DNA of 47,900 bases from Acidimicrobiia bacterium (lineage in GTDB: Bacteria; Actinomycetota; Acidimicrobiia; UBA2766): the NCBI GenBank assembly GCA_020850945.1, contig JADZDR010000003.1:1-47900 (forward strand), read 5' to 3'. The notes under the pieces were generated by a model. It worked only from the letters and a program-made list of their open reading frames with translations, made no database searches and was not told the origin of the DNA. This document shows, piece by piece, positions 1 through 47,900 of this stretch. The position numbers were made by a program, and so were the translations under genes. How positions within the stretch are numbered: the stretch's first letter is position 1; each line of letters starts with the position of its first letter.

Positions 1-197
1 CCGTCTGCCTCCCAGTACCGTTCCCTGTCGTACTCACAGGTGAGACGCAACAGTCTCGCCTGCGCGCGGAGCATGTCGGTGTGGGCGGCCCGGATCTCCT
101 CGCAGAGGGCGTCGGCCCGTCCCGCCCCCCAGCCTCCGTCGCCGTGGCCGTCCCCGTGGCCTTCTTCGTCGTGGTAGTCGCTGTGGGCTGCGACCAT
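1..197 (-). CDS. DUF222/13E12-type HNH endonuclease family protein, N-terminal part (cut by window edge)
   Basis: Only the first 65 codons lie in the window; the gene runs off the left edge. The ATG at 197 opens a reading frame with a His/Asp/Gly-rich start (HDEEGHGDGHGDGG) followed by a helical stretch containing LRAQARLLRLTCEYDRERYW. That pattern matches the N-terminus of actinobacterial DUF222 proteins, which usually carry a C-terminal HNH nuclease domain (family knowledge; the HNH part is outside the window). A perfect LexA-type palindrome sits 39 bp upstream, so the gene is probably DNA-damage inducible, as reported for mycobacterial 13E12 repeat genes. The family is often multi-copy and variable between strains. 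Family assignment is fairly likely; biochemical function is not shown here. Confidence 0.62.
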   Translation of the reverse strand, partial: MVAAHSDYHDEEGHGDGHGDGGWGAGRADALCEEIRAAHTDMLRAQARLLRLTCEYDRERYWEAD

Positions 198-235
198 CCG
201 TCCTACCCCCGCCCGTCGAACACCGATCTCGCTAC

Positions 236-251
236 TCGAACGTGTGTTCGA
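236..251. promoter_or_regulatory. LexA binding site (SOS box) upstream of the DUF222/HNH gene
   Basis: The 16-mer TCGAACGTGTGTTCGA is an exact fit to the Gram-positive/actinobacterial SOS box TCGAAC-N4-GTTCGA. The symmetry extends one or two bases further on each side (234-253, 8-bp arms, 4-bp spacer). It lies 39-54 bp upstream of the ATG at 197, the usual place for an operator that blocks transcription of the minus-strand gene. Confidence 0.8.
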
Positions 252-253
252 GT

Positions 254-618
254 CTAACACACGACTGCGACGAAACCGGGCCAATTCGGGACGAAATCTC
301 GAGAAAATCACGGGCTTGCCTCGGTCGGGAGGTGAGCGTGGAGGCGAGGCGGCCTGACGTCCCTCTGTTCGGAAGCTCGCGACAGGTTCGGCGTCAGCGG
401 AATTGGGCGACGCCGGTCATGGCCGTGTTGGCGGTGCGACGGGCCCCATCGATATCGGCGATTTCGAGATCCGGTTCCACGAGGCCATCGACCCGTATGT
501 GCCGAAGAACGAGCTCGACCTCGGGGCCGACGAGGGGTCCCGTTGGCCTGAGGGATGGCCAGCCTTCAAGGCCGAATCTCACGCCCCGACCAGCAATTGC
601 ACATGGCCTGGGACTTTG
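254..618. other. 365-bp stretch without a convincing gene
   Basis: Between the SOS box and the tRNA. A minus-strand frame (394 to about 600) and a plus-strand frame are both open, but neither has a supported start, a Shine-Dalgarno sequence or a recognisable family motif. The position just 3' of a tRNA gene would suit an old integration scar, but I see no integrase remnant and no duplicated tRNA 3' end. Confidence 0.4.
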
Positions 619-694
619 TGGAGCCGGAGCGGGGAATCGAACCCCGGACCTACGCATTACGAGTGCGTCGCTCTGCCGTCTGAGCTACTCCGGC
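619..694 (-). tRNA. tRNA-Thr (anticodon CGT)
   Basis: On the minus strand the sequence folds into a complete cloverleaf. The acceptor stem GCCGGAG pairs with CTCCGGC, the D-arm is GCTC...GAGC, the anticodon stem is ACGCA/TGCGT with loop CTCGTAA (anticodon CGT, reading ACG), and the T-arm is CGGGG-TTCGATT-CCCCG. All stems are fully paired. The 3' CCA is encoded at 619-621, with T as discriminator base. The gene is single, not part of a tRNA cluster. Confidence 0.97.
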
Positions 695-705
695 GACGGC
701 GACCC

Positions 706-711
706 ATCGTA
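706..711 (-). promoter_or_regulatory. Putative -10 element of tRNA-Thr
   Basis: TACGAT on the minus strand ends 11 bp before the 5' end of the mature tRNA and fits the TAnnnT consensus. No good -35 hexamer is visible at 16-18 bp spacing, so this is a weak call. Confidence 0.35.
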
Positions 712-825
712 GTCGCGCGCCCGTACGGCACCGCAGGGAGGACGCCCCGGCGCGAGCGGCCCCAGCCGAGCAAGTCCGAGCCGGAAGTTCTACGCTGTGG
801 GCGACCGAGACACCAGGGGGTAACC

Positions 826-1422
826 ATGTACATGCAGGTGATTCAGGGCCCAATCGCGGATCCGGAGCATCTGTCGCGCCAGCTCGAACTGTGGCGCACG
901 GATCTCAAGCCGGGTGCGCGTGGCTACCTGGGATCGACGGGCGGCGTCACACCGGACGGACGCGCCATCGAGTGCGTCCGCTTCGAATCCGAGGAAGCCG
1001 CCCGCGCGAACAGCGCCCGTCCCGAACAGACGGCGTGGTGGACAGAGACGGCCAAGGCGTTCGGCGGCGACGTGACCTTCCACGACTGCCCCGAGGTCGA
1101 GTTGATCAACGGCGGCGGCTCGGACACGGCCGGCTTCGTACAGGTGATCCAAGGGCGCACCACCGACCGGGAACGCCTGCAGGAGATCACCGCGCAGATG
1201 GAAGAGGAGATGCAGGAGCAGCGTCCCGACGTCCTCGGACTCGTCGTCGGCTGGCATGCCGACACGCCCGGCGCCTTCACGCAGATCGTCTACTTCACGT
1301 CCGAAGCCGAGGCCCGCGAGGGCGAGGCGACCATGCAGGAGAGCGACATGGACGCGGAGTTCAGCAGCCTCCTCACCGGTGAACCCGACTTCTTCGACCT
1401 CCTCGACCCCGACTGCGACTGA
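826..1422 (+). CDS. Two-domain dimeric alpha/beta-barrel-like protein of unknown function
   Basis: 198 residues. The start ATG at 826 is preceded by AGGGGG with a 5-nt spacer. The protein is an internal duplication: residues 1-95 and about 103-198 both begin with the strand motif (M/V)QVIQG, followed by helix-forming stretches (DPEHLSRQLELW and DRERLQEITAQM). The second half ends in a very acidic tail (FFDLLDPDCD). Two ferredoxin-like repeats of this type resemble the stress-response/ABM 'dimeric alpha-beta barrel' fold found in many small actinobacterial proteins, which often bind heme or small ligands. I see no diagnostic ligand residues. It stands alone between tRNA-Thr and the convergent holB. 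An upstream extension of the frame to 403 runs through the tRNA antisense strand and is not real. Confidence 0.7.
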   Translation: MYMQVIQGPIADPEHLSRQLELWRTDLKPGARGYLGSTGGVTPDGRAIECVRFESEEAARANSARPEQTAWWTETAKAFGGDVTFHDCPEVELINGGGSDTAGFVQVIQGRTTDRERLQEITAQMEEEMQEQRPDVLGLVVGWHADTPGAFTQIVYFTSEAEAREGEATMQESDMDAEFSSLLTGEPDFFDLLDPDCD

Positions 1423-1448
1423 GCGGTCGACCCACCCGATGTCAGGCG

Positions 1449-2543
1449 TCAGGCGACGAGGCGGCGCACCTGGAGGACGGCGTCGGCGACGACGAGCTCG
1501 CCGTTCGCGTTCAGGTCGAGGGCATCCGATGCCTCCTGCAGGGTGCGTAGCACCCGCAGCACGTCGCGCAGCGACCGGCGCGTGGCCACATCACGCGTCG
1601 TGTCGACGACCTCCGGATTGAGGACCGGCGCTCCCACGATGTGGGCCATCACGTCCCGGCTCCAACCCGCCAGTGTGACGAGGAGAAGGCGGCGGTCCGC
1701 CGTCGCCCGGTTGCGGGCCTCACGCTTCTGACGCTCCTCGAGGTCCTTGATCGCCCGCTGCCGCATGCGCGCGTGACCCTTGATACCGCGCATGGCACCG
1801 CCGAGGTGCTCGTCGAGCTCCTCGCGCTCGGAGGCGTGGCCGGCGTCGAACGACGCGCGGGCGGCGCCGAGGTCGTCCTCGATCTCCTGGATCACGGCGG
1901 CGAACGTGTCGTCCTCTAGGCGCTTGGGCACCTCGAGCCAGAAGCGGCGCCGTGCCTCCCACTCCGGGTCCGAGAGGAGAAGGCGGGCGACATCGATCGA
2001 TCCTGTCGCAGCCACGAGGTGGGCGGCACGGACCGGGTCGCAGCCGAGCTCCGTCTCGAGGGCGGCGCCGGCGGCGTCCGCGGGCAGAGGCGGGACGGAG
2101 TGCACCACGCAGCGCGAGACGATCGTATCGAGCACCGACGCCGAGTCGACGGCGCAGAGAACGAAGGACGTCGTGGCGGGGGGCTCCTCGATCGTCTTCA
2201 AGAGCGCGGACGCGACGACGGCCCCGAGGCGGTCGGCTCCGTACAACACGATGACCCGTCGCGGCGCCTGCATCGGTGCCCGTAGCGCGGTGGGCACGAC
2301 GTCTTCCTCGACCTGGCGTGTGAGGTAGACACCCGCCCCGGCCGGGTGGAGCTCGTCGAGATCGACATGGGTACCGCGCAGCACCGCCTCGGCCTGCTCC
2401 GCGTCGTCTTCGACACGCATGAGCGCCGCCGCGAGACGGCGGGCCGCCCCCATCGTGGCGTCGTGCCCGCCCGCGAGCAGATACGCGTTGGCGGGACGTT
2501 CCGTCGCCGCCTCGCACAACCGGCTCAGGATCTCGTCGGTCAC
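1449..2543 (-). CDS. holB: DNA polymerase III delta' subunit (clamp-loader)
   Basis: 364 residues. The GTG start at 2543 overlaps the tmk stop codon (GTGA, 2540-2543), indicating translational coupling. It is a clamp-loader AAA+ subunit that helps load the beta sliding clamp. The ordered motifs are a degenerate P-loop region (AGGHDATMGAARRLA, without the GKT of a true Walker A), the sensor-like stretch SALLKTIEEPPATTSFVL, and the SRC motif (TIVSRCVVH), which carries the arginine finger acting on neighbouring gamma/tau subunits. The four zinc-binding cysteines seen in many delta' proteins are absent. The tmk-holB order is common in actinobacteria. A charged region (about 215-275) precedes the collar domain. 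The assignment rests on the SRC motif, length and gene context. Confidence 0.85.
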   Translation of the reverse strand: MTDEILSRLCEAATERPANAYLLAGGHDATMGAARRLAAALMRVEDDAEQAEAVLRGTHVDLDELHPAGAGVYLTRQVEEDVVPTALRAPMQAPRRVIVLYGADRLGAVVASALLKTIEEPPATTSFVLCAVDSASVLDTIVSRCVVHSVPPLPADAAGAALETELGCDPVRAAHLVAATGSIDVARLLLSDPEWEARRRFWLEVPKRLEDDTFAAVIQEIEDDLGAARASFDAGHASEREELDEHLGGAMRGIKGHARMRQRAIKDLEERQKREARNRATADRRLLLVTLAGWSRDVMAHIVGAPVLNPEVVDTTRDVATRRSLRDVLRVLRTLQEASDALDLNANGELVVADAVLQVRRLVA

Positions 2544-3184
2544 GCCGACACTCCGAGACGGGCGGCTACGAGCTCACGCACCTCTTTCGTGACGACGTCA
2601 AGGTCTCTGGAAGCGTCCACGACAGGGCACGCATGACGGCGGGCGAGATCGAGGAAGGCGGCGCGCACCCGCTCGTGGAAGTCACGCGGCTCCGCCTCGA
2701 TCCTGTCGCGCCGGCCGGTGAGACGGGCACACGAGACCTCGTAGGGGACGTCGAGGAGGACGACGAGATCCGGATCGATGCCCGCCGTCGCCCGCGAGTT
2801 GACGGCCGCCACGTCGTCCGAGCCGAGGTTGCGGCCCGCGCCCTGGTAGGCGAGGGACGACCAGAGGAACCGGTCTGAAACGACGTCATGTCCCCGTTCG
2901 AGTGCAGGCCGTATGACTTCGGCCACGTGCTGAGCGCGGTCCGCGGCATAGAGGAGGACCTCCGCCCACGCCTGCACCCCGGCCGGGCCGGGCGTCGACG
3001 GGCCGAGCACGAGGTCTCTGATCCCCGCACCGAGGGCGGTGCCACCCGGTTCACGAGTCGTCACGACTTCTCGGCCGTGGGCACGCAGCATGTCGGCGAC
3101 GGCGGCGACCTGTGTCGACTTGCCGCTGCCGTCCACCCCTTCGAGCACGACGAAGCGGCCGGATGCCTCGGGACCGGCTGTCAT
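2540..3184 (-). CDS. tmk: Thymidylate kinase
   Basis: 214 residues, the normal length. It phosphorylates dTMP to dTDP with ATP in the cytoplasm for DNA synthesis. Visible motifs are the P-loop GVDGSGKST at residues 16-24, the TREPGGT substrate loop, the DRF motif in SDRFLWSSLAYQG, and the lid-like segment TGRRDRIEAE. The ATG at 3184 has no Shine-Dalgarno sequence, but TAGCCT lies 7 nt upstream, so the transcript is probably leaderless. The stop overlaps the GTG of holB by 4 bp. Confidence 0.95.
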   Translation of the reverse strand: MTAGPEASGRFVVLEGVDGSGKSTQVAAVADMLRAHGREVVTTREPGGTALGAGIRDLVLGPSTPGPAGVQAWAEVLLYAADRAQHVAEVIRPALERGHDVVSDRFLWSSLAYQGAGRNLGSDDVAAVNSRATAGIDPDLVVLLDVPYEVSCARLTGRRDRIEAEPRDFHERVRAAFLDLARRHACPVVDASRDLDVVTKEVRELVAARLGVSA

Positions 3185-3191
3185 GGTCCCG

Positions 3192-3197
3192 AGGCTA
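3192..3197 (-). promoter_or_regulatory. -10 element of a leaderless tmk-holB transcript
   Basis: TAGCCT on the minus strand (TAnnnT) is separated by 7 nt from the tmk ATG at 3184. The spacing places the predicted transcription start at the A of the start codon. No convincing -35 is seen. Confidence 0.45.
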
Positions 3198-3205
3198 GCG
3201 AGCGG

Positions 3206-3412
3206 TCAGGAGTTGTTCTCCTCCTGCTCACGCGCGAGGCGCACGATGGCGTCCTTGGGGAAGCGACGGTGCCCACCGAGAGTCACGAAGTGGGGGATGC
3301 GCCCCTCCTTCGCCCACCGGCTCACCGTCTTGGCGGACACGTGCAGCATCTCTGCCGCCTCCGAGGCCCGCAGGTATTCGGCATGTGAGACGTCGTGTTC
3401 CAGGACCTGCAT
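3206..3412 (-). CDS. bldC: BldC-like MerR-type helix-turn-helix regulator
   Basis: 68 residues. The ATG at 3412 has an AAGGAAGG Shine-Dalgarno sequence about 10 nt upstream; a longer in-frame version starting at 3481 lacks such a site and adds non-conserved sequence. The protein is a single winged-HTH of the MerR/excisionase type: YLRASEAAEMLHVSAKTVSRWAKEGRI is the HTH and TLGGHRRFPKDAI is the wing. This matches Streptomyces BldC, a small protein that binds DNA cooperatively and controls development. In this organism the role is unknown, but small BldC proteins are widespread in actinobacteria. It lies just upstream of tmk on the same strand. Confidence 0.85.
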   Translation of the reverse strand: MQVLEHDVSHAEYLRASEAAEMLHVSAKTVSRWAKEGRIPHFVTLGGHRRFPKDAIVRLAREQEENNS

Positions 3413-3616
3413 CGCGGGAACCTTCCTTTCATCATTCACGGCTTGCTCCGTTGCCGGACTCAGGCAGGTCTCCCAACCCACACGCAGCCCGTCGGGCTCG
3501 ACTCACCGATCGACACGCGCAGAGCCGACAGAATGGGTCCCTCGGCTCATTCTCCCGATTCGGTCATTCCCGCCGACCGGTACATGCGGGCCACACACGT
3601 AACCCGATCGGGTGGT

Positions 3617-4429
3617 TCAGGGGCCTGTGGCCCGGCCGAACGCGGCGACGAGGTCACACGCGATGTCGACGTCGTGGACGCGTACGACGTCGGCACCGTG
3701 TTCGAGGGCCAGCGTGAGGTAGGCCACCATGCGGTGCGTCTCGGCCTTGCGCGGGACCGGGATCAGGACCGGGGCGCCCAGCTCGCGCAGGACAGGGATG
3801 TCCCGGATGACCTGCATCTGCTGCCGGCTGTAGGCCGCGTAGTCGCTGCGGTAGTTGATGCTCAGGCCGGGATCGAAGAGCACGCGGTCGATCCCGGCGG
3901 CGGCGAGGACGGCAAGGCGCGGCCGGTACGCCTCCACGAGCTCGGCCGCCTTGTGATCCGAGAGGACCACAGAGCCGACCTCGAGCGGATTCCTGCCTTC
4001 GATGTGCATGGCGACAGCGGCGACGCCGGCAGAGGCGATCAGGTCACACATCACCGGATCTGACAGACCGCCCGTGTCGTTCACGATCGCGCATCCGGCG
4101 GCGACGGCGGCCGCAGCCACCTCGGGCTTCCACGTGTCGACGGACACGAGGAAGCCGTCGTCGACGAGAAGCTCGAGAGCGGGAAGGAGGCGCGCTGTCT
4201 CCTCGTCCGAACCGAGCTCACGGTTCTCGAAGTGGCTCGACTGCGCGCCGAGATCGACGAAGGTCGCACCCCACTCCCGGAAGAGACGGGCTCGCTCGAG
4301 CGCATCCCCGGGGGAGCTCACGACGGAGTGGCGCACCCTCGATTCGGGTGACAGGTTCACGACCCCCATCACGTGCGTCACGTCCGGACCGAACTCGACT
4401 TCCCTACCTGCCAGGCTCCACGTCGCCAT
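3617..4429 (-). CDS. Dihydropteroate synthase-like protein with atypical motifs
   Basis: 270 residues. The ATG at 4429 follows GAGGGAGGAC. The TIM-barrel pterin-binding fold of DHPS (folate synthesis: pterin pyrophosphate plus pABA) can be followed along the chain: VMGVVNLSPES corresponds to the N-terminal GxxNxTPDSF motif, SVDTWKPEVA to the VDT motif, IVNDTGG to the NDI/VxG motif, and VVRVHDVD to the C-terminal R-x-H-D motif. Two motifs deviate. The loop-1 sequence DSFSDGG is replaced by ESRVRHSVV, and GGESTRPG is replaced by GAQSSHFENRELG. The protein may therefore be a paralogue comparable to the FolP2 class of actinobacteria rather than the working sulfonamide target. The divergent neighbour is the alcohol dehydrogenase. 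Confidence 0.75.
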   Translation of the reverse strand: MATWSLAGREVEFGPDVTHVMGVVNLSPESRVRHSVVSSPGDALERARLFREWGATFVDLGAQSSHFENRELGSDEETARLLPALELLVDDGFLVSVDTWKPEVAAAAVAAGCAIVNDTGGLSDPVMCDLIASAGVAAVAMHIEGRNPLEVGSVVLSDHKAAELVEAYRPRLAVLAAAGIDRVLFDPGLSINYRSDYAAYSRQQMQVIRDIPVLRELGAPVLIPVPRKAETHRMVAYLTLALEHGADVVRVHDVDIACDLVAAFGRATGP

Positions 4430-4461
4430 CGTCCTCCCTCGTTCCGGCGGGCTCTCGGCGG

Positions 4462-4485
4462 GGATATCGGCGAGGATATCGGCGA
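4462..4485. repeat. 12-bp tandem direct repeat (2 copies) in a divergent promoter region
   Basis: GGATATCGGCGA occurs twice head-to-tail (4462-4473 and 4474-4485), preceded by a partial third copy (CTCGGCGG). It lies between the divergent DHPS-like gene (start 4429) and the dehydrogenase gene (start 4562), where operators are expected. TATCCT hexamers in the repeat could act as -10 elements for the minus-strand gene. Confidence 0.5.
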
Positions 4486-4521
4486 GCACGTCCGCTCTGG
4501 CCGCCCGCAGGCGCCAGGACG

Positions 4522-4527
4522 TATGGT
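4522..4527 (+). promoter_or_regulatory. Possible -10 element of the alcohol dehydrogenase gene
   Basis: TATGGT fits TAnnnT and would give a leader of about 28 nt containing the AGGAGGGG ribosome-binding site of the gene starting at 4562. No clear -35. Confidence 0.3.
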
Positions 4528-4561
4528 TCAAGCCCACCACGGATTCACTCAGGAGGGGTCG

Positions 4562-5686
4562 ATGAAGGCTGCAGTTCTCCCCGCGTACAACGAGGACCTC
4601 CAGATCCTCGAGGACCTCGAGCTCGAGGGACCGAAGGCGAACGAGATCAAGGTCAAGGTCGCGGCGTCGGGCGTGTGTCATTCCGACCTCTCGATCCTCC
4701 AGGGCAGGCTCCCCGTCATGCCACCGGTGATCCTCGGCCACGAGGGGGCCGGGATCGTCGAGGAGGTCGGCGAGGGCGTCACGCGGTTCAAGCCCGGCGA
4801 CCACGTCGTCATCTCCTGGGTGCCTCAGTGCGGCACGTGTTACACGTGCGAGCACGGCCAGCCCCAGCTCTGCGAGACCGGCGCCATGGTCGCGGTCACG
4901 GCCGGGATGCTCGACGGCACCTACCGCTTCACGCGGGACGGCGAGCCGATCCGCCAGATGCAGGCGACCGGCACCTTCTCCGAGTACACGGTCGTCCCCG
5001 AGATCAGCGCCGTGAAGATCGACGACGACATGCCTCTCGACAAGGCAGCCCTCATCGGCTGCGGTGTTCTCACGGGTGTGGGTGCCGCCGTCAACGTGGC
5101 CAACGTGCAGAAGGGCGACACGGTGGCCGTCATCGGCTGCGGCGGTGTCGGCCTCAATGCCATCCAAGGGGCCCGCATCGCCGGGGCCGAGCGCATCTTC
5201 GCCGTCGACACGGCCGCGTCCAAACTCGATCTCGCCAAGGAGTTCGGGGCCACCGACCTGATCGACGCCAGCTCGGGTGACCCCGTCATGGCCGTGAAGG
5301 AGCAGACCGGTATCGGCACGCTCGGCATGCCCCGCGGCGTCGACGTGACACTCGAGGTCGTCGGCTTCGCCGAGACCCTCAAGCAGGCGATCGGCATGAC
5401 CCGAGCCGGCGGGAAGACCGTCTTCGTCGGCGCGCCGCAGCTCGGCGCGACGCTGGAGCTCGACATCTTCATGGACCTCTTCGCGATGCAGAAGATCATC
5501 ACGGGCGCCTTCTACGGCGGCTCGGACGTGAACAGGGACGTCCCCAAGCTCGTCGACCTCTACAAGAGCGGCGAGCTGAAGCTCGACGAGCTCGTCTCGC
5601 GCCGCATCAAGCTCGAGGACGTGAACGAGGCGTTCCGTGCGATCGAGAAGGGCGAAGTGGCCCGCTCGGTCATCATCTACGACTGA
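4562..5686 (+). CDS. Zinc-dependent medium-chain alcohol dehydrogenase
   Basis: 374 residues. The ATG at 4562 is preceded by AGGAGGGG. It should oxidise an alcohol with NAD(P)+ in the cytoplasm. Catalytic-zinc ligands are visible as Cys39 (SGVCHSD) and His60 in GHEGAG. The structural zinc site is Cys90, Cys93, Cys96 and Cys104. The Rossmann fold has IGCGGVGLNAIQGA, followed by AVD as the expected acidic residue for NAD. Length and motifs place it in the class III/long zinc ADH group of actinobacteria. The substrate cannot be told from the sequence. It converges with the GNAT gene 13 bp downstream. Confidence 0.9.
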   Translation: MKAAVLPAYNEDLQILEDLELEGPKANEIKVKVAASGVCHSDLSILQGRLPVMPPVILGHEGAGIVEEVGEGVTRFKPGDHVVISWVPQCGTCYTCEHGQPQLCETGAMVAVTAGMLDGTYRFTRDGEPIRQMQATGTFSEYTVVPEISAVKIDDDMPLDKAALIGCGVLTGVGAAVNVANVQKGDTVAVIGCGGVGLNAIQGARIAGAERIFAVDTAASKLDLAKEFGATDLIDASSGDPVMAVKEQTGIGTLGMPRGVDVTLEVVGFAETLKQAIGMTRAGGKTVFVGAPQLGATLELDIFMDLFAMQKIITGAFYGGSDVNRDVPKLVDLYKSGELKLDELVSRRIKLEDVNEAFRAIEKGEVARSVIIYD

Positions 5687-5699
5687 CCCCTCGGAGCCG

Positions 5700-6200
5700 T
5701 CATGGCCAGCGGAGCCCGAGAGCTTGGGCGGCGGTGCTCAGCTCGAGGACGAGGCGACGTACATCGGCGGGTCGGGGCCCAAAGTCGTGGTGTTCGTAGA
5801 AGCGTCTCGCGTTCTCGTCCATGGCGTCGACGACGATGGTGCGGCCACCGGCGCGACGTGCTGCCTCGACGATCGTGCCGAGCGCGAGCACGAGAAGTCC
5901 GGCCCTGAGGCCCTGTCCTTGGATCAAGGTGTCGGGGGCGAGTTCCGCGAGAAGGATCGCCGGGATCTTGCGTGGTGCGTCTCGGCCGAGCTTGCCGGGC
6001 GTCTCTTCTCTGGACAGGTAGTGCGGCGCGATCGCGAAGTAGCCGACAACCGCTGACTCCACACCCACAAGGACGTAGGTGCGTGTGCCCTGCCCGGTCG
6101 CGGGGCGCGCATGGAGGACGAGCCAGTCGTCAAGCTCACGGTTGCCACAGCCGAATCCGTCGAGATCATGATCGGCCAGCGCCTCGACGCGGTAGGCCAC
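5700..6200 (-). CDS. GNAT acetyltransferase of the TacT-like toxin type, no visible antitoxin gene
   Basis: 166 residues from a GTG at 6200; in-frame sequence upstream of this is Arg/Gly-rich and not conserved-looking. The N-terminal motif FGCGNRELDDWL, then GYFAIAPHYL, the acetyl-CoA loop around LIQGQGLRAGLLVLAL (Q/R-x-x-G-x-G/A), and ENARRFYEHHDF near the C-terminus follow TacT/AtaT-like GNATs, toxins that acetylate charged tRNAs and are normally paired with a DUF1778 ribbon-helix-helix antitoxin. No such small gene lies upstream; the neighbour is the putative Rhs immunity gene. It may be an orphan toxin, a resident accessory acetyltransferase or a relic in the toxin island. The fold is clear; the toxic role is inference. 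Confidence 0.75.
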   Translation of the reverse strand: MAYRVEALADHDLDGFGCGNRELDDWLVLHARPATGQGTRTYVLVGVESAVVGYFAIAPHYLSREETPGKLGRDAPRKIPAILLAELAPDTLIQGQGLRAGLLVLALGTIVEAARRAGGRTIVVDAMDENARRFYEHHDFGPRPADVRRLVLELSTAAQALGLRWP

Positions 6201-6312
6201 CGCGCCTCGATTCTCCCCGCCGCCACGCCGGTGACCGCGGCGGCCTTCTCTACAGCTGCGCAAACGAGATTCCCGACGATCCCCCCCAACAGGCCACACC
6301 CGGCTGCGAAGT

Positions 6313-6798
6313 TCAACCGTCGACGAGTTTGCCACCTTCCACTCTCACCTGCCCCCACTTCTTTGAGACGGGCAAATCAAGCACCTCCGCCAAGTCCTTC
6401 GCGTCTTCCGACGGCGGAAAGGCCACATAGGCATAGATCCGGAGGGTATGTTCGGCGAGAATCAGGCGCGGACATCCCCACGGACCGCTCGGGAAGTAGT
6501 GAGGCTTGACCGCTAACACATCCTCGCACCGGAGTCGGCACTCTCGGAAGCCATTGCGAACAACAATTATTGGTTCATCATCACCCTCGAGGATCTGTAC
6601 TCGTGACCTCCCGTAGAATGCACTAGCCAGCAGGCCTAGCACTGCACTGACAACTCCTCCTAGGACTAATGGCCAAGCGCCGCTCTGCCATCCACTTACA
6701 AGCAAGACACATGCTATCGGCTCAATGAGAATGAACAGGAACACCGCCAAGAAGACTGCTAAACCTGTTCTATCTCTGACCTTCTTCTTCACAATCAT
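6313..6798 (-). CDS. Two-TM membrane protein, probable immunity protein of the Rhs toxin
   Basis: 161 residues, starting with ATG at 6798, 23 bp after the stop of the giant Rhs gene and on the same strand. After a basic N-terminus (KKKVRDR) come two hydrophobic segments (about residues 13-33 and 41-61), followed by a cytosolic part (RVQILEGDDEPIIVVRNGF...). That part resembles bacterial PH-like domains in small actinobacterial membrane proteins. GC content is visibly lower than in the flanking genes (AT-rich codons such as ATT, TTA, AAC). Position directly behind a hypervariable toxin tip, small size and foreign composition are the standard signs of a cognate immunity gene; no family match is claimed. 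Confidence 0.6.
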   Translation of the reverse strand: MIVKKKVRDRTGLAVFLAVFLFILIEPIACVLLVSGWQSGAWPLVLGGVVSAVLGLLASAFYGRSRVQILEGDDEPIIVVRNGFRECRLRCEDVLAVKPHYFPSGPWGCPRLILAEHTLRIYAYVAFPPSEDAKDLAEVLDLPVSKKWGQVRVEGGKLVDG

Positions 6799-6821
6799 GT
6801 CAATGCATCTAACTCAGGTGA

Positions 6822-9800
6822 CTAGTCAAACCACCTGGCCCACGGTGCTCGTGTTCCGATCACCTCTGTGTTCTCTTCAGAGTAGTACATACCTATTCCT
6901 GGACCCACTCCGCCTGAAATACTGATTGGAAACTGAGGAACTACTGTGCCATCAGGGCGACGTTCCAAACTGATGCAGATCTTTCCACCTGCTGCCGCAT
7001 CCAGCTGAAGACAGGCACTGTCACCCTCCAAGTCACGAATACTGCCACTGGACCAGATGGCTGAGGCCCCCGTACTTGCACCAAGCCCCGCGGCAGGTCC
7101 GCCGCCAAACGCCATTCCGATCTCCTCAGTGTCGCCCACGATACAGAGGCTTGCATCCAGCCCGAACCACACAACAGCCCCCGCAAGACCGCCACAAATA
7201 CCGAACGTATTCCCTGCATCTGAGTCATGTGGTGATAGGTCGGCAAAGAGCGGTCCAAGTAGACGGAGAAGATCGTCGATGCAGGCTTGACTGAAGAGAC
7301 CGGTGGGGTCGATGCGGTTGATGGGGTCGTTGTCGACGTAGGCGTAGAGGTTCGGGCCGGCTTCGAAGCCTGCCGGGTCTTTGCTGGTCCAGCGGCCAAT
7401 GCTCGGCATGTAGTCGCGGGCTCCGTAGTGGACGAGGCCGGTCACGCCGTCGGTGAGACCACCTGCGTACCCGAAAGGTTGGAAGCCCGGGTTCGTATCG
7501 AGGGTGATCTGGCCCCAACTGTCGTAGTCGAGTCTCTGTACGACCGCGCCGGTTGCGGTGTTGACGACGGCACGGACACTGCCGAGGTGGTCCGTGACGA
7601 AACGGAACGTGTCACCCGAGGCTGTGACCATGAAGTCGGGCACATGTGCCCGCGAGGCGTACACGTAGCGTTGGAGGACGTCACCTCCCGCGTCGACTTC
7701 GGCGACAGGCCTGTCGCCTTCGTAGAGCAACCCGTACGCGAGAGCACCGTCGACTTTCAGGCCGACACGGCGACCGAGAGCGTCATAGACATACTCGACG
7801 TCGGTACCGTCAGGCAGAGCAACGGACGTGACACGCCCGGCCGCATACCCCAACGAGGTCACTGCCGTTCCGTCCGTGATGGTGGTGACGTCCCCGGCGT
7901 CGTCATGGCCATATGCGACAGAACCGTCTGTCGTGATGCGGTCCTGGCCGTCGAACGTCGCGGCACGTGTGACACCGCCGCCTGTCGCCTCGACCCGGTT
8001 GCCGTTGGCGTCATACGCATAGGACTCCACGGTGAGGCCGTCACGTTCGACGGTCTTGAGCCAGCCCTGCGGCCAATACTCGTATTCGTAGGCGTGCGTC
8101 TCGCCGGCGACCGTCTCGGTCTTGGTCCGGATACGACCGAGATCGTCATGCGTGAAAGCCACGTCATAGACCTGCGACGCTCCAGCCTGCGCCGACAGCG
8201 ACTCGACATCGCCGAAGTCGTCGAGGGCCGCAGTCGTGTCGACGACTCCGAGTGTCGAACCCGACACATATCCGAGTTCCGGGTCCTGATCGAGATCCAG
8301 CGGCCCAACAGCATCGACAGCACCATCGGGCGTGTAGTCGTAATCGACATCGAAAGCGCCGTTCACAGACACGACATCACGGCGAAGATCACCGTCAAGA
8401 GTCCAGGACACCACCCCCTCAACGAGACCGGTGAGAGTCTCAGAGGTCACGAGCGGCCCGTCATAGCCGTACTCGAGAGTGACACCACCCTCCACGGCGG
8501 CCGCCGACGGCAGTCTCGTGACGGGATCGTCGGTGAACGTGACGCGCCCTCCCGCATCCGTTCGCTCCTCCAGCGCACCTGTCACCGGATCGTAGGTGAA
8601 CAACGTAGGCGTCTCACCTGGACGGGTGACGGTCTCGACCAGCCCATCGTGATCATACGTGTAGGCAGTCGCGGTTTCCCCAACACCGGGCACCGCGGGG
8701 GCGAGGAGCTCTCTGAGGAGTCCGTCACCCCAATAGTCGAAGCTGTGAGCGGGCCGACCCGGTGGGCTCAGAGAGTCGACCTGGCCGCCCGGCCCGTAGC
8801 CGAACCCGAGGACATCACCGCCGGGCAGGACCCGCTCACCGGCCCGACCCACCGCATCGAAGTCGCGCTGTGACGTCCCCCAACCCTCAGGCCCCGACAC
8901 CGATCCGAGATAACCCTCGGACGTATACGTATAGACAACCCGACGTTGCTCGGGACCTGAACCCTGCGTGGCCGTCTCCATCCGGCCGCGTGCGTCGTAC
9001 GTGTACACCGTCGGTGCCGCGTCTCCTGTCTGGGAGAACACGGGTCGACCGTATGCGTCCATCTGCGTTGTCGCAACCCGGCCCTCCGGCGATGTGGCCG
9101 TGTACGTCCGCGTCGTACCGTCATAGACCGTGGTCGACTTGCGCTTGCCGGCGGGGCATTCGCCGTCTTCGTCGAAGTCGCCTTCACACGCGGTCTCGGT
9201 CATGACCTGGATGCTGAAGGGGTCAGTCGCATCGGCCAGATCGACGTCGCGGCTGCGGCTCCAACCCTGGGTGTTGAGCTCGGGTCCTTCCAAGGTCACG
9301 CGGCCGGCTGTGGGAGCGTCCATTCCCAGGCGTGGGTCGGGTACCTTGGCGACGGTCGTCGTGTGGCCGTCTTCGGTCACCTCGACTGTGCCGTCGAGGC
9401 GGCGCAGCTCTGTGCGGGACCTGCCGTCCGGTCCGGTAACGACCCGTTCGACGTCCCCGCTGGGCAGGACGCTCATGTCATAGACGGTCTCCCGTCCCTC
9501 CGGTGACGTGTGGATGATCTCGTAGCCACCCTCTGTGAGCTGACGCTGGAGAGTCTGGCGTTCACCTTCGGAGTTCTCGTCCCATACGAGCCGGCCGTTG
9601 TCATAACCGAACGTCGACGTTCCCGTCGACGGCGTCGTGAACGTCTCGAGGAGCCCCCCTGCCTCGTAGGTCATCTCGTGCCGTTCCCCCGCCGGGTTCG
9701 TGACCGATGACAGGTACCCGTCCGTACCGACTGCGAGTGTCGTCCGGTGGCCATACGGGCCTGTGATGACAAGCTGAGAGGGAATCGTGCGATCGATCGT

Positions 9801-12800
9801 CGTGACGTTCCCGAACACGTCCGTCCAGCCAGTGAGCACACCCATGGCGTCGTACTGGAACGTGACGAGCGTCTCACCAGTGACCGGATGCAGCGTGGCG
9901 AGGTGGCGGCCGTCGAGGTCGAAGTTGTACATCTCGCTGCCATCGGGAGAGGGAACAAGGATCTCGGGTGGGCCGTCCTCGTCCCAGATCCGAGCGACGA
10001 ACTGGTTGTAGTCCTCGTAGGGGAATAGGCCGTACAGCGTGCCGTCCGAACCGAAAGACAGATCGTCGAGACGCACGAGATCGGCAGTGTCCGCCGGGGA
10101 AGCCTGCCCGGGCTGGGAGCTCCACGACTCCTGTCCGCCACCGGCCACGAGCTCGAGGGTCTGCACGTTGCCAAGCTCGCCGACGAGACGCCACACGGCC
10201 CGCCGGTAGACACCTTCGCCGACATCCTTGAGAGCCGTGAAGTGGAGTACGCCGGTCGGGCTGAAGGTCAAGGCCCCGAGGCCATCGAGGTGCACAGAAC
10301 GCGCGGGGCCCGCCTCGGTGCCCGCCTGCAGGTCAGGCTCGGACGCGGGCGCCCAAGCACATTCACAGAACGACTCGCCTGCAACATGGTGCAGGACGCC
10401 GTCACCCGTCAGGGCGCCGATCGCTTCACCTGTGGCGGCAGAATCGGCCCCAGTCGTCGTGAAGTAGAGGGTGCCGTCTGGTCCGACCGTCAACGCCCCC
10501 GCGCTGGGCAGGGTGATGTCCGTGGCCACCTGTCCGTCCAGTGGCCGGCCGGACCAGTCGACGTCTTCACGGCCGGCGAGCACTTGGACACTGCCGTCTG
10601 GGCCGACCTCGATGATCTGGGAGTGCAGCAGCATGAAGTCGCACGTCGAGAAGTCCTCGCCGCAGGACGCGAGGAACGCATTCCATGATGCCTCCGGAGT
10701 CACCGCCGCGATCACACGCCCTTCGAAGTCCACATCCACAGATGCGTTCCAGTGTGCCTCGCGGACAGTGCTGATCCACCCGTCGGGTGTCACCTTTCGA
10801 ATCCTTGTGGGGGCGATAATCGAGAACCCGAATGGTGGTTGCCACTCCTGGTCCACCAGGTAGATCGAGCCATCCGGCGACAGAGCCATGTCCGACACCC
10901 TGCCCAGTTGGGCTTGGGTTGCAGGCCCCCCGTCACCGGAGTAGCCCGGCCCCGAACCGTTCCCTCCAGCGATCAGCTCTGGTGCGCTCATGCCTTCCCG
11001 CATACGTACGACCCGATACTCATCGCTCAGTCCCCAGAAAGTCTCGGTGTGCCCGATGATGTAGAGGTACCCGTCGGATCCCATCTCCATTCCTGAAGGT
11101 CGAAATCCCCAAGCCGAGGGGAGTGAGGCCATCGCGGATTGGATCCATGTTCCGTGCCGGCGCTGTGCCGTGGCTGGCGTGCTCGTACCGTCCCCACGGT
11201 GGAGCATCTCGGTCTCAGGGTCGTACGTGTGATGGTTGGCGAACGTCCAGCCGCCTGCCCGATCCGACAGTCCTTTCGCGTCCAGTGCGGAGCGCTCGAC
11301 ACCTGAGGTGGTGGTCTTGAACGGCATCGTTACGACATACTCATCACGGGTGAGGACGGCCGACGGCCCGGATCCGGGCCGTCCGAACGAACGACTGTCT
11401 ACGCCGGCGGGCAGCAACGCGTACCAGCGAGTGGCGGGGTCGATCACGTAGCGGATGGACACGTCTACAGGTTCTTCACCCTGGACGGGCCGGCCGAATA
11501 CGTCCATCCCGTCCCACACGAACCCGTACACGTAATCCGGGGCCATCGTGGCGGCATCGAGCGTCTTGGTGAACGTGCGGCCGGCCACCTCGATGTCGAC
11601 CTCGACCCGCTCCAGATCCGACGGCACGGCATCGGGCAGGATGGGCATCGATACGAGCTGGGCATCCAGCCGTCCCTGCGTGCGGGCACTGTTGTAGACA
11701 ACGGCCGTTCCGGTACCTTCCAGCGGCACGACCTCGCCCAGCGTTTGGTCGACACAGCCGATGATCGAACCGTCCTCGAAACAGTTCGGCAGCATCTCGG
11801 CGAGACGACCCTGCCCGCCCAGTCGCTGCCACAGCGCCTCCATCGCCCGCCAGAACCACGCGAGGTTCTGACCACCTGACGTGAACGGCCAATTCAGATC
11901 CCACGGAGTGAAATGCTCGACGGGCACCCGCCAAAGCTCCACCCCGGCGCCATAGAGGGACGCGAGCTCCTCCCGTTCGGTATCGGTCACACCCAGGTCA
12001 TCCAGAGCCGTACCGGAATCCGCGGTGCCGTCGCCGTCCACGTCCAAGGCGGCGATGCCGCCGTTCGTACTCAGGATCTCGACGATGCGGCCGTCGTCTC
12101 CGGGCACCCACACACCTCGCGTGTCGTCGTAGTAGCCGGCCGGGACCGGCCCACCCACGGGGAAGTCGAGGAAGTTCTCCACATAGACCACGACCGGTTG
12201 GCTGAACTGCACCGAGTCCGCCCCGGCCGCCTCAGCCTCGTCGACCGTGAAGTTCGCAGCGAAGGTGTATGCCGATGACGGCGGCAGGTCACCTGGCATC
12301 GCGTCCGGACCCGACTCGCCCACCGTGTACTCCGACAGGCGCACATGCATCGACTCCAGCGGCTGCGTCGACCCGTCCGCGAAGACCATCTCCGCAGACG
12401 TACCCGGCGGCACGACGACACGCACCTGCCGCTGCCCGTCCCCGTCCGACTCGAGGTCGCCCTCGGCGACCTGGACCTCGGATGAATCCGCTCTCACGAC
12501 GTCCGGGGTCGCATCCACAGGCACGAGCAGCATCTCATCCACAGCCATGTACTCGTTCTCGGGCACCGAATTCAGGTTGCGCTGCGCCGACGAATACCCC
12601 CCTGCCGTCACCGACAGCGTGAGCTGCGACCCTCCCTTCACGGCCATCGAGAACCCACCGGCGAAATCCGTCGCCGTCTCACCGAGCTCACCGTGGTCCA
12701 GCACGGTCACACGGGCACCCTCGACCGGAGTGCCGTCCCGATCTGCCACCGACCCACGCAACACCGCAACGTCCTCACCTGTGAACGCGCCCGGCACCAC

Positions 12801-13262
12801 ACCCGTCTGCGTCGCGTCCGGACCCGACCAGATGTGACTCGTCGCGTCGAAGAAACTCGTCGGCACCGTCTGATCCAACGCGGGCGCCGGGCGGGCAACG
12901 ATGCGCACGGCCGTCGACATCTGCGACTTGTTCGACGCCGCGTCATAGGCCTGCACGGCATACTCGTACTCGCCGTCCGCCACCACCGACGTGTCCGCCC
13001 ACTCCAACGCCGGGATGTTGTCCACCAACACCCCGTCCCGGAAGACCAGGTAGCCCTTCACGCCCTTGTTGTCCGTCGACTTCGACCACACAAGCCCGAC
13101 ACCGAGGGGATCCTGCTTCAGCGACGCCACCAAGTTCTGCGGTGTCGAAGGCGGAGTCCTGTCCTCGTGATTGCACGCACCCAGGACCACCGCCAAAGCC
13201 ACACCGGCCAGCACCATGGCGCGGCGATACCCGTGTGTGTGTGTGTTGCCCACCCAGCCCAT
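6822..13262 (-). CDS. Giant teneurin-like Rhs/YD-repeat lipoprotein, polymorphic toxin
   Basis: 2146 residues. The ATG at 13262 has GGGAGAG 6 nt upstream. A lipoprotein signal with lipobox VLGAC places the lipidated Cys at residue 30, so the protein is exported and membrane-anchored. Domains in order: fibronectin-III-like (about 37-130, TPPSTPQNL at its start), a carboxypeptidase-regulatory-like repeat (about 165-235), a plug-like beta region, an NHL-type propeller (about 720-1080, with GYSGDGGPATQAQL), YD repeats forming a shell (about 1130-1950, for example YVYDALGRRVG), the Rhs core end GRWTSKDPAGF...NLYAYVDNDP, and DPTGL at 1985-1989. A 157-residue variable tip follows. FN3/NHL/YD-shell order is that of bacterial teneurin-like proteins. 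The downstream small membrane gene is the probable immunity partner. Target and delivery route are unknown. Confidence 0.9.
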   Translation of the reverse strand: MGWVGNTHTHGYRRAMVLAGVALAVVLGACNHEDRTPPSTPQNLVASLKQDPLGVGLVWSKSTDNKGVKGYLVFRDGVLVDNIPALEWADTSVVADGEYEYAVQAYDAASNKSQMSTAVRIVARPAPALDQTVPTSFFDATSHIWSGPDATQTGVVPGAFTGEDVAVLRGSVADRDGTPVEGARVTVLDHGELGETATDFAGGFSMAVKGGSQLTLSVTAGGYSSAQRNLNSVPENEYMAVDEMLLVPVDATPDVVRADSSEVQVAEGDLESDGDGQRQVRVVVPPGTSAEMVFADGSTQPLESMHVRLSEYTVGESGPDAMPGDLPPSSAYTFAANFTVDEAEAAGADSVQFSQPVVVYVENFLDFPVGGPVPAGYYDDTRGVWVPGDDGRIVEILSTNGGIAALDVDGDGTADSGTALDDLGVTDTEREELASLYGAGVELWRVPVEHFTPWDLNWPFTSGGQNLAWFWRAMEALWQRLGGQGRLAEMLPNCFEDGSIIGCVDQTLGEVVPLEGTGTAVVYNSARTQGRLDAQLVSMPILPDAVPSDLERVEVDIEVAGRTFTKTLDAATMAPDYVYGFVWDGMDVFGRPVQGEEPVDVSIRYVIDPATRWYALLPAGVDSRSFGRPGSGPSAVLTRDEYVVTMPFKTTTSGVERSALDAKGLSDRAGGWTFANHHTYDPETEMLHRGDGTSTPATAQRRHGTWIQSAMASLPSAWGFRPSGMEMGSDGYLYIIGHTETFWGLSDEYRVVRMREGMSAPELIAGGNGSGPGYSGDGGPATQAQLGRVSDMALSPDGSIYLVDQEWQPPFGFSIIAPTRIRKVTPDGWISTVREAHWNASVDVDFEGRVIAAVTPEASWNAFLASCGEDFSTCDFMLLHSQIIEVGPDGSVQVLAGREDVDWSGRPLDGQVATDITLPSAGALTVGPDGTLYFTTTGADSAATGEAIGALTGDGVLHHVAGESFCECAWAPASEPDLQAGTEAGPARSVHLDGLGALTFSPTGVLHFTALKDVGEGVYRRAVWRLVGELGNVQTLELVAGGGQESWSSQPGQASPADTADLVRLDDLSFGSDGTLYGLFPYEDYNQFVARIWDEDGPPEILVPSPDGSEMYNFDLDGRHLATLHPVTGETLVTFQYDAMGVLTGWTDVFGNVTTIDRTIPSQLVITGPYGHRTTLAVGTDGYLSSVTNPAGERHEMTYEAGGLLETFTTPSTGTSTFGYDNGRLVWDENSEGERQTLQRQLTEGGYEIIHTSPEGRETVYDMSVLPSGDVERVVTGPDGRSRTELRRLDGTVEVTEDGHTTTVAKVPDPRLGMDAPTAGRVTLEGPELNTQGWSRSRDVDLADATDPFSIQVMTETACEGDFDEDGECPAGKRKSTTVYDGTTRTYTATSPEGRVATTQMDAYGRPVFSQTGDAAPTVYTYDARGRMETATQGSGPEQRRVVYTYTSEGYLGSVSGPEGWGTSQRDFDAVGRAGERVLPGGDVLGFGYGPGGQVDSLSPPGRPAHSFDYWGDGLLRELLAPAVPGVGETATAYTYDHDGLVETVTRPGETPTLFTYDPVTGALEERTDAGGRVTFTDDPVTRLPSAAAVEGGVTLEYGYDGPLVTSETLTGLVEGVVSWTLDGDLRRDVVSVNGAFDVDYDYTPDGAVDAVGPLDLDQDPELGYVSGSTLGVVDTTAALDDFGDVESLSAQAGASQVYDVAFTHDDLGRIRTKTETVAGETHAYEYEYWPQGWLKTVERDGLTVESYAYDANGNRVEATGGGVTRAATFDGQDRITTDGSVAYGHDDAGDVTTITDGTAVTSLGYAAGRVTSVALPDGTDVEYVYDALGRRVGLKVDGALAYGLLYEGDRPVAEVDAGGDVLQRYVYASRAHVPDFMVTASGDTFRFVTDHLGSVRAVVNTATGAVVQRLDYDSWGQITLDTNPGFQPFGYAGGLTDGVTGLVHYGARDYMPSIGRWTSKDPAGFEAGPNLYAYVDNDPINRIDPTGLFSQACIDDLLRLLGPLFADLSPHDSDAGNTFGICGGLAGAVVWFGLDASLCIVGDTEEIGMAFGGGPAAGLGASTGASAIWSSGSIRDLEGDSACLQLDAAAGGKICISLERRPDGTVVPQFPISISGGVGPGIGMYYSEENTEVIGTRAPWARWFD
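6825..7295 (-). other. Hypervariable C-terminal toxin tip of the Rhs protein
   Basis: Codons after DPTGL (157 residues). The beginning is helical (ACIDDLLRLLGPLFADL), then Gly-rich beta-type sequence with GGGPAAGLGASTGAS and ISGGVGPGIGMYYS. From about 7260 downward the GC content falls well below that of the core, the usual signature of exchangeable Rhs tips. I recognise no nuclease (HNH, GHH, AHH), deaminase or ADP-ribosyltransferase motif. Confidence 0.65.
13233..13246. repeat. (GT)7 dinucleotide repeat in the Rhs signal-peptide codons
   Basis: Seven uninterrupted GT units on the plus strand (CA on the coding strand) encode part of NTHTHG (residues 6-11) of the Rhs lipoprotein. Gain or loss of one unit would shift the frame from the 13262 start; an in-frame ATG at 13217 lies downstream of the tract. 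Confidence 0.7.
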
Positions 13263-13345
13263 GCTCGCTCTCCCATCCCATCCCGGCGGAACCGGCCCGG
13301 TTACCGCACCACCCCGACCGGCACCCCACCGGCGGAATCGACCAA

Positions 13346-13374
13346 TTGTTACCATACGCCCGAAGTGTGATCAA
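13346..13374 (-). promoter_or_regulatory. Putative promoter of the Rhs gene
   Basis: On the minus strand TTGATC (13369-13374) and TAACAA (13346-13351) are separated by exactly 17 bp in an otherwise GC-rich gap between lhr and the Rhs gene. This gives a leader of roughly 75-80 nt before the ATG at 13262. Confidence 0.45.
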
Positions 13375-13412
13375 GGGTTCACTTCCGCGCGAAGATGGGA
13401 AGCCGCCTCGAC

Positions 13413-16400
13413 TCAGGGTGAGAAGCCGCGGGGCGTGCGGGACCAGCCGGCGGCGGTGAACACGTGGGCCATGTCCTTGCGGGAAGTCATCGCGTCGTGA
13501 CCCCAGGCCTCCACGCGGGGACGGCGGTGCGCCCGTGGGCGTTCCCGCAACTTCGCCCGCAGGACCTCGAGCGCGCCGGTGAACGCGGCCGCGGGACGGT
13601 CCGACAGGGGTGTGACCCGTGAGCCCTCGAAGGTGACGACCGGCACGCCCTCCTCGAGGACGACGACAGCACCTGCCGCGCGGCGCACACCCGGTGCGGC
13701 GAGGAGGGCACCCCACGGGTTGGCCGGGTCGGAGGCGGCGAGGGCGACGGGACGGGCAGCCGGCTCGGGATCCCGCCTCAGGTCCTCGACGGCCCACACC
13801 GCCGCGTACTGAAGTCCGCTCAGCCCCTCCACGAAGTAGCCGCGGCGCACGTCGCCGACGGCCTCACGGTGATCCAGAGCACGGCGCACGTCGATCCAGG
13901 GGACGCGCCATGCCTCCGCGGCCCACGCCTCCCTCGATACGACGCCGTAACGTTCGAGGAGGAGGTCGGCGACCACGGCGCCCGCGTCGGGAGGAGGGTC
14001 TACGTCGCGCACGGCGGACCAACGGCTTGCGCTCTCCAGAGCGCGAGCTCGCGGCACCTCGCGCCGCTGTCGCCCGGCTCGCGAGGGAGCCGGTGGCCTC
14101 GCCCGCAGAGGCGCGAACGAGTCGTTCGTCACGTAACCCCCCGAGACGAGTTCATCGAGAGCGTCCCCGACCTCTGCCGCACCGAGCCCGAGGCGGTCGG
14201 CGAGCTCGTCGGTCCGCCAACCCCCGCCTGCACCGAGAAGGTCGAAGACGTCACGCGCCGCACCCGCCGGCGCGGCCCGGGATGGGTCCGACGCGAGCCA
14301 GCCGTACCGGCCGGGCCGCACGAAGGCAACATGCCGCGCGTCGAGCAGGCGCCACGTCCAGCGGCCACCCGCGAGCGCCGCGTCCAGCAGTGACGGATGC
14401 CAGTCACGCACACGGCCCGCGAGGATCTCGCTCTCGACGAGGGCGACGTGCAGCGGCACACCCTCGAGCAGGGTGAGGACGGCGTCGAGGCCTTCCGGCC
14501 CGACCGGCCGCGGGTCGGGAGGAACGGCATCGGCTGCCGCATCCTCTGTCGGGCCGATGCGTCCGGGCAGATGGCGGCGCAGGAGGTGGCGGGCGAGCGC
14601 CGCCCCGTCCACAGGTCGCGCGCGGCTCCGCGCGATCGCGAGACTGCGCCGGTGCATGCGCTGCAGCGTGCGCGCACCCACCCATTCCTCGGGTTGGGCA
14701 CGCGGGTGGGCACCGGGTTCAACGGGAAGGAAGTCGCCGCGCACGACGAGACCGGCGGCGGCGAGGCGGTCGAGCGCCGTCCGCACTTCGGACTCGTCCT
14801 TCGCGTAGCGGGCGGCGAGCCAGCCGGTCGTGACGACACCACGGCCGAGCACGACACGGCGCAGCCACGCTTCGAGGGCATCGGGGCCCGCGTCGGGATC
14901 GAGCACGCCCGCGTACTCCGCTGCGTCCTCGGCCACCACCCAGCGGCCTTCCACCTCGCACACACGATCGCCGAGCGACAGCAGCACGTCCGCCACGTTC
15001 ACGGTGTCTTCGCAGCGTGCCCCGATCTCCGCAGTGTCGAGGTCACCGAAACGGCGCAGGATGTCGCACACCGCCTCGACATCCCCGGCCCGCCATCCGG
15101 GCGCGGTCCGCTCCGTCTGGGCCGTGACCTCGGCGACGGCCGCGGGCTCGAGGAGCTCTCGCATGCGGTCGCTGCCGATGAGGGACGCGAGCAGGTCGCG
15201 GTCGAGCGTGAGCGTCGCCGCCCGCGTCTCGGCCCGGGGCACGTCACCCTGGTACAGGTAGCTGAACAGGAAGCGCCACATCATGCCCGAGGCGAACGGG
15301 GAGGGGGCGTCCGGCGTGACGTAGGAGACCGCGACCTCACCCGTCTCGATCGACCGCAGCAGATCTTCGAGGTTGGAGATGTCGAGCTCGTCCTCGAGGC
15401 ACTCGCGGTACGTCTCGAGGACGATCGGGAAGTCGGGGTCCCGCTTCACGAGGGCAAGCAGGTCTGCGGCGCGGAGACGCTGTAGCCACAGTGGCGTGCG
15501 CAGTCCCGGCCTGTTGCGCGGCAGGAGGAGTGCCCGCTGCGCGTTCTCCCGGAAACGGGCCGCGAAGAGGGCGGAGTCGGCGAGGTTGGTCGTCACGATG
15601 TCGCGGACACGCTCGCACGTCACGAGCCGCAGCAGATCTCCCGGGGGATTCGTGTCGAGCTGCGGGAAGCGCATGAGGATGCCGTCGTCGTGGGGAACCC
15701 ACTCGACGTCGAATCCGAGGCGCTCACGTATGCGGGCGACGAGAGCCATCCCCCATGCGAGGTTGAGCCTGTGGCCGAAGATCGAGTGGACCGCCACACG
15801 CCAGTCCCCGACCTCGTCCGTGAACGCCTCGACGACGATGTGCCGGTCCGTGGGCACCCCCACCGCGTCACGCTGCTGCGACACGGTCTCCACGAGGGCC
15901 GACGCGGCATCGTCATCGAGCGCGCACTCGCGCATGAGACGGGCAGTGATCTCCGTGAGGTCCCCGCCCGCATCCGCCACCCAACCCGCTATGTCACCGA
16001 GGAGACGGCCGGTCGCGCAGCCGAGCGACCACGGCCGGCCCAGCCCCTCCCCCCGCCAGAACGGCATGCGCGGCACCGCGCCGGGGGCCTCCGTCACGAC
16101 GACCCGGTCACGCCCGATCTCGACAATACGCCACAGCGACGAACCGAGGGCGAAGACGTCCCCGCGTTTCGACTCGAAGACGAACTCCTCGTCGAGCTCG
16201 CCGAGACGAACGTCCGACCCGGCGAGGAACACGGGGAACAGGCCGCGATCGGGGATCGTGCCCCCCGACTGCACAGCCACCTGGGCGGCACCGTCGCGTG
16301 TGCGCAACTCACCCGTCGCCCTGTCCCAGACAAGGCGCGGCTTCGCCGCGACGAGATCGGGATCGCGCGTCTCTCCCGCCAGCATCGCGACGACGGCATC

Positions 16401-17807
16401 GAAGACGTCGCGGGGCAGGTGGGCGTAGGGCTGGGCGCGCCGCACGCGTGCGAACAGTCCGTCGGCAGACCGGTCGGCGACGGCGACCTCGGCCACGACG
16501 TGCTGAGCGAGCACGTCGAGGCAGTTCTGCGGCGGCCGTGTCACCTCGATGCGGCCCGCCTGCATCTCCCGCGTGAGAGCCGCAGTCTCGACGAGGTCGA
16601 CGCGATGCAGGGGGTAGATGTGCCCGACGCTCGTCGCGTCCACGAGATGCCCGGACCGGCCCACCCGCTGGAGGCCACGGGACACGGAGTGGGGCGACTC
16701 GACCTGGCACACGAGGTCGACCGCTCCCATGTCGATGCCGAGCTCGAGTGTGCCTGTCGCCACGAGGCACGAGAGGGCTCCCGCCTTGAGGGACTCCTCG
16801 AGGTGGGTACGGACGTCGTGGGAGACGCTGCCGTGGTGCGCGGCCACGAATGCCGCCTGGACGTCCGGGTCGTCGACACCGGCCCACTGCGTCTCGGCGT
16901 GCTCGTTGAGTCTGCCCACGAGCTGTTCCGCGGTGCGCCGGTTGTTCACGAACACGAGGGTCGTGTCGTGGTCCGAGATGTCCTGCACGAGGCGGGGCAC
17001 GACCGCGTCCCAAACACCACCGGCCGTCGCTTCCCCCCCGTCTCCCTGTTCCCGGGCGGGTGTGAGGGCGCTGCCCACGACCTCGAGGTGCATGCTGCGG
17101 CGTCGTCCCGTGTCGATCACGGTGACGTCACGGCCCTCCCCCCCGAGGAATCGAGCCGCGTCGTCGGCCGGCTCGATGGTTGCGGAGAGACCGATGCGCT
17201 GTGGATCGCTCCCGCCCGCCTCCTCGACAAGAGCGGCGAGGCGCTCGAGACTCAGGGCGAGGTGCACTCCCCGCTTGCCGCCTGCGATCGAATGGAGCTC
17301 GTCCACGATGACGGTCCGCACACGCGAGAGGGTGGGACGCGCGCGGCGCGATGTGAGAAGGAGATAGAGCGACTCCGGTGTCGTGATGAGGACGTGGGGG
17401 GGACGCCGGACCATGCGCTGCCGGGCGCTCGACGTCGTGTCTCCGCTGCGCACCCCAACGTCAAGCTCCGCGAGTGAGGGGTCACGCTCGCGGACCTCCC
17501 GCAGTGGTCTCTCGAGGTTGCGCCCGATGTCCACGTTCAATGCCTTGAGCGGCGAGACGTACAGGACGTCCACACCCGTGAACTCGCGCCCTTCCCCCAT
17601 CTCACGCCACAACCGGTCGATCGCCCACAGGAAGGCGGTCAGCGTCTTGCCCGATCCCGTCGGGGCCGTCACGAGGACGTTCATGCCCTCCGCGATGTGC
17701 GGCCAGGCCGCGACCTGCGGCTCCGTGGGACTGCCGAGTGCCGCCTCGAACCAGCCCCGGGTCTGGGGCAGGAACAGGGCGAGGGGATCGCGGTCAGGGC
17801 CTGACAT
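13413..17807 (-). CDS. lhr: Lhr-type large ATP-dependent DNA helicase
   Basis: 1464 residues. The ATG at 17807 lies within the last codons of the upstream PIG-L gene (14-bp overlap). Lhr is a 3'-5' superfamily 2 helicase tied to DNA damage tolerance. Motifs are Walker A APTGSGKT (48-55), motif Ib-like TTPESLYLLLTS, Walker B DELH (159-162, DEVH in many homologues), SAT in GLSATI, the second RecA core with TLVFVNNRRTAEQL and ATGTLELGIDMG, and motif VI VGRSGH. Winged-helix and beta-barrel domains follow, then a long C-terminal region (from about 900), matching full-length Lhr (about 1500 residues). Translation is probably coupled to the PIG-L gene. In mycobacteria lhr is induced by DNA crosslinking; no SOS box is visible here. 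Confidence 0.93.
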   Translation of the reverse strand: MSGPDRDPLALFLPQTRGWFEAALGSPTEPQVAAWPHIAEGMNVLVTAPTGSGKTLTAFLWAIDRLWREMGEGREFTGVDVLYVSPLKALNVDIGRNLERPLREVRERDPSLAELDVGVRSGDTTSSARQRMVRRPPHVLITTPESLYLLLTSRRARPTLSRVRTVIVDELHSIAGGKRGVHLALSLERLAALVEEAGGSDPQRIGLSATIEPADDAARFLGGEGRDVTVIDTGRRRSMHLEVVGSALTPAREQGDGGEATAGGVWDAVVPRLVQDISDHDTTLVFVNNRRTAEQLVGRLNEHAETQWAGVDDPDVQAAFVAAHHGSVSHDVRTHLEESLKAGALSCLVATGTLELGIDMGAVDLVCQVESPHSVSRGLQRVGRSGHLVDATSVGHIYPLHRVDLVETAALTREMQAGRIEVTRPPQNCLDVLAQHVVAEVAVADRSADGLFARVRRAQPYAHLPRDVFDAVVAMLAGETRDPDLVAAKPRLVWDRATGELRTRDGAAQVAVQSGGTIPDRGLFPVFLAGSDVRLGELDEEFVFESKRGDVFALGSSLWRIVEIGRDRVVVTEAPGAVPRMPFWRGEGLGRPWSLGCATGRLLGDIAGWVADAGGDLTEITARLMRECALDDDAASALVETVSQQRDAVGVPTDRHIVVEAFTDEVGDWRVAVHSIFGHRLNLAWGMALVARIRERLGFDVEWVPHDDGILMRFPQLDTNPPGDLLRLVTCERVRDIVTTNLADSALFAARFRENAQRALLLPRNRPGLRTPLWLQRLRAADLLALVKRDPDFPIVLETYRECLEDELDISNLEDLLRSIETGEVAVSYVTPDAPSPFASGMMWRFLFSYLYQGDVPRAETRAATLTLDRDLLASLIGSDRMRELLEPAAVAEVTAQTERTAPGWRAGDVEAVCDILRRFGDLDTAEIGARCEDTVNVADVLLSLGDRVCEVEGRWVVAEDAAEYAGVLDPDAGPDALEAWLRRVVLGRGVVTTGWLAARYAKDESEVRTALDRLAAAGLVVRGDFLPVEPGAHPRAQPEEWVGARTLQRMHRRSLAIARSRARPVDGAALARHLLRRHLPGRIGPTEDAAADAVPPDPRPVGPEGLDAVLTLLEGVPLHVALVESEILAGRVRDWHPSLLDAALAGGRWTWRLLDARHVAFVRPGRYGWLASDPSRAAPAGAARDVFDLLGAGGGWRTDELADRLGLGAAEVGDALDELVSGGYVTNDSFAPLRARPPAPSRAGRQRREVPRARALESASRWSAVRDVDPPPDAGAVVADLLLERYGVVSREAWAAEAWRVPWIDVRRALDHREAVGDVRRGYFVEGLSGLQYAAVWAVEDLRRDPEPAARPVALAASDPANPWGALLAAPGVRRAAGAVVVLEEGVPVVTFEGSRVTPLSDRPAAAFTGALEVLRAKLRERPRAHRRPRVEAWGHDAMTSRKDMAHVFTAAGWSRTPRGFSP

Positions 17808-18504
17808 CGAAGACGTGGAACGACTCGGCGAGCTCGAAGTCGGTGCCGGTCGCGGTATCGCGTGCCGCGCGCGTGAGAACAGCGACCGTGTCCATGTCAC
17901 CCGTCTGGCTGCGGTGGCAGGCGAGGGCCTTAGCCTTGCGGTCGATCGTCGACGCGATGTCGACGGACAGGTTCACGTCGACACCCGGGCCGAAGAGCAT
18001 CACGCGCTGGGGCTTCCACGGCTCGAAACCTTCGGCCAGCAGCTCCGGATGGAGGAGACGCGTCGGGCCACCCGTGATCAGCGCATCGAGCGTTGCCTGT
18101 GCCACGAACCGGTGGTCCGGGTGGTTGATGAACCAGCCGCCGAGGACGGGACGGGGATCCATGCAGAGGACGAGCTGCGGCCGGTGCCTGCGGATCTCAC
18201 GTGATATGTCACGCCGCAACTCGAGGGAGTACGCGACCCGGCCGTCCTCGTGGTCGAGGATCGTGACGTCGCATCCGATGACCGCCGCCGCCGCGGCCGC
18301 CTCACGCATGCGGATCTCGCGCAGCCGTTCCCGCGTCATGTCCGGATCGGACGACCCCGACTCACCCGCGGTGACGATGAGCTGGTGGACCTGCGCCCCT
18401 GCATCGGCGAGGCGGCAGAGTGTGCCCCCGCAACCGAAGTCGAAGTCGTCCGGATGTGCCGTGACCGCCAGGACTCGTTCGGTATCTTCCAGCCCGTCGA
18501 TCAA
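17794..18504 (-). CDS. PIG-L/LmbE family zinc deacetylase
   Basis: 236 residues. The TTG start at 18504 has GAGGGGG 5 nt upstream. The metal-binding motif is AHPDD at residues 16-20 (TAHPDDFDFGCGGT), and the second histidine cluster is HPDHR (about 127). Family members remove N-acetyl groups from GlcNAc-type substrates, including mycothiol precursors and conjugates; motif context here does not single out MshB or Mca. The gene overlaps lhr by 14 bp, so the two are probably co-translated. A TAACTT hexamer at 18532-18537 (minus) may serve as -10 and overlaps the possible -10 of the divergent FKBP gene. Confidence 0.85.
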   Translation of the reverse strand: MIDGLEDTERVLAVTAHPDDFDFGCGGTLCRLADAGAQVHQLIVTAGESGSSDPDMTRERLREIRMREAAAAAAVIGCDVTILDHEDGRVAYSLELRRDISREIRRHRPQLVLCMDPRPVLGGWFINHPDHRFVAQATLDALITGGPTRLLHPELLAEGFEPWKPQRVMLFGPGVDVNLSVDIASTIDRKAKALACHRSQTGDMDTVAVLTRAARDTATGTDFELAESFHVFDVRP

Positions 18505-18547
18505 GGAACCCCCTCTGATGCGTCTCGAACAAAGTTAGGGCCGGCCG

Positions 18548-19519
18548 ATGTCCTTTCCCCTGCGATCCCTGGCAGCTACCGTCCTTCTCGTTGCCACCCT
18601 CTCCGCGTGCGGCGGCTCCGACCCGGGTGGCGGGAAGGGCGCTGAGGGCTGCGTCGACGTCGGGACTTCAGACGAAGAAGCTGCCTTCATGGCGGATTAC
18701 GACGTCCCTGCAGCCTTGAAGTCCCCCCCCGAGATCGAGCTCGCCGGCTGCGGTGACCCACCTGCCGAGCTCGTGACGGAGGACCTCGCCGAAGGCAACG
18801 GCGCCACCGTCGAGTCGTCCTCGTCCGTGACGGTCAACTACACAGGTGTCCTCTGGCCCGACGGCGACGAGTTCGACTCGTCCTGGTCAAGAGGTGAACC
18901 CACCTCGTTCGCGTTGAGCGGTGTGATCCCGGGTTGGAGCGAGGGCCTCGTCGGCATGAAGGCCGGAGGCCGTCGCCTCCTCGTGATCCCACCCGACCTC
19001 GCATACGGCGCGCAGGGTGCGGGAGGCGACATCCCTCCGAACTCCACCCTCGTATTCGTCGTCGACGTGCTCGAGGTCGAGCCGCCCCTCGAGATTCCGG
19101 AGACCCTGCAGGAGAAGCCTGCCGTGAGCGTCGACCCGGCCACCCCTCCTCCGACCACGCTCGAGGTGCAGGACGAGATCGTGGGCAGCGGCCCCGAGGC
19201 ACACGCCGGCGATACGGTCACGGTGAACTACGTAGGTGTCGCCTGGAGCACCGGGCAGGAGTTCGACTCGTCGTGGCAGGCGGGGCAACCCGCGACGTTC
19301 GTGCTCGGCCAGTTGGTCCCCGGATTCAACCAAGGGGTCGAGGGCATGAGGGTAGGGGGGAGACGGCGCATCGTGATCCCACCCGACCTCGCATACGGCG
19401 CGCAGGGCAGACCCCCCGCTATCGCACCGAACGAGACCCTCGTGTTCGTCGTCGACCTCCTCGACGTCGAATCTGCCGGCGGTGGGACTTCCACGACGAC
19501 GTCCACGACCACAGGCTGA
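18548..19519 (+). CDS. Lipoprotein with two FKBP-type peptidyl-prolyl isomerase domains
   Basis: 323 residues. The ATG at 18548 has no Shine-Dalgarno sequence, but TAGGGC 6 nt upstream may be a leaderless-type -10. The signal peptide ends in the lipobox LSAC (Cys21), so the protein is anchored outside the membrane, where it would help fold secreted proteins by proline isomerisation. Domain 1 (about 75-180) and domain 2 (about 205-312) both have VTVNYxGVxW, EFDSSW, PGxxxGxxGMxxGGRR and VIPPDLAYGAQG. The C-terminus is a Thr/Ser linker (STTTSTTTG). Two domains in one chain, with a 37-bp stretch of identical DNA, show an internal duplication. The next gene (VanW-like) is also an envelope protein. 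Confidence 0.9.
   Translation: MSFPLRSLAATVLLVATLSACGGSDPGGGKGAEGCVDVGTSDEEAAFMADYDVPAALKSPPEIELAGCGDPPAELVTEDLAEGNGATVESSSSVTVNYTGVLWPDGDEFDSSWSRGEPTSFALSGVIPGWSEGLVGMKAGGRRLLVIPPDLAYGAQGAGGDIPPNSTLVFVVDVLEVEPPLEIPETLQEKPAVSVDPATPPPTTLEVQDEIVGSGPEAHAGDTVTVNYVGVAWSTGQEFDSSWQAGQPATFVLGQLVPGFNQGVEGMRVGGRRRIVIPPDLAYGAQGRPPAIAPNETLVFVVDLLDVESAGGGTSTTTSTTTG
18981..19017 (+). repeat. 37-bp direct repeat, copy 1 (FKBP domain 1)
   Basis: Identical over 37 bp to 19371-19407. Encodes the IVIPPDLAYGAQG-type segment of the first FKBP domain. Confidence 0.85.
19371..19407 (+). repeat. 37-bp direct repeat, copy 2 (FKBP domain 2)
   Basis: Identical over 37 bp to 18981-19017, 390 bp apart and in the same frame (130 codons). 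Recombination between the copies would delete exactly one FKBP unit in frame. Confidence 0.85.
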
Positions 19520-19645
19520 CCTGACGAGGATCCCACGCCGACGTCCCCCTCCGCGTAGACTTCAGTCCTGCTGTCCCTCCCTGGCACGAGCGCCAGATGT
19601 CACTGCCTCCCGCGACCGGCAGCATTCACCGAGGCCTCATTGAGG

Positions 19646-21160
19646 ATGCTTGCGACCGAGACGAAACCGGCATCGAAGCCGACGCCGGCACGTGCTCCCC
19701 ACAGTTCCACCAGCGCACCACGCAGCCCGAAACCCGTCCCGACGTGGATGTTCTGGGTGCGGCGCGGCGCGGTCGCAGCCGCCGCCGTGCTGTTCCTGCT
19801 GACCGCCTTCTACGTGTTCGACAGGCTGGTCTCGGGAAACGAGATCGGCCGCCGCGTCGAGGTCTCAGGCGTGGACGTCGCCGGTCTCACGCCCGAGGAG
19901 GCCCGCGTCACCCTGCAGAAGAGGGCGAACGAGCTCCTCACCGACCCCGTCACCGTGCAGGCGGAGGAAGCGACGTTCTCCGTGCCGCCCGCGGATCTCG
20001 AAGCCGACATCGACGTGGACGCAGCCGTGGAAGAGGCCATGCAGGTGCGAAACGGCTGGAATCCCGTGTCGTGGTTCACGGGGTTCTTCTCGACGCGCAG
20101 CCTCACGTTCGAGGAGATCAGGATGTCACCCGACAAGGTGCGGGAGATCGTGGCACCCGCCCTGACCTCGGCCACGATCGAGCCCCGCAACGCCGCCTTC
20201 GAAGTCAGCGCGGACGGCGAGTCGGTCAGCATCGCGCCCTCCGCCCTCGGACGCGGGCTCGACATCGAGGCGGCGATGACCGACATCGAGTCCGCGATCC
20301 GGGCTGACGGGGCGGCGCGGCGCGCCCTCGTGCCGCTCTCCGACCTCGAGCCTGAGCTCACGACCGCCGAGGCCGAGCAGATGGGGATCAAGGACCAGGT
20401 CGGATCCTTCACGACGGAGTTCCCCGAGGGTGAGGAGAGGGTGAAGAACATCGAGCGCATCTCGGAGATTCTCGACGGGACGACCATCCCGCCCGGAGAC
20501 CGTTTCAGCGTGAACGAGAAGGTCGGGAAGCGCACACCCGAGAACGGCTTCGTGTCCGCGCCGGTCATCTACGACGGCGAGTACAAGGATGACATCGGCG
20601 GCGGCGTCAGCCAGTACGCGACAACCCTCTACAACGCCGCCTGGTTCGCCGGTGTCCCCATCAAGGAGCACAAGGCCCATTCCTTCTACATCTCGCGCTA
20701 CCCACTCGGCCGGGACGCAACCCTGTCCTACCCACATCCCGACCTCGCCTTCGTGAACGACTACGACACCCACCTCCTCGTGAAGTCCTGGGTCGGCGAG
20801 TCCTCGGTCACAGTCGCGCTCTACAGCACGAAGGACGGCCGGAGCGTCGAGAGCGAGACGGGAGAGCCCTACGACCACAAGGAACCGGAGATCGTGCGGC
20901 GCGAGGACAAGACGCTGAAGGAGGGGACGGAGAAGGTGAGCCAATCCCCCAAACAGGGGTACTCGGTCGACACGTTCCGGACAATCACGTACGCGAGCGG
21001 ACAGACGAAGGAAGAGAAGGTGACGACCGTCTACGTCCCCCAGAACAAGATCATCCTCTACACCGCGGTCCCCCCGCCGACGACGACCCCGACGGCACCG
21101 ACGACGACCGCACCGACTCCGGCCGCATCCGTTCCGACGGAACCGCCGCCGGGAGGTTGA
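19646..21160 (+). CDS. VanW-family membrane-anchored envelope protein
   Basis: 504 residues from the ATG at 19646; a TTG two codons upstream (19640) is equally possible because the only purine-rich site (GAGG, 19631-19634) suits it better. A short basic, Pro/Ser-rich cytoplasmic N-terminus is followed by one TM helix (about 35-58, AVAAAAVLFLLTAFYVF). Then come a putative peptidoglycan-binding-4 type domain (about 70-255) and the VanW domain, with FSVNEKVGKRTPENGF, GGGVSQYATTLYNAA and ISRYPLGRDATLSYP. It ends in a Pro/Thr-rich tail. VanW proteins are linked to the cell wall and occur in some vancomycin-resistance clusters, but their chemistry is unknown. TAGACT at 19556-19561 may be its -10. 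The stop is 4 bp before the epimerase GTG. Confidence 0.85.
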   Translation: MLATETKPASKPTPARAPHSSTSAPRSPKPVPTWMFWVRRGAVAAAAVLFLLTAFYVFDRLVSGNEIGRRVEVSGVDVAGLTPEEARVTLQKRANELLTDPVTVQAEEATFSVPPADLEADIDVDAAVEEAMQVRNGWNPVSWFTGFFSTRSLTFEEIRMSPDKVREIVAPALTSATIEPRNAAFEVSADGESVSIAPSALGRGLDIEAAMTDIESAIRADGAARRALVPLSDLEPELTTAEAEQMGIKDQVGSFTTEFPEGEERVKNIERISEILDGTTIPPGDRFSVNEKVGKRTPENGFVSAPVIYDGEYKDDIGGGVSQYATTLYNAAWFAGVPIKEHKAHSFYISRYPLGRDATLSYPHPDLAFVNDYDTHLLVKSWVGESSVTVALYSTKDGRSVESETGEPYDHKEPEIVRREDKTLKEGTEKVSQSPKQGYSVDTFRTITYASGQTKEEKVTTVYVPQNKIILYTAVPPPTTTPTAPTTTAPTPAASVPTEPPPGG

Positions 21161-21164
21161 CACC

Positions 21165-22139
21165 GTGCGCGTCGCGGTTTCCGGTTCACACGGCCTGATC
21201 GGCTCGGCGCTTCTCGCAGCCCTCGCGTGGGCGGGCCATGACGTCGTCCAGATCACACGACCGGGGGCCGGCTCCGGTACCGACGCCCCCTCTGGGTACC
21301 TGAGCGGCGATATATCGCCGCTCTGGTACCCAGAGGGGGGGTCGGGGAACACGCTCGCGTGGGATCCCGAGAAGGGCAGCGCCGACGCGGCAGCGCTCTC
21401 GCGGGTCGATGCCGTGGTGCACCTCGCCGGGGCGCCGATCGGCGACCGGAGATGGCGGGACTCCACGAAGGCCACCATCCGTGACAGCCGCGCGCGGGGT
21501 ACGCACGCCCTCGCGACGGCCGTGGCGGAGGCCGACCCCCGCCCGGGCGTGTTCGTGTCGGGTTCGGCCGTCGGCTTCTACGGCAACAGGGACGACACGG
21601 TCCTCACCGAGGAGTCCCCGACAGGCGACGGATTCCTCGCGTCCGTGTGCCGCAAGTGGGAGGCCGCCACCGCTCCGGCCGTCGACGCAGGTGTACGGGT
21701 CGCCCACATCCGCACCGGCATCGTCCTCAGCGCAAAGGGCGGGACCCTCGGCCGCATCCTGCCCCTCTTCCGGCTCGGTCTGGGCGGCCGGCTCGGCTCG
21801 GGCAACCAGTGGTTCTCCTGGATCGGCCTCGACGACGAGGTGCGGGCGATCCTCCATGTGCTCGACCACGACGAGATCTCCGGCCCCGTCAACCTCACCG
21901 CGCCCACTCCCGTCACGAACCGCGACTTCACGAAAGCGCTCGGGAGTGCCCTGGGACGGCCGGTGTTCCTGCCCGTCCCACCCTGGGTCCTGCACCTCGC
22001 TCTCGGCCGCGAGATGGCCGACGAGCTCGTCCTCGGGGGTCAGCGCGTACTTCCCGAGGTCCTCACCCGCTCGGGCTTCGAGTTCACACATCCTGACGTC
22101 GAAGCCGCCCTCCTCGCCGCCGTGCACGAGGAAGCGTGA
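21165..22139 (+). CDS. TIGR01777/SDR39U1-type NAD-dependent epimerase with a 22-residue palindrome-encoded insertion
   Basis: 324 residues. The GTG at 21165 has GGGAGG 8 nt upstream and lies 4 bp after the VanW stop. The SDR fold is shown by the nucleotide motif SGSHGLIGSALLAAL, then VVHLAGAPIGDRRW, SGSAVGFYG, RTGIVLSAKGG and WIGLDDEV, and a C-terminal DUF1731-like segment (GREMADELVLGGQRVLP). Relatives such as E. coli YfcH join the first Rossmann strands to the LAWDP-like segment with a short loop. Here residues 39-60 are an extra 22-residue segment (containing GYLSGDISPLWYPEGG) that coincides exactly with a 66-bp DNA palindrome. Removing it restores GSG-RNTLAWDPEKG without changing the frame. 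The physiological substrate of this family is unknown. It is followed 6 bp later by the phosphopantetheinyl transferase. Confidence 0.88.
   Translation: MRVAVSGSHGLIGSALLAALAWAGHDVVQITRPGAGSGTDAPSGYLSGDISPLWYPEGGSGNTLAWDPEKGSADAAALSRVDAVVHLAGAPIGDRRWRDSTKATIRDSRARGTHALATAVAEADPRPGVFVSGSAVGFYGNRDDTVLTEESPTGDGFLASVCRKWEAATAPAVDAGVRVAHIRTGIVLSAKGGTLGRILPLFRLGLGGRLGSGNQWFSWIGLDDEVRAILHVLDHDEISGPVNLTAPTPVTNRDFTKALGSALGRPVFLPVPPWVLHLALGREMADELVLGGQRVLPEVLTRSGFEFTHPDVEAALLAAVHEEA
21280..21345. repeat. 66-bp near-perfect palindrome inserted in frame in the epimerase gene
   Basis: Two 33-bp arms meet without spacer between 21312 and 21313 (GCGATA|TATCGC). 31 of 33 pairs match; the mismatches are T21301/T21324 and G21285/G21340. 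The inner 27-bp arms (21286-21339) have one mismatch. Length 66 = 22 codons; the frame stays open on both strands. Recognisable arm words are CCCCCTCTGGGTACC and GAGCGGCGATA. Confidence 0.9.
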
Positions 22140-22145
22140 GCTGAC

Positions 22146-22844
22146 GTGCTCGTGTGGGCGACGGGCACGATCGAGGAGACGCCGCCTGGCTCCGCGTGGC
22201 TGTCGCCAGCAGAAGCGGAGAAGGTCGCGTCGCTCGGATCACCCGCACGGCGTGCCGAATGGCGCCTCGGTCGCTGGCTCGCAAAGCGTGCCGTCCTCGC
22301 CTGCGGATTCGGGACCGCCGCTCCCCCCGCGGGCATCGAGATCCGAGCCGACCACCTCGGCCGCCCCACCGTCAGCGTGGACGGCGTTCCGGTCGCGGTT
22401 GCCGTCTCCATCTCGCACAAGCGGGGACGAGGCGTCTGCTTCGCCGCGCGCGGTGCGGTCCGTCTCGGGTGCGACATCGAGCTCCCCGCGCGGCGCCGGG
22501 TGGGTTTCGCCGCACGGTGGCTCCTGCCGACCGAACAGGACATCGCGGCGTCGTCACGAGATCCGGATGCAGCCGCGACCCTCATCTGGTCCGCCAAGGA
22601 GGCCACCCTCAAGGCACTCGGCACAGGCTGGCGCCGGCCACTGGCCTCGGTCGAGGTCTCGCTCGATCCGTCCCCAGCCCCGGCCGGTTGGAACCCGATC
22701 GCAGTCCGAGACAACGTCGAGGCGAGAACGTGGTCCGGGTGGTGGCAACCCCTGGAGCACAACGTGGTCACCGTCGTCGTCGATCCGCCGGCCCCGGCCT
22801 CGGGTCAGCGGGGACCGGTGTCGGTGAACTCGACGGTCGTGTAG
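22146..22844 (+). CDS. 4'-phosphopantetheinyl transferase (Sfp-type)
   Basis: 232 residues, GTG start at 22146, 6 bp after the epimerase stop. It would transfer phosphopantetheine from CoA to a serine of carrier proteins (ACP/PCP). Motifs are GRPTVSVDG, VSISHKRG, the magnesium-binding GCDIE, and WSAKEATLKALGTG, in the order of the Sfp family. No PKS or NRPS gene is in the window, so the partner carrier protein is elsewhere. The last 40 bp overlap, tail to tail, the 3' end of the MEMO-AMMECR1 gene. Confidence 0.88.
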   Translation: MLVWATGTIEETPPGSAWLSPAEAEKVASLGSPARRAEWRLGRWLAKRAVLACGFGTAAPPAGIEIRADHLGRPTVSVDGVPVAVAVSISHKRGRGVCFAARGAVRLGCDIELPARRRVGFAARWLLPTEQDIAASSRDPDAAATLIWSAKEATLKALGTGWRRPLASVEVSLDPSPAPAGWNPIAVRDNVEARTWSGWWQPLEHNVVTVVVDPPAPASGQRGPVSVNSTVV

Positions 22845-24220
22845 CGCTCGACGACCATGTCATGCGGCCACGAAGCCTCGTGCAGTCCTGCCTTGCGCCA
22901 GAGGAGCTCCAGGAACTCGTCGGCACCGTCCACCTTCTCCCACACCGAAGGCAGGAACGTGGCACGCCGCCCCCCACCCTCGACGAGGAGGCCGTCGACG
23001 CCCGGCCGGATCGCACGGGCGAGATCCTCCGTCGAATCGACATCCAATCTCTCCAGGGGACCGAGCACGGAGATCTTGACGCACATCTCGTGCCAGTCCG
23101 CGCGCGTGATCGCAGGCAGGCGAGGATCGGCGAACGCCGATGTGACCGCGTGGATCGCGACGTCCTCTATCAGGGGCCGGCTCGGAACCATCGAGCCGGT
23201 GCAACCGAGAAGCCGGCCTGCCCGTTCGAGTGTGACGAACGACGCGCCGTCGCGAGTGACGACCTCGGGAAGATCGCCGTCGGGTAGGTGCATCTGCCGG
23301 TCTCCCTCCAGATGCCGGTCGATCGCGTCCACAGCCGTGTCGAGGAGAAGGCGCTGCACGCCTGCGTCCTCGAGCGCTGTGGTGTCGACGACACGCGCCA
23401 CTTCGTCCTCGAGCCGCTCCGTGAAGGCGAAGGCTCCGTAGCCCACGACGCGGTCTCGTCGTCCCGCCGTGTCACCCGAGTTGCGCAGATCGAGGATCTC
23501 GACGTCGAGATCGTGGCGCTTCGCGGCGAGCATGAGGCCCCGCACCGGGTGAGCACCGCACGCGTCGCCCGTTCCCACGGCATCCACCTCGCCGTCCACG
23601 ATCGCATGCGCCGTCTCGCGGTCGCGACGCACCGCTGTCTCGTAGTCGTGGTAGTGGCTGAGGTCGGAGCTGACGATGATCAGCGTCTCCGCGCCTCCCC
23701 AGACCGTGTCGAGCACGGACGCGACCTCGGCCGGGCGTGCATCGCCCACGACGAGAGGCAGGACCGCCACGTCCCCGAGAACCCGCTGGACGAAGGGAAG
23801 CTGCACCTCGAGGCTGTGCTCGGGGGCGTGGGCGGCGTCGTCGACTTGCACACAGCCGAGCACCAGGACCGCGTCCCGGGCCGCAGAGTCGACGCGCACA
23901 GGTCCGAGCGGGGTCTCGAGCACGTCCACCGACGGCACGGCGAGACCCCGCACGCGCACACGATGGGCCGGGCCGAGCAGGACGACACGCTCTACCCGCC
24001 CCCGCAGGGGAGCGAGCCGCGCGTAGGCCGCACCTGCCACCGGTCCCGAGTAGACGTAACCGGCGTGAGGTGCGATGACGGCCTTCGGGTGAACCACCCC
24101 CCGCGTCTCGGAGGATGCGGCGGCGACGTCCCGGTCGACCGTGCGGCGCAGCACGGCGGGGTCCGCCGGGTAGAAGGTGCCGGAGACGGCAGGGGGGCGG
24201 ATACCGGTGTGTGCCGTCAC
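22805..24220 (-). CDS. Fused MEMO-AMMECR1 protein (AmmeMemoRadiSam system proteins B and A)
   Basis: 471 residues. The GTG at 24220 overlaps the stop of the radical SAM gene (GTGA, 24217-24220). The N-terminal part (about 1-270) is MEMO-like: VIAPHAGYVYSGPVAGAAY, HAPEHSLEVQLPFV, SSDLSHYHDYE and TGDACGAHPVRGLM supply the His/His/Cys set that binds metal in MEMO1. The C-terminal part (about 285-471) is AMMECR1: FVTLERAGRLLGCTGSM is the position of the conserved LRGCIG motif (here LLGCTG), followed by AFADPRLPAI and MCVKISVLGPLERL. Together with the adjacent radical SAM gene this is the three-part AmmeMemoRadiSam set known from many archaea and bacteria. Its reaction and product are not established. 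Confidence 0.9.
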   Translation of the reverse strand: MTAHTGIRPPAVSGTFYPADPAVLRRTVDRDVAAASSETRGVVHPKAVIAPHAGYVYSGPVAGAAYARLAPLRGRVERVVLLGPAHRVRVRGLAVPSVDVLETPLGPVRVDSAARDAVLVLGCVQVDDAAHAPEHSLEVQLPFVQRVLGDVAVLPLVVGDARPAEVASVLDTVWGGAETLIIVSSDLSHYHDYETAVRRDRETAHAIVDGEVDAVGTGDACGAHPVRGLMLAAKRHDLDVEILDLRNSGDTAGRRDRVVGYGAFAFTERLEDEVARVVDTTALEDAGVQRLLLDTAVDAIDRHLEGDRQMHLPDGDLPEVVTRDGASFVTLERAGRLLGCTGSMVPSRPLIEDVAIHAVTSAFADPRLPAITRADWHEMCVKISVLGPLERLDVDSTEDLARAIRPGVDGLLVEGGGRRATFLPSVWEKVDGADEFLELLWRKAGLHEASWPHDMVVERYTTVEFTDTGPR

Positions 24221-25356
24221 GGGCGAGCCCTGTCGAAGTCGGCGAGACGGACAGGCAGCCGCTTCGCTCCCCACGTGCCAGGCGGCCCGGCGAAGACACC
24301 CGGGCAACGTGCGCCGCAGGCCGCGCACGCGCCGTCGTGCGTCAACGCATGTTCACCGAGCACGTACCAGTCACGTTCGACGAGCCTCGTCCCACACGAA
24401 CCGCAGTAGGTGCTGGCACCGGCCGTGTCGTGGACGTTCCCGGTGTACGCGTGCCGGACGCCGTTGCCGATCGCGATCTCACGTGCGCGTGTGAGCGTGG
24501 CAGGCCGTGTCGCCTCGACATCCGTCATCCTGAAATCCGGATGGAACGCCGAGAAGTGCATCGGCACATCACGACCGAGGTTCGCCACGACCCATCTCGT
24601 CATCGCGTCGATCTCGGCATCGCTGTCGTTCTTGCCCGGGATGAGCAGGGTCGTGAGCTCGAGCCAGACATCCGTCTCGTGCTGCAGGTACTCGAGCGTA
24701 TCGAGCACGGGTCCGAGCGCGGCGCCGCAGACGTGCCTGTAGAAGTCCTCGGTGAAGGCCTTGAGGTCGACGTTTGCGGCGTCGATGTGCGCGAAGAACT
24801 CGCGCCGTGGTTCGGGGCAGATGTATCCGGCGGTGACAGCGACTGTCTTGACGCCGACCTCGCGGCACGCGTCGGCCACGTCGATTGCGTACTCCATGAA
24901 GATCGTCGGATCGTTGTAGGTGAAGGCCACACTCGCCGCCCCGAGCTCGCGGGCCGCGCTGGCGATGGTCTCGGGCATCGCCCGATCCGCGAGGGCGTCG
25001 AGCTCCTTGGACTTGCTGATGTCCCAGTTCTGGCAGAAGCGGCACGCGAGGTTGCATCCCGCCGTCCCGAAAGAGAGGACGGACGTGCCGGGAAGGAAGT
25101 GGTAGAGCGGCTTCTTCTCGATCGGGTCGAGGCAGTACCCGCTCGATCGCCCGTACGACTCGAGGACAATCCCATCATCCTTGCGGGCACGCACGAAGCA
25201 GAGGCCACGCTGCCCTTCGTGCATCTTGCATGCCCGCGGGCAGAGGTCACATTGGATGCGGCCGTCGTCGAGGACATGCCAGTAGGCAGTCGCGACGGTG
25301 AAGTCGTCTGTCTCACCGGCCGATCCGGCCGTCTCGTGGACGGTGTCGAGCTCCAT
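24217..25356 (-). CDS. AmmeMemoRadiSam system radical SAM enzyme
   Basis: 379 residues, ATG at 25356 (weak ribosome-binding site). The radical SAM [4Fe-4S] motif CxxxCxxC is Cys101, Cys105 and Cys108 in GCNLACRFCQNW. An N-terminal cysteine group (CDLCPRACK, GLCF) and a C-terminal zinc-ribbon-like set (YCGSCGTRL ... CAACGARC) are also present. The layout resembles pyruvate-formate-lyase-activating-enzyme-like proteins of the AmmeMemoRadiSam group. It generates a 5'-deoxyadenosyl radical (family knowledge); the substrate is unknown. The stop overlaps the start of the MEMO-AMMECR1 gene by 4 bp, so the two are made together. The LLM oxidoreductase gene ends 28 bp upstream. Confidence 0.92.
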   Translation of the reverse strand: MELDTVHETAGSAGETDDFTVATAYWHVLDDGRIQCDLCPRACKMHEGQRGLCFVRARKDDGIVLESYGRSSGYCLDPIEKKPLYHFLPGTSVLSFGTAGCNLACRFCQNWDISKSKELDALADRAMPETIASAARELGAASVAFTYNDPTIFMEYAIDVADACREVGVKTVAVTAGYICPEPRREFFAHIDAANVDLKAFTEDFYRHVCGAALGPVLDTLEYLQHETDVWLELTTLLIPGKNDSDAEIDAMTRWVVANLGRDVPMHFSAFHPDFRMTDVEATRPATLTRAREIAIGNGVRHAYTGNVHDTAGASTYCGSCGTRLVERDWYVLGEHALTHDGACAACGARCPGVFAGPPGTWGAKRLPVRLADFDRARP

Positions 25357-25384
25357 GCGTGGTCCAACGGGTGATGCCTGGGGC

Positions 25385-26251
25385 CTATTCCTCGGGTCGC
25401 GCGCGCTGCAGTCCCCTCATCTTCGCCCAGTCCCTCGTCGAGTCAAGGGCCTCCCCGCTGTGCCGCCACGGGCTCACGATGATGCGGTCGACCCCTGTGG
25501 GGCCCCACGCCTCGAGTGGCACCTCGGCGTCGGCACCCACCGTGACGTACAGGCTCGCCGGGTTCCGCCCCGCGGCCTCCGCCGCGGCCCGCAGTTCCCC
25601 CACGCGAACCCGCGCTGATTCGGGTGTGTGGCGCATACCGATCCAGCCGTCTCCCCGGGATGCAGCCCGGCGCAGGGCGGCGGCGGTCTCACCCCCCACA
25701 TGGATGGGGGGGTGTGGGCGCTGCACCGGTTTGGGTTCGAAGCGCACAGGGGCGAACGTGTGGAACTCACCTGCGTGCGCGACCACGCCCTCGGTCCAGA
25801 GGCGGCGTACCACGTCGAGTGTCTCGTCGAGGCGCCTGCCGCGGGTCGCGAAGTCGATGCCGACTGCCTCGTACTCCTCGCGCAGCCACCCGGCACCGAC
25901 ACCGAGCTCCACGCGCCCACCCGAGACGACATCGAGCGTCGCGAAGGAACGTGCGACCGTGAAGGGATGCCGGAGGGCGGCGAGGTACACGGAGGTGCCG
26001 AGTCGGACGCGGGTCGTGCGGGCGGCAAGGTGGGCGAGCAACGTCGACGCGTCGAATGCGGGGGTCGTGGACGGCACGGGCGGCGTGTCCGCACCGGCGT
26101 GCGGGGAGCCGGACATTCCGACGGGGAACACGAGGTGTTCGGGCACCCACACGGATTCGTATCCGAGGTGATCGGCGAGGACCGTGAGATCCTCCCACAG
26201 CTCGGGCCGGCAACGTCCGAGACCGAGCCCGACGGCGACGGGTGCACTCAC
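25385..26251 (-). CDS. LLM-class, probably F420-dependent, oxidoreductase
   Basis: 288 residues from a GTG at 26251, 10 bp after the cyclase stop; an ATG at 26284 would overlap the cyclase gene by 23 bp and neither start has a clear ribosome-binding site. The luciferase-like TIM barrel is seen in YESVWVPEHLVFP, RVRLGTSVYLAALRHPFTVARSFATLDVVSGGRVELGVGAGWLREEYEA (split over several blocks) and PPIHVGGETAAALRRAA. The GVGAGWLREEYEA signature is that of the TIGR03619-like F420 oxidoreductases of actinobacteria. The hydride acceptor or donor is unknown. It is in the same minus-strand run as the AmmeMemoRadiSam genes. Confidence 0.85.
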   Translation of the reverse strand: MSAPVAVGLGLGRCRPELWEDLTVLADHLGYESVWVPEHLVFPVGMSGSPHAGADTPPVPSTTPAFDASTLLAHLAARTTRVRLGTSVYLAALRHPFTVARSFATLDVVSGGRVELGVGAGWLREEYEAVGIDFATRGRRLDETLDVVRRLWTEGVVAHAGEFHTFAPVRFEPKPVQRPHPPIHVGGETAAALRRAASRGDGWIGMRHTPESARVRVGELRAAAEAAGRNPASLYVTVGADAEVPLEAWGPTGVDRIIVSPWRHSGEALDSTRDWAKMRGLQRARPEE

Positions 26252-26261
26252 GGACGGAGTC

Positions 26262-27134
26262 TCACGGTGACGACGGGACGGCACCGTCGCCTGCGCCGAC
26301 CCAGTCCACGGCGAGCAGATGGCGGGGCTGGGCGATGCCCTTCAGCTCGTGGAGACCCCGGTCCTCGAGGCGGAGGCGTGAGCCCACGTATTCCGCGACA
26401 GGCTCCGTGACGAGGATCTCGCCGGGGGCCGCCTCACCGGTGACACGTGACGCGACGTTGATGACGCGGCCGATGAGGTCGCCGTCGTCGTGCACGGCCT
26501 GACCGGCGTTGACGCCGATGCGGACGGTGATCGGGTGCGGATCCACGAGCTTGGTGCCGATGTCCCGCTGCACGTCGACGGCGCAGAGCACGGCGTCGGC
26601 TGGAGACGGAAAGCTCGCGAGCAGACCGTCGCCCTGCGTCCCGACCTCCCTGCCGTTGCGGGACACGACATCCCGCCGCACGAGGTCGCGGAACTCGACG
26701 AGGAAACGGCTCCATTCCTCGTCGCCCAACTCCTCGTTCAGGGTCGTCGAGCCGGCGATGTCGACGAACATGACGGTGACCCACTGCCGACTCGGCCCCG
26801 ATCCGTCGTTCCCGGCATCGGCCGGTGCCGGCGGCGCTGCCTCCCCCGCCCGCCTGATCTTCGCCTCGGTGCGTGCTTCGCGCAGGCGTCGCTTGCGGCG
26901 ACGCCGCTTTCCACCGAACAGGAGGGCGGCGAACACGATTCCCGCATGGAGGAGAAGGGCCGCCCCCCAGCCGAGTACGACCCAGATCGGCCAGAAGCCC
27001 ACCGCCTTCCACTGCGTCGGATCCGAGATGACGGCCTCGAGTCCCGCGGTCGACCCCTGCACGAGCGTCCAGCCCGCGACCAAGGAGCCGCACGCCACCA
27101 CGTAGACCACCGCGTGAATCAGCAACCCGACCAT
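26262..27134 (-). CDS. Membrane-bound class III adenylate/guanylate cyclase with N-terminal 2TM domain
   Basis: 290 residues from an ATG at 27134; the upstream in-frame extension is Arg/Pro-rich and lacks support. Two TM helices (about 4-24 and 48-72) resemble a 2TM domain, followed by a very basic segment (GGKRRRRKRRLREARTEAK). The cyclase domain starts at about residue 116: VTVMFVDIAGSTTLNEELG has the first metal Asp, GTQGDGLLASFPSPADAV the second, and GVNAGQAV ... GRVINVASRV the Asn/Arg pair that stabilises the transition state. It would make cAMP (or cGMP) at the inner membrane face. The base-selecting residues are not clear enough to decide. Upstream lies the sulfatase gene, 43 bp away. 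Confidence 0.87.
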   Translation of the reverse strand: MVGLLIHAVVYVVACGSLVAGWTLVQGSTAGLEAVISDPTQWKAVGFWPIWVVLGWGAALLLHAGIVFAALLFGGKRRRRKRRLREARTEAKIRRAGEAAPPAPADAGNDGSGPSRQWVTVMFVDIAGSTTLNEELGDEEWSRFLVEFRDLVRRDVVSRNGREVGTQGDGLLASFPSPADAVLCAVDVQRDIGTKLVDPHPITVRIGVNAGQAVHDDGDLIGRVINVASRVTGEAAPGEILVTEPVAEYVGSRLRLEDRGLHELKGIAQPRHLLAVDWVGAGDGAVPSSP

Positions 27135-27177
27135 GGCACAAGACTGGCCGCGATCACGGGTCGGTGTCGAGGGTGTG

Positions 27178-28734
27178 TCACCCCGCGCTGCAGACCTGGG
27201 GCAGGACACGCCCGTAGTCGTGTCGCATCACGTCGTCGAGTGTGGCGAGGAGTTCCGTCTTCGTGTCCTGGTACCCGGGGTCGCTCCAGAGGTTGTGCAG
27301 CTCTCCGGGATCGGACGCGAGATCGTACAGCTCACCTTCCGCGTCGTCGTCGCTGATGCTCGCCGTGATCCGCCACTCGCGCGTGGTGAGTGTGCGGAAG
27401 CGGAGGTACGGGGGGAGGATGTCGTCCTCGGTGAGGACGTGTTCGCGTGGGAGGTCACGGAGCGTGCGTCCCTCCACCCAGCCGGGCACGTCCACACCCG
27501 TGACGTCGAGCACTGTGGGGCAGATGTCGATCGTGCCGACGGGATCGTCGACCTCCCTTCCGCCGGCGAATCCAGGCCCGCGCACGACGAGCGGCACGCG
27601 CACGAGTGCCTCGTAGTGCATGGGGCCCTTCAGCATCATCTGGTGGTCCCCCATGTAGTCGCCGTGGTCCGTCGCGAATATGACGAGAGTGTTGGCGTCG
27701 AGACCGCGCGTCGCGAGGTGGTCGAGGATGCGGCCCACCCCGTGGTCGATCTGGGCGACCATCCCCCAGTAGGCCGCCATGACCCGCAGCTGCTCCGCGT
27801 CTTCGAGTCGCGCCCAACCCGGATTCGTCCAGGCGAGGGGCCCGCCTCGGAAGCCCTGCGTCCAGAGCTCGTGCAGCCACGGCTTGCCCACGAACTCGTC
27901 CGGATGCGACACCGGCCGGACTTCGGCCATGTCTTCAGGCCGGTAGCGACTGCTCCACGGCTCGGGCGGGTCGAAGGGGTGATGCGGATCGGCGAAGCTC
28001 ACCCAACAGAAGAAGGGCGCGTCTGCCGCGTCGATCCATTCGAGTGCCCGGTCCGTCACCCAGGTCGTGTGATGGTCCGCAACGTCGATCTGGTTCGGCC
28101 ACGTCTGCGTGTGATCCCAGACGCACCCGGCTGCCTCGGGCTGGAGGAGGCGGAGACGCTCCAGCCCGCGTGTCCGACCGTCCCGGAACAGATACCTCCC
28201 GTAGTGAAGCCCCATCGGGGGAGGCCCGAACCCCCAGTTCCAGAGGCCGTAGGCGGGGGCGAGGCGGATGTTGTGCACGTCCGAGACGAGCTCGACGTGT
28301 TCGAACCCGAAGTACGGTCCGTGCCAGTCGGGGGGGACGAGACTCGCGTCGGGCACCGACTCGGACCGGCCCGTCGGGAAGTCCGGGTAGTACGAGGCGA
28401 AGTGGGCCTTGCCGAACAGGGCCGTGCGATAGCCGGCGCCGGCGAGGATGTGGGCCACCGATTCCTGCTCGGCTTCGAGTGGCAGGTCGACACCGTTGCG
28501 GATCACACCGTGAGTGCTCGGGTACTGGCCCGTGAGGATCGTCGCCCGGGACGGCTGGCAGAAAGGGTTCTGTGTGCGACAGCGCCTGAACAGCGTGCCC
28601 TCGCCGGCGAGCCGGTCGAGGTTCGGTGTCGCGCCCAAGGGGTCACCGAAGCAGCCGAGAGTGGACGCCTTCTGCTGATCGGCCGTGACGAGGAGCACGT
28701 TCGGCCGCGTGTCCGTGGAACGTCCGCTTGCCAA
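27178..28734 (-). CDS. Type I sulfatase (formylglycine-dependent)
   Basis: 518 residues. The TTG at 28734 is the first codon; GGGAG 8 nt upstream supports it and the PhoD stop lies 21 bp away. The activation motif C-x-P-S-R is FCQPSRATILTG with Cys59 as the residue converted to formylglycine. Other family landmarks are PNVLLVTADQQ, ALFGKAHFA, FATDHGDYMGDHQMMLKGPMHYE and the C-terminal ELYDLASDPGELHNLW. No signal peptide is visible, so it is probably cytosolic. No formylglycine-generating enzyme gene lies in the window. The physiological sulfate or phosphonate ester is unknown. Confidence 0.92.
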   Translation of the reverse strand: MASGRSTDTRPNVLLVTADQQKASTLGCFGDPLGATPNLDRLAGEGTLFRRCRTQNPFCQPSRATILTGQYPSTHGVIRNGVDLPLEAEQESVAHILAGAGYRTALFGKAHFASYYPDFPTGRSESVPDASLVPPDWHGPYFGFEHVELVSDVHNIRLAPAYGLWNWGFGPPPMGLHYGRYLFRDGRTRGLERLRLLQPEAAGCVWDHTQTWPNQIDVADHHTTWVTDRALEWIDAADAPFFCWVSFADPHHPFDPPEPWSSRYRPEDMAEVRPVSHPDEFVGKPWLHELWTQGFRGGPLAWTNPGWARLEDAEQLRVMAAYWGMVAQIDHGVGRILDHLATRGLDANTLVIFATDHGDYMGDHQMMLKGPMHYEALVRVPLVVRGPGFAGGREVDDPVGTIDICPTVLDVTGVDVPGWVEGRTLRDLPREHVLTEDDILPPYLRFRTLTTREWRITASISDDDAEGELYDLASDPGELHNLWSDPGYQDTKTELLATLDDVMRHDYGRVLPQVCSAG

Positions 28735-28755
28735 ACTCGGCTCCCGACTCAGGTG

Positions 28756-30342
28756 TCAGCCCTGCAGGGTGATCCCGGCGCCGCACAGAGGAGTGCCGGT
28801 GCCGTCCTTGGGCTGTACGTTCAGCTTCTTCGTGACCTCGTCGTACGTGACGGTCGCGTACGAATACTCGTCGATGTTCACGCACTTGGCGCCGGTGAGC
28901 GCGAAGACGATGCCGATGGCCGTCGGGCCGATGGAACCGACGACGTTCGTCACCTCGTCGCTGTAGGACTCCGTGCCGACGGGACCGACCACGATCTCCT
29001 GTCCTGCCGTCTTCGGGAAGAGGAACCCCCGGAAGTCGTCGAAGTTGAGGGTGTCGGTGCGCACCTTGTTCGCATATGTCGCGTGGCTGTCGGTCGTGAG
29101 CCACACGACGCCCTTGATCTTCTTGTCCGTCACGAAGCTCAGGATCTCCTCCCGTTCCGCCGCGTAGCCCTCCCACCGGTCGTACGGCATCGCCCAGAAC
29201 TCCTGGATCGGCACCTCGTTGACGATGAGCTTGAAGCGAGCCGTGGAGCTCTCGAGGCCGGCGAGGAACCAGGCCTTCTGCGTGGTGCCGAGCATCGTGC
29301 GGGCGGGGTCGTACAGCGAGTTCCGGCACGTGGCGTCGGGTCGCCACTTGAGCTGGGCGAGGGCGAGGCTGAACAGGGCCCGGATCCAGCGCGGCCCCGT
29401 CGGCGCGAGATCGGGCTCACCCGTGCGCGGGTTGATGCACGCACCGGGCACGTCGGGGTCGTCGATCGACTGCGCAGACCGATAGGAACGCTCGTCGAGG
29501 ACGAAGATCTCGATGTCCGAGCCCCACATGAAGCTCCTGTAGAACGGGTTCGCCTCGTTCTGGGGATCCCCCGCGACCGGGTTGTACTCGCGGAACGCCT
29601 GCGTGCCGTTGGCGAGTTGCGTAGCGTCGACGGTCTCGGAGTTCCAGTCGTTCACTATCTCGTGGTCGTCCCACTGCACGACCATGCCCGTTGCGGACAG
29701 GATCTCCTGCACGGCCGGGTAGTAGTCGGGATCACGCACGTCCTTGTACTTCTGGCGGTAGTCGCTGAGATCGGTGATCGGCTCCGGCGCGTCCGAGTAG
29801 ATCGTGTCGCCGAGGAACACGAAGAGATCAGGGTTCTCGGCGGCCGCGGCGGAGAGCGGCTCGAAGTTGCCGTAGACGGGGTCGCCGAACTCGTCCTTGA
29901 GGGTGTTCGCGTCACCCGAGAAGACCATCTCGAGAGGTGCCGGTGCGGACGCGGACGGGAGTGTCAGGAAGCGCCCCGTCGTGGACACGTCGGGGCCTGT
30001 GGCCTCCCGGAAGCGGTAGAAGTGCTCCGTGTCCTCGTCCAGCCCGGCGACCGCGACCTTGAGGGTGTAGTCGTCGGCGGCGGAGGGCGTGACGGTCTGC
30101 GAATCGACGATCGTGGTGAAGTCGGGATCGGTCGCGGTCTCGATGATCACGTCGTCGGCCGTCTCGGCTCGTGTCCAGAGGAGGGCGGACGTGCCGGTGA
30201 TCTCACCCGCCGCGACACCGTAGGCGAAGACCCCGGACGGAACACCGCGCGCGATCTCGGACGGTACGAGGGGCAAGGTGATGGCTCCGAGGGCGAGGGC
30301 GGCCACGAGGGCCAAGGTGCGAGGGGAACGTCGCCGTCTCAT
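28756..30342 (-). CDS. phoD: PhoD-family alkaline phosphatase, secreted
   Basis: 528 residues. The ATG at 30342 follows GGGAGG at 4 nt spacing; this start begins with MRRRRSPRTLALVAALALG, an Arg-rich signal peptide without the full twin-arginine consensus visible in many PhoD proteins. The phosphodiesterase/alkaline phosphatase core is marked by an N-terminal FN3-like PhoD_N region (YGVAAGEITGTSALLWTRAE), FVFLGDTIYSD, WDDHEIVNDWN, LDERSYRSAQ and WLTTDSHATY, which bind the metal ions. It would release phosphate outside the cell. It is followed directly by the sulfatase gene, so the two hydrolases are probably co-expressed. Confidence 0.9.
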   Translation of the reverse strand: MRRRRSPRTLALVAALALGAITLPLVPSEIARGVPSGVFAYGVAAGEITGTSALLWTRAETADDVIIETATDPDFTTIVDSQTVTPSAADDYTLKVAVAGLDEDTEHFYRFREATGPDVSTTGRFLTLPSASAPAPLEMVFSGDANTLKDEFGDPVYGNFEPLSAAAAENPDLFVFLGDTIYSDAPEPITDLSDYRQKYKDVRDPDYYPAVQEILSATGMVVQWDDHEIVNDWNSETVDATQLANGTQAFREYNPVAGDPQNEANPFYRSFMWGSDIEIFVLDERSYRSAQSIDDPDVPGACINPRTGEPDLAPTGPRWIRALFSLALAQLKWRPDATCRNSLYDPARTMLGTTQKAWFLAGLESSTARFKLIVNEVPIQEFWAMPYDRWEGYAAEREEILSFVTDKKIKGVVWLTTDSHATYANKVRTDTLNFDDFRGFLFPKTAGQEIVVGPVGTESYSDEVTNVVGSIGPTAIGIVFALTGAKCVNIDEYSYATVTYDEVTKKLNVQPKDGTGTPLCGAGITLQG

Positions 30343-30408
30343 GTTGCCTCCCGGTCCGGCTGTCCTGCCCCCATTGCTACCTCCTCGCCGGCCCGTTGTC
30401 ACCCCCGT

Positions 30409-31491
30409 TCAGAACGGGCAATCGACGCCCCGTGAGGCGCCGAGGCCGCGCAGGTTCGCGAGCAGCGACTCGGACAAGGGGATCCCGTTCGCCTCCCGCT
30501 CCGCCGCGCACACCCACTCGGGATCGCCGGCGACGCGCACTTCGCTCTCCCCGGGGGCCGTCGGCGCCGCCCGCAGACCCGACGTCATGTCCCTCATCTC
30601 CGCCTCGAACCCGTCGAGGGGGCGGAAGGCGTCCACGCGGATCGCGGCAAAGAAGTGGCCGACGTTGGCGACCTCGTTGAACTCGCTCGTGAGGCTCAGG
30701 CAGTTCGGACCCCACGCCGCGCCCGAGAGGAGGGCCGAGAAGATGTCGACGAGGACCGCGAGGCCGTAGCCCTTGTGGCTCCCGAGCTCACGCGTTCCTC
30801 CCAAGGGTACGAGGGCACCGAGCATTCCCTGCCCCGGGTCGGTCGTGGGGTTCCCGGCAGAATCGAGGGCCCAACCTTCGGGCATGTCGACACCGTCGGT
30901 CGCGGCGAGCTGCAGCTTGCCGAAGGACACGGCGCTCGTCGCCGCGTCGAAGAGGAAGGGGTTCTCGTCTCCGGTCGGCACCGCGACCGCGATCGGGTTC
31001 GTTCCCAACATCGTGCTGCGCCCGAACGTGGGCGCGACCAAGGCGGTGGCGTTGGTGAGTGAGACCCCGATCATGCCGTGCGCGACGGCCTGCAGCGCCC
31101 AGTAGCCGGCGATGCCGTAGTGGTTGCTGTGGCCGACGCTCGCGCAGGCTGCGACCCCGGCTTCGGCGCGGCGGATGCACTCCCCCATCGCGAACTGGGC
31201 ACCGACCGGACCGAGGCCGTTGTCGGCATCGACGACGAACACGGCGCCGCTGTCGACACTGATCCGAGGCTCGGCCCGTGGGTTCACGAGATCCTGGCCG
31301 AGCTTGTGCATGTAGAACCCGAGTCGCGCCACACCGTGCGAGTCGATCCCGTAGACGTCGGCAGCAACCAGGGCATCTGCCGTCACGCCGTCATCGGATT
31401 CGGGAACGTCGTATGACACGAGGACGTCGCGCACGAACGACGTGAGGACGGGCGGTGCGACCCGGACGTCGCCGGAACCTGCATCAGTCAT
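30409..31491 (-). CDS. Ldh/malate dehydrogenase (YlbC/YiaK) family NAD(P)-dependent oxidoreductase
   Basis: 360 residues, ATG at 31491 with GAGGTC upstream, 9 bp after the DUF2505 stop. The family reduces 2-keto acids to 2-hydroxy acids and differs in fold from the classical malate dehydrogenases. The catalytic region is IDSHGVARL (Asp50, His52), followed by VGHSNHYGIAGYWAL, the dinucleotide-binding TMLGTNPIAVAVP and GSHKGYGLAVLVDI. The natural substrate (malate, ureidoglycolate, 2,3-diketogulonate or other) cannot be read from the sequence. The upstream DUF2505 gene is probably in the same transcript. Confidence 0.88.
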   Translation of the reverse strand: MTDAGSGDVRVAPPVLTSFVRDVLVSYDVPESDDGVTADALVAADVYGIDSHGVARLGFYMHKLGQDLVNPRAEPRISVDSGAVFVVDADNGLGPVGAQFAMGECIRRAEAGVAACASVGHSNHYGIAGYWALQAVAHGMIGVSLTNATALVAPTFGRSTMLGTNPIAVAVPTGDENPFLFDAATSAVSFGKLQLAATDGVDMPEGWALDSAGNPTTDPGQGMLGALVPLGGTRELGSHKGYGLAVLVDIFSALLSGAAWGPNCLSLTSEFNEVANVGHFFAAIRVDAFRPLDGFEAEMRDMTSGLRAAPTAPGESEVRVAGDPEWVCAAEREANGIPLSESLLANLRGLGASRGVDCPF

Positions 31492-31500
31492 CGTGCGACC

Positions 31501-31995
31501 TCACGTGACCGAGGCGAGCCGCTTGCGGAGGATCCCGGACTCGAGGTCGAGGCGCCGCACGATGCCGGGACCGATCGCCTTCTCGGCCCGGCCGCCGAGG
31601 AGCGGGATGCGGACGCTGAACTCGCCGTTGAGGTTGCGCAGTGTGCCGCCGTCCTCGGCGAGGAGCTCGTAACGTCCGGTGCAGCGCACCACGCTCCCCG
31701 CCACGTCGGGATCGATCCGCAGATCCGCTGTGTTCCGCTCGCGGTCGATCTCGACGATCTGCACCCAGGATGGCGTCTGGCCGCGCAGGACCTTCTGCGC
31801 GACAGGCTCCATGTACCCGGTGAAGGTGAAACGCACTTTCACCGCGACCCGCCTCCCCTGCTCGTGGACGTCGAGGACCTCGGGTGGCCCGATGTCGGGG
31901 AGCTCCCCGAGGCTCTTGTAGAACTCGGGGTCGCACATGACGTCTTCCACGGCCTCTACGGACGCCGCGAAGCGATGGTGGAATGTGAACAGCAT
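31501..31995 (-). CDS. DUF2505 family protein (SRPBCC-like)
   Basis: 164 residues. The ATG at 31995 has a TAGCGT hexamer 6 nt upstream and no Shine-Dalgarno sequence, so the message is probably leaderless. The sequence MLFTFHHRFAASVEAVEDVMCDPEFYKSL, followed by alternating beta strands (RRVAVKVRFTF, TADLRIDP, GGTLRNLNGEFSVRIPLLGG) and a long C-terminal helix, matches the actinobacterial DUF2505 family, a START/SRPBCC-like fold with a ligand cavity. No function is known. It heads the long minus-strand run that ends at 22805. Confidence 0.8.
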   Translation of the reverse strand: MLFTFHHRFAASVEAVEDVMCDPEFYKSLGELPDIGPPEVLDVHEQGRRVAVKVRFTFTGYMEPVAQKVLRGQTPSWVQIVEIDRERNTADLRIDPDVAGSVVRCTGRYELLAEDGGTLRNLNGEFSVRIPLLGGRAEKAIGPGIVRRLDLESGILRKRLASVT

Positions 31996-32001
31996 CGGCC
32001 G

Positions 32002-32007
32002 ACGCTA
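32002..32007 (-). promoter_or_regulatory. -10 element of a leaderless DUF2505 transcript
   Basis: TAGCGT on the minus strand, 6 nt before the ATG at 31995. This could drive the whole minus-strand run of closely spaced genes down to 22805. Confidence 0.45.
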
Positions 32008-32018
32008 CACCACGGCAT

Positions 32019-32816
32019 TCAGGCTCGCACCGCGTGGCGGCGCAGGAGGACCTCCTGCGCAACCGTGGCAGCATGGTCGCCGGTGTCGGTGAAGACGTGT
32101 CCGATCGCGAGGCCGCGCGAGCTCATGAGCCCGTGGCACGTGAAGTCGTGCACGTGCCAGCGGTCCGCCCGCAGTGGCCGGTGGAACCAGATCGCGTGGT
32201 CGAGGCTCGCGCTCCAGAAGTGCAGATGGTTCTCCTCGTAGCCGGCCGGACGCTCTGGATGCTGCATGATGACCGCCTCCGTGGGCAGGTCGTCCGAGAT
32301 GAAGGCGACGGCGCACGCGTTCAACGTCGGGTCGTCGCCGAGCTCCTCCTCCATCCGGAACCATCCCGTCGACACGCCCGGCAGGTCGTGCCTGCGGTCC
32401 ATGCGGCGGTCGAACACGGGACTCCACGTGTCGTTCGGGACGGTCGCCGGGTCGATCGTCTCACGCAGGCGTGCCGTCTGGGCGTCGGGGGCCGCCTCGG
32501 GGACCTGGAACGAGGAAGCCATCGTGAGGATCGCGCCCACCGACTGGCGGGCGACCACACGGCGTGTGACGAAGGATCGGCCGTTGCGGACCCGGTCGAC
32601 TTCGAAGCGGATCGGCTCCGTGGCATCCCCGAGCCGGATGAAGTACGCGTGCAGCGAGTGCACGCGGTAGGCCGGATCGACCGTGAGGCCCGCCGCCCGA
32701 AGTGCCTGGGCGACGATCTGGCCGCCGTACAGGCCCCCCCACGGGTACTCGGGCCCGACACCGATGTACGTGTCCGGGCCGTGCGCCTCGAGCGCCATCA
32801 TCCTCATGAACTCCAC
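32019..32816 (-). CDS. tesB: Acyl-CoA thioesterase II (TesB-like)
   Basis: 265 residues. The GTG at 32816 has GAGGAG 7 nt upstream; an in-frame ATG three codons later has poorer spacing. The double hot-dog fold hydrolyses acyl-CoA to free fatty acid and CoA. Visible are WGGLYGGQIVAQALRAAG (first hot-dog helix), RVHSLHAYFIRLGD, LTMASSFQ, and in the second half SLDHAIWFHRPLRADRWHVHDF with GRGLAIG-like SSRGLAIGHVF. The residue order fits actinobacterial TesB proteins. It is divergent from the hydroxyacid dehydrogenase gene. Confidence 0.92.
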   Translation of the reverse strand: MEFMRMMALEAHGPDTYIGVGPEYPWGGLYGGQIVAQALRAAGLTVDPAYRVHSLHAYFIRLGDATEPIRFEVDRVRNGRSFVTRRVVARQSVGAILTMASSFQVPEAAPDAQTARLRETIDPATVPNDTWSPVFDRRMDRRHDLPGVSTGWFRMEEELGDDPTLNACAVAFISDDLPTEAVIMQHPERPAGYEENHLHFWSASLDHAIWFHRPLRADRWHVHDFTCHGLMSSRGLAIGHVFTDTGDHAATVAQEVLLRRHAVRA

Positions 32817-32907
32817 GGAGCAACTCCTCGCGGGACTCCGGAGGAGTCTCGCGACTGTACGGCCTGCGACGGAAATGGGGGTGCAGAGGACTGGGCCAGA
32901 GCACCCG

Positions 32908-32913
32908 TAGCCT
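32908..32913 (+). promoter_or_regulatory. -10 element of a leaderless hydroxyacid dehydrogenase transcript
   Basis: TAGCCT, 6 nt before the ATG at 32920; no Shine-Dalgarno sequence is present. Same arrangement as at tmk. Confidence 0.45.
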
Positions 32914-32919
32914 TCACGC

Positions 32920-33888
32920 ATGGCCCGCATCCTCGTCACCCGCAGGCTGCCCGCAGGGGCGCTCGATCCGCTCGCCGGCCATGACGTGACGGGACCGCAT
33001 CCCGACGACTCGCCCATGTCGCATGCGGAGCTCACCACCGCCGCTGCCGGCGTCGACGCCATCGTCTGTCTCCTCACCGACACGATCGACCGTGCCGTCC
33101 TCACCGCCGGGGAGGGACGCCTCCGGGTCGTCGCGACCGTGTCGGTGGGCTATGACAACGTCGATGTCGAGGCTGCACGCAAGCTGGGAATCGCCGTCGC
33201 CAACACGCCCGGGGTTCTCGACGAGACGACGGCGGACACCGCCTGGCTCCTCGCCCTCGCCGCGGCCCGCCTCGCCCAGGACGCCGAGAAGGAGCTGCGG
33301 TCGGGACTGTGGCCGGGATGGGACTTGAATGCGCATCTGGGGAGGGACGTGCACGGCTCGACCTTGGGCCTCGTGGGATTCGGCAGGATCGGCCGGGCGG
33401 TCGCCCGCCGCGCGGCGGGTTTCGATGTCCGTGTCCTCCACCACACGCGCCACGACACTCACGAGGCGGGCTACGTGGCCGAGCTCGACACCCTCCTCGA
33501 GATGGCGGACATCGTGTCCCTGCACGTCCCGGGTGGCCCCGCGACACACCACCTCGTCGATGCCCGCCGCATCGACCTCATCGGCGCGACCGGGGTTCTC
33601 GTCAACACGAGCCGGGGCAGCGTCGTGGACGAGGTTGCCCTGGCGGATGCACTCCACGACGGCCGCCTGTTCGCGGCCGGGCTCGACGTGTACGAGCGGG
33701 AACCGGCCATCCACCCGCGTCTGCTCTCGGCGCCGCGGGCCGTACTCTTGCCGCACATCGGGTCGGCTTCACGCGCGACCCGCCTCGCCATGGCACAGCT
33801 CGCGACGTCGGCGGTCGCGGACTTCCTCACGGGGCGGGTCCCTGCCAGTCTCGTGGTCGGTTCGGCGGGGGCGGAAAGCCCCACCTGA
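32920..33888 (+). CDS. D-2-hydroxyacid dehydrogenase (glyoxylate/hydroxypyruvate reductase-like)
   Basis: 322 residues, ATG at 32920. It would interconvert a 2-keto acid and a D-2-hydroxy acid with NAD(P)H. The cofactor domain carries LVGFGRIGRAVARR (residues 151-164). The catalytic triad is Arg232 in VNTSRGSVVDE, a Glu in DVYEREP (Glu261 by family alignment) and His279 in LLPHIGSAS. SVGYDNVDVEAA and ANTPGVLDETTAD are typical of glyoxylate reductase-like members. The PPK2 gene follows after 17 bp and is probably co-transcribed. Two lyase genes nearby (36328-38273) may release glyoxylate, which would suit this enzyme, but this link is inference. Confidence 0.9.
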   Translation: MARILVTRRLPAGALDPLAGHDVTGPHPDDSPMSHAELTTAAAGVDAIVCLLTDTIDRAVLTAGEGRLRVVATVSVGYDNVDVEAARKLGIAVANTPGVLDETTADTAWLLALAAARLAQDAEKELRSGLWPGWDLNAHLGRDVHGSTLGLVGFGRIGRAVARRAAGFDVRVLHHTRHDTHEAGYVAELDTLLEMADIVSLHVPGGPATHHLVDARRIDLIGATGVLVNTSRGSVVDEVALADALHDGRLFAAGLDVYEREPAIHPRLLSAPRAVLLPHIGSASRATRLAMAQLATSAVADFLTGRVPASLVVGSAGAESPT

Positions 33889-33905
33889 CAGCTCGAGGAG
33901 GTCAC

Positions 33906-34673
33906 GTGTCCAAGCTCGCGGAGATCGACACACAGCTCGACCGCAAACTCACCCGCAATGCGGAGGAGGCGAGGCTCACGCAGGCGCAGCAGCGGCTCCT
34001 CCAGCTCCGCCTCGTCCTCGGCGGGCTGCTCGGCGAAGGCAAGCTCGGACCACCCGTCCTCGTTCTCTTCGAGGGTTGGGACGCGTCCGGCAAGGGAGGG
34101 TGCATCAAACGGCTCGTCTCCCACCTCGACCCGAGGCACGTCCGTGTCGTGCAGTTCGGCCCGCCGAGCCCCGACGAGCTCCGCCACCACTGGCTCACAC
34201 GGTTCTGGCTGCCGCTGCCCGGATGGGGTGGCATGGCCGTCTACGACCGCTCCTACTACGGGCGCGTGCTCGTCGAACGGGTCGAGGGCCTCGCGACCCC
34301 CGACCAGTGGCACCGCGCCTACTACGAGATCGTCGAGTTCGAGCGCATGCTCGTGGACGAGGGAGCCCTCGTCGCGAAGTTCTTCCTCCACATCTCGCAC
34401 GACGAGCAGCTCAAGCGCTTCGAACGCCGCCAACGGGATCCGCTCAAGAAGTGGAAGCTGACGCCGGAGGACTGGCGGAATCGGGAGAAGCGCCCGGAGT
34501 ACGAGGAGGCGGTCAACGACATGATCACGCACACCGACTGGCCCGGGGCACCCTGGCACGTCATCCCCGCCGAGTCGAAGCGGTATGCGCGTGTGCAGAT
34601 CGTGGAGTCGATGAACGATCTCGTCGAGACGGCGCTGCGCCGTCACGGCATCGAGCCGCCCCCACCGGTCTGA
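33906..34673 (+). CDS. ppk2: Polyphosphate kinase 2 family protein
   Basis: 255 residues. The GTG at 33906 has GAGGAGG 4 nt upstream. PPK2 enzymes transfer phosphate between polyphosphate and nucleotides. The P-loop is GWDASGKGG (57-65), and the Walker B/lid region is VYDRSYYGRVLVERVEG. The segments ERMLVDEG, FFLHISHDEQLKRFERR and YEEAVNDMITHTD are typical. Length fits a single-domain PPK2; the nucleotide preference (ADP or AMP) cannot be assigned by eye. It converges with the FMN protein gene 18 bp downstream. Confidence 0.92.
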   Translation: MSKLAEIDTQLDRKLTRNAEEARLTQAQQRLLQLRLVLGGLLGEGKLGPPVLVLFEGWDASGKGGCIKRLVSHLDPRHVRVVQFGPPSPDELRHHWLTRFWLPLPGWGGMAVYDRSYYGRVLVERVEGLATPDQWHRAYYEIVEFERMLVDEGALVAKFFLHISHDEQLKRFERRQRDPLKKWKLTPEDWRNREKRPEYEEAVNDMITHTDWPGAPWHVIPAESKRYARVQIVESMNDLVETALRRHGIEPPPPV

Positions 34674-34691
34674 ATCTGGAGGAGAGGCCGC

Positions 34692-36221
34692 TCAGGTGCG
34701 TGCCTGCATCAGCTCCACGATCTCCTCGCGGTCGGAGGGTCCGGGGAGGCCCCACTCCTCCTTGTACCCGAAGACGGCTGCGGCCGGCTCGCCCTGGTAG
34801 CTGTCGTCGACGAATTCGAAGCTGGACAGGTCGACGAGGGCAGGGTGCACCTTGCCGCACACGCGGGCGAGGCGCAGGAGCTCGAAGCGCAGCGACGCAA
34901 TGTAGTTGGCCACCCGCATGGACTTCAGGTTCGGATCGAGTCCGCTCGCCCGCCACCGTGACTGAGTCGTGACACCCGTCGGACACCGCCCCGTGTGGCA
35001 ACGCTGCGCCTGGATGCAGCCGACCGCGAACATCGCTTCGCGGGCGACGTTCACGATGTCGCAGCCGATCGCCATCGCCAGAAGCGAATACTGGGGGAAC
35101 CCGAGCTTGCCCGAGCCGGCGAAGACGATGTCCTCAGCCAGACCCGCCTCCGCGAACGCGCGGTAGACGCGGGGGAACCCGACCTTGAAGGGGAGGCTCA
35201 CATGGTCTGCGAAGACGAGGGGAGCGGCCGCAGTTCCCCCCTCGCCGCCGTCGATCGTCACGAAGTCGGGTCCCTCCCCCCGCGCGGCCATGCGCCCCAC
35301 GAGGTCGTCCCAGAACTCCTGCTCCCCCACGGCGGACTTGATCCCGACGGGAAGCCCCGTTGCGTCGGCGATGCGCTCGACGAAGTCGATGAGACCGTCG
35401 ACCGTGGAGAACTCGCTGTGGTGAGGCGGGCTGAAGCAGTCCTTCCAGGGGGGGACGCCCCGGATCGCGGCGATCTCGGGAGTCACCTTCACGGCGGGAA
35501 CGAGGCCGCCCAAGCCTGCCTTCGCGCCCTGCGAGAGCTTCACCTCGATCGCCCGCACCGGCGCCCTCGCAACCTGGTCGACGACCCGCTCGAGCGAGAA
35601 ACGGCCGTTCTCGTCACGTGCCCCGAAGTATCCCGTACCGATCTGCCAGATCAGGTCACCACCGTGGAGGTGGTGGGGCGAGATCCCCCCCTCCCCACTG
35701 TTCTGGAGGCAACCGGCGAGCAGCGCTCCCCGGTTCAGCGACTCCACCGCCGTGGCGCTGAGCGAACCGAAGCTCATGGCGGAGATGTTCACGACACTGG
35801 GTGGGCGAAAGGCATGGCGGCGCGCATGCGAGGAGCCGAGCGTCTTGGCGCAGGGAAGGGTGCTGTCGGGTGAGGGCGGCGCGGGAGGTGCGTCTTCACC
35901 CAGGACCCGGTGCTTGATGACGAGGTAGTGGGGGCTCAGGTCGACCTCGTTGTCGGTCCCGAAGCCGAAGTAGTTGTTCTCCTGTTTGGAGGACGCGTAG
36001 ATCCAGCGGCGCTGATCCCGCGTGAACGGCCGCTCCTCGTCGTTGTCGGTGACGATGTACTGGCGCAGCTCGGGCCCGATCGCCTCGAGCCAGTAGCGGA
36101 GGTGCCCGACGACGGGGAAGTTGCGGAGAATGGAGTGCTGCCTCTGCAGGAGATCGTGGACCGCAACCCCGGCGAGCGCTCCGACGGCGAGAGTGGCGAT
36201 CTTGCGCACTGGCTTGGTCAC
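34692..36221 (-). CDS. FMN-binding glutamate synthase-like protein with a predicted N-terminal membrane anchor
   Basis: 509 residues. The GTG at 36221 has TAGGCT 6 nt upstream, suggesting a leaderless message. A hydrophobic N-terminus (IATLAVGALAGVAVHDLL) precedes the catalytic FMN barrel of glutamate synthases: NISAMSFGSLSATAVESLNRGA, GEGGISPHHLHGGDLIWQIGTGYFG (in parts), IEVKLSQGAKAGLGG, FVTIDGGEGGTAAAP and the cysteine cluster CIQAQRCHTGRCPTGV, which should hold a [3Fe-4S] centre. The glutaminase and GXGXG domains of full GltB are missing, as usual in this stand-alone subfamily. The real reaction is unknown. Confidence 0.9.
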   Translation of the reverse strand: MTKPVRKIATLAVGALAGVAVHDLLQRQHSILRNFPVVGHLRYWLEAIGPELRQYIVTDNDEERPFTRDQRRWIYASSKQENNYFGFGTDNEVDLSPHYLVIKHRVLGEDAPPAPPSPDSTLPCAKTLGSSHARRHAFRPPSVVNISAMSFGSLSATAVESLNRGALLAGCLQNSGEGGISPHHLHGGDLIWQIGTGYFGARDENGRFSLERVVDQVARAPVRAIEVKLSQGAKAGLGGLVPAVKVTPEIAAIRGVPPWKDCFSPPHHSEFSTVDGLIDFVERIADATGLPVGIKSAVGEQEFWDDLVGRMAARGEGPDFVTIDGGEGGTAAAPLVFADHVSLPFKVGFPRVYRAFAEAGLAEDIVFAGSGKLGFPQYSLLAMAIGCDIVNVAREAMFAVGCIQAQRCHTGRCPTGVTTQSRWRASGLDPNLKSMRVANYIASLRFELLRLARVCGKVHPALVDLSSFEFVDDSYQGEPAAAVFGYKEEWGLPGPSDREEIVELMQART

Positions 36222-36227
36222 GACCCG

Positions 36228-36233
36228 AGCCTA
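36228..36233 (-). promoter_or_regulatory. -10 element of a leaderless FMN-protein transcript
   Basis: TAGGCT on the minus strand, 6 nt before the GTG at 36221; no Shine-Dalgarno sequence. Confidence 0.45.
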
Positions 36234-36327
36234 TCGGCCCCGCCGTCCGCCGGGAACGCCGGACTGTGCACGAGACGGCGCGAGATCGTAGGGTCTGGGC
36301 AGGTCGAAACCCCGCGGAGAGATTCAG

Positions 36328-37377
36328 ATGCGCAGCCCCAAGGACTTCTTCCGACCCCTCGCGGTCGGTGCCCCCGATCCCGTGAGAGAGATCCCGGTGC
36401 GACCGTCGCGGATGATCCACTTCTTCGATCCGAGCAACGAGAAGATGGTCGCCAAGCTCCCCGACCTCGTCCCCAAGGCCGACGTCCTACTCGGCAACCT
36501 CGAGGACGCGATCAGCGTCGAGAACAAGGAAGCGGCACGGCAGGGACTCGTGAAGGTGGGCTCCGAGGTCGACTTCGGGGACACCCAACTCTGGACACGT
36601 GTCAACAGCCTCGACTCCCCGTGGGTGCTCGACGACATCGTCACCCTCGTTACCGAGATCGGTGACCGCCTCGACGTGATCATGATCCCCAAGGTCGAGG
36701 GACCCGAGGACATCCACTACGTGGACCGGCTCCTCGCCCAGCTCGAGGCCCGCGCGGGTCTGGAGCGACCCATCCTCTTGCATGCCCTCCTCGAGACGGC
36801 ACGCGGCGTCGTGAACGTCGAGGAGATCTGCGCGGCGAGCCCGCGCATGCAGGGCCTGTCGCTCGGCCCTGCCGACCTCGCGGCGGACAGGCGCATGAAG
36901 ACGACCCGGGTCGGCGGCGGACACCCCGGATACCTCGTGCGTGAGGACCCCCCCGACGGAGAGGTCGAGGCGCCCCGCTCCGTGTTCCAGCAGGACCTCT
37001 GGCACTACACGCTCGCCCGCATGGTCGACGCCTGCGCCTCCAACGGCATCCTCCCCTTCTACGGGCCCTTCGGCGACATCAAGGACACGATCGCGTGCGA
37101 GGACCAGTTCCGGAACGCGTTCATCCTCGGCTGCGTCGGGGCGTGGAGCCTCCATCCCGTGCAGATCGACATCGCAAAGCGGGTCTTCTCCCCCTCGCCG
37201 GACGACGTGATGTGGGCGAGACGCGTGATCGAGGAGATGGGTGACGGCAGCGGTGCCGTCATGATCGACGGCAAGATGCAGGACGACGCCACGTACAAGC
37301 AGTGCCAGGTGATGGTCGACCTCGCCCGCATGCTCGCCGCCAAGGACGCGGAGCTCGCCACCGCGTACGGCTTCTGA
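36328..37377 (+). CDS. HpcH/HpaI-type CoA-ester lyase, malyl-CoA/beta-methylmalyl-CoA lyase-like
   Basis: 349 residues. The ATG at 36328 has GGAGAG 6 nt upstream. A TIM-barrel magnesium lyase of the CitE/Mcl superfamily: [19 protein letters not shown] carries the metal/substrate acidic pair, [11 protein letters not shown] the CoA-contacting Arg, [12 protein letters not shown] a conserved strand, and [36 protein letters not shown] and [16 protein letters not shown] the C-terminal active-site strands. This last block is most like Mcl1 of the 3-hydroxypropionate and ethylmalonyl-CoA pathways, which cleaves malyl-CoA to glyoxylate and acetyl-CoA (family knowledge). The second lyase gene follows after 29 bp. 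Confidence 0.85.
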
Positions 37378-37406
37378 GATCGACGAGGGAGAACCAGGAG
37401 AACGAG

Positions 37407-38273
37407 ATGACAGACTTCCGCCCGCGCCGCTCGGTCCTGTACATGCCGGGGGCGAACGCGCGTGCCCTCGAGAAGGCCAAGACGCTGCCCGCCGATGCCC
37501 TCATCCTCGACCTCGAGGATGCCGTCGCCCCCGACGCCAAGGTCGAGGCCCGTGAGCGCGTGTGTGCCGCCGTCACCTCGGGCGACTACGGCAAGCGTGA
37601 GCTCACGATCCGCGTGAACGGCCTGGACACCGAGTGGCACACGGACGACCTGAAGGCGGCTGCCGCGGCCGGGCCGGACGGCATAGTGGTCCCCAAGGTG
37701 AACTCGGCCCAGGACGTCTACACGGTCGAGACCGCGCTCGACGGCGCGGCCGCCCCCGCCCACACGGCGATCTGGGCGATGCTCGAGACACCCGAGGCGA
37801 TCCTGCACGCCGAGGAGATCGCGACGGCGTCGGAGCGGCTCGCGGTTCTCGTCATGGGAACGAACGACCTCGCCAAGGAGCTGCACGCCGCCCACGTTCC
37901 AGGACGCGAGCCCCTGCTCTTCGGGCTCTCGCGCTGCGTCGCCGCCGCCCGCCTCGCGGACAAAGTCATCCTCGACGGGGTCTTCAACGACATCAAGGAC
38001 GAGGCGGGCTTCGCGGCTGAGTGCCTGCAGGGAAGCCGCCTGGGCTTCGACGGCAAGACCCTCATCCACCCCACGCAGCTCGACCCGTGCAACAGCGCGT
38101 TCGCGCCCGACCCGGACGAGATCGAGTTGTCGGAACGGGTGATCGACGCGTTCGAGACGGCGCAGGCGGAGGGCAAGGGCGTCGTCACGGTCGACGGTCG
38201 CATGATCGAAAACCTCCACGTCGAGCAGGCCCGCCGCGTTCTCTCGATCGCGGCCGCGATCGCCGAGCTCTGA
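37407..38273 (+). CDS. HpcH/HpaI-type CoA-ester lyase, CitE-like
   Basis: 288 residues. The ATG at 37407 has AGGAG 6 nt upstream. It is smaller than its upstream neighbour and closer to the CitE/citramalyl-CoA lyase type: RSVLYMPGANARALEKA is the first strand, LILDLEDAVAPDAK the acidic metal site, IRVNGLDTEW the Arg motif, WAMLETPEAILHAEEIA the catalytic Glu strand, LVMGTNDLAKEL, and GFDGKTLIHPTQL the C-terminal lid motif. The two lyases share fold and order but are clearly diverged. They form a two-gene operon ending at a hairpin element. The substrate is not known. Confidence 0.88.
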   Translation: MTDFRPRRSVLYMPGANARALEKAKTLPADALILDLEDAVAPDAKVEARERVCAAVTSGDYGKRELTIRVNGLDTEWHTDDLKAAAAAGPDGIVVPKVNSAQDVYTVETALDGAAAPAHTAIWAMLETPEAILHAEEIATASERLAVLVMGTNDLAKELHAAHVPGREPLLFGLSRCVAAARLADKVILDGVFNDIKDEAGFAAECLQGSRLGFDGKTLIHPTQLDPCNSAFAPDPDEIELSERVIDAFETAQAEGKGVVTVDGRMIENLHVEQARRVLSIAAAIAEL

Positions 38274-38283
38274 CCCGCCTACA

Positions 38284-38366
38284 CCCACGTACCTCCCGCC
38301 CCCCACGTGGGCGTACTCAACCACAACATTTGTGTTTCAGTACGCCCACGTACCTACCACGTACCT
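38284..38366. repeat. Hairpin plus direct-repeat element between convergent genes
   Basis: A 13-bp perfect inverted repeat (ACGTGGGCGTACT at 38305-38317, complement at 38339-38351) encloses an AT-richer 21-nt interior that itself partly pairs (AACCACAA with TTGTGTTT). CCCACGTACCT occurs at 38284-38294 and 38345-38355, and CCACGTACCT at 38357-38366. It lies between the 3' ends of the CitE-like gene and the SHOCT gene, so it may serve as a bidirectional terminator; there is no T-run. Confidence 0.7.
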
Positions 38367-38381
38367 GCCGGGCACGTTGTC

Positions 38382-38909
38382 CTACGCGGGTGGTCCCTCG
38401 CCGATGAGCTTGCGCTTGGCAGCCTCGAACTGCTCGTCGGTGAGATCGCCGTGCTCGTGCAGGCGGACGAGAGCCTCGATGCGATCCGCGAGGCTCTCGA
38501 CGTCCCGCCCGGGAGCAGGCGGAGGCGCAGGCGGTGGCGGAGCTGGACCGCTCCGGGGAACGCCTGCAGGTGAACCCCAGTCGTAGCCGAGCCCTCGCCA
38601 CGCCTCCTCGACCTCCGCTTCGTAGCGCTCCCACGCGACCTGTCCGGTACGCCAAGTCGCTGTCAAGGCCTTGAGGGCCTCGATTCCAGGACGTTGCCCC
38701 GGCGTGACGGGCGCACCTCGTGTGCAGACGGGACAGAGCAGGTACTCGTCGGTCCCGTAGGGGACGACGGGGACGAAGAAGAGGCGGAACGACTTCTTCG
38801 ACACGACGTGGTGCAGCATGACGTCGTTGTTGCAGGCCGGACACCGTACGGGTGCGACCTCACCCTTGTCCTGGGCGCGACCCGGCCCGAAGCCGAAGAC
38901 GAGAACCAT
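38382..38909 (-). CDS. Zinc-ribbon protein with C-terminal SHOCT domain
   Basis: 175 residues. The ATG at 38909 is preceded by TAGAGT at 7 nt and lacks a Shine-Dalgarno sequence. The N-terminus starts with VLVFGFGPGRAQDKGE and two CxxC pairs (RCPACNNDV and LCPVCTRG) around a hydrophobic centre (FRLFFVPVVPYG), forming a zinc ribbon. A Pro/Ala linker (PAPPPPAPPPAP) leads to a SHOCT domain at about 140-172 (IEALVRLHEHGDLTDEQFEAAKRKLIG). SHOCT modules often end proteins that oligomerise or sit at membranes; function is unknown. Confidence 0.82.
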   Translation of the reverse strand: MVLVFGFGPGRAQDKGEVAPVRCPACNNDVMLHHVVSKKSFRLFFVPVVPYGTDEYLLCPVCTRGAPVTPGQRPGIEALKALTATWRTGQVAWERYEAEVEEAWRGLGYDWGSPAGVPRSGPAPPPPAPPPAPGRDVESLADRIEALVRLHEHGDLTDEQFEAAKRKLIGEGPPA

Positions 38910-38916
38910 CCGCCGA

Positions 38917-38922
38917 ACTCTA
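38917..38922 (-). promoter_or_regulatory. -10 element of a leaderless zinc-ribbon/SHOCT transcript
   Basis: TAGAGT on the minus strand, 7 nt before the ATG at 38909. It faces a similar element for the divergent gene at 38955-38960. Confidence 0.45.
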
Positions 38923-38954
38923 GATACTCACCCCTGCCCCCACAGACCCTCGTC

Positions 38955-38960
38955 TAACGT
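38955..38960 (+). promoter_or_regulatory. -10 element of a leaderless PPOX-fold protein transcript
   Basis: TAACGT, 7 nt before the ATG at 38968. GTG codons at 38959 and 38965 are in frame but fall at or before the predicted transcription start. Confidence 0.45.
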
Positions 38961-38967
38961 GCGGGTG

Positions 38968-39660
38968 ATGACAGGCGAAGCTGACCACCCCGCACATCGG
39001 CCTCCCTCCTCCCGCGTCCGCGTGCGACGTGCGCCCGAGCGCGGTGTCTACGACACGGACGCCATCCACGCGATCCTCGACGAGGCCCTCGTGTGCCATG
39101 TCGGCTTCGTTCCCGATCCCGACGACGGGCAGCCCTACGTAATACCGACCATCCACGGCCGGGACGGCGACACGCTCTACCTCCACGGGTCGACGGCGAG
39201 CCGCATGCTCAGAGCGCTGGCAGACGAGATCCCGCTCTGCGTGACGGTCACGCTCGTGGACGCTCTCGTCCTCGCTCGCTCGGCATTCCACCAAACCCTC
39301 AACTACCGCTCTGCCGTCATCCTCGGCAGGGCTGCGCGTGTGACGGACGCGGACGAGAGGCTGCGGGCACTGCGTGTCATCTCCGAGCGCGTCCTGCCCG
39401 GCCGCTGGGCGGACTGCCGCCCACCGACAGCCGGCGAGTTGCGACAGACGACGGTGCTCTCCGTCGTGATCTCGGAGGCCTCCGCCAAGATGCGTGACGG
39501 CCACGCCGGCGATCCTCCCGCCGACGTCACCCTCGCGCACTGGGCGGGCATCATCCCCCTTCACACGCAAGTGGGCGGGGCCCAACCCGCACCCGACCTG
39601 CATGTGGGGACGGCCGTGCCGGACTACGTGCCGGCCGGGAGCCTGCCACGCCGCATCTGA
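38968..39660 (+). CDS. Pyridoxamine 5'-phosphate oxidase-fold (NimA/flavin-nucleotide-binding-like) protein
   Basis: 230 residues from the ATG at 38968, chosen because of the TAACGT element 7 nt upstream. The split-barrel flavin fold is indicated by RVRRAPERGVYDTDAIHAILDEALVCHVGF, QPYVIPTIHGRDGDTLYLHGSTASRMLRAL (in parts) and CVTVTLVDALVLARSAFHQTLNYRSAVILGRAARV. This is the typical pattern of actinobacterial PPOX-class proteins related to NimA nitroimidazole reductases, which bind FMN, F420 or heme. Cofactor and substrate are unknown. Confidence 0.86.
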   Translation: MTGEADHPAHRPPSSRVRVRRAPERGVYDTDAIHAILDEALVCHVGFVPDPDDGQPYVIPTIHGRDGDTLYLHGSTASRMLRALADEIPLCVTVTLVDALVLARSAFHQTLNYRSAVILGRAARVTDADERLRALRVISERVLPGRWADCRPPTAGELRQTTVLSVVISEASAKMRDGHAGDPPADVTLAHWAGIIPLHTQVGGAQPAPDLHVGTAVPDYVPAGSLPRRI

Positions 39661-39681
39661 GCCGGGCACGCGGCGTCATGG

Positions 39682-39687
39682 TAACGT
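39682..39687 (+). promoter_or_regulatory. -10 element of the serine hydrolase gene (near-leaderless)
   Basis: TAACGT, 9 nt before the ATG at 39697, the same hexamer as in front of the preceding gene. No Shine-Dalgarno sequence. Confidence 0.4.
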
Positions 39688-39696
39688 CGGCACCTC

Positions 39697-40857
39697 ATGG
39701 GGTATCTGAGCGGGGCAGACGCCTATCCGGTGGCGGAGCTCGACGCGATAGGCCTCGATGCCGATCGCGTAGCGGACTTGGTGACCCGCGCCCGACGCGA
39801 GATCGACGCAGGTGCCCTCCCGTCCTGCCAGCTCGCCTTGGCACGCAACGGGCGTCTCGGCCTGTTCATGACGTTGGGTGACGCCGATCCGTCGAGCCGG
39901 TACATCGTGTTCTCGAGCACCAAAGCCGTCACGGCAGCCGTGATCTGGCTCCTCATGACCGAAGCGGGCATCGCACCCGAGCAGCCTGTCACGGACTTCG
40001 TCCCCGAGTTCGGCACGAACGGCAAGGACACCGTCACGGTCGCGAACCTCCTCACGCACACGGGCGGGTTCCCGTACGCACCCCTCGGTCCGCCGGCATG
40101 GCTCACGCGCGAGGGACGGCTCCGACGCTTCGGAGAGTGGCGTCTCAACTGGGAACCCGACAGCCGGTACGAGTACCACCCGACGTCGGCGCACTGGGTC
40201 CTCGCCGAGATAGCCGAGCGCGTCTCAGGCGAGGACCTCCGTGACCTCGTGCACACGCGTATCTCGGAGCCGCTCGGACTGCGCCTCTCCCTCGGGGCAC
40301 CCGTCGGCCGGCAGGACGACGTGAACCACATCGTGCCCTTCGGTGAGCCACCGACACCCGACCAACTCGCCGCACTCGGCATCCCGGGCTGGGACCCGGG
40401 CGAAGTCGTGAACGAGAACCTCACGATGATGAACGCACCCGAGAACATGGCGCTCGGTGTGCCCGGCGGTGGAGGCGTCGCGTCCGCCGCCGACATGGTC
40501 CTCTTCTACCAGGCTCTCCTGCACAACCCGGGGGAGATGTGGGAGCGCGGCATCCTCGCGAAGGGGACGGCCGAGATCCTCTGCACGATGAAGGACCCGA
40601 TCACGCGAGTCGCTTCGAACCGCAGTCTCGGTCTGTGCATCGCGGGCGACGACGGTGACAGCGCCTTGCGGGGTTTCGGATACACCGTCTCGGGACAGGC
40701 CTTCGGGCATGACGGCGCCGGCGGCCAGATCGCCTGGGCAGATCCCGCGAGCGGCCTCTCGTTCTCCTACCTCACGAACGGCATGGATGCCTTCGTTCCC
40801 AACCAGTGGCGCCGCGTGGCGGGTCTCTCGAGTCGGGCTGCGGTCTGCGCCTCCTGA
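39697..40857 (+). CDS. Beta-lactamase-fold serine hydrolase (class C/EstB-like)
   Basis: 386 residues, ATG at 39697. The nucleophile motif SxxK is Ser73-Ser-Thr-Lys76 in VFSSTKAVTA. The Tyr motif is in SRYEYHPTSAHWVLAEIAERV, and the third motif is HDGAGGQIAWADP (HxG replacing KTG). LLTHTGGFPYAPLG is also typical. Without a signal peptide it is probably an intracellular esterase or peptidase-like enzyme rather than a beta-lactamase. A PPOX-fold gene lies 36 bp upstream. It converges with the tandem-HTH gene, 10 bp away. Confidence 0.9.
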   Translation: MGYLSGADAYPVAELDAIGLDADRVADLVTRARREIDAGALPSCQLALARNGRLGLFMTLGDADPSSRYIVFSSTKAVTAAVIWLLMTEAGIAPEQPVTDFVPEFGTNGKDTVTVANLLTHTGGFPYAPLGPPAWLTREGRLRRFGEWRLNWEPDSRYEYHPTSAHWVLAEIAERVSGEDLRDLVHTRISEPLGLRLSLGAPVGRQDDVNHIVPFGEPPTPDQLAALGIPGWDPGEVVNENLTMMNAPENMALGVPGGGGVASAADMVLFYQALLHNPGEMWERGILAKGTAEILCTMKDPITRVASNRSLGLCIAGDDGDSALRGFGYTVSGQAFGHDGAGGQIAWADPASGLSFSYLTNGMDAFVPNQWRRVAGLSSRAAVCAS

Positions 40858-40867
40858 CCGGGACCCG

Positions 40868-41185
40868 TCAGGGTTCGAGCTTGAGGTTGGCGAAGTGCTC
40901 GACCCGCTCGACCCAACTCGCCGAGCGGCGGAAGCGGGCGGCGATCTCGGGATAGCCCGCCCCTTCGTCGAGGTTGCGCAGGATGCGCCGCTCGACCGGA
41001 CGCAGAGCCCCGGCACCACTCCGGCCCGAGCGCGCGGGTACCCGGTCGCGCAACTCGGTCAGGGCACGCACACGCCGCACGAACCCGGGCGTGCGGCGCA
41101 GCCGCCACGCGATCTCGGAGTCGTCGAGGCCCCTGTCGTCCAAGGTGATGACCGTTCGCTCCAACGGTCGCAGATCCTCTCGCAC
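40868..41185 (-). CDS. Small protein with two tandem helix-turn-helix repeats
   Basis: 105 residues. The GTG at 41185 has AGGGGG 5 nt upstream and is preferred to a GTG six codons earlier (41203), which has no such site. The sequence is an internal repeat: LRPLERTVITLDDRGLDDSEIAWRLRRTP and LRPVERRILRNLDEGAGYPEIAARFRRS each look like a sigma-region-4/LuxR-type helix-turn-helix, followed by FVRRVRAL and WVERVEHFANL. The linker is basic (ARSGRSGAGA). Such pairs may bind DNA sites with two half-sites from one chain. No other domain is present; targets are unknown. Confidence 0.75.
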   Translation of the reverse strand: MREDLRPLERTVITLDDRGLDDSEIAWRLRRTPGFVRRVRALTELRDRVPARSGRSGAGALRPVERRILRNLDEGAGYPEIAARFRRSASWVERVEHFANLKLEP

Positions 41186-41285
41186 GGTTTCCCCCCTGAT
41201 CACATCGATGCGTCGTGTCGGAAGTGCTTCGACCCGAGTGTACCGCCCGAGACGGTCTCGGCATGTGGCTCCTGTTCCGAGGCGC

Positions 41286-42224
41286 TCAGGTCGTGCGTGC
41301 CGCGCGCGCGGCTGCGAGCAGGTAGAGGATGTCGTGGGCGAGCGTGGCGGCAGCGAGGGCCGTGATCTGTCCCGAGTCGTATGGGGGGGAGACCTCGACT
41401 ATGTCCGCGCCCACGATGTCGAGCCCCTCGAGTCCCCGCAGGAGGCGGCGGGCGAGATGTGTCGGTGGGCCACCCACGACGGGGGTGCCGGTCCCGGGGG
41501 CGTACGCCGGATCGAGGAAGTCGACGTCGAAGGAGAGATAGACGGGACGGTCGCCCACGACGTCCCGGACGCGCGCTGCGATCGCCTCGGCTCCCGCGTC
41601 GAGGAGCATGTCGGCGTCGACGATCTCGAAGCCGAGCGGGTCGGGGTTGGGGGTGCGGATGCCGAGTTGGATCGAGCGGGCGGGATCGACGAATCCCTCG
41701 CGGGCGGCGAGGAAGAAGACCGTTCCGTGGTTCAGGTCGTCGCCCATCGCCCAGGTGTCGGTGTGGGCGTCGAAGTGCACGAGGGAGAGCGGCCCGAAGC
41801 GACGCGCGTGCACGTCGACCAGCGGGTAGGCGACCATGTGGTCTCCACCGAAGGAGAGCACGGAGATCCCGGATTCGACGAGACGACCGACGTGCTCGAC
41901 GACAGCGCTCACCATCCGCTCCGGATAGCCCGGATAGAAGGTGACGTCCCCGTAGTCGATCGTCTCGCACCGTTCGAACACGTTGTGATCCCACGGCCAC
42001 GGGCCCCACGGATAGCAACCGACGAGGGAGGACTGCTCCCGGATCGCACGCGGCCCGAAGCGTGCACCGGGCCTGTTCGACGTGGCGGCGTCGAACGGGA
42101 TCCCTACCACGGCGAGGTCGACACCGTCGAGGTCACGCGTCGAACGCCGACGCGAGAAGGACAGCTCGCCGGCGTACATGGCGTCGAAGACGATCGCCCG
42201 GCTCAGGTCGTGTCCGAGATCCAT
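41286..42224 (-). CDS. speB: Agmatinase/arginase family ureohydrolase
   Basis: 312 residues. The ATG at 42224 follows GGGGGGAGGGG. The binuclear manganese site is complete: GGDHM, DAHTDT and SFDVDFLDP. FDAATSNRPGARFGPRAIRE is the typical agmatinase-type N-terminal block. The enzyme would hydrolyse a guanidino compound to urea; agmatine to putrescine is the commonest activity in this clade, but guanidinobutyrase and related activities cannot be excluded. The gene symbol is therefore tentative. It follows the phytoene-desaturase-like gene by 36 bp on the same strand. Confidence 0.85.
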   Translation of the reverse strand: MDLGHDLSRAIVFDAMYAGELSFSRRRSTRDLDGVDLAVVGIPFDAATSNRPGARFGPRAIREQSSLVGCYPWGPWPWDHNVFERCETIDYGDVTFYPGYPERMVSAVVEHVGRLVESGISVLSFGGDHMVAYPLVDVHARRFGPLSLVHFDAHTDTWAMGDDLNHGTVFFLAAREGFVDPARSIQLGIRTPNPDPLGFEIVDADMLLDAGAEAIAARVRDVVGDRPVYLSFDVDFLDPAYAPGTGTPVVGGPPTHLARRLLRGLEGLDIVGADIVEVSPPYDSGQITALAAATLAHDILYLLAAARAARTT

Positions 42225-42260
42225 GCGTCCCCTCCCCCCGTCCGCGGCACGTGTGCCGTC

Positions 42261-43946
42261 TCAGGGAGATGTGGCCCGGGCAGCCCGGCCCGCTTCACGG
42301 CGTTCCCGCAGGGTGGCACCACGTGAGACCTCGACAGGATCCCACGCGTCGTGCACGGGGGGAAGGATCGACGGATCTACGAGCACGTCCCCATTCCCGA
42401 CCTCAGCCATGAGGTCGCGGCCGAGGATCTCCCCCGCACACATCACACCTCCCACCATCGTGCCGGCGATACCGTGCCCGGCCACGGTGCTCGCCCCGAC
42501 GAGATAGAGGCCCTCGATCTCCGTGCGGTAGCCGGGGCGCAGGGGCCCGGTCTGGGCGGCCGTGAACTTGAGTCCATACGACGTACCACCTGTCGAGCGC
42601 GTGTAGCGCTCTTGCGTGAGGGGCGTCGCCGTCTCGATGTGGACGATGTTGTCCCGGAACGGACCGAGGGCACGCTCCGCCTGGTCCAGGAGCGCCTCCG
42701 TGATCCTCTTCTTCGACACGCGGTAGACCTCGTTGCGCCTGTACGAGACACCGTGAGCCGGGCCGTCGTCCACACCCCAGGCGGTATAGCCGCGGGGTCC
42801 GAGCGTCATCACCTGGAAGTTGGAGTGGCCGGGTGGGCACAAGGCGGCGTTTCCCGGGTCCTTGAGGGAGGCGAGCGAGATGTACGCGAACGGTTCGGCG
42901 CCTACCTCGCCCGCCTCGAGCCTCTCGTAGTCGCCTTCCGCGTCGTAGCCACTGAACACGAAGAAATTCGTGTTCGGCACGCGCGTCGAGATGTCGAAGT
43001 CCACGATCACGTACGCGACCACGAGAGGCAACGTCATCTCCGCCTCAGCGGCCCTCGTGACCGTCTCGGGTCGCCACGCCGACCGATCCACGAGCTCGAG
43101 CACCGTGCGCTTGTAGTCCGCGTTCGAGACGACCACGGGCGCCGTGAGGTGCGTGCCGTCCTCGAGAACGACACCCACGGCGTGGCCCTCTTCGACCTCG
43201 ATCCGTCCCACGGAAGCGAGCGTGCGCACCTCGCCTCCACAGGACTCGACCACCTCGACGAGCCGGGCCGGGATGACCTGACCCCCACCGGCGGGGTAGT
43301 AGCCGCCTCCCGACATGTAGTGGTCGACGATCATGGCATGGATCGGGATCGTCGAATCCTGCGGGCCCGAACCGTAGAGGCCACTCCAGTGGTCGATGAC
43401 CGCCGCGGCCCGTGTCGAGAGTCCTGCTTCCGCGAAGAGGTCGGCGAGGGGACGCAATCCCCATGCGAGGAGGACGGACATGTCAACCCCGTCCCGGCCC
43501 ATGTTGCGCAGGGCGGGCGGGATCGCCTCGAGCACGTCGAGGCACACGTCGATCCCGGTTGCCTCGTCGGGGAACTGCTCCTTGAGCCGCTGCCGGTAAG
43601 CGTCCCACCCTGCCGGCACGCGGAACGTGAAGTCCGGGAACAGGAGGGTGTCGAATCCGTCGGACTCGAGGCGGCGGAAGTCGATGCGACCTTCGAGACC
43701 CACACCCCGGAGGACGGACGGGATGAGACCCCCCCGCTCGCAGTCACCGAGGTAGTGGAGGCCGACGTCGAACTCGTAGTCCTGTCCCGCGTGGTGCCGG
43801 CGGAACACCTGGCAGTTGCCTCCGGCGACGTCGTGCCGCTCGACGACGAGAACGCGTCGACCGCTCGCGGCGAGATAGGCGGCGCACGTGAGGCCGCCCG
43901 GACCTGATCCGACGACGATCGCGTCCCACTCCTCAGGCGTGCGCAT
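42261..43946 (-). CDS. FAD-dependent phytoene desaturase/retinol saturase-like oxidoreductase
   Basis: 561 residues. The ATG at 43946 has GGGAGGG 7 nt upstream. The FAD-binding Rossmann motif is VVGSGPGGLTCAAYLAASGRRVLVVERHD (residues 11-39 in parts). GGNCQVFRRHHAGQDYEFDVGLHYLGD is the following substrate-side block, and GLYLVGASTVAGHGIAGTMVGG is the C-terminal FAD contact of the CrtI/retinol saturase group. No carotenoid biosynthesis genes are nearby. The substrate is unknown; lipids or isoprenoids are likely from the family. It precedes the agmatinase-like gene in the same direction. Confidence 0.88.
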   Translation of the reverse strand: MRTPEEWDAIVVGSGPGGLTCAAYLAASGRRVLVVERHDVAGGNCQVFRRHHAGQDYEFDVGLHYLGDCERGGLIPSVLRGVGLEGRIDFRRLESDGFDTLLFPDFTFRVPAGWDAYRQRLKEQFPDEATGIDVCLDVLEAIPPALRNMGRDGVDMSVLLAWGLRPLADLFAEAGLSTRAAAVIDHWSGLYGSGPQDSTIPIHAMIVDHYMSGGGYYPAGGGQVIPARLVEVVESCGGEVRTLASVGRIEVEEGHAVGVVLEDGTHLTAPVVVSNADYKRTVLELVDRSAWRPETVTRAAEAEMTLPLVVAYVIVDFDISTRVPNTNFFVFSGYDAEGDYERLEAGEVGAEPFAYISLASLKDPGNAALCPPGHSNFQVMTLGPRGYTAWGVDDGPAHGVSYRRNEVYRVSKKRITEALLDQAERALGPFRDNIVHIETATPLTQERYTRSTGGTSYGLKFTAAQTGPLRPGYRTEIEGLYLVGASTVAGHGIAGTMVGGVMCAGEILGRDLMAEVGNGDVLVDPSILPPVHDAWDPVEVSRGATLRERREAGRAARATSP

Positions 43947-44090
43947 GGTTCGACCCTCCCGGGAAGCCGCAGACAGACCGGCATCAGGATCGCCCACGCG
44001 GTTCCCGGAGTCAAGACGCGGCGTGGGATTCCCGTCCCCCCGCCCCGTGTGCAGACCTCAGTTGCCCTCCCGCCCTGCCGATGGACTCGT

Positions 44091-45341
44091 ATGACGCGAC
44101 GCGGCAGGTTCGGGGTGAGGTGTGCGCGTCCGGGAACGGCTCGCCTCGTCGCAGGCCTCGGCCTCCTCGCGGTCGCCGCAGGCGTAATCCTCCACTTCGT
44201 GTACGCACCCCGTGTCCTCTGGCTGAGGGCGGGCGAAACCGAGGAGTCCACGCTGGAGGGAACACTCGAGCTGAGTTTCGACCCGTGGACGGCGCGGCCG
44301 GCGATCCCGCCTCGCGCTCTGGAGTTCACCGACACGCAGAGATGGCGCATCCGTCCCGGACCGGACGGCACGGTCGTGATCCGCGTCGGCCAGGCCAGTC
44401 AGGCGGCTGCTGCACTCAACGTCGACACGCAGGTCCAGTACGTGGTGGAGGCCGCGACGAAGCAGAACGTGGCGAGTGACCTCGCATGGTCGACGCGGGA
44501 CGGCAATGTCGTGGACCGCTCTCCCTCCTACAGCGTCGGGCTGCCACCCGGCTTCGATCCGAATGCGAGCTACACGTATCACGACTGGGTGAGTGAGTCC
44601 GCCTACGAGATCCACCCCGTCCAGAGGGGCACGTTCGCCGGTGTGGACTTCGTGCGGTTCAGGGGGGACTTCGCCGCTCCTGTGGCACCGCTGTTCGAGG
44701 CCGAGCTCGTGGACCTCTACGGCCTGCGTACTTCGTTCGCCTCGCAGGAGTTCCTCGCCCTCGTACGTGAGCAGCGCGGAATCGACCTCGAAGCCGATCT
44801 CGCGGCGGCGCTCGGCAGCGTCAGCGGCGACGCACAGGCCGCGGTGCGGCTCGCCCTAGAATCAGACGTGCCTGTGGACCACACCGTCTCCGGCAGCCAG
44901 GTGTTCGACGTGGCGGTGCCGTCGGGTGGCGAGCTGAGGACGCTGCGGTGGCGGACGCGCCTCGTGAGTGTGCCGGACCTGTCGGCCTTCTCGACCGCCC
45001 GCGCCGCTCTCGCCACGTCGACGGACCCGGCGGCGACAACCGCCGTGGCCCACCTGGACGCGTACCTCGACACCGACACGCGCATGGTCGTCTACGACCT
45101 CACCGCGTCCACGTCTGCGGCCGCGGCACAGGCGTCCGCCGCACGCCAACGCGCCTTGCTCACCCGCTACGACATCGCCCGTGCCCGGCTTCCGCTCGGA
45201 CTGGCCGTGCTGGCGGCCGGCCTGCTCGCTGCCGCCGTCTCGGCCGGTCGTCACAGGCGGGGCAGGGTGCCTGAAGGCGGCGCGGACAACCGCGCCACTC
45301 TCGGTACCGACGCGGAGGCGGCTGCCACGCTCGAAGCGTGA
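44091..45341 (+). CDS. DUF3068 family membrane protein
   Basis: 416 residues from the ATG at 44091 (no good ribosome-binding site; the extension to 44049 is not supported). One TM helix near the N-terminus (ARLVAGLGLLAVAAGVILHFVY), a long extracytoplasmic region rich in beta strands (WRIRPGPDGTVVIRV, RSPSYSVGLPPGFDP, FVRFRGDFAAPVAPL), and a second TM helix near the C-terminus (RLPLGLAVLAAGLLAAAVSA) before a short basic cytoplasmic end. This two-anchor layout and the sequence ADGSVVDR-like GNVVDRSPSYSVG match the actinobacterial DUF3068 family, some members of which are annotated as PorA-like porins. The function is not established. Confidence 0.65.
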   Translation: MTRRGRFGVRCARPGTARLVAGLGLLAVAAGVILHFVYAPRVLWLRAGETEESTLEGTLELSFDPWTARPAIPPRALEFTDTQRWRIRPGPDGTVVIRVGQASQAAAALNVDTQVQYVVEAATKQNVASDLAWSTRDGNVVDRSPSYSVGLPPGFDPNASYTYHDWVSESAYEIHPVQRGTFAGVDFVRFRGDFAAPVAPLFEAELVDLYGLRTSFASQEFLALVREQRGIDLEADLAAALGSVSGDAQAAVRLALESDVPVDHTVSGSQVFDVAVPSGGELRTLRWRTRLVSVPDLSAFSTARAALATSTDPAATTAVAHLDAYLDTDTRMVVYDLTASTSAAAAQASAARQRALLTRYDIARARLPLGLAVLAAGLLAAAVSAGRHRRGRVPEGGADNRATLGTDAEAAATLEA

Positions 45342-45357
45342 ACCGGGCAGGCGCCGC

Positions 45358-45363
45358 TACTGT
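45358..45363 (+). promoter_or_regulatory. -10 element of a leaderless GH2 transcript
   Basis: TACTGT, 6 nt before the GTG at 45370; no Shine-Dalgarno sequence. Confidence 0.45.
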
Positions 45364-45369
45364 GCCGTC

Positions 45370-47214
45370 GTGAGCACAGCCGTCCCCCGCCCCGAGCACC
45401 CACGTCCCGATCGTCGCCGCGACAGGTGGGTGAAGCTCAACGGCCCGTGGGACTTCTCGTTCGGGAGGTCCGACTTCGACCTCGAGATCGTCGTGCCCTT
45501 CGCCTACCAGAGCGCTGCCGGCGGTATCGCCACCGACGCGAAGCACGAAGTCCTGTGGTACAGGCGCACCTTCGAGACCCCGCGGCTCGCGCCGGGCGAG
45601 CACGTCCTGATCCACTTCGGCGCCGTGGACTTCGCAGCCGAGGTGTGGGTGAACGACGTCCCCGTAGGAGCCCACCGCGGCGGACACACCCCCTTCACCT
45701 GCGATGTGACTACGGCACTCGTCACGGGCTCGAACTCGATCGTCGTCCGTGCAGTCGACGAGTTCCGGGCCGATCAGATCCGGGGCAAGCAGACCGCGAC
45801 GTTCCCCCACCTCGTCCACTACACGCCGACTTCGGGCATCTGGCAGCCCGTCTGGCTCGAAGTGGTCGGTGAGCGCTGGATCCGGGACATCCACGTGACG
45901 GCCCGCGCCGACGGATACCTCGGGGTTCGTGCCGACGTGAGCGAGCACGCGGCAGGCGACACGCTGCGAGTCCACCTCGCTCGGAGCGGAGAAGACCTGG
46001 TCACACTGGAGTCTGACTCTCGAGTTGAACTCGAGGGTTTGTGCGACCAGGCCTCTCTCCAGGTCTGGTCACCCTCGAGCCCTGCCTTGTACGACCTCGA
46101 GGTCGAGCTCGTCGACCGTGACGGTACTGTCCTCGACACGGTCCGTTCCTACGCCGGGTTCAGGACGCTCGAGACCGCGGGAGGTCGCTGGCTCCTCAAC
46201 GGCGACGACTTCTACCAGCGCCTCGTGCTCGACCAGGGCTACTGGCCGGGGGGTCTCCTCACCCCACCGACGGACGACGCCATGCGCGCCGACATCGAGT
46301 TCGTGCGCCGCGCCGGCTTCGACGGCGTGCGCAAGCACCAGAAGATCGAGGATCCGCGCTGGCTGTACTGGGCGGACGCCCTCGGCGTGGTGGTGTGGGA
46401 GGAGATGCCCTCCCCGTTCTGGTTGGGCATGGTCCGGGGTGACCTCGAAGCTGATCTCCGCACGGAGTGGGCCGAGGCGGTGCGCCGTGACAGGAACCAC
46501 CCCTGCGTCGTGTGCTGGGTTCCGTTCAACGAGTCGTGGGGCATCCAGGGTGTACACGACAGCACCGACCTGCAGGCGCTGGTCAGATCGGTCGTGGATG
46601 CGACACGGGCGCTGGACGCGACACGGCCCGTGTGCGACAACAGCGGCTGGTGCCACGTGAGCACCGACGTGGTCGACGTGCACGACTACGAACCCGATCC
46701 GGACGTGCTGGCCCGGCGCTGGACGGACATCGCGGAGAGGGAATGGGACAGGGGACCGGTCAGCCTCGCCGTCGATGGTGGAGAGGGTTTCGACCCCGTG
46801 ACATGGCTGCGCCACGTCGGCATCGACGACCCCGCCGACCTCGACCCCGAGGTCCTCAGGACCCTCATCCCAGTGATGGACGTGTGGTCGACAGGTTGTG
46901 CCCCCGACACGGGGCCGGCCCTCATGTTCCTGTCGGAGTTCGGCGGGATCGGCCTCGCCGCAGAGCAGGGCCCGCAGGGGGACACGGAGGACCGGTTCAC
47001 CTACGGCACGGCGAGAGACGCCGACGAGCTCCTCGCCCGTTTCTCCGCCCTCGCCGCCGCCGCCGAATCCGTCACGGAGTTCCGCGGTTGGTGCTGGACG
47101 CAGCTCGCAGACGTCGAGCAGGAGGTCAACGGCCTGCTCAGGGCAGACCACTCACCCAAGCTCGACCCGGACCGGATCCGAGCCGTGATCGAGGGCCTCA
47201 GTCCTCGTACTTGA
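45370..47214 (+). CDS. Glycoside hydrolase family 2 protein
   Basis: 614 residues, GTG at 45370, chosen by the TACTGT hexamer 6 nt upstream. The layout is sugar-binding beta-sandwich (about 15-170, WVKLNGPWDFSFG, VLWYRRTFETPRL, EVWVNDVPVGAHRGGHTPF), immunoglobulin-like domain (about 175-265) and TIM barrel. The acid/base is Glu388 in VPFNESWG and the nucleophile Glu523 in FLSEFGG. GH2 enzymes act as beta-galactosidase, beta-glucuronidase or mannosidase; specificity is not evident. Without a signal peptide it should be cytosolic. The last 17 bp overlap the 3' end of the dodecin gene, tail to tail. Confidence 0.92.
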   Translation: MSTAVPRPEHPRPDRRRDRWVKLNGPWDFSFGRSDFDLEIVVPFAYQSAAGGIATDAKHEVLWYRRTFETPRLAPGEHVLIHFGAVDFAAEVWVNDVPVGAHRGGHTPFTCDVTTALVTGSNSIVVRAVDEFRADQIRGKQTATFPHLVHYTPTSGIWQPVWLEVVGERWIRDIHVTARADGYLGVRADVSEHAAGDTLRVHLARSGEDLVTLESDSRVELEGLCDQASLQVWSPSSPALYDLEVELVDRDGTVLDTVRSYAGFRTLETAGGRWLLNGDDFYQRLVLDQGYWPGGLLTPPTDDAMRADIEFVRRAGFDGVRKHQKIEDPRWLYWADALGVVVWEEMPSPFWLGMVRGDLEADLRTEWAEAVRRDRNHPCVVCWVPFNESWGIQGVHDSTDLQALVRSVVDATRALDATRPVCDNSGWCHVSTDVVDVHDYEPDPDVLARRWTDIAEREWDRGPVSLAVDGGEGFDPVTWLRHVGIDDPADLDPEVLRTLIPVMDVWSTGCAPDTGPALMFLSEFGGIGLAAEQGPQGDTEDRFTYGTARDADELLARFSALAAAAESVTEFRGWCWTQLADVEQEVNGLLRADHSPKLDPDRIRAVIEGLSPRT

Positions 47215-47407
47215 ACGAAACGTTCACCTTCGCACGGTACGCGACCACGGCCCCGTCCTCGATCACGAGATCGAGCTCGGCGATCTCGGCGATGCGCAGA
47301 TCCCGCAGCGTCTGAGACGCCTTCGCGACAGCCGCCGACGCCGCCTTCTCCCAACTCTCGCTGCTCGTCCCGACGAGCTGGATGACCTTGTACACGCTCT
47401 CGCTCAT
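47198..47407 (-). CDS. Dodecin (flavin-binding dodecamer)
   Basis: 69 residues. The ATG at 47407 has AGGGAG 7 nt upstream; an in-frame ATG at 47482 adds non-conserved sequence. Dodecins form 12-mers that store FMN or riboflavin. The sequence YKVIQLVGTSSESWEKAASAAVAKASQTLRDL (helix with the flavin-stacking Trp) followed by AYRAKVNVSFKYED is the typical strand-helix-strand-strand pattern at the standard length. It converges with the GH2 gene. Confidence 0.95.
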   Translation of the reverse strand: MSESVYKVIQLVGTSSESWEKAASAAVAKASQTLRDLRIAEIAELDLVIEDGAVVAYRAKVNVSFKYED

Positions 47408-47556
47408 GGTTTGGCTCCCTGGTCGGCACCCGGCGACCCGCCGGTGTGCTTTCACACTTCCAGACGGAACCCGCCCCTGCAACCGCGATTGACGCGCCCG
47501 GAGGCGCCTCGAGGTCTATCGTGCCCACCGACCGACCCTTGATCCGAGGAGTGCAG

Positions 47557-47900
47557 ATGAGACGTTCGAGACGAGGTGCGTGCCTCCTGTTGCTGGGAGG
47601 GGCGACACTGGCGGCCGCCCTGGCCCTGGGAGGCCCGGCGTCCGCCGACGACACGACGATCCCCGAACCCACGCTCACCGAAGCAGCCGAACCCGTCCTC
47701 GACGAGGTCTTCGACGAAGTCGAAGTCACCACGGACCAAGGCGGACCCGACTTCGACGACCCGCGCAACGAGGTCGGCTCGAGCATGAGCGGCACCGCCG
47801 ACGGCGACACCGCCGTCCTCTACCGTTCCGACTCCGACGATGCCAACCAGGCGCCTCATTCCGAGACGTGGATCTGGGACGGCCGCACCAAGACCTGGTC
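47557..47900 (+). CDS. Secreted acidic protein, N-terminal part (cut by window edge)
   Basis: Open from the ATG at 47557 (GAGGAG 5 nt upstream) to the end of the window, 114 codons, no stop. The signal peptide is MRRSRRGACLLLLGG followed by a hydrophobic core and a Sec-type cleavage site at PASA/DD (about residue 30). The mature part is rich in Asp, Glu and Thr (EPTLTEAAEPVLDEVFDEVEV) and then SSMSGTADGDTAVLYRSDSDD. It ends in WIWDGRTKTW. No family recognised. There is no transmembrane segment in the visible part. Confidence 0.7.
   Translation, partial: MRRSRRGACLLLLGGATLAAALALGGPASADDTTIPEPTLTEAAEPVLDEVFDEVEVTTDQGGPDFDDPRNEVGSSMSGTADGDTAVLYRSDSDDANQAPHSETWIWDGRTKTW

Follow-up and report, generated by a model that had tools for sequence, protein, structure and literature searches.

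A 42-nt palindromic repeat of REP-like habit, probably recently spread through an Acidimicrobiia genome, with one copy in frame in a YfcH-family gene

The window, the whole stretch of 47,900 nt of DNA analysed here, has a G+C content of 68% and carries a 66-nt palindrome inside a gene of the TIGR01777/YfcH family. A repeat search placed the two 33-nt arms at 21280-21312 and 21313-21345, 94% complementary and with a spacer of 0 nt, and a palindrome scan confined the mismatches to the pairs 21285/21340 and 21301/21324, leaving 31 of 33 positions matched. These results confirm the preliminary description of this DNA, which had reported a spacer-less palindrome with arms of this length and agreement, lying in frame within a protein gene; the host open reading frame at 21165-22139 scores 325 bits with the TIGR01777 yfcH profile (cut-off 207). 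No second palindrome of comparable quality was detected by the scan within the window and nothing in Rfam matched at the element. Relative to shuffled sequences, the predicted fold of the palindrome has a z of -9.6 as RNA and -10.9 as DNA. The earlier view that the element itself measures 66 bp is refined, as the palindrome is real over that length and the repeated element is restricted to the central 42 nt (21292-21333). This core differs from the family consensus by a single change, A to T at 21324, while the 12 nt that flank it on either side occur in the YfcH copy only (Table 1).

Table 1. Features of the palindrome and its host gene, in window coordinates.
Feature	Position	Strand	Description and basis
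Host gene, TIGR01777/YfcH family SDR-type epimerase	21165..22139	+	ORF of 324 aa, GTG start; TIGR01777 profile match
66-nt palindrome (core plus copy-specific outer arms)	21280..21345	.	Repeat search and palindrome scan
Left outer arm, CCGACGCCCCCT	21280..21291	.	Non-family; reverse-complementary to right outer arm except at 21285 (1 mismatch)
Extra peptide around core, residues 40-60	21282..21344	+	Disordered loop in the model, flanked by strands 26-31 and 63-67; missing in homologues
42-nt palindromic core, the repeated element	21292..21333	.	Family alignment; 1 mismatch to consensus
Right outer arm, AGGGGGGGTCGG	21334..21345	.	Non-family sequence

The peptide encoded around the core is absent from related proteins. 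At the corresponding position, class homologues have a linker of about 7-15 aa and the insert is lacking in 29/29 of those aligned, the Corynebacterium glutamicum structure 3OH8 has 7 residues (residues 181-187), and a same-genus orthologue with 69% identity has TRPEAAGAGPGSVIWDP in place of the TRPGAGSGT, insert and GSGNTLAWDP of the window. The earlier statement that homologues do not have this 22-residue segment is thus borne out by both the class homologues and the same-genus orthologue. In an AlphaFold model of the YfcH protein (30 sequences), mean pLDDT is 90.3 and falls below 50 at residues 40-60 alone, that is, at the insert, which is modelled as a coil joining two strands. Modelling had been proposed as a check for a surface loop, and the insert indeed emerges as a disordered loop within an otherwise confident fold. 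Because low pLDDT is confined to the insert and the insert is a coil between strands, it probably forms a tolerated surface loop, and the YfcH copy offers a natural test of palindrome tolerance inside a protein. It is also possible that the predicted hairpin, formed in the mRNA, affects the downstream phosphopantetheinyl transferase.

The core belongs to a family of dispersed, near-identical repeats. Within the genome searched (3.91 Mb in 97 contigs, 98.5% complete), BLAST returned 80 matches; since each place is matched on both strands, these represent about 40 places. Per strand, 59 occurrences of the central 18-mer were counted compared with 2 for a control, and the arm sequence occurs 62 times forward and 61 times in reverse compared with 5 and 4 for controls. 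Fifty-seven places are listed, two of which, at the beginnings of contigs C72 and C82, are a single site counted twice; for this reason, and since other contig ends inside copies may pair up, copy number is given as about 55. Copies were read region by region (55 read), and alignment of 52 of them defines a family unit of exactly 42 nt, CTGGGTACCTGAGCGGCGATATATCGCCGCTCAGGTACCCAG, with unrelated flanks, information content decreasing from ~2 bits to <0.5 within two positions outside the unit. Complete cores are free of mismatches in 43 of 54 cases and divergence is 0.57%. Two copies, L043 and L062 (core centres L043:7991 and L062:8064), share a paired G-to-C and C-to-G change at core position 11 in both arms, a compensatory change reflecting either a subfamily or correction through template switching. 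The genome search recommended in the preliminary description therefore recovered about 55 near-identical copies.

Placement of the copies was assessed against codon-usage gene calls made in this analysis, not against published annotation. A single copy, that in YfcH, lies inside a gene body (1/52 placed copies), in sequence that is 88% coding. The element lies in 25 gaps between tandem genes, 12 between convergent genes and 8 between divergent genes, with a further 6 at contig or stretch edges; among gaps of 20 nt or more that lack the element, the counts are 191, 32 and 71, respectively. Between tandem genes, copies are situated a median of 23 nt from the upstream stop and 124 nt from the next start. 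At seven copies the last 12 nt of the neighbouring ORF are core sequence and include its TGA stop (CTG GGT ACC TGA); the remaining two frames are stop-free on both strands, identically so because the core is a palindrome, and the YfcH copy uses one of these. This distribution is that of REP-type repeats: tagged REPs adjoin gene 3' ends, occupy tandem and convergent gaps, supply stop codons and in a minority of cases lie inside genes (PMC3733652), and the 42-nt repeat is likewise intergenic, near gene 3' ends, in tandem and convergent gaps and able to provide the stop.

Beyond this genome, the element was absent from 59 class relatives, including one same-genus and two same-family genomes, and was not found in viral contigs, phages or plasmids. 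Among 84,980 species genomes, a 20-mer of the core has two lone exact matches, in Rheinheimera and a filamentous cyanobacterium, in surroundings unlike the element, and these are probably due to chance. At the copy at 44.8 kb of contig C2, both flanks align with the same-genus sister genome, which is ~46 nt shorter there. For 18 further copies with a homologous flanking gene in the sister, the element is present at 0/18 and similarity to the core is at chance level; a search for relics at these 18 sites yielded one 11-nt shared stretch (L034/L167, p = 0.01), unremarkable over 18 tests. In most intergenic regions of the sister, divergence is too high to define exact empty-site junctions. No palindrome family of similar abundance was found in the sister (368 kb, some stretches counted twice; arms of at least 12 nt). 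The general hallmarks of mobile repeats, namely copies that are nearly identical, flanks that are unrelated and homologous sites that are empty in a relative, are thus all observed. The suggestion of a mobile element made in the preliminary description survives, close homologues being without the 22 residues, the genome containing many copies and the near-restriction of copies to non-coding DNA speaking against an artefact. Judged from sequence comparison, about 55 near-identical copies here and absence from the sister and other genomes together identify the palindrome as a lineage-specific element that appears to have spread recently.

The repeat shares features with several known systems and differs from each. 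Rickettsia palindromic elements (RPEs) insert into ORFs at high frequency, are about 150 bp long and encode a conserved peptide (PMC10969869). As with these, the 42-nt repeat is a palindrome able to sit in frame in a protein gene and add a loop peptide; it differs in being smaller and mostly intergenic, with one genic copy. There is no conserved peptide for the family, as only a single copy is genic, and both habit and size lead us to reject an assignment to the RPEs. The RPE-like insertion proposed earlier stands insofar as a palindromic, mobile-type element is inserted in a gene, and fails as a family habit. REPs of the GTAG and CGTC super-families resemble the repeat more closely. They are short, palindromic, high in copy number and intergenic, lie behind stops and between convergent genes, can give the preceding gene its stop codon, are occasionally genic, in some families are confined to one species and may be represented by several families per genome (PMC3733652). 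In contrast to REPs, the 42-nt repeat lacks a conserved terminal tag (unpaired GTAG or CGTC), its unit being symmetric and its outer bases variable; it is a stem-only palindrome slightly above the 20-40 bp of REPs, nearly all of its copies are identical, and the Y1 transposase (PF01797) of REP/REPIN systems with RAYT was not found in its genome. It was therefore rejected as a tagged REP on account of the missing tag. Untagged REP-like families have been described from Mycobacterium tuberculosis, Deinococcus radiodurans, Bordetella, Brucella and Cyanobacteria (cited in PMC3733652). Likened by description and not by sequence, these are similarly dispersed and without a terminal tag, and one is actinobacterial, but no copy of the 42-nt core occurs in the other genomes or relatives searched. 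The Coxiella MITEs QMITE1/2 (PMC5896051) are also small, non-coding, mobile-looking repeats by gene 3' ends that sometimes produce stop codons or in-frame fusions. The 42-nt repeat differs from MITEs in that it has no direct target duplication at lengths of 2-15 nt and no internal region between the arms; counts of lone arms gave no sign of a parental transposon with matching ends. In the strict sense it is not a MITE, as target duplication is lacking. An intrinsic transcription terminator is not indicated either, since the G+C-rich hairpin is present without a T-run and the flanks are G-rich. What remains is a real, recent and species-restricted repeat of REP-like habit without the defining tag or the known REP transposase.

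The sequences adjoining the core bear on how it inserts. Direct repeats of 2-15 nt are not in excess at the flanks. Symmetry, conversely, extends beyond the core: 47/53 copies pair across the first position outside it (expected 33), and 10/53 have at least 4 positions paired compared with 1.7 expected. With the outer dinucleotide held fixed (55 copies), at least 4 positions are paired in 10 copies against 4.7 expected (p = 0.006) and at least 5 in 6 against 1.7 (p = 0.004). When the flanks are joined, the central dinucleotide is TA in 37/51 and AT in 9/51, and farther out a weak symmetric preference, nGnGYGnG, is seen on each side. A one-sided, tagged flank was not detected, as an orientation mixture model was no better than with re-paired flanks and asymmetry did not exceed that of the control. 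The YfcH copy is the extreme of this palindromic flank extension, with 12 nt and one mismatch. Symmetric flanks may arise if the element inserts in the middle of short palindromes with TA at their centre, if the target is duplicated in inverted form on insertion or if they are later perfected by template switching, which is known to generate and perfect hairpins (PMC8794818, PMC7202029). Some tagged REPs sit within target palindromes (PMC3733652), a partial precedent for the symmetric flanks. A bolder reading, which we consider doubtful, is a new class of mobile palindrome that would move as a self-complementary hairpin without a known transposase and would either duplicate a stretch of its target in inverted instead of direct orientation or go into the middle of short palindromes centred on TA; the flanks left behind would be symmetric and would differ in length among copies, with 12 nt in the YfcH copy. 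The symmetric extension in any case provides a testable clue to the insertion mechanism.

On balance, we regard the palindrome as probably a copy of a lineage-specific, non-autonomous repeat of REP-like habit, recently copied to about 55 places. The 42-nt unit would have landed, or survived, nearly exclusively in non-coding DNA right behind genes. At YfcH, the loop that connects beta strands two and three would have received a copy in a stop-free frame, and the protein would have gained about 14-22 residues with its reading frame still open, as the insertion used one of the two stop-free frames of the core. In this explanation the repeat would move, as opposed to having been put in place by selection; its location bias would be due to insertion tolerance, and the mobilising enzyme would act on a hairpin or cruciform. 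Several observations count against it. Y1/RAYT (Y1_Tnp, PF01797) has 0 matches in the genome (98.5% complete), the control matching in 6/14 genomes, and IS110 (DEDD) and serine recombinase/resolvase are likewise without a match although controls worked, and all three were rejected as mobilisers; lone arms that might mark a parental transposon are not in excess (62 forward and 61 reverse, controls 5 and 4), and there is no direct target duplication. Perfect conservation could also reflect selection for a binding site, and the divergence of most sister intergenic regions prevents exact empty-site junctions from being read. The result is nevertheless a mobile-looking element of great simplicity: a palindrome of 42 nt with ~55 near-identical copies in one species, in whose genome the three tested recombinase classes had no match. 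REPs without a dedicated transposase, of the CGTC and untagged types, pose an open question (PMC3733652), and this genome represents a recent, clean case.

Selection could instead hold the repeat identical as a functional site, either for a DNA-organising protein, gyrase or an RNA-processing factor or as a bidirectional transcription end signal behind genes. A nearly invariant core across 54 copies, the dyad-symmetric weak flank preference on both sides, the over-representation of copies after stop codons and in convergent gaps and a very stable predicted RNA hairpin are all consistent with such a role. Against it, neither the sister species nor any other genome searched has the element, the sister sites show no counterpart, 8 copies lie between divergent genes and one within a gene, and the hairpin is followed by G-rich flanks instead of a T-run. 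The origin of about 55 copies would also be left unexplained, and a functional site, unlikely in our estimation, would therefore represent later use of a mobile repeat. A slim chance attaches to an RPE-like family that normally inserts in frame in genes; the YfcH copy, in frame and in a loop, and the 2/3 core frames open per strand are compatible with it, but a gene-body frequency of 1/52 and a core of 42 nt, where RPEs as first reported measure about 150 bp (PMC10969869), are not.

Palindromic linkers occur in some sequencing libraries, and contigs C39, C40, C54, C72 and C82 end inside or near a copy, raising the prospect of a linker or misjoin as the source of the repeat. Linkers would be expected at random positions, whereas just 1/52 copies is in the 88% of the sequence that is coding; moreover, lineage-like variants exist among the copies, for example the paired G-to-C change in both arms of L043 and L062, and one gene reads through in frame. 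A sequencing or assembly artefact is therefore very unlikely, as the copies follow the REP placement pattern and are nearly restricted to non-coding DNA. Template switching during replication, a known hairpin-creating and -perfecting process (PMC8794818, PMC7202029), could account for the copy-specific outer arms (12 nt with a single mismatch at YfcH) and for short palindromic extensions being in excess at other copies, but a palindrome made in place cannot yield an identical 42-nt sequence at about 55 unrelated sites, which refutes this origin for the core and leaves it next to no likelihood overall.

Other repeats were observed in these genomes. A second palindromic family of about 48 nt, ACGTGGGCGTACTCAACCACA...TGTGGTTGAGTACGCCCACGT, occurs in the window at 38294-38355 and at many places in the genome (L149-L160, L037, L047), often in tandem at a spacing of 61-72 nt and with varied, partly compensated stems; its half-sites gave 51 forward and 42 reverse matches. 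The sister genome has a diverged counterpart, ACSTGGGCRGATCCAGACA...CCCACGT (L115, L123, L191, L192, L200, L203, L211, L212), and the second family consequently looks genus-wide with a species-specific interior. The sister also contains several copies of a longer repeat, TAGGAnCnTGGTGTCGAACATGCCATTTCCG..., of at least 90 nt (L108:1203, L117:5252, L175:1779, L180:668 on the minus strand and L207:1873), at first sight non-palindromic and in some copies located right after stop codons. Tandem 24-nt repeats, CCACCCGGACCCGGCCAAGCACCT, are present in the genome of the window at L041:3560-3770.
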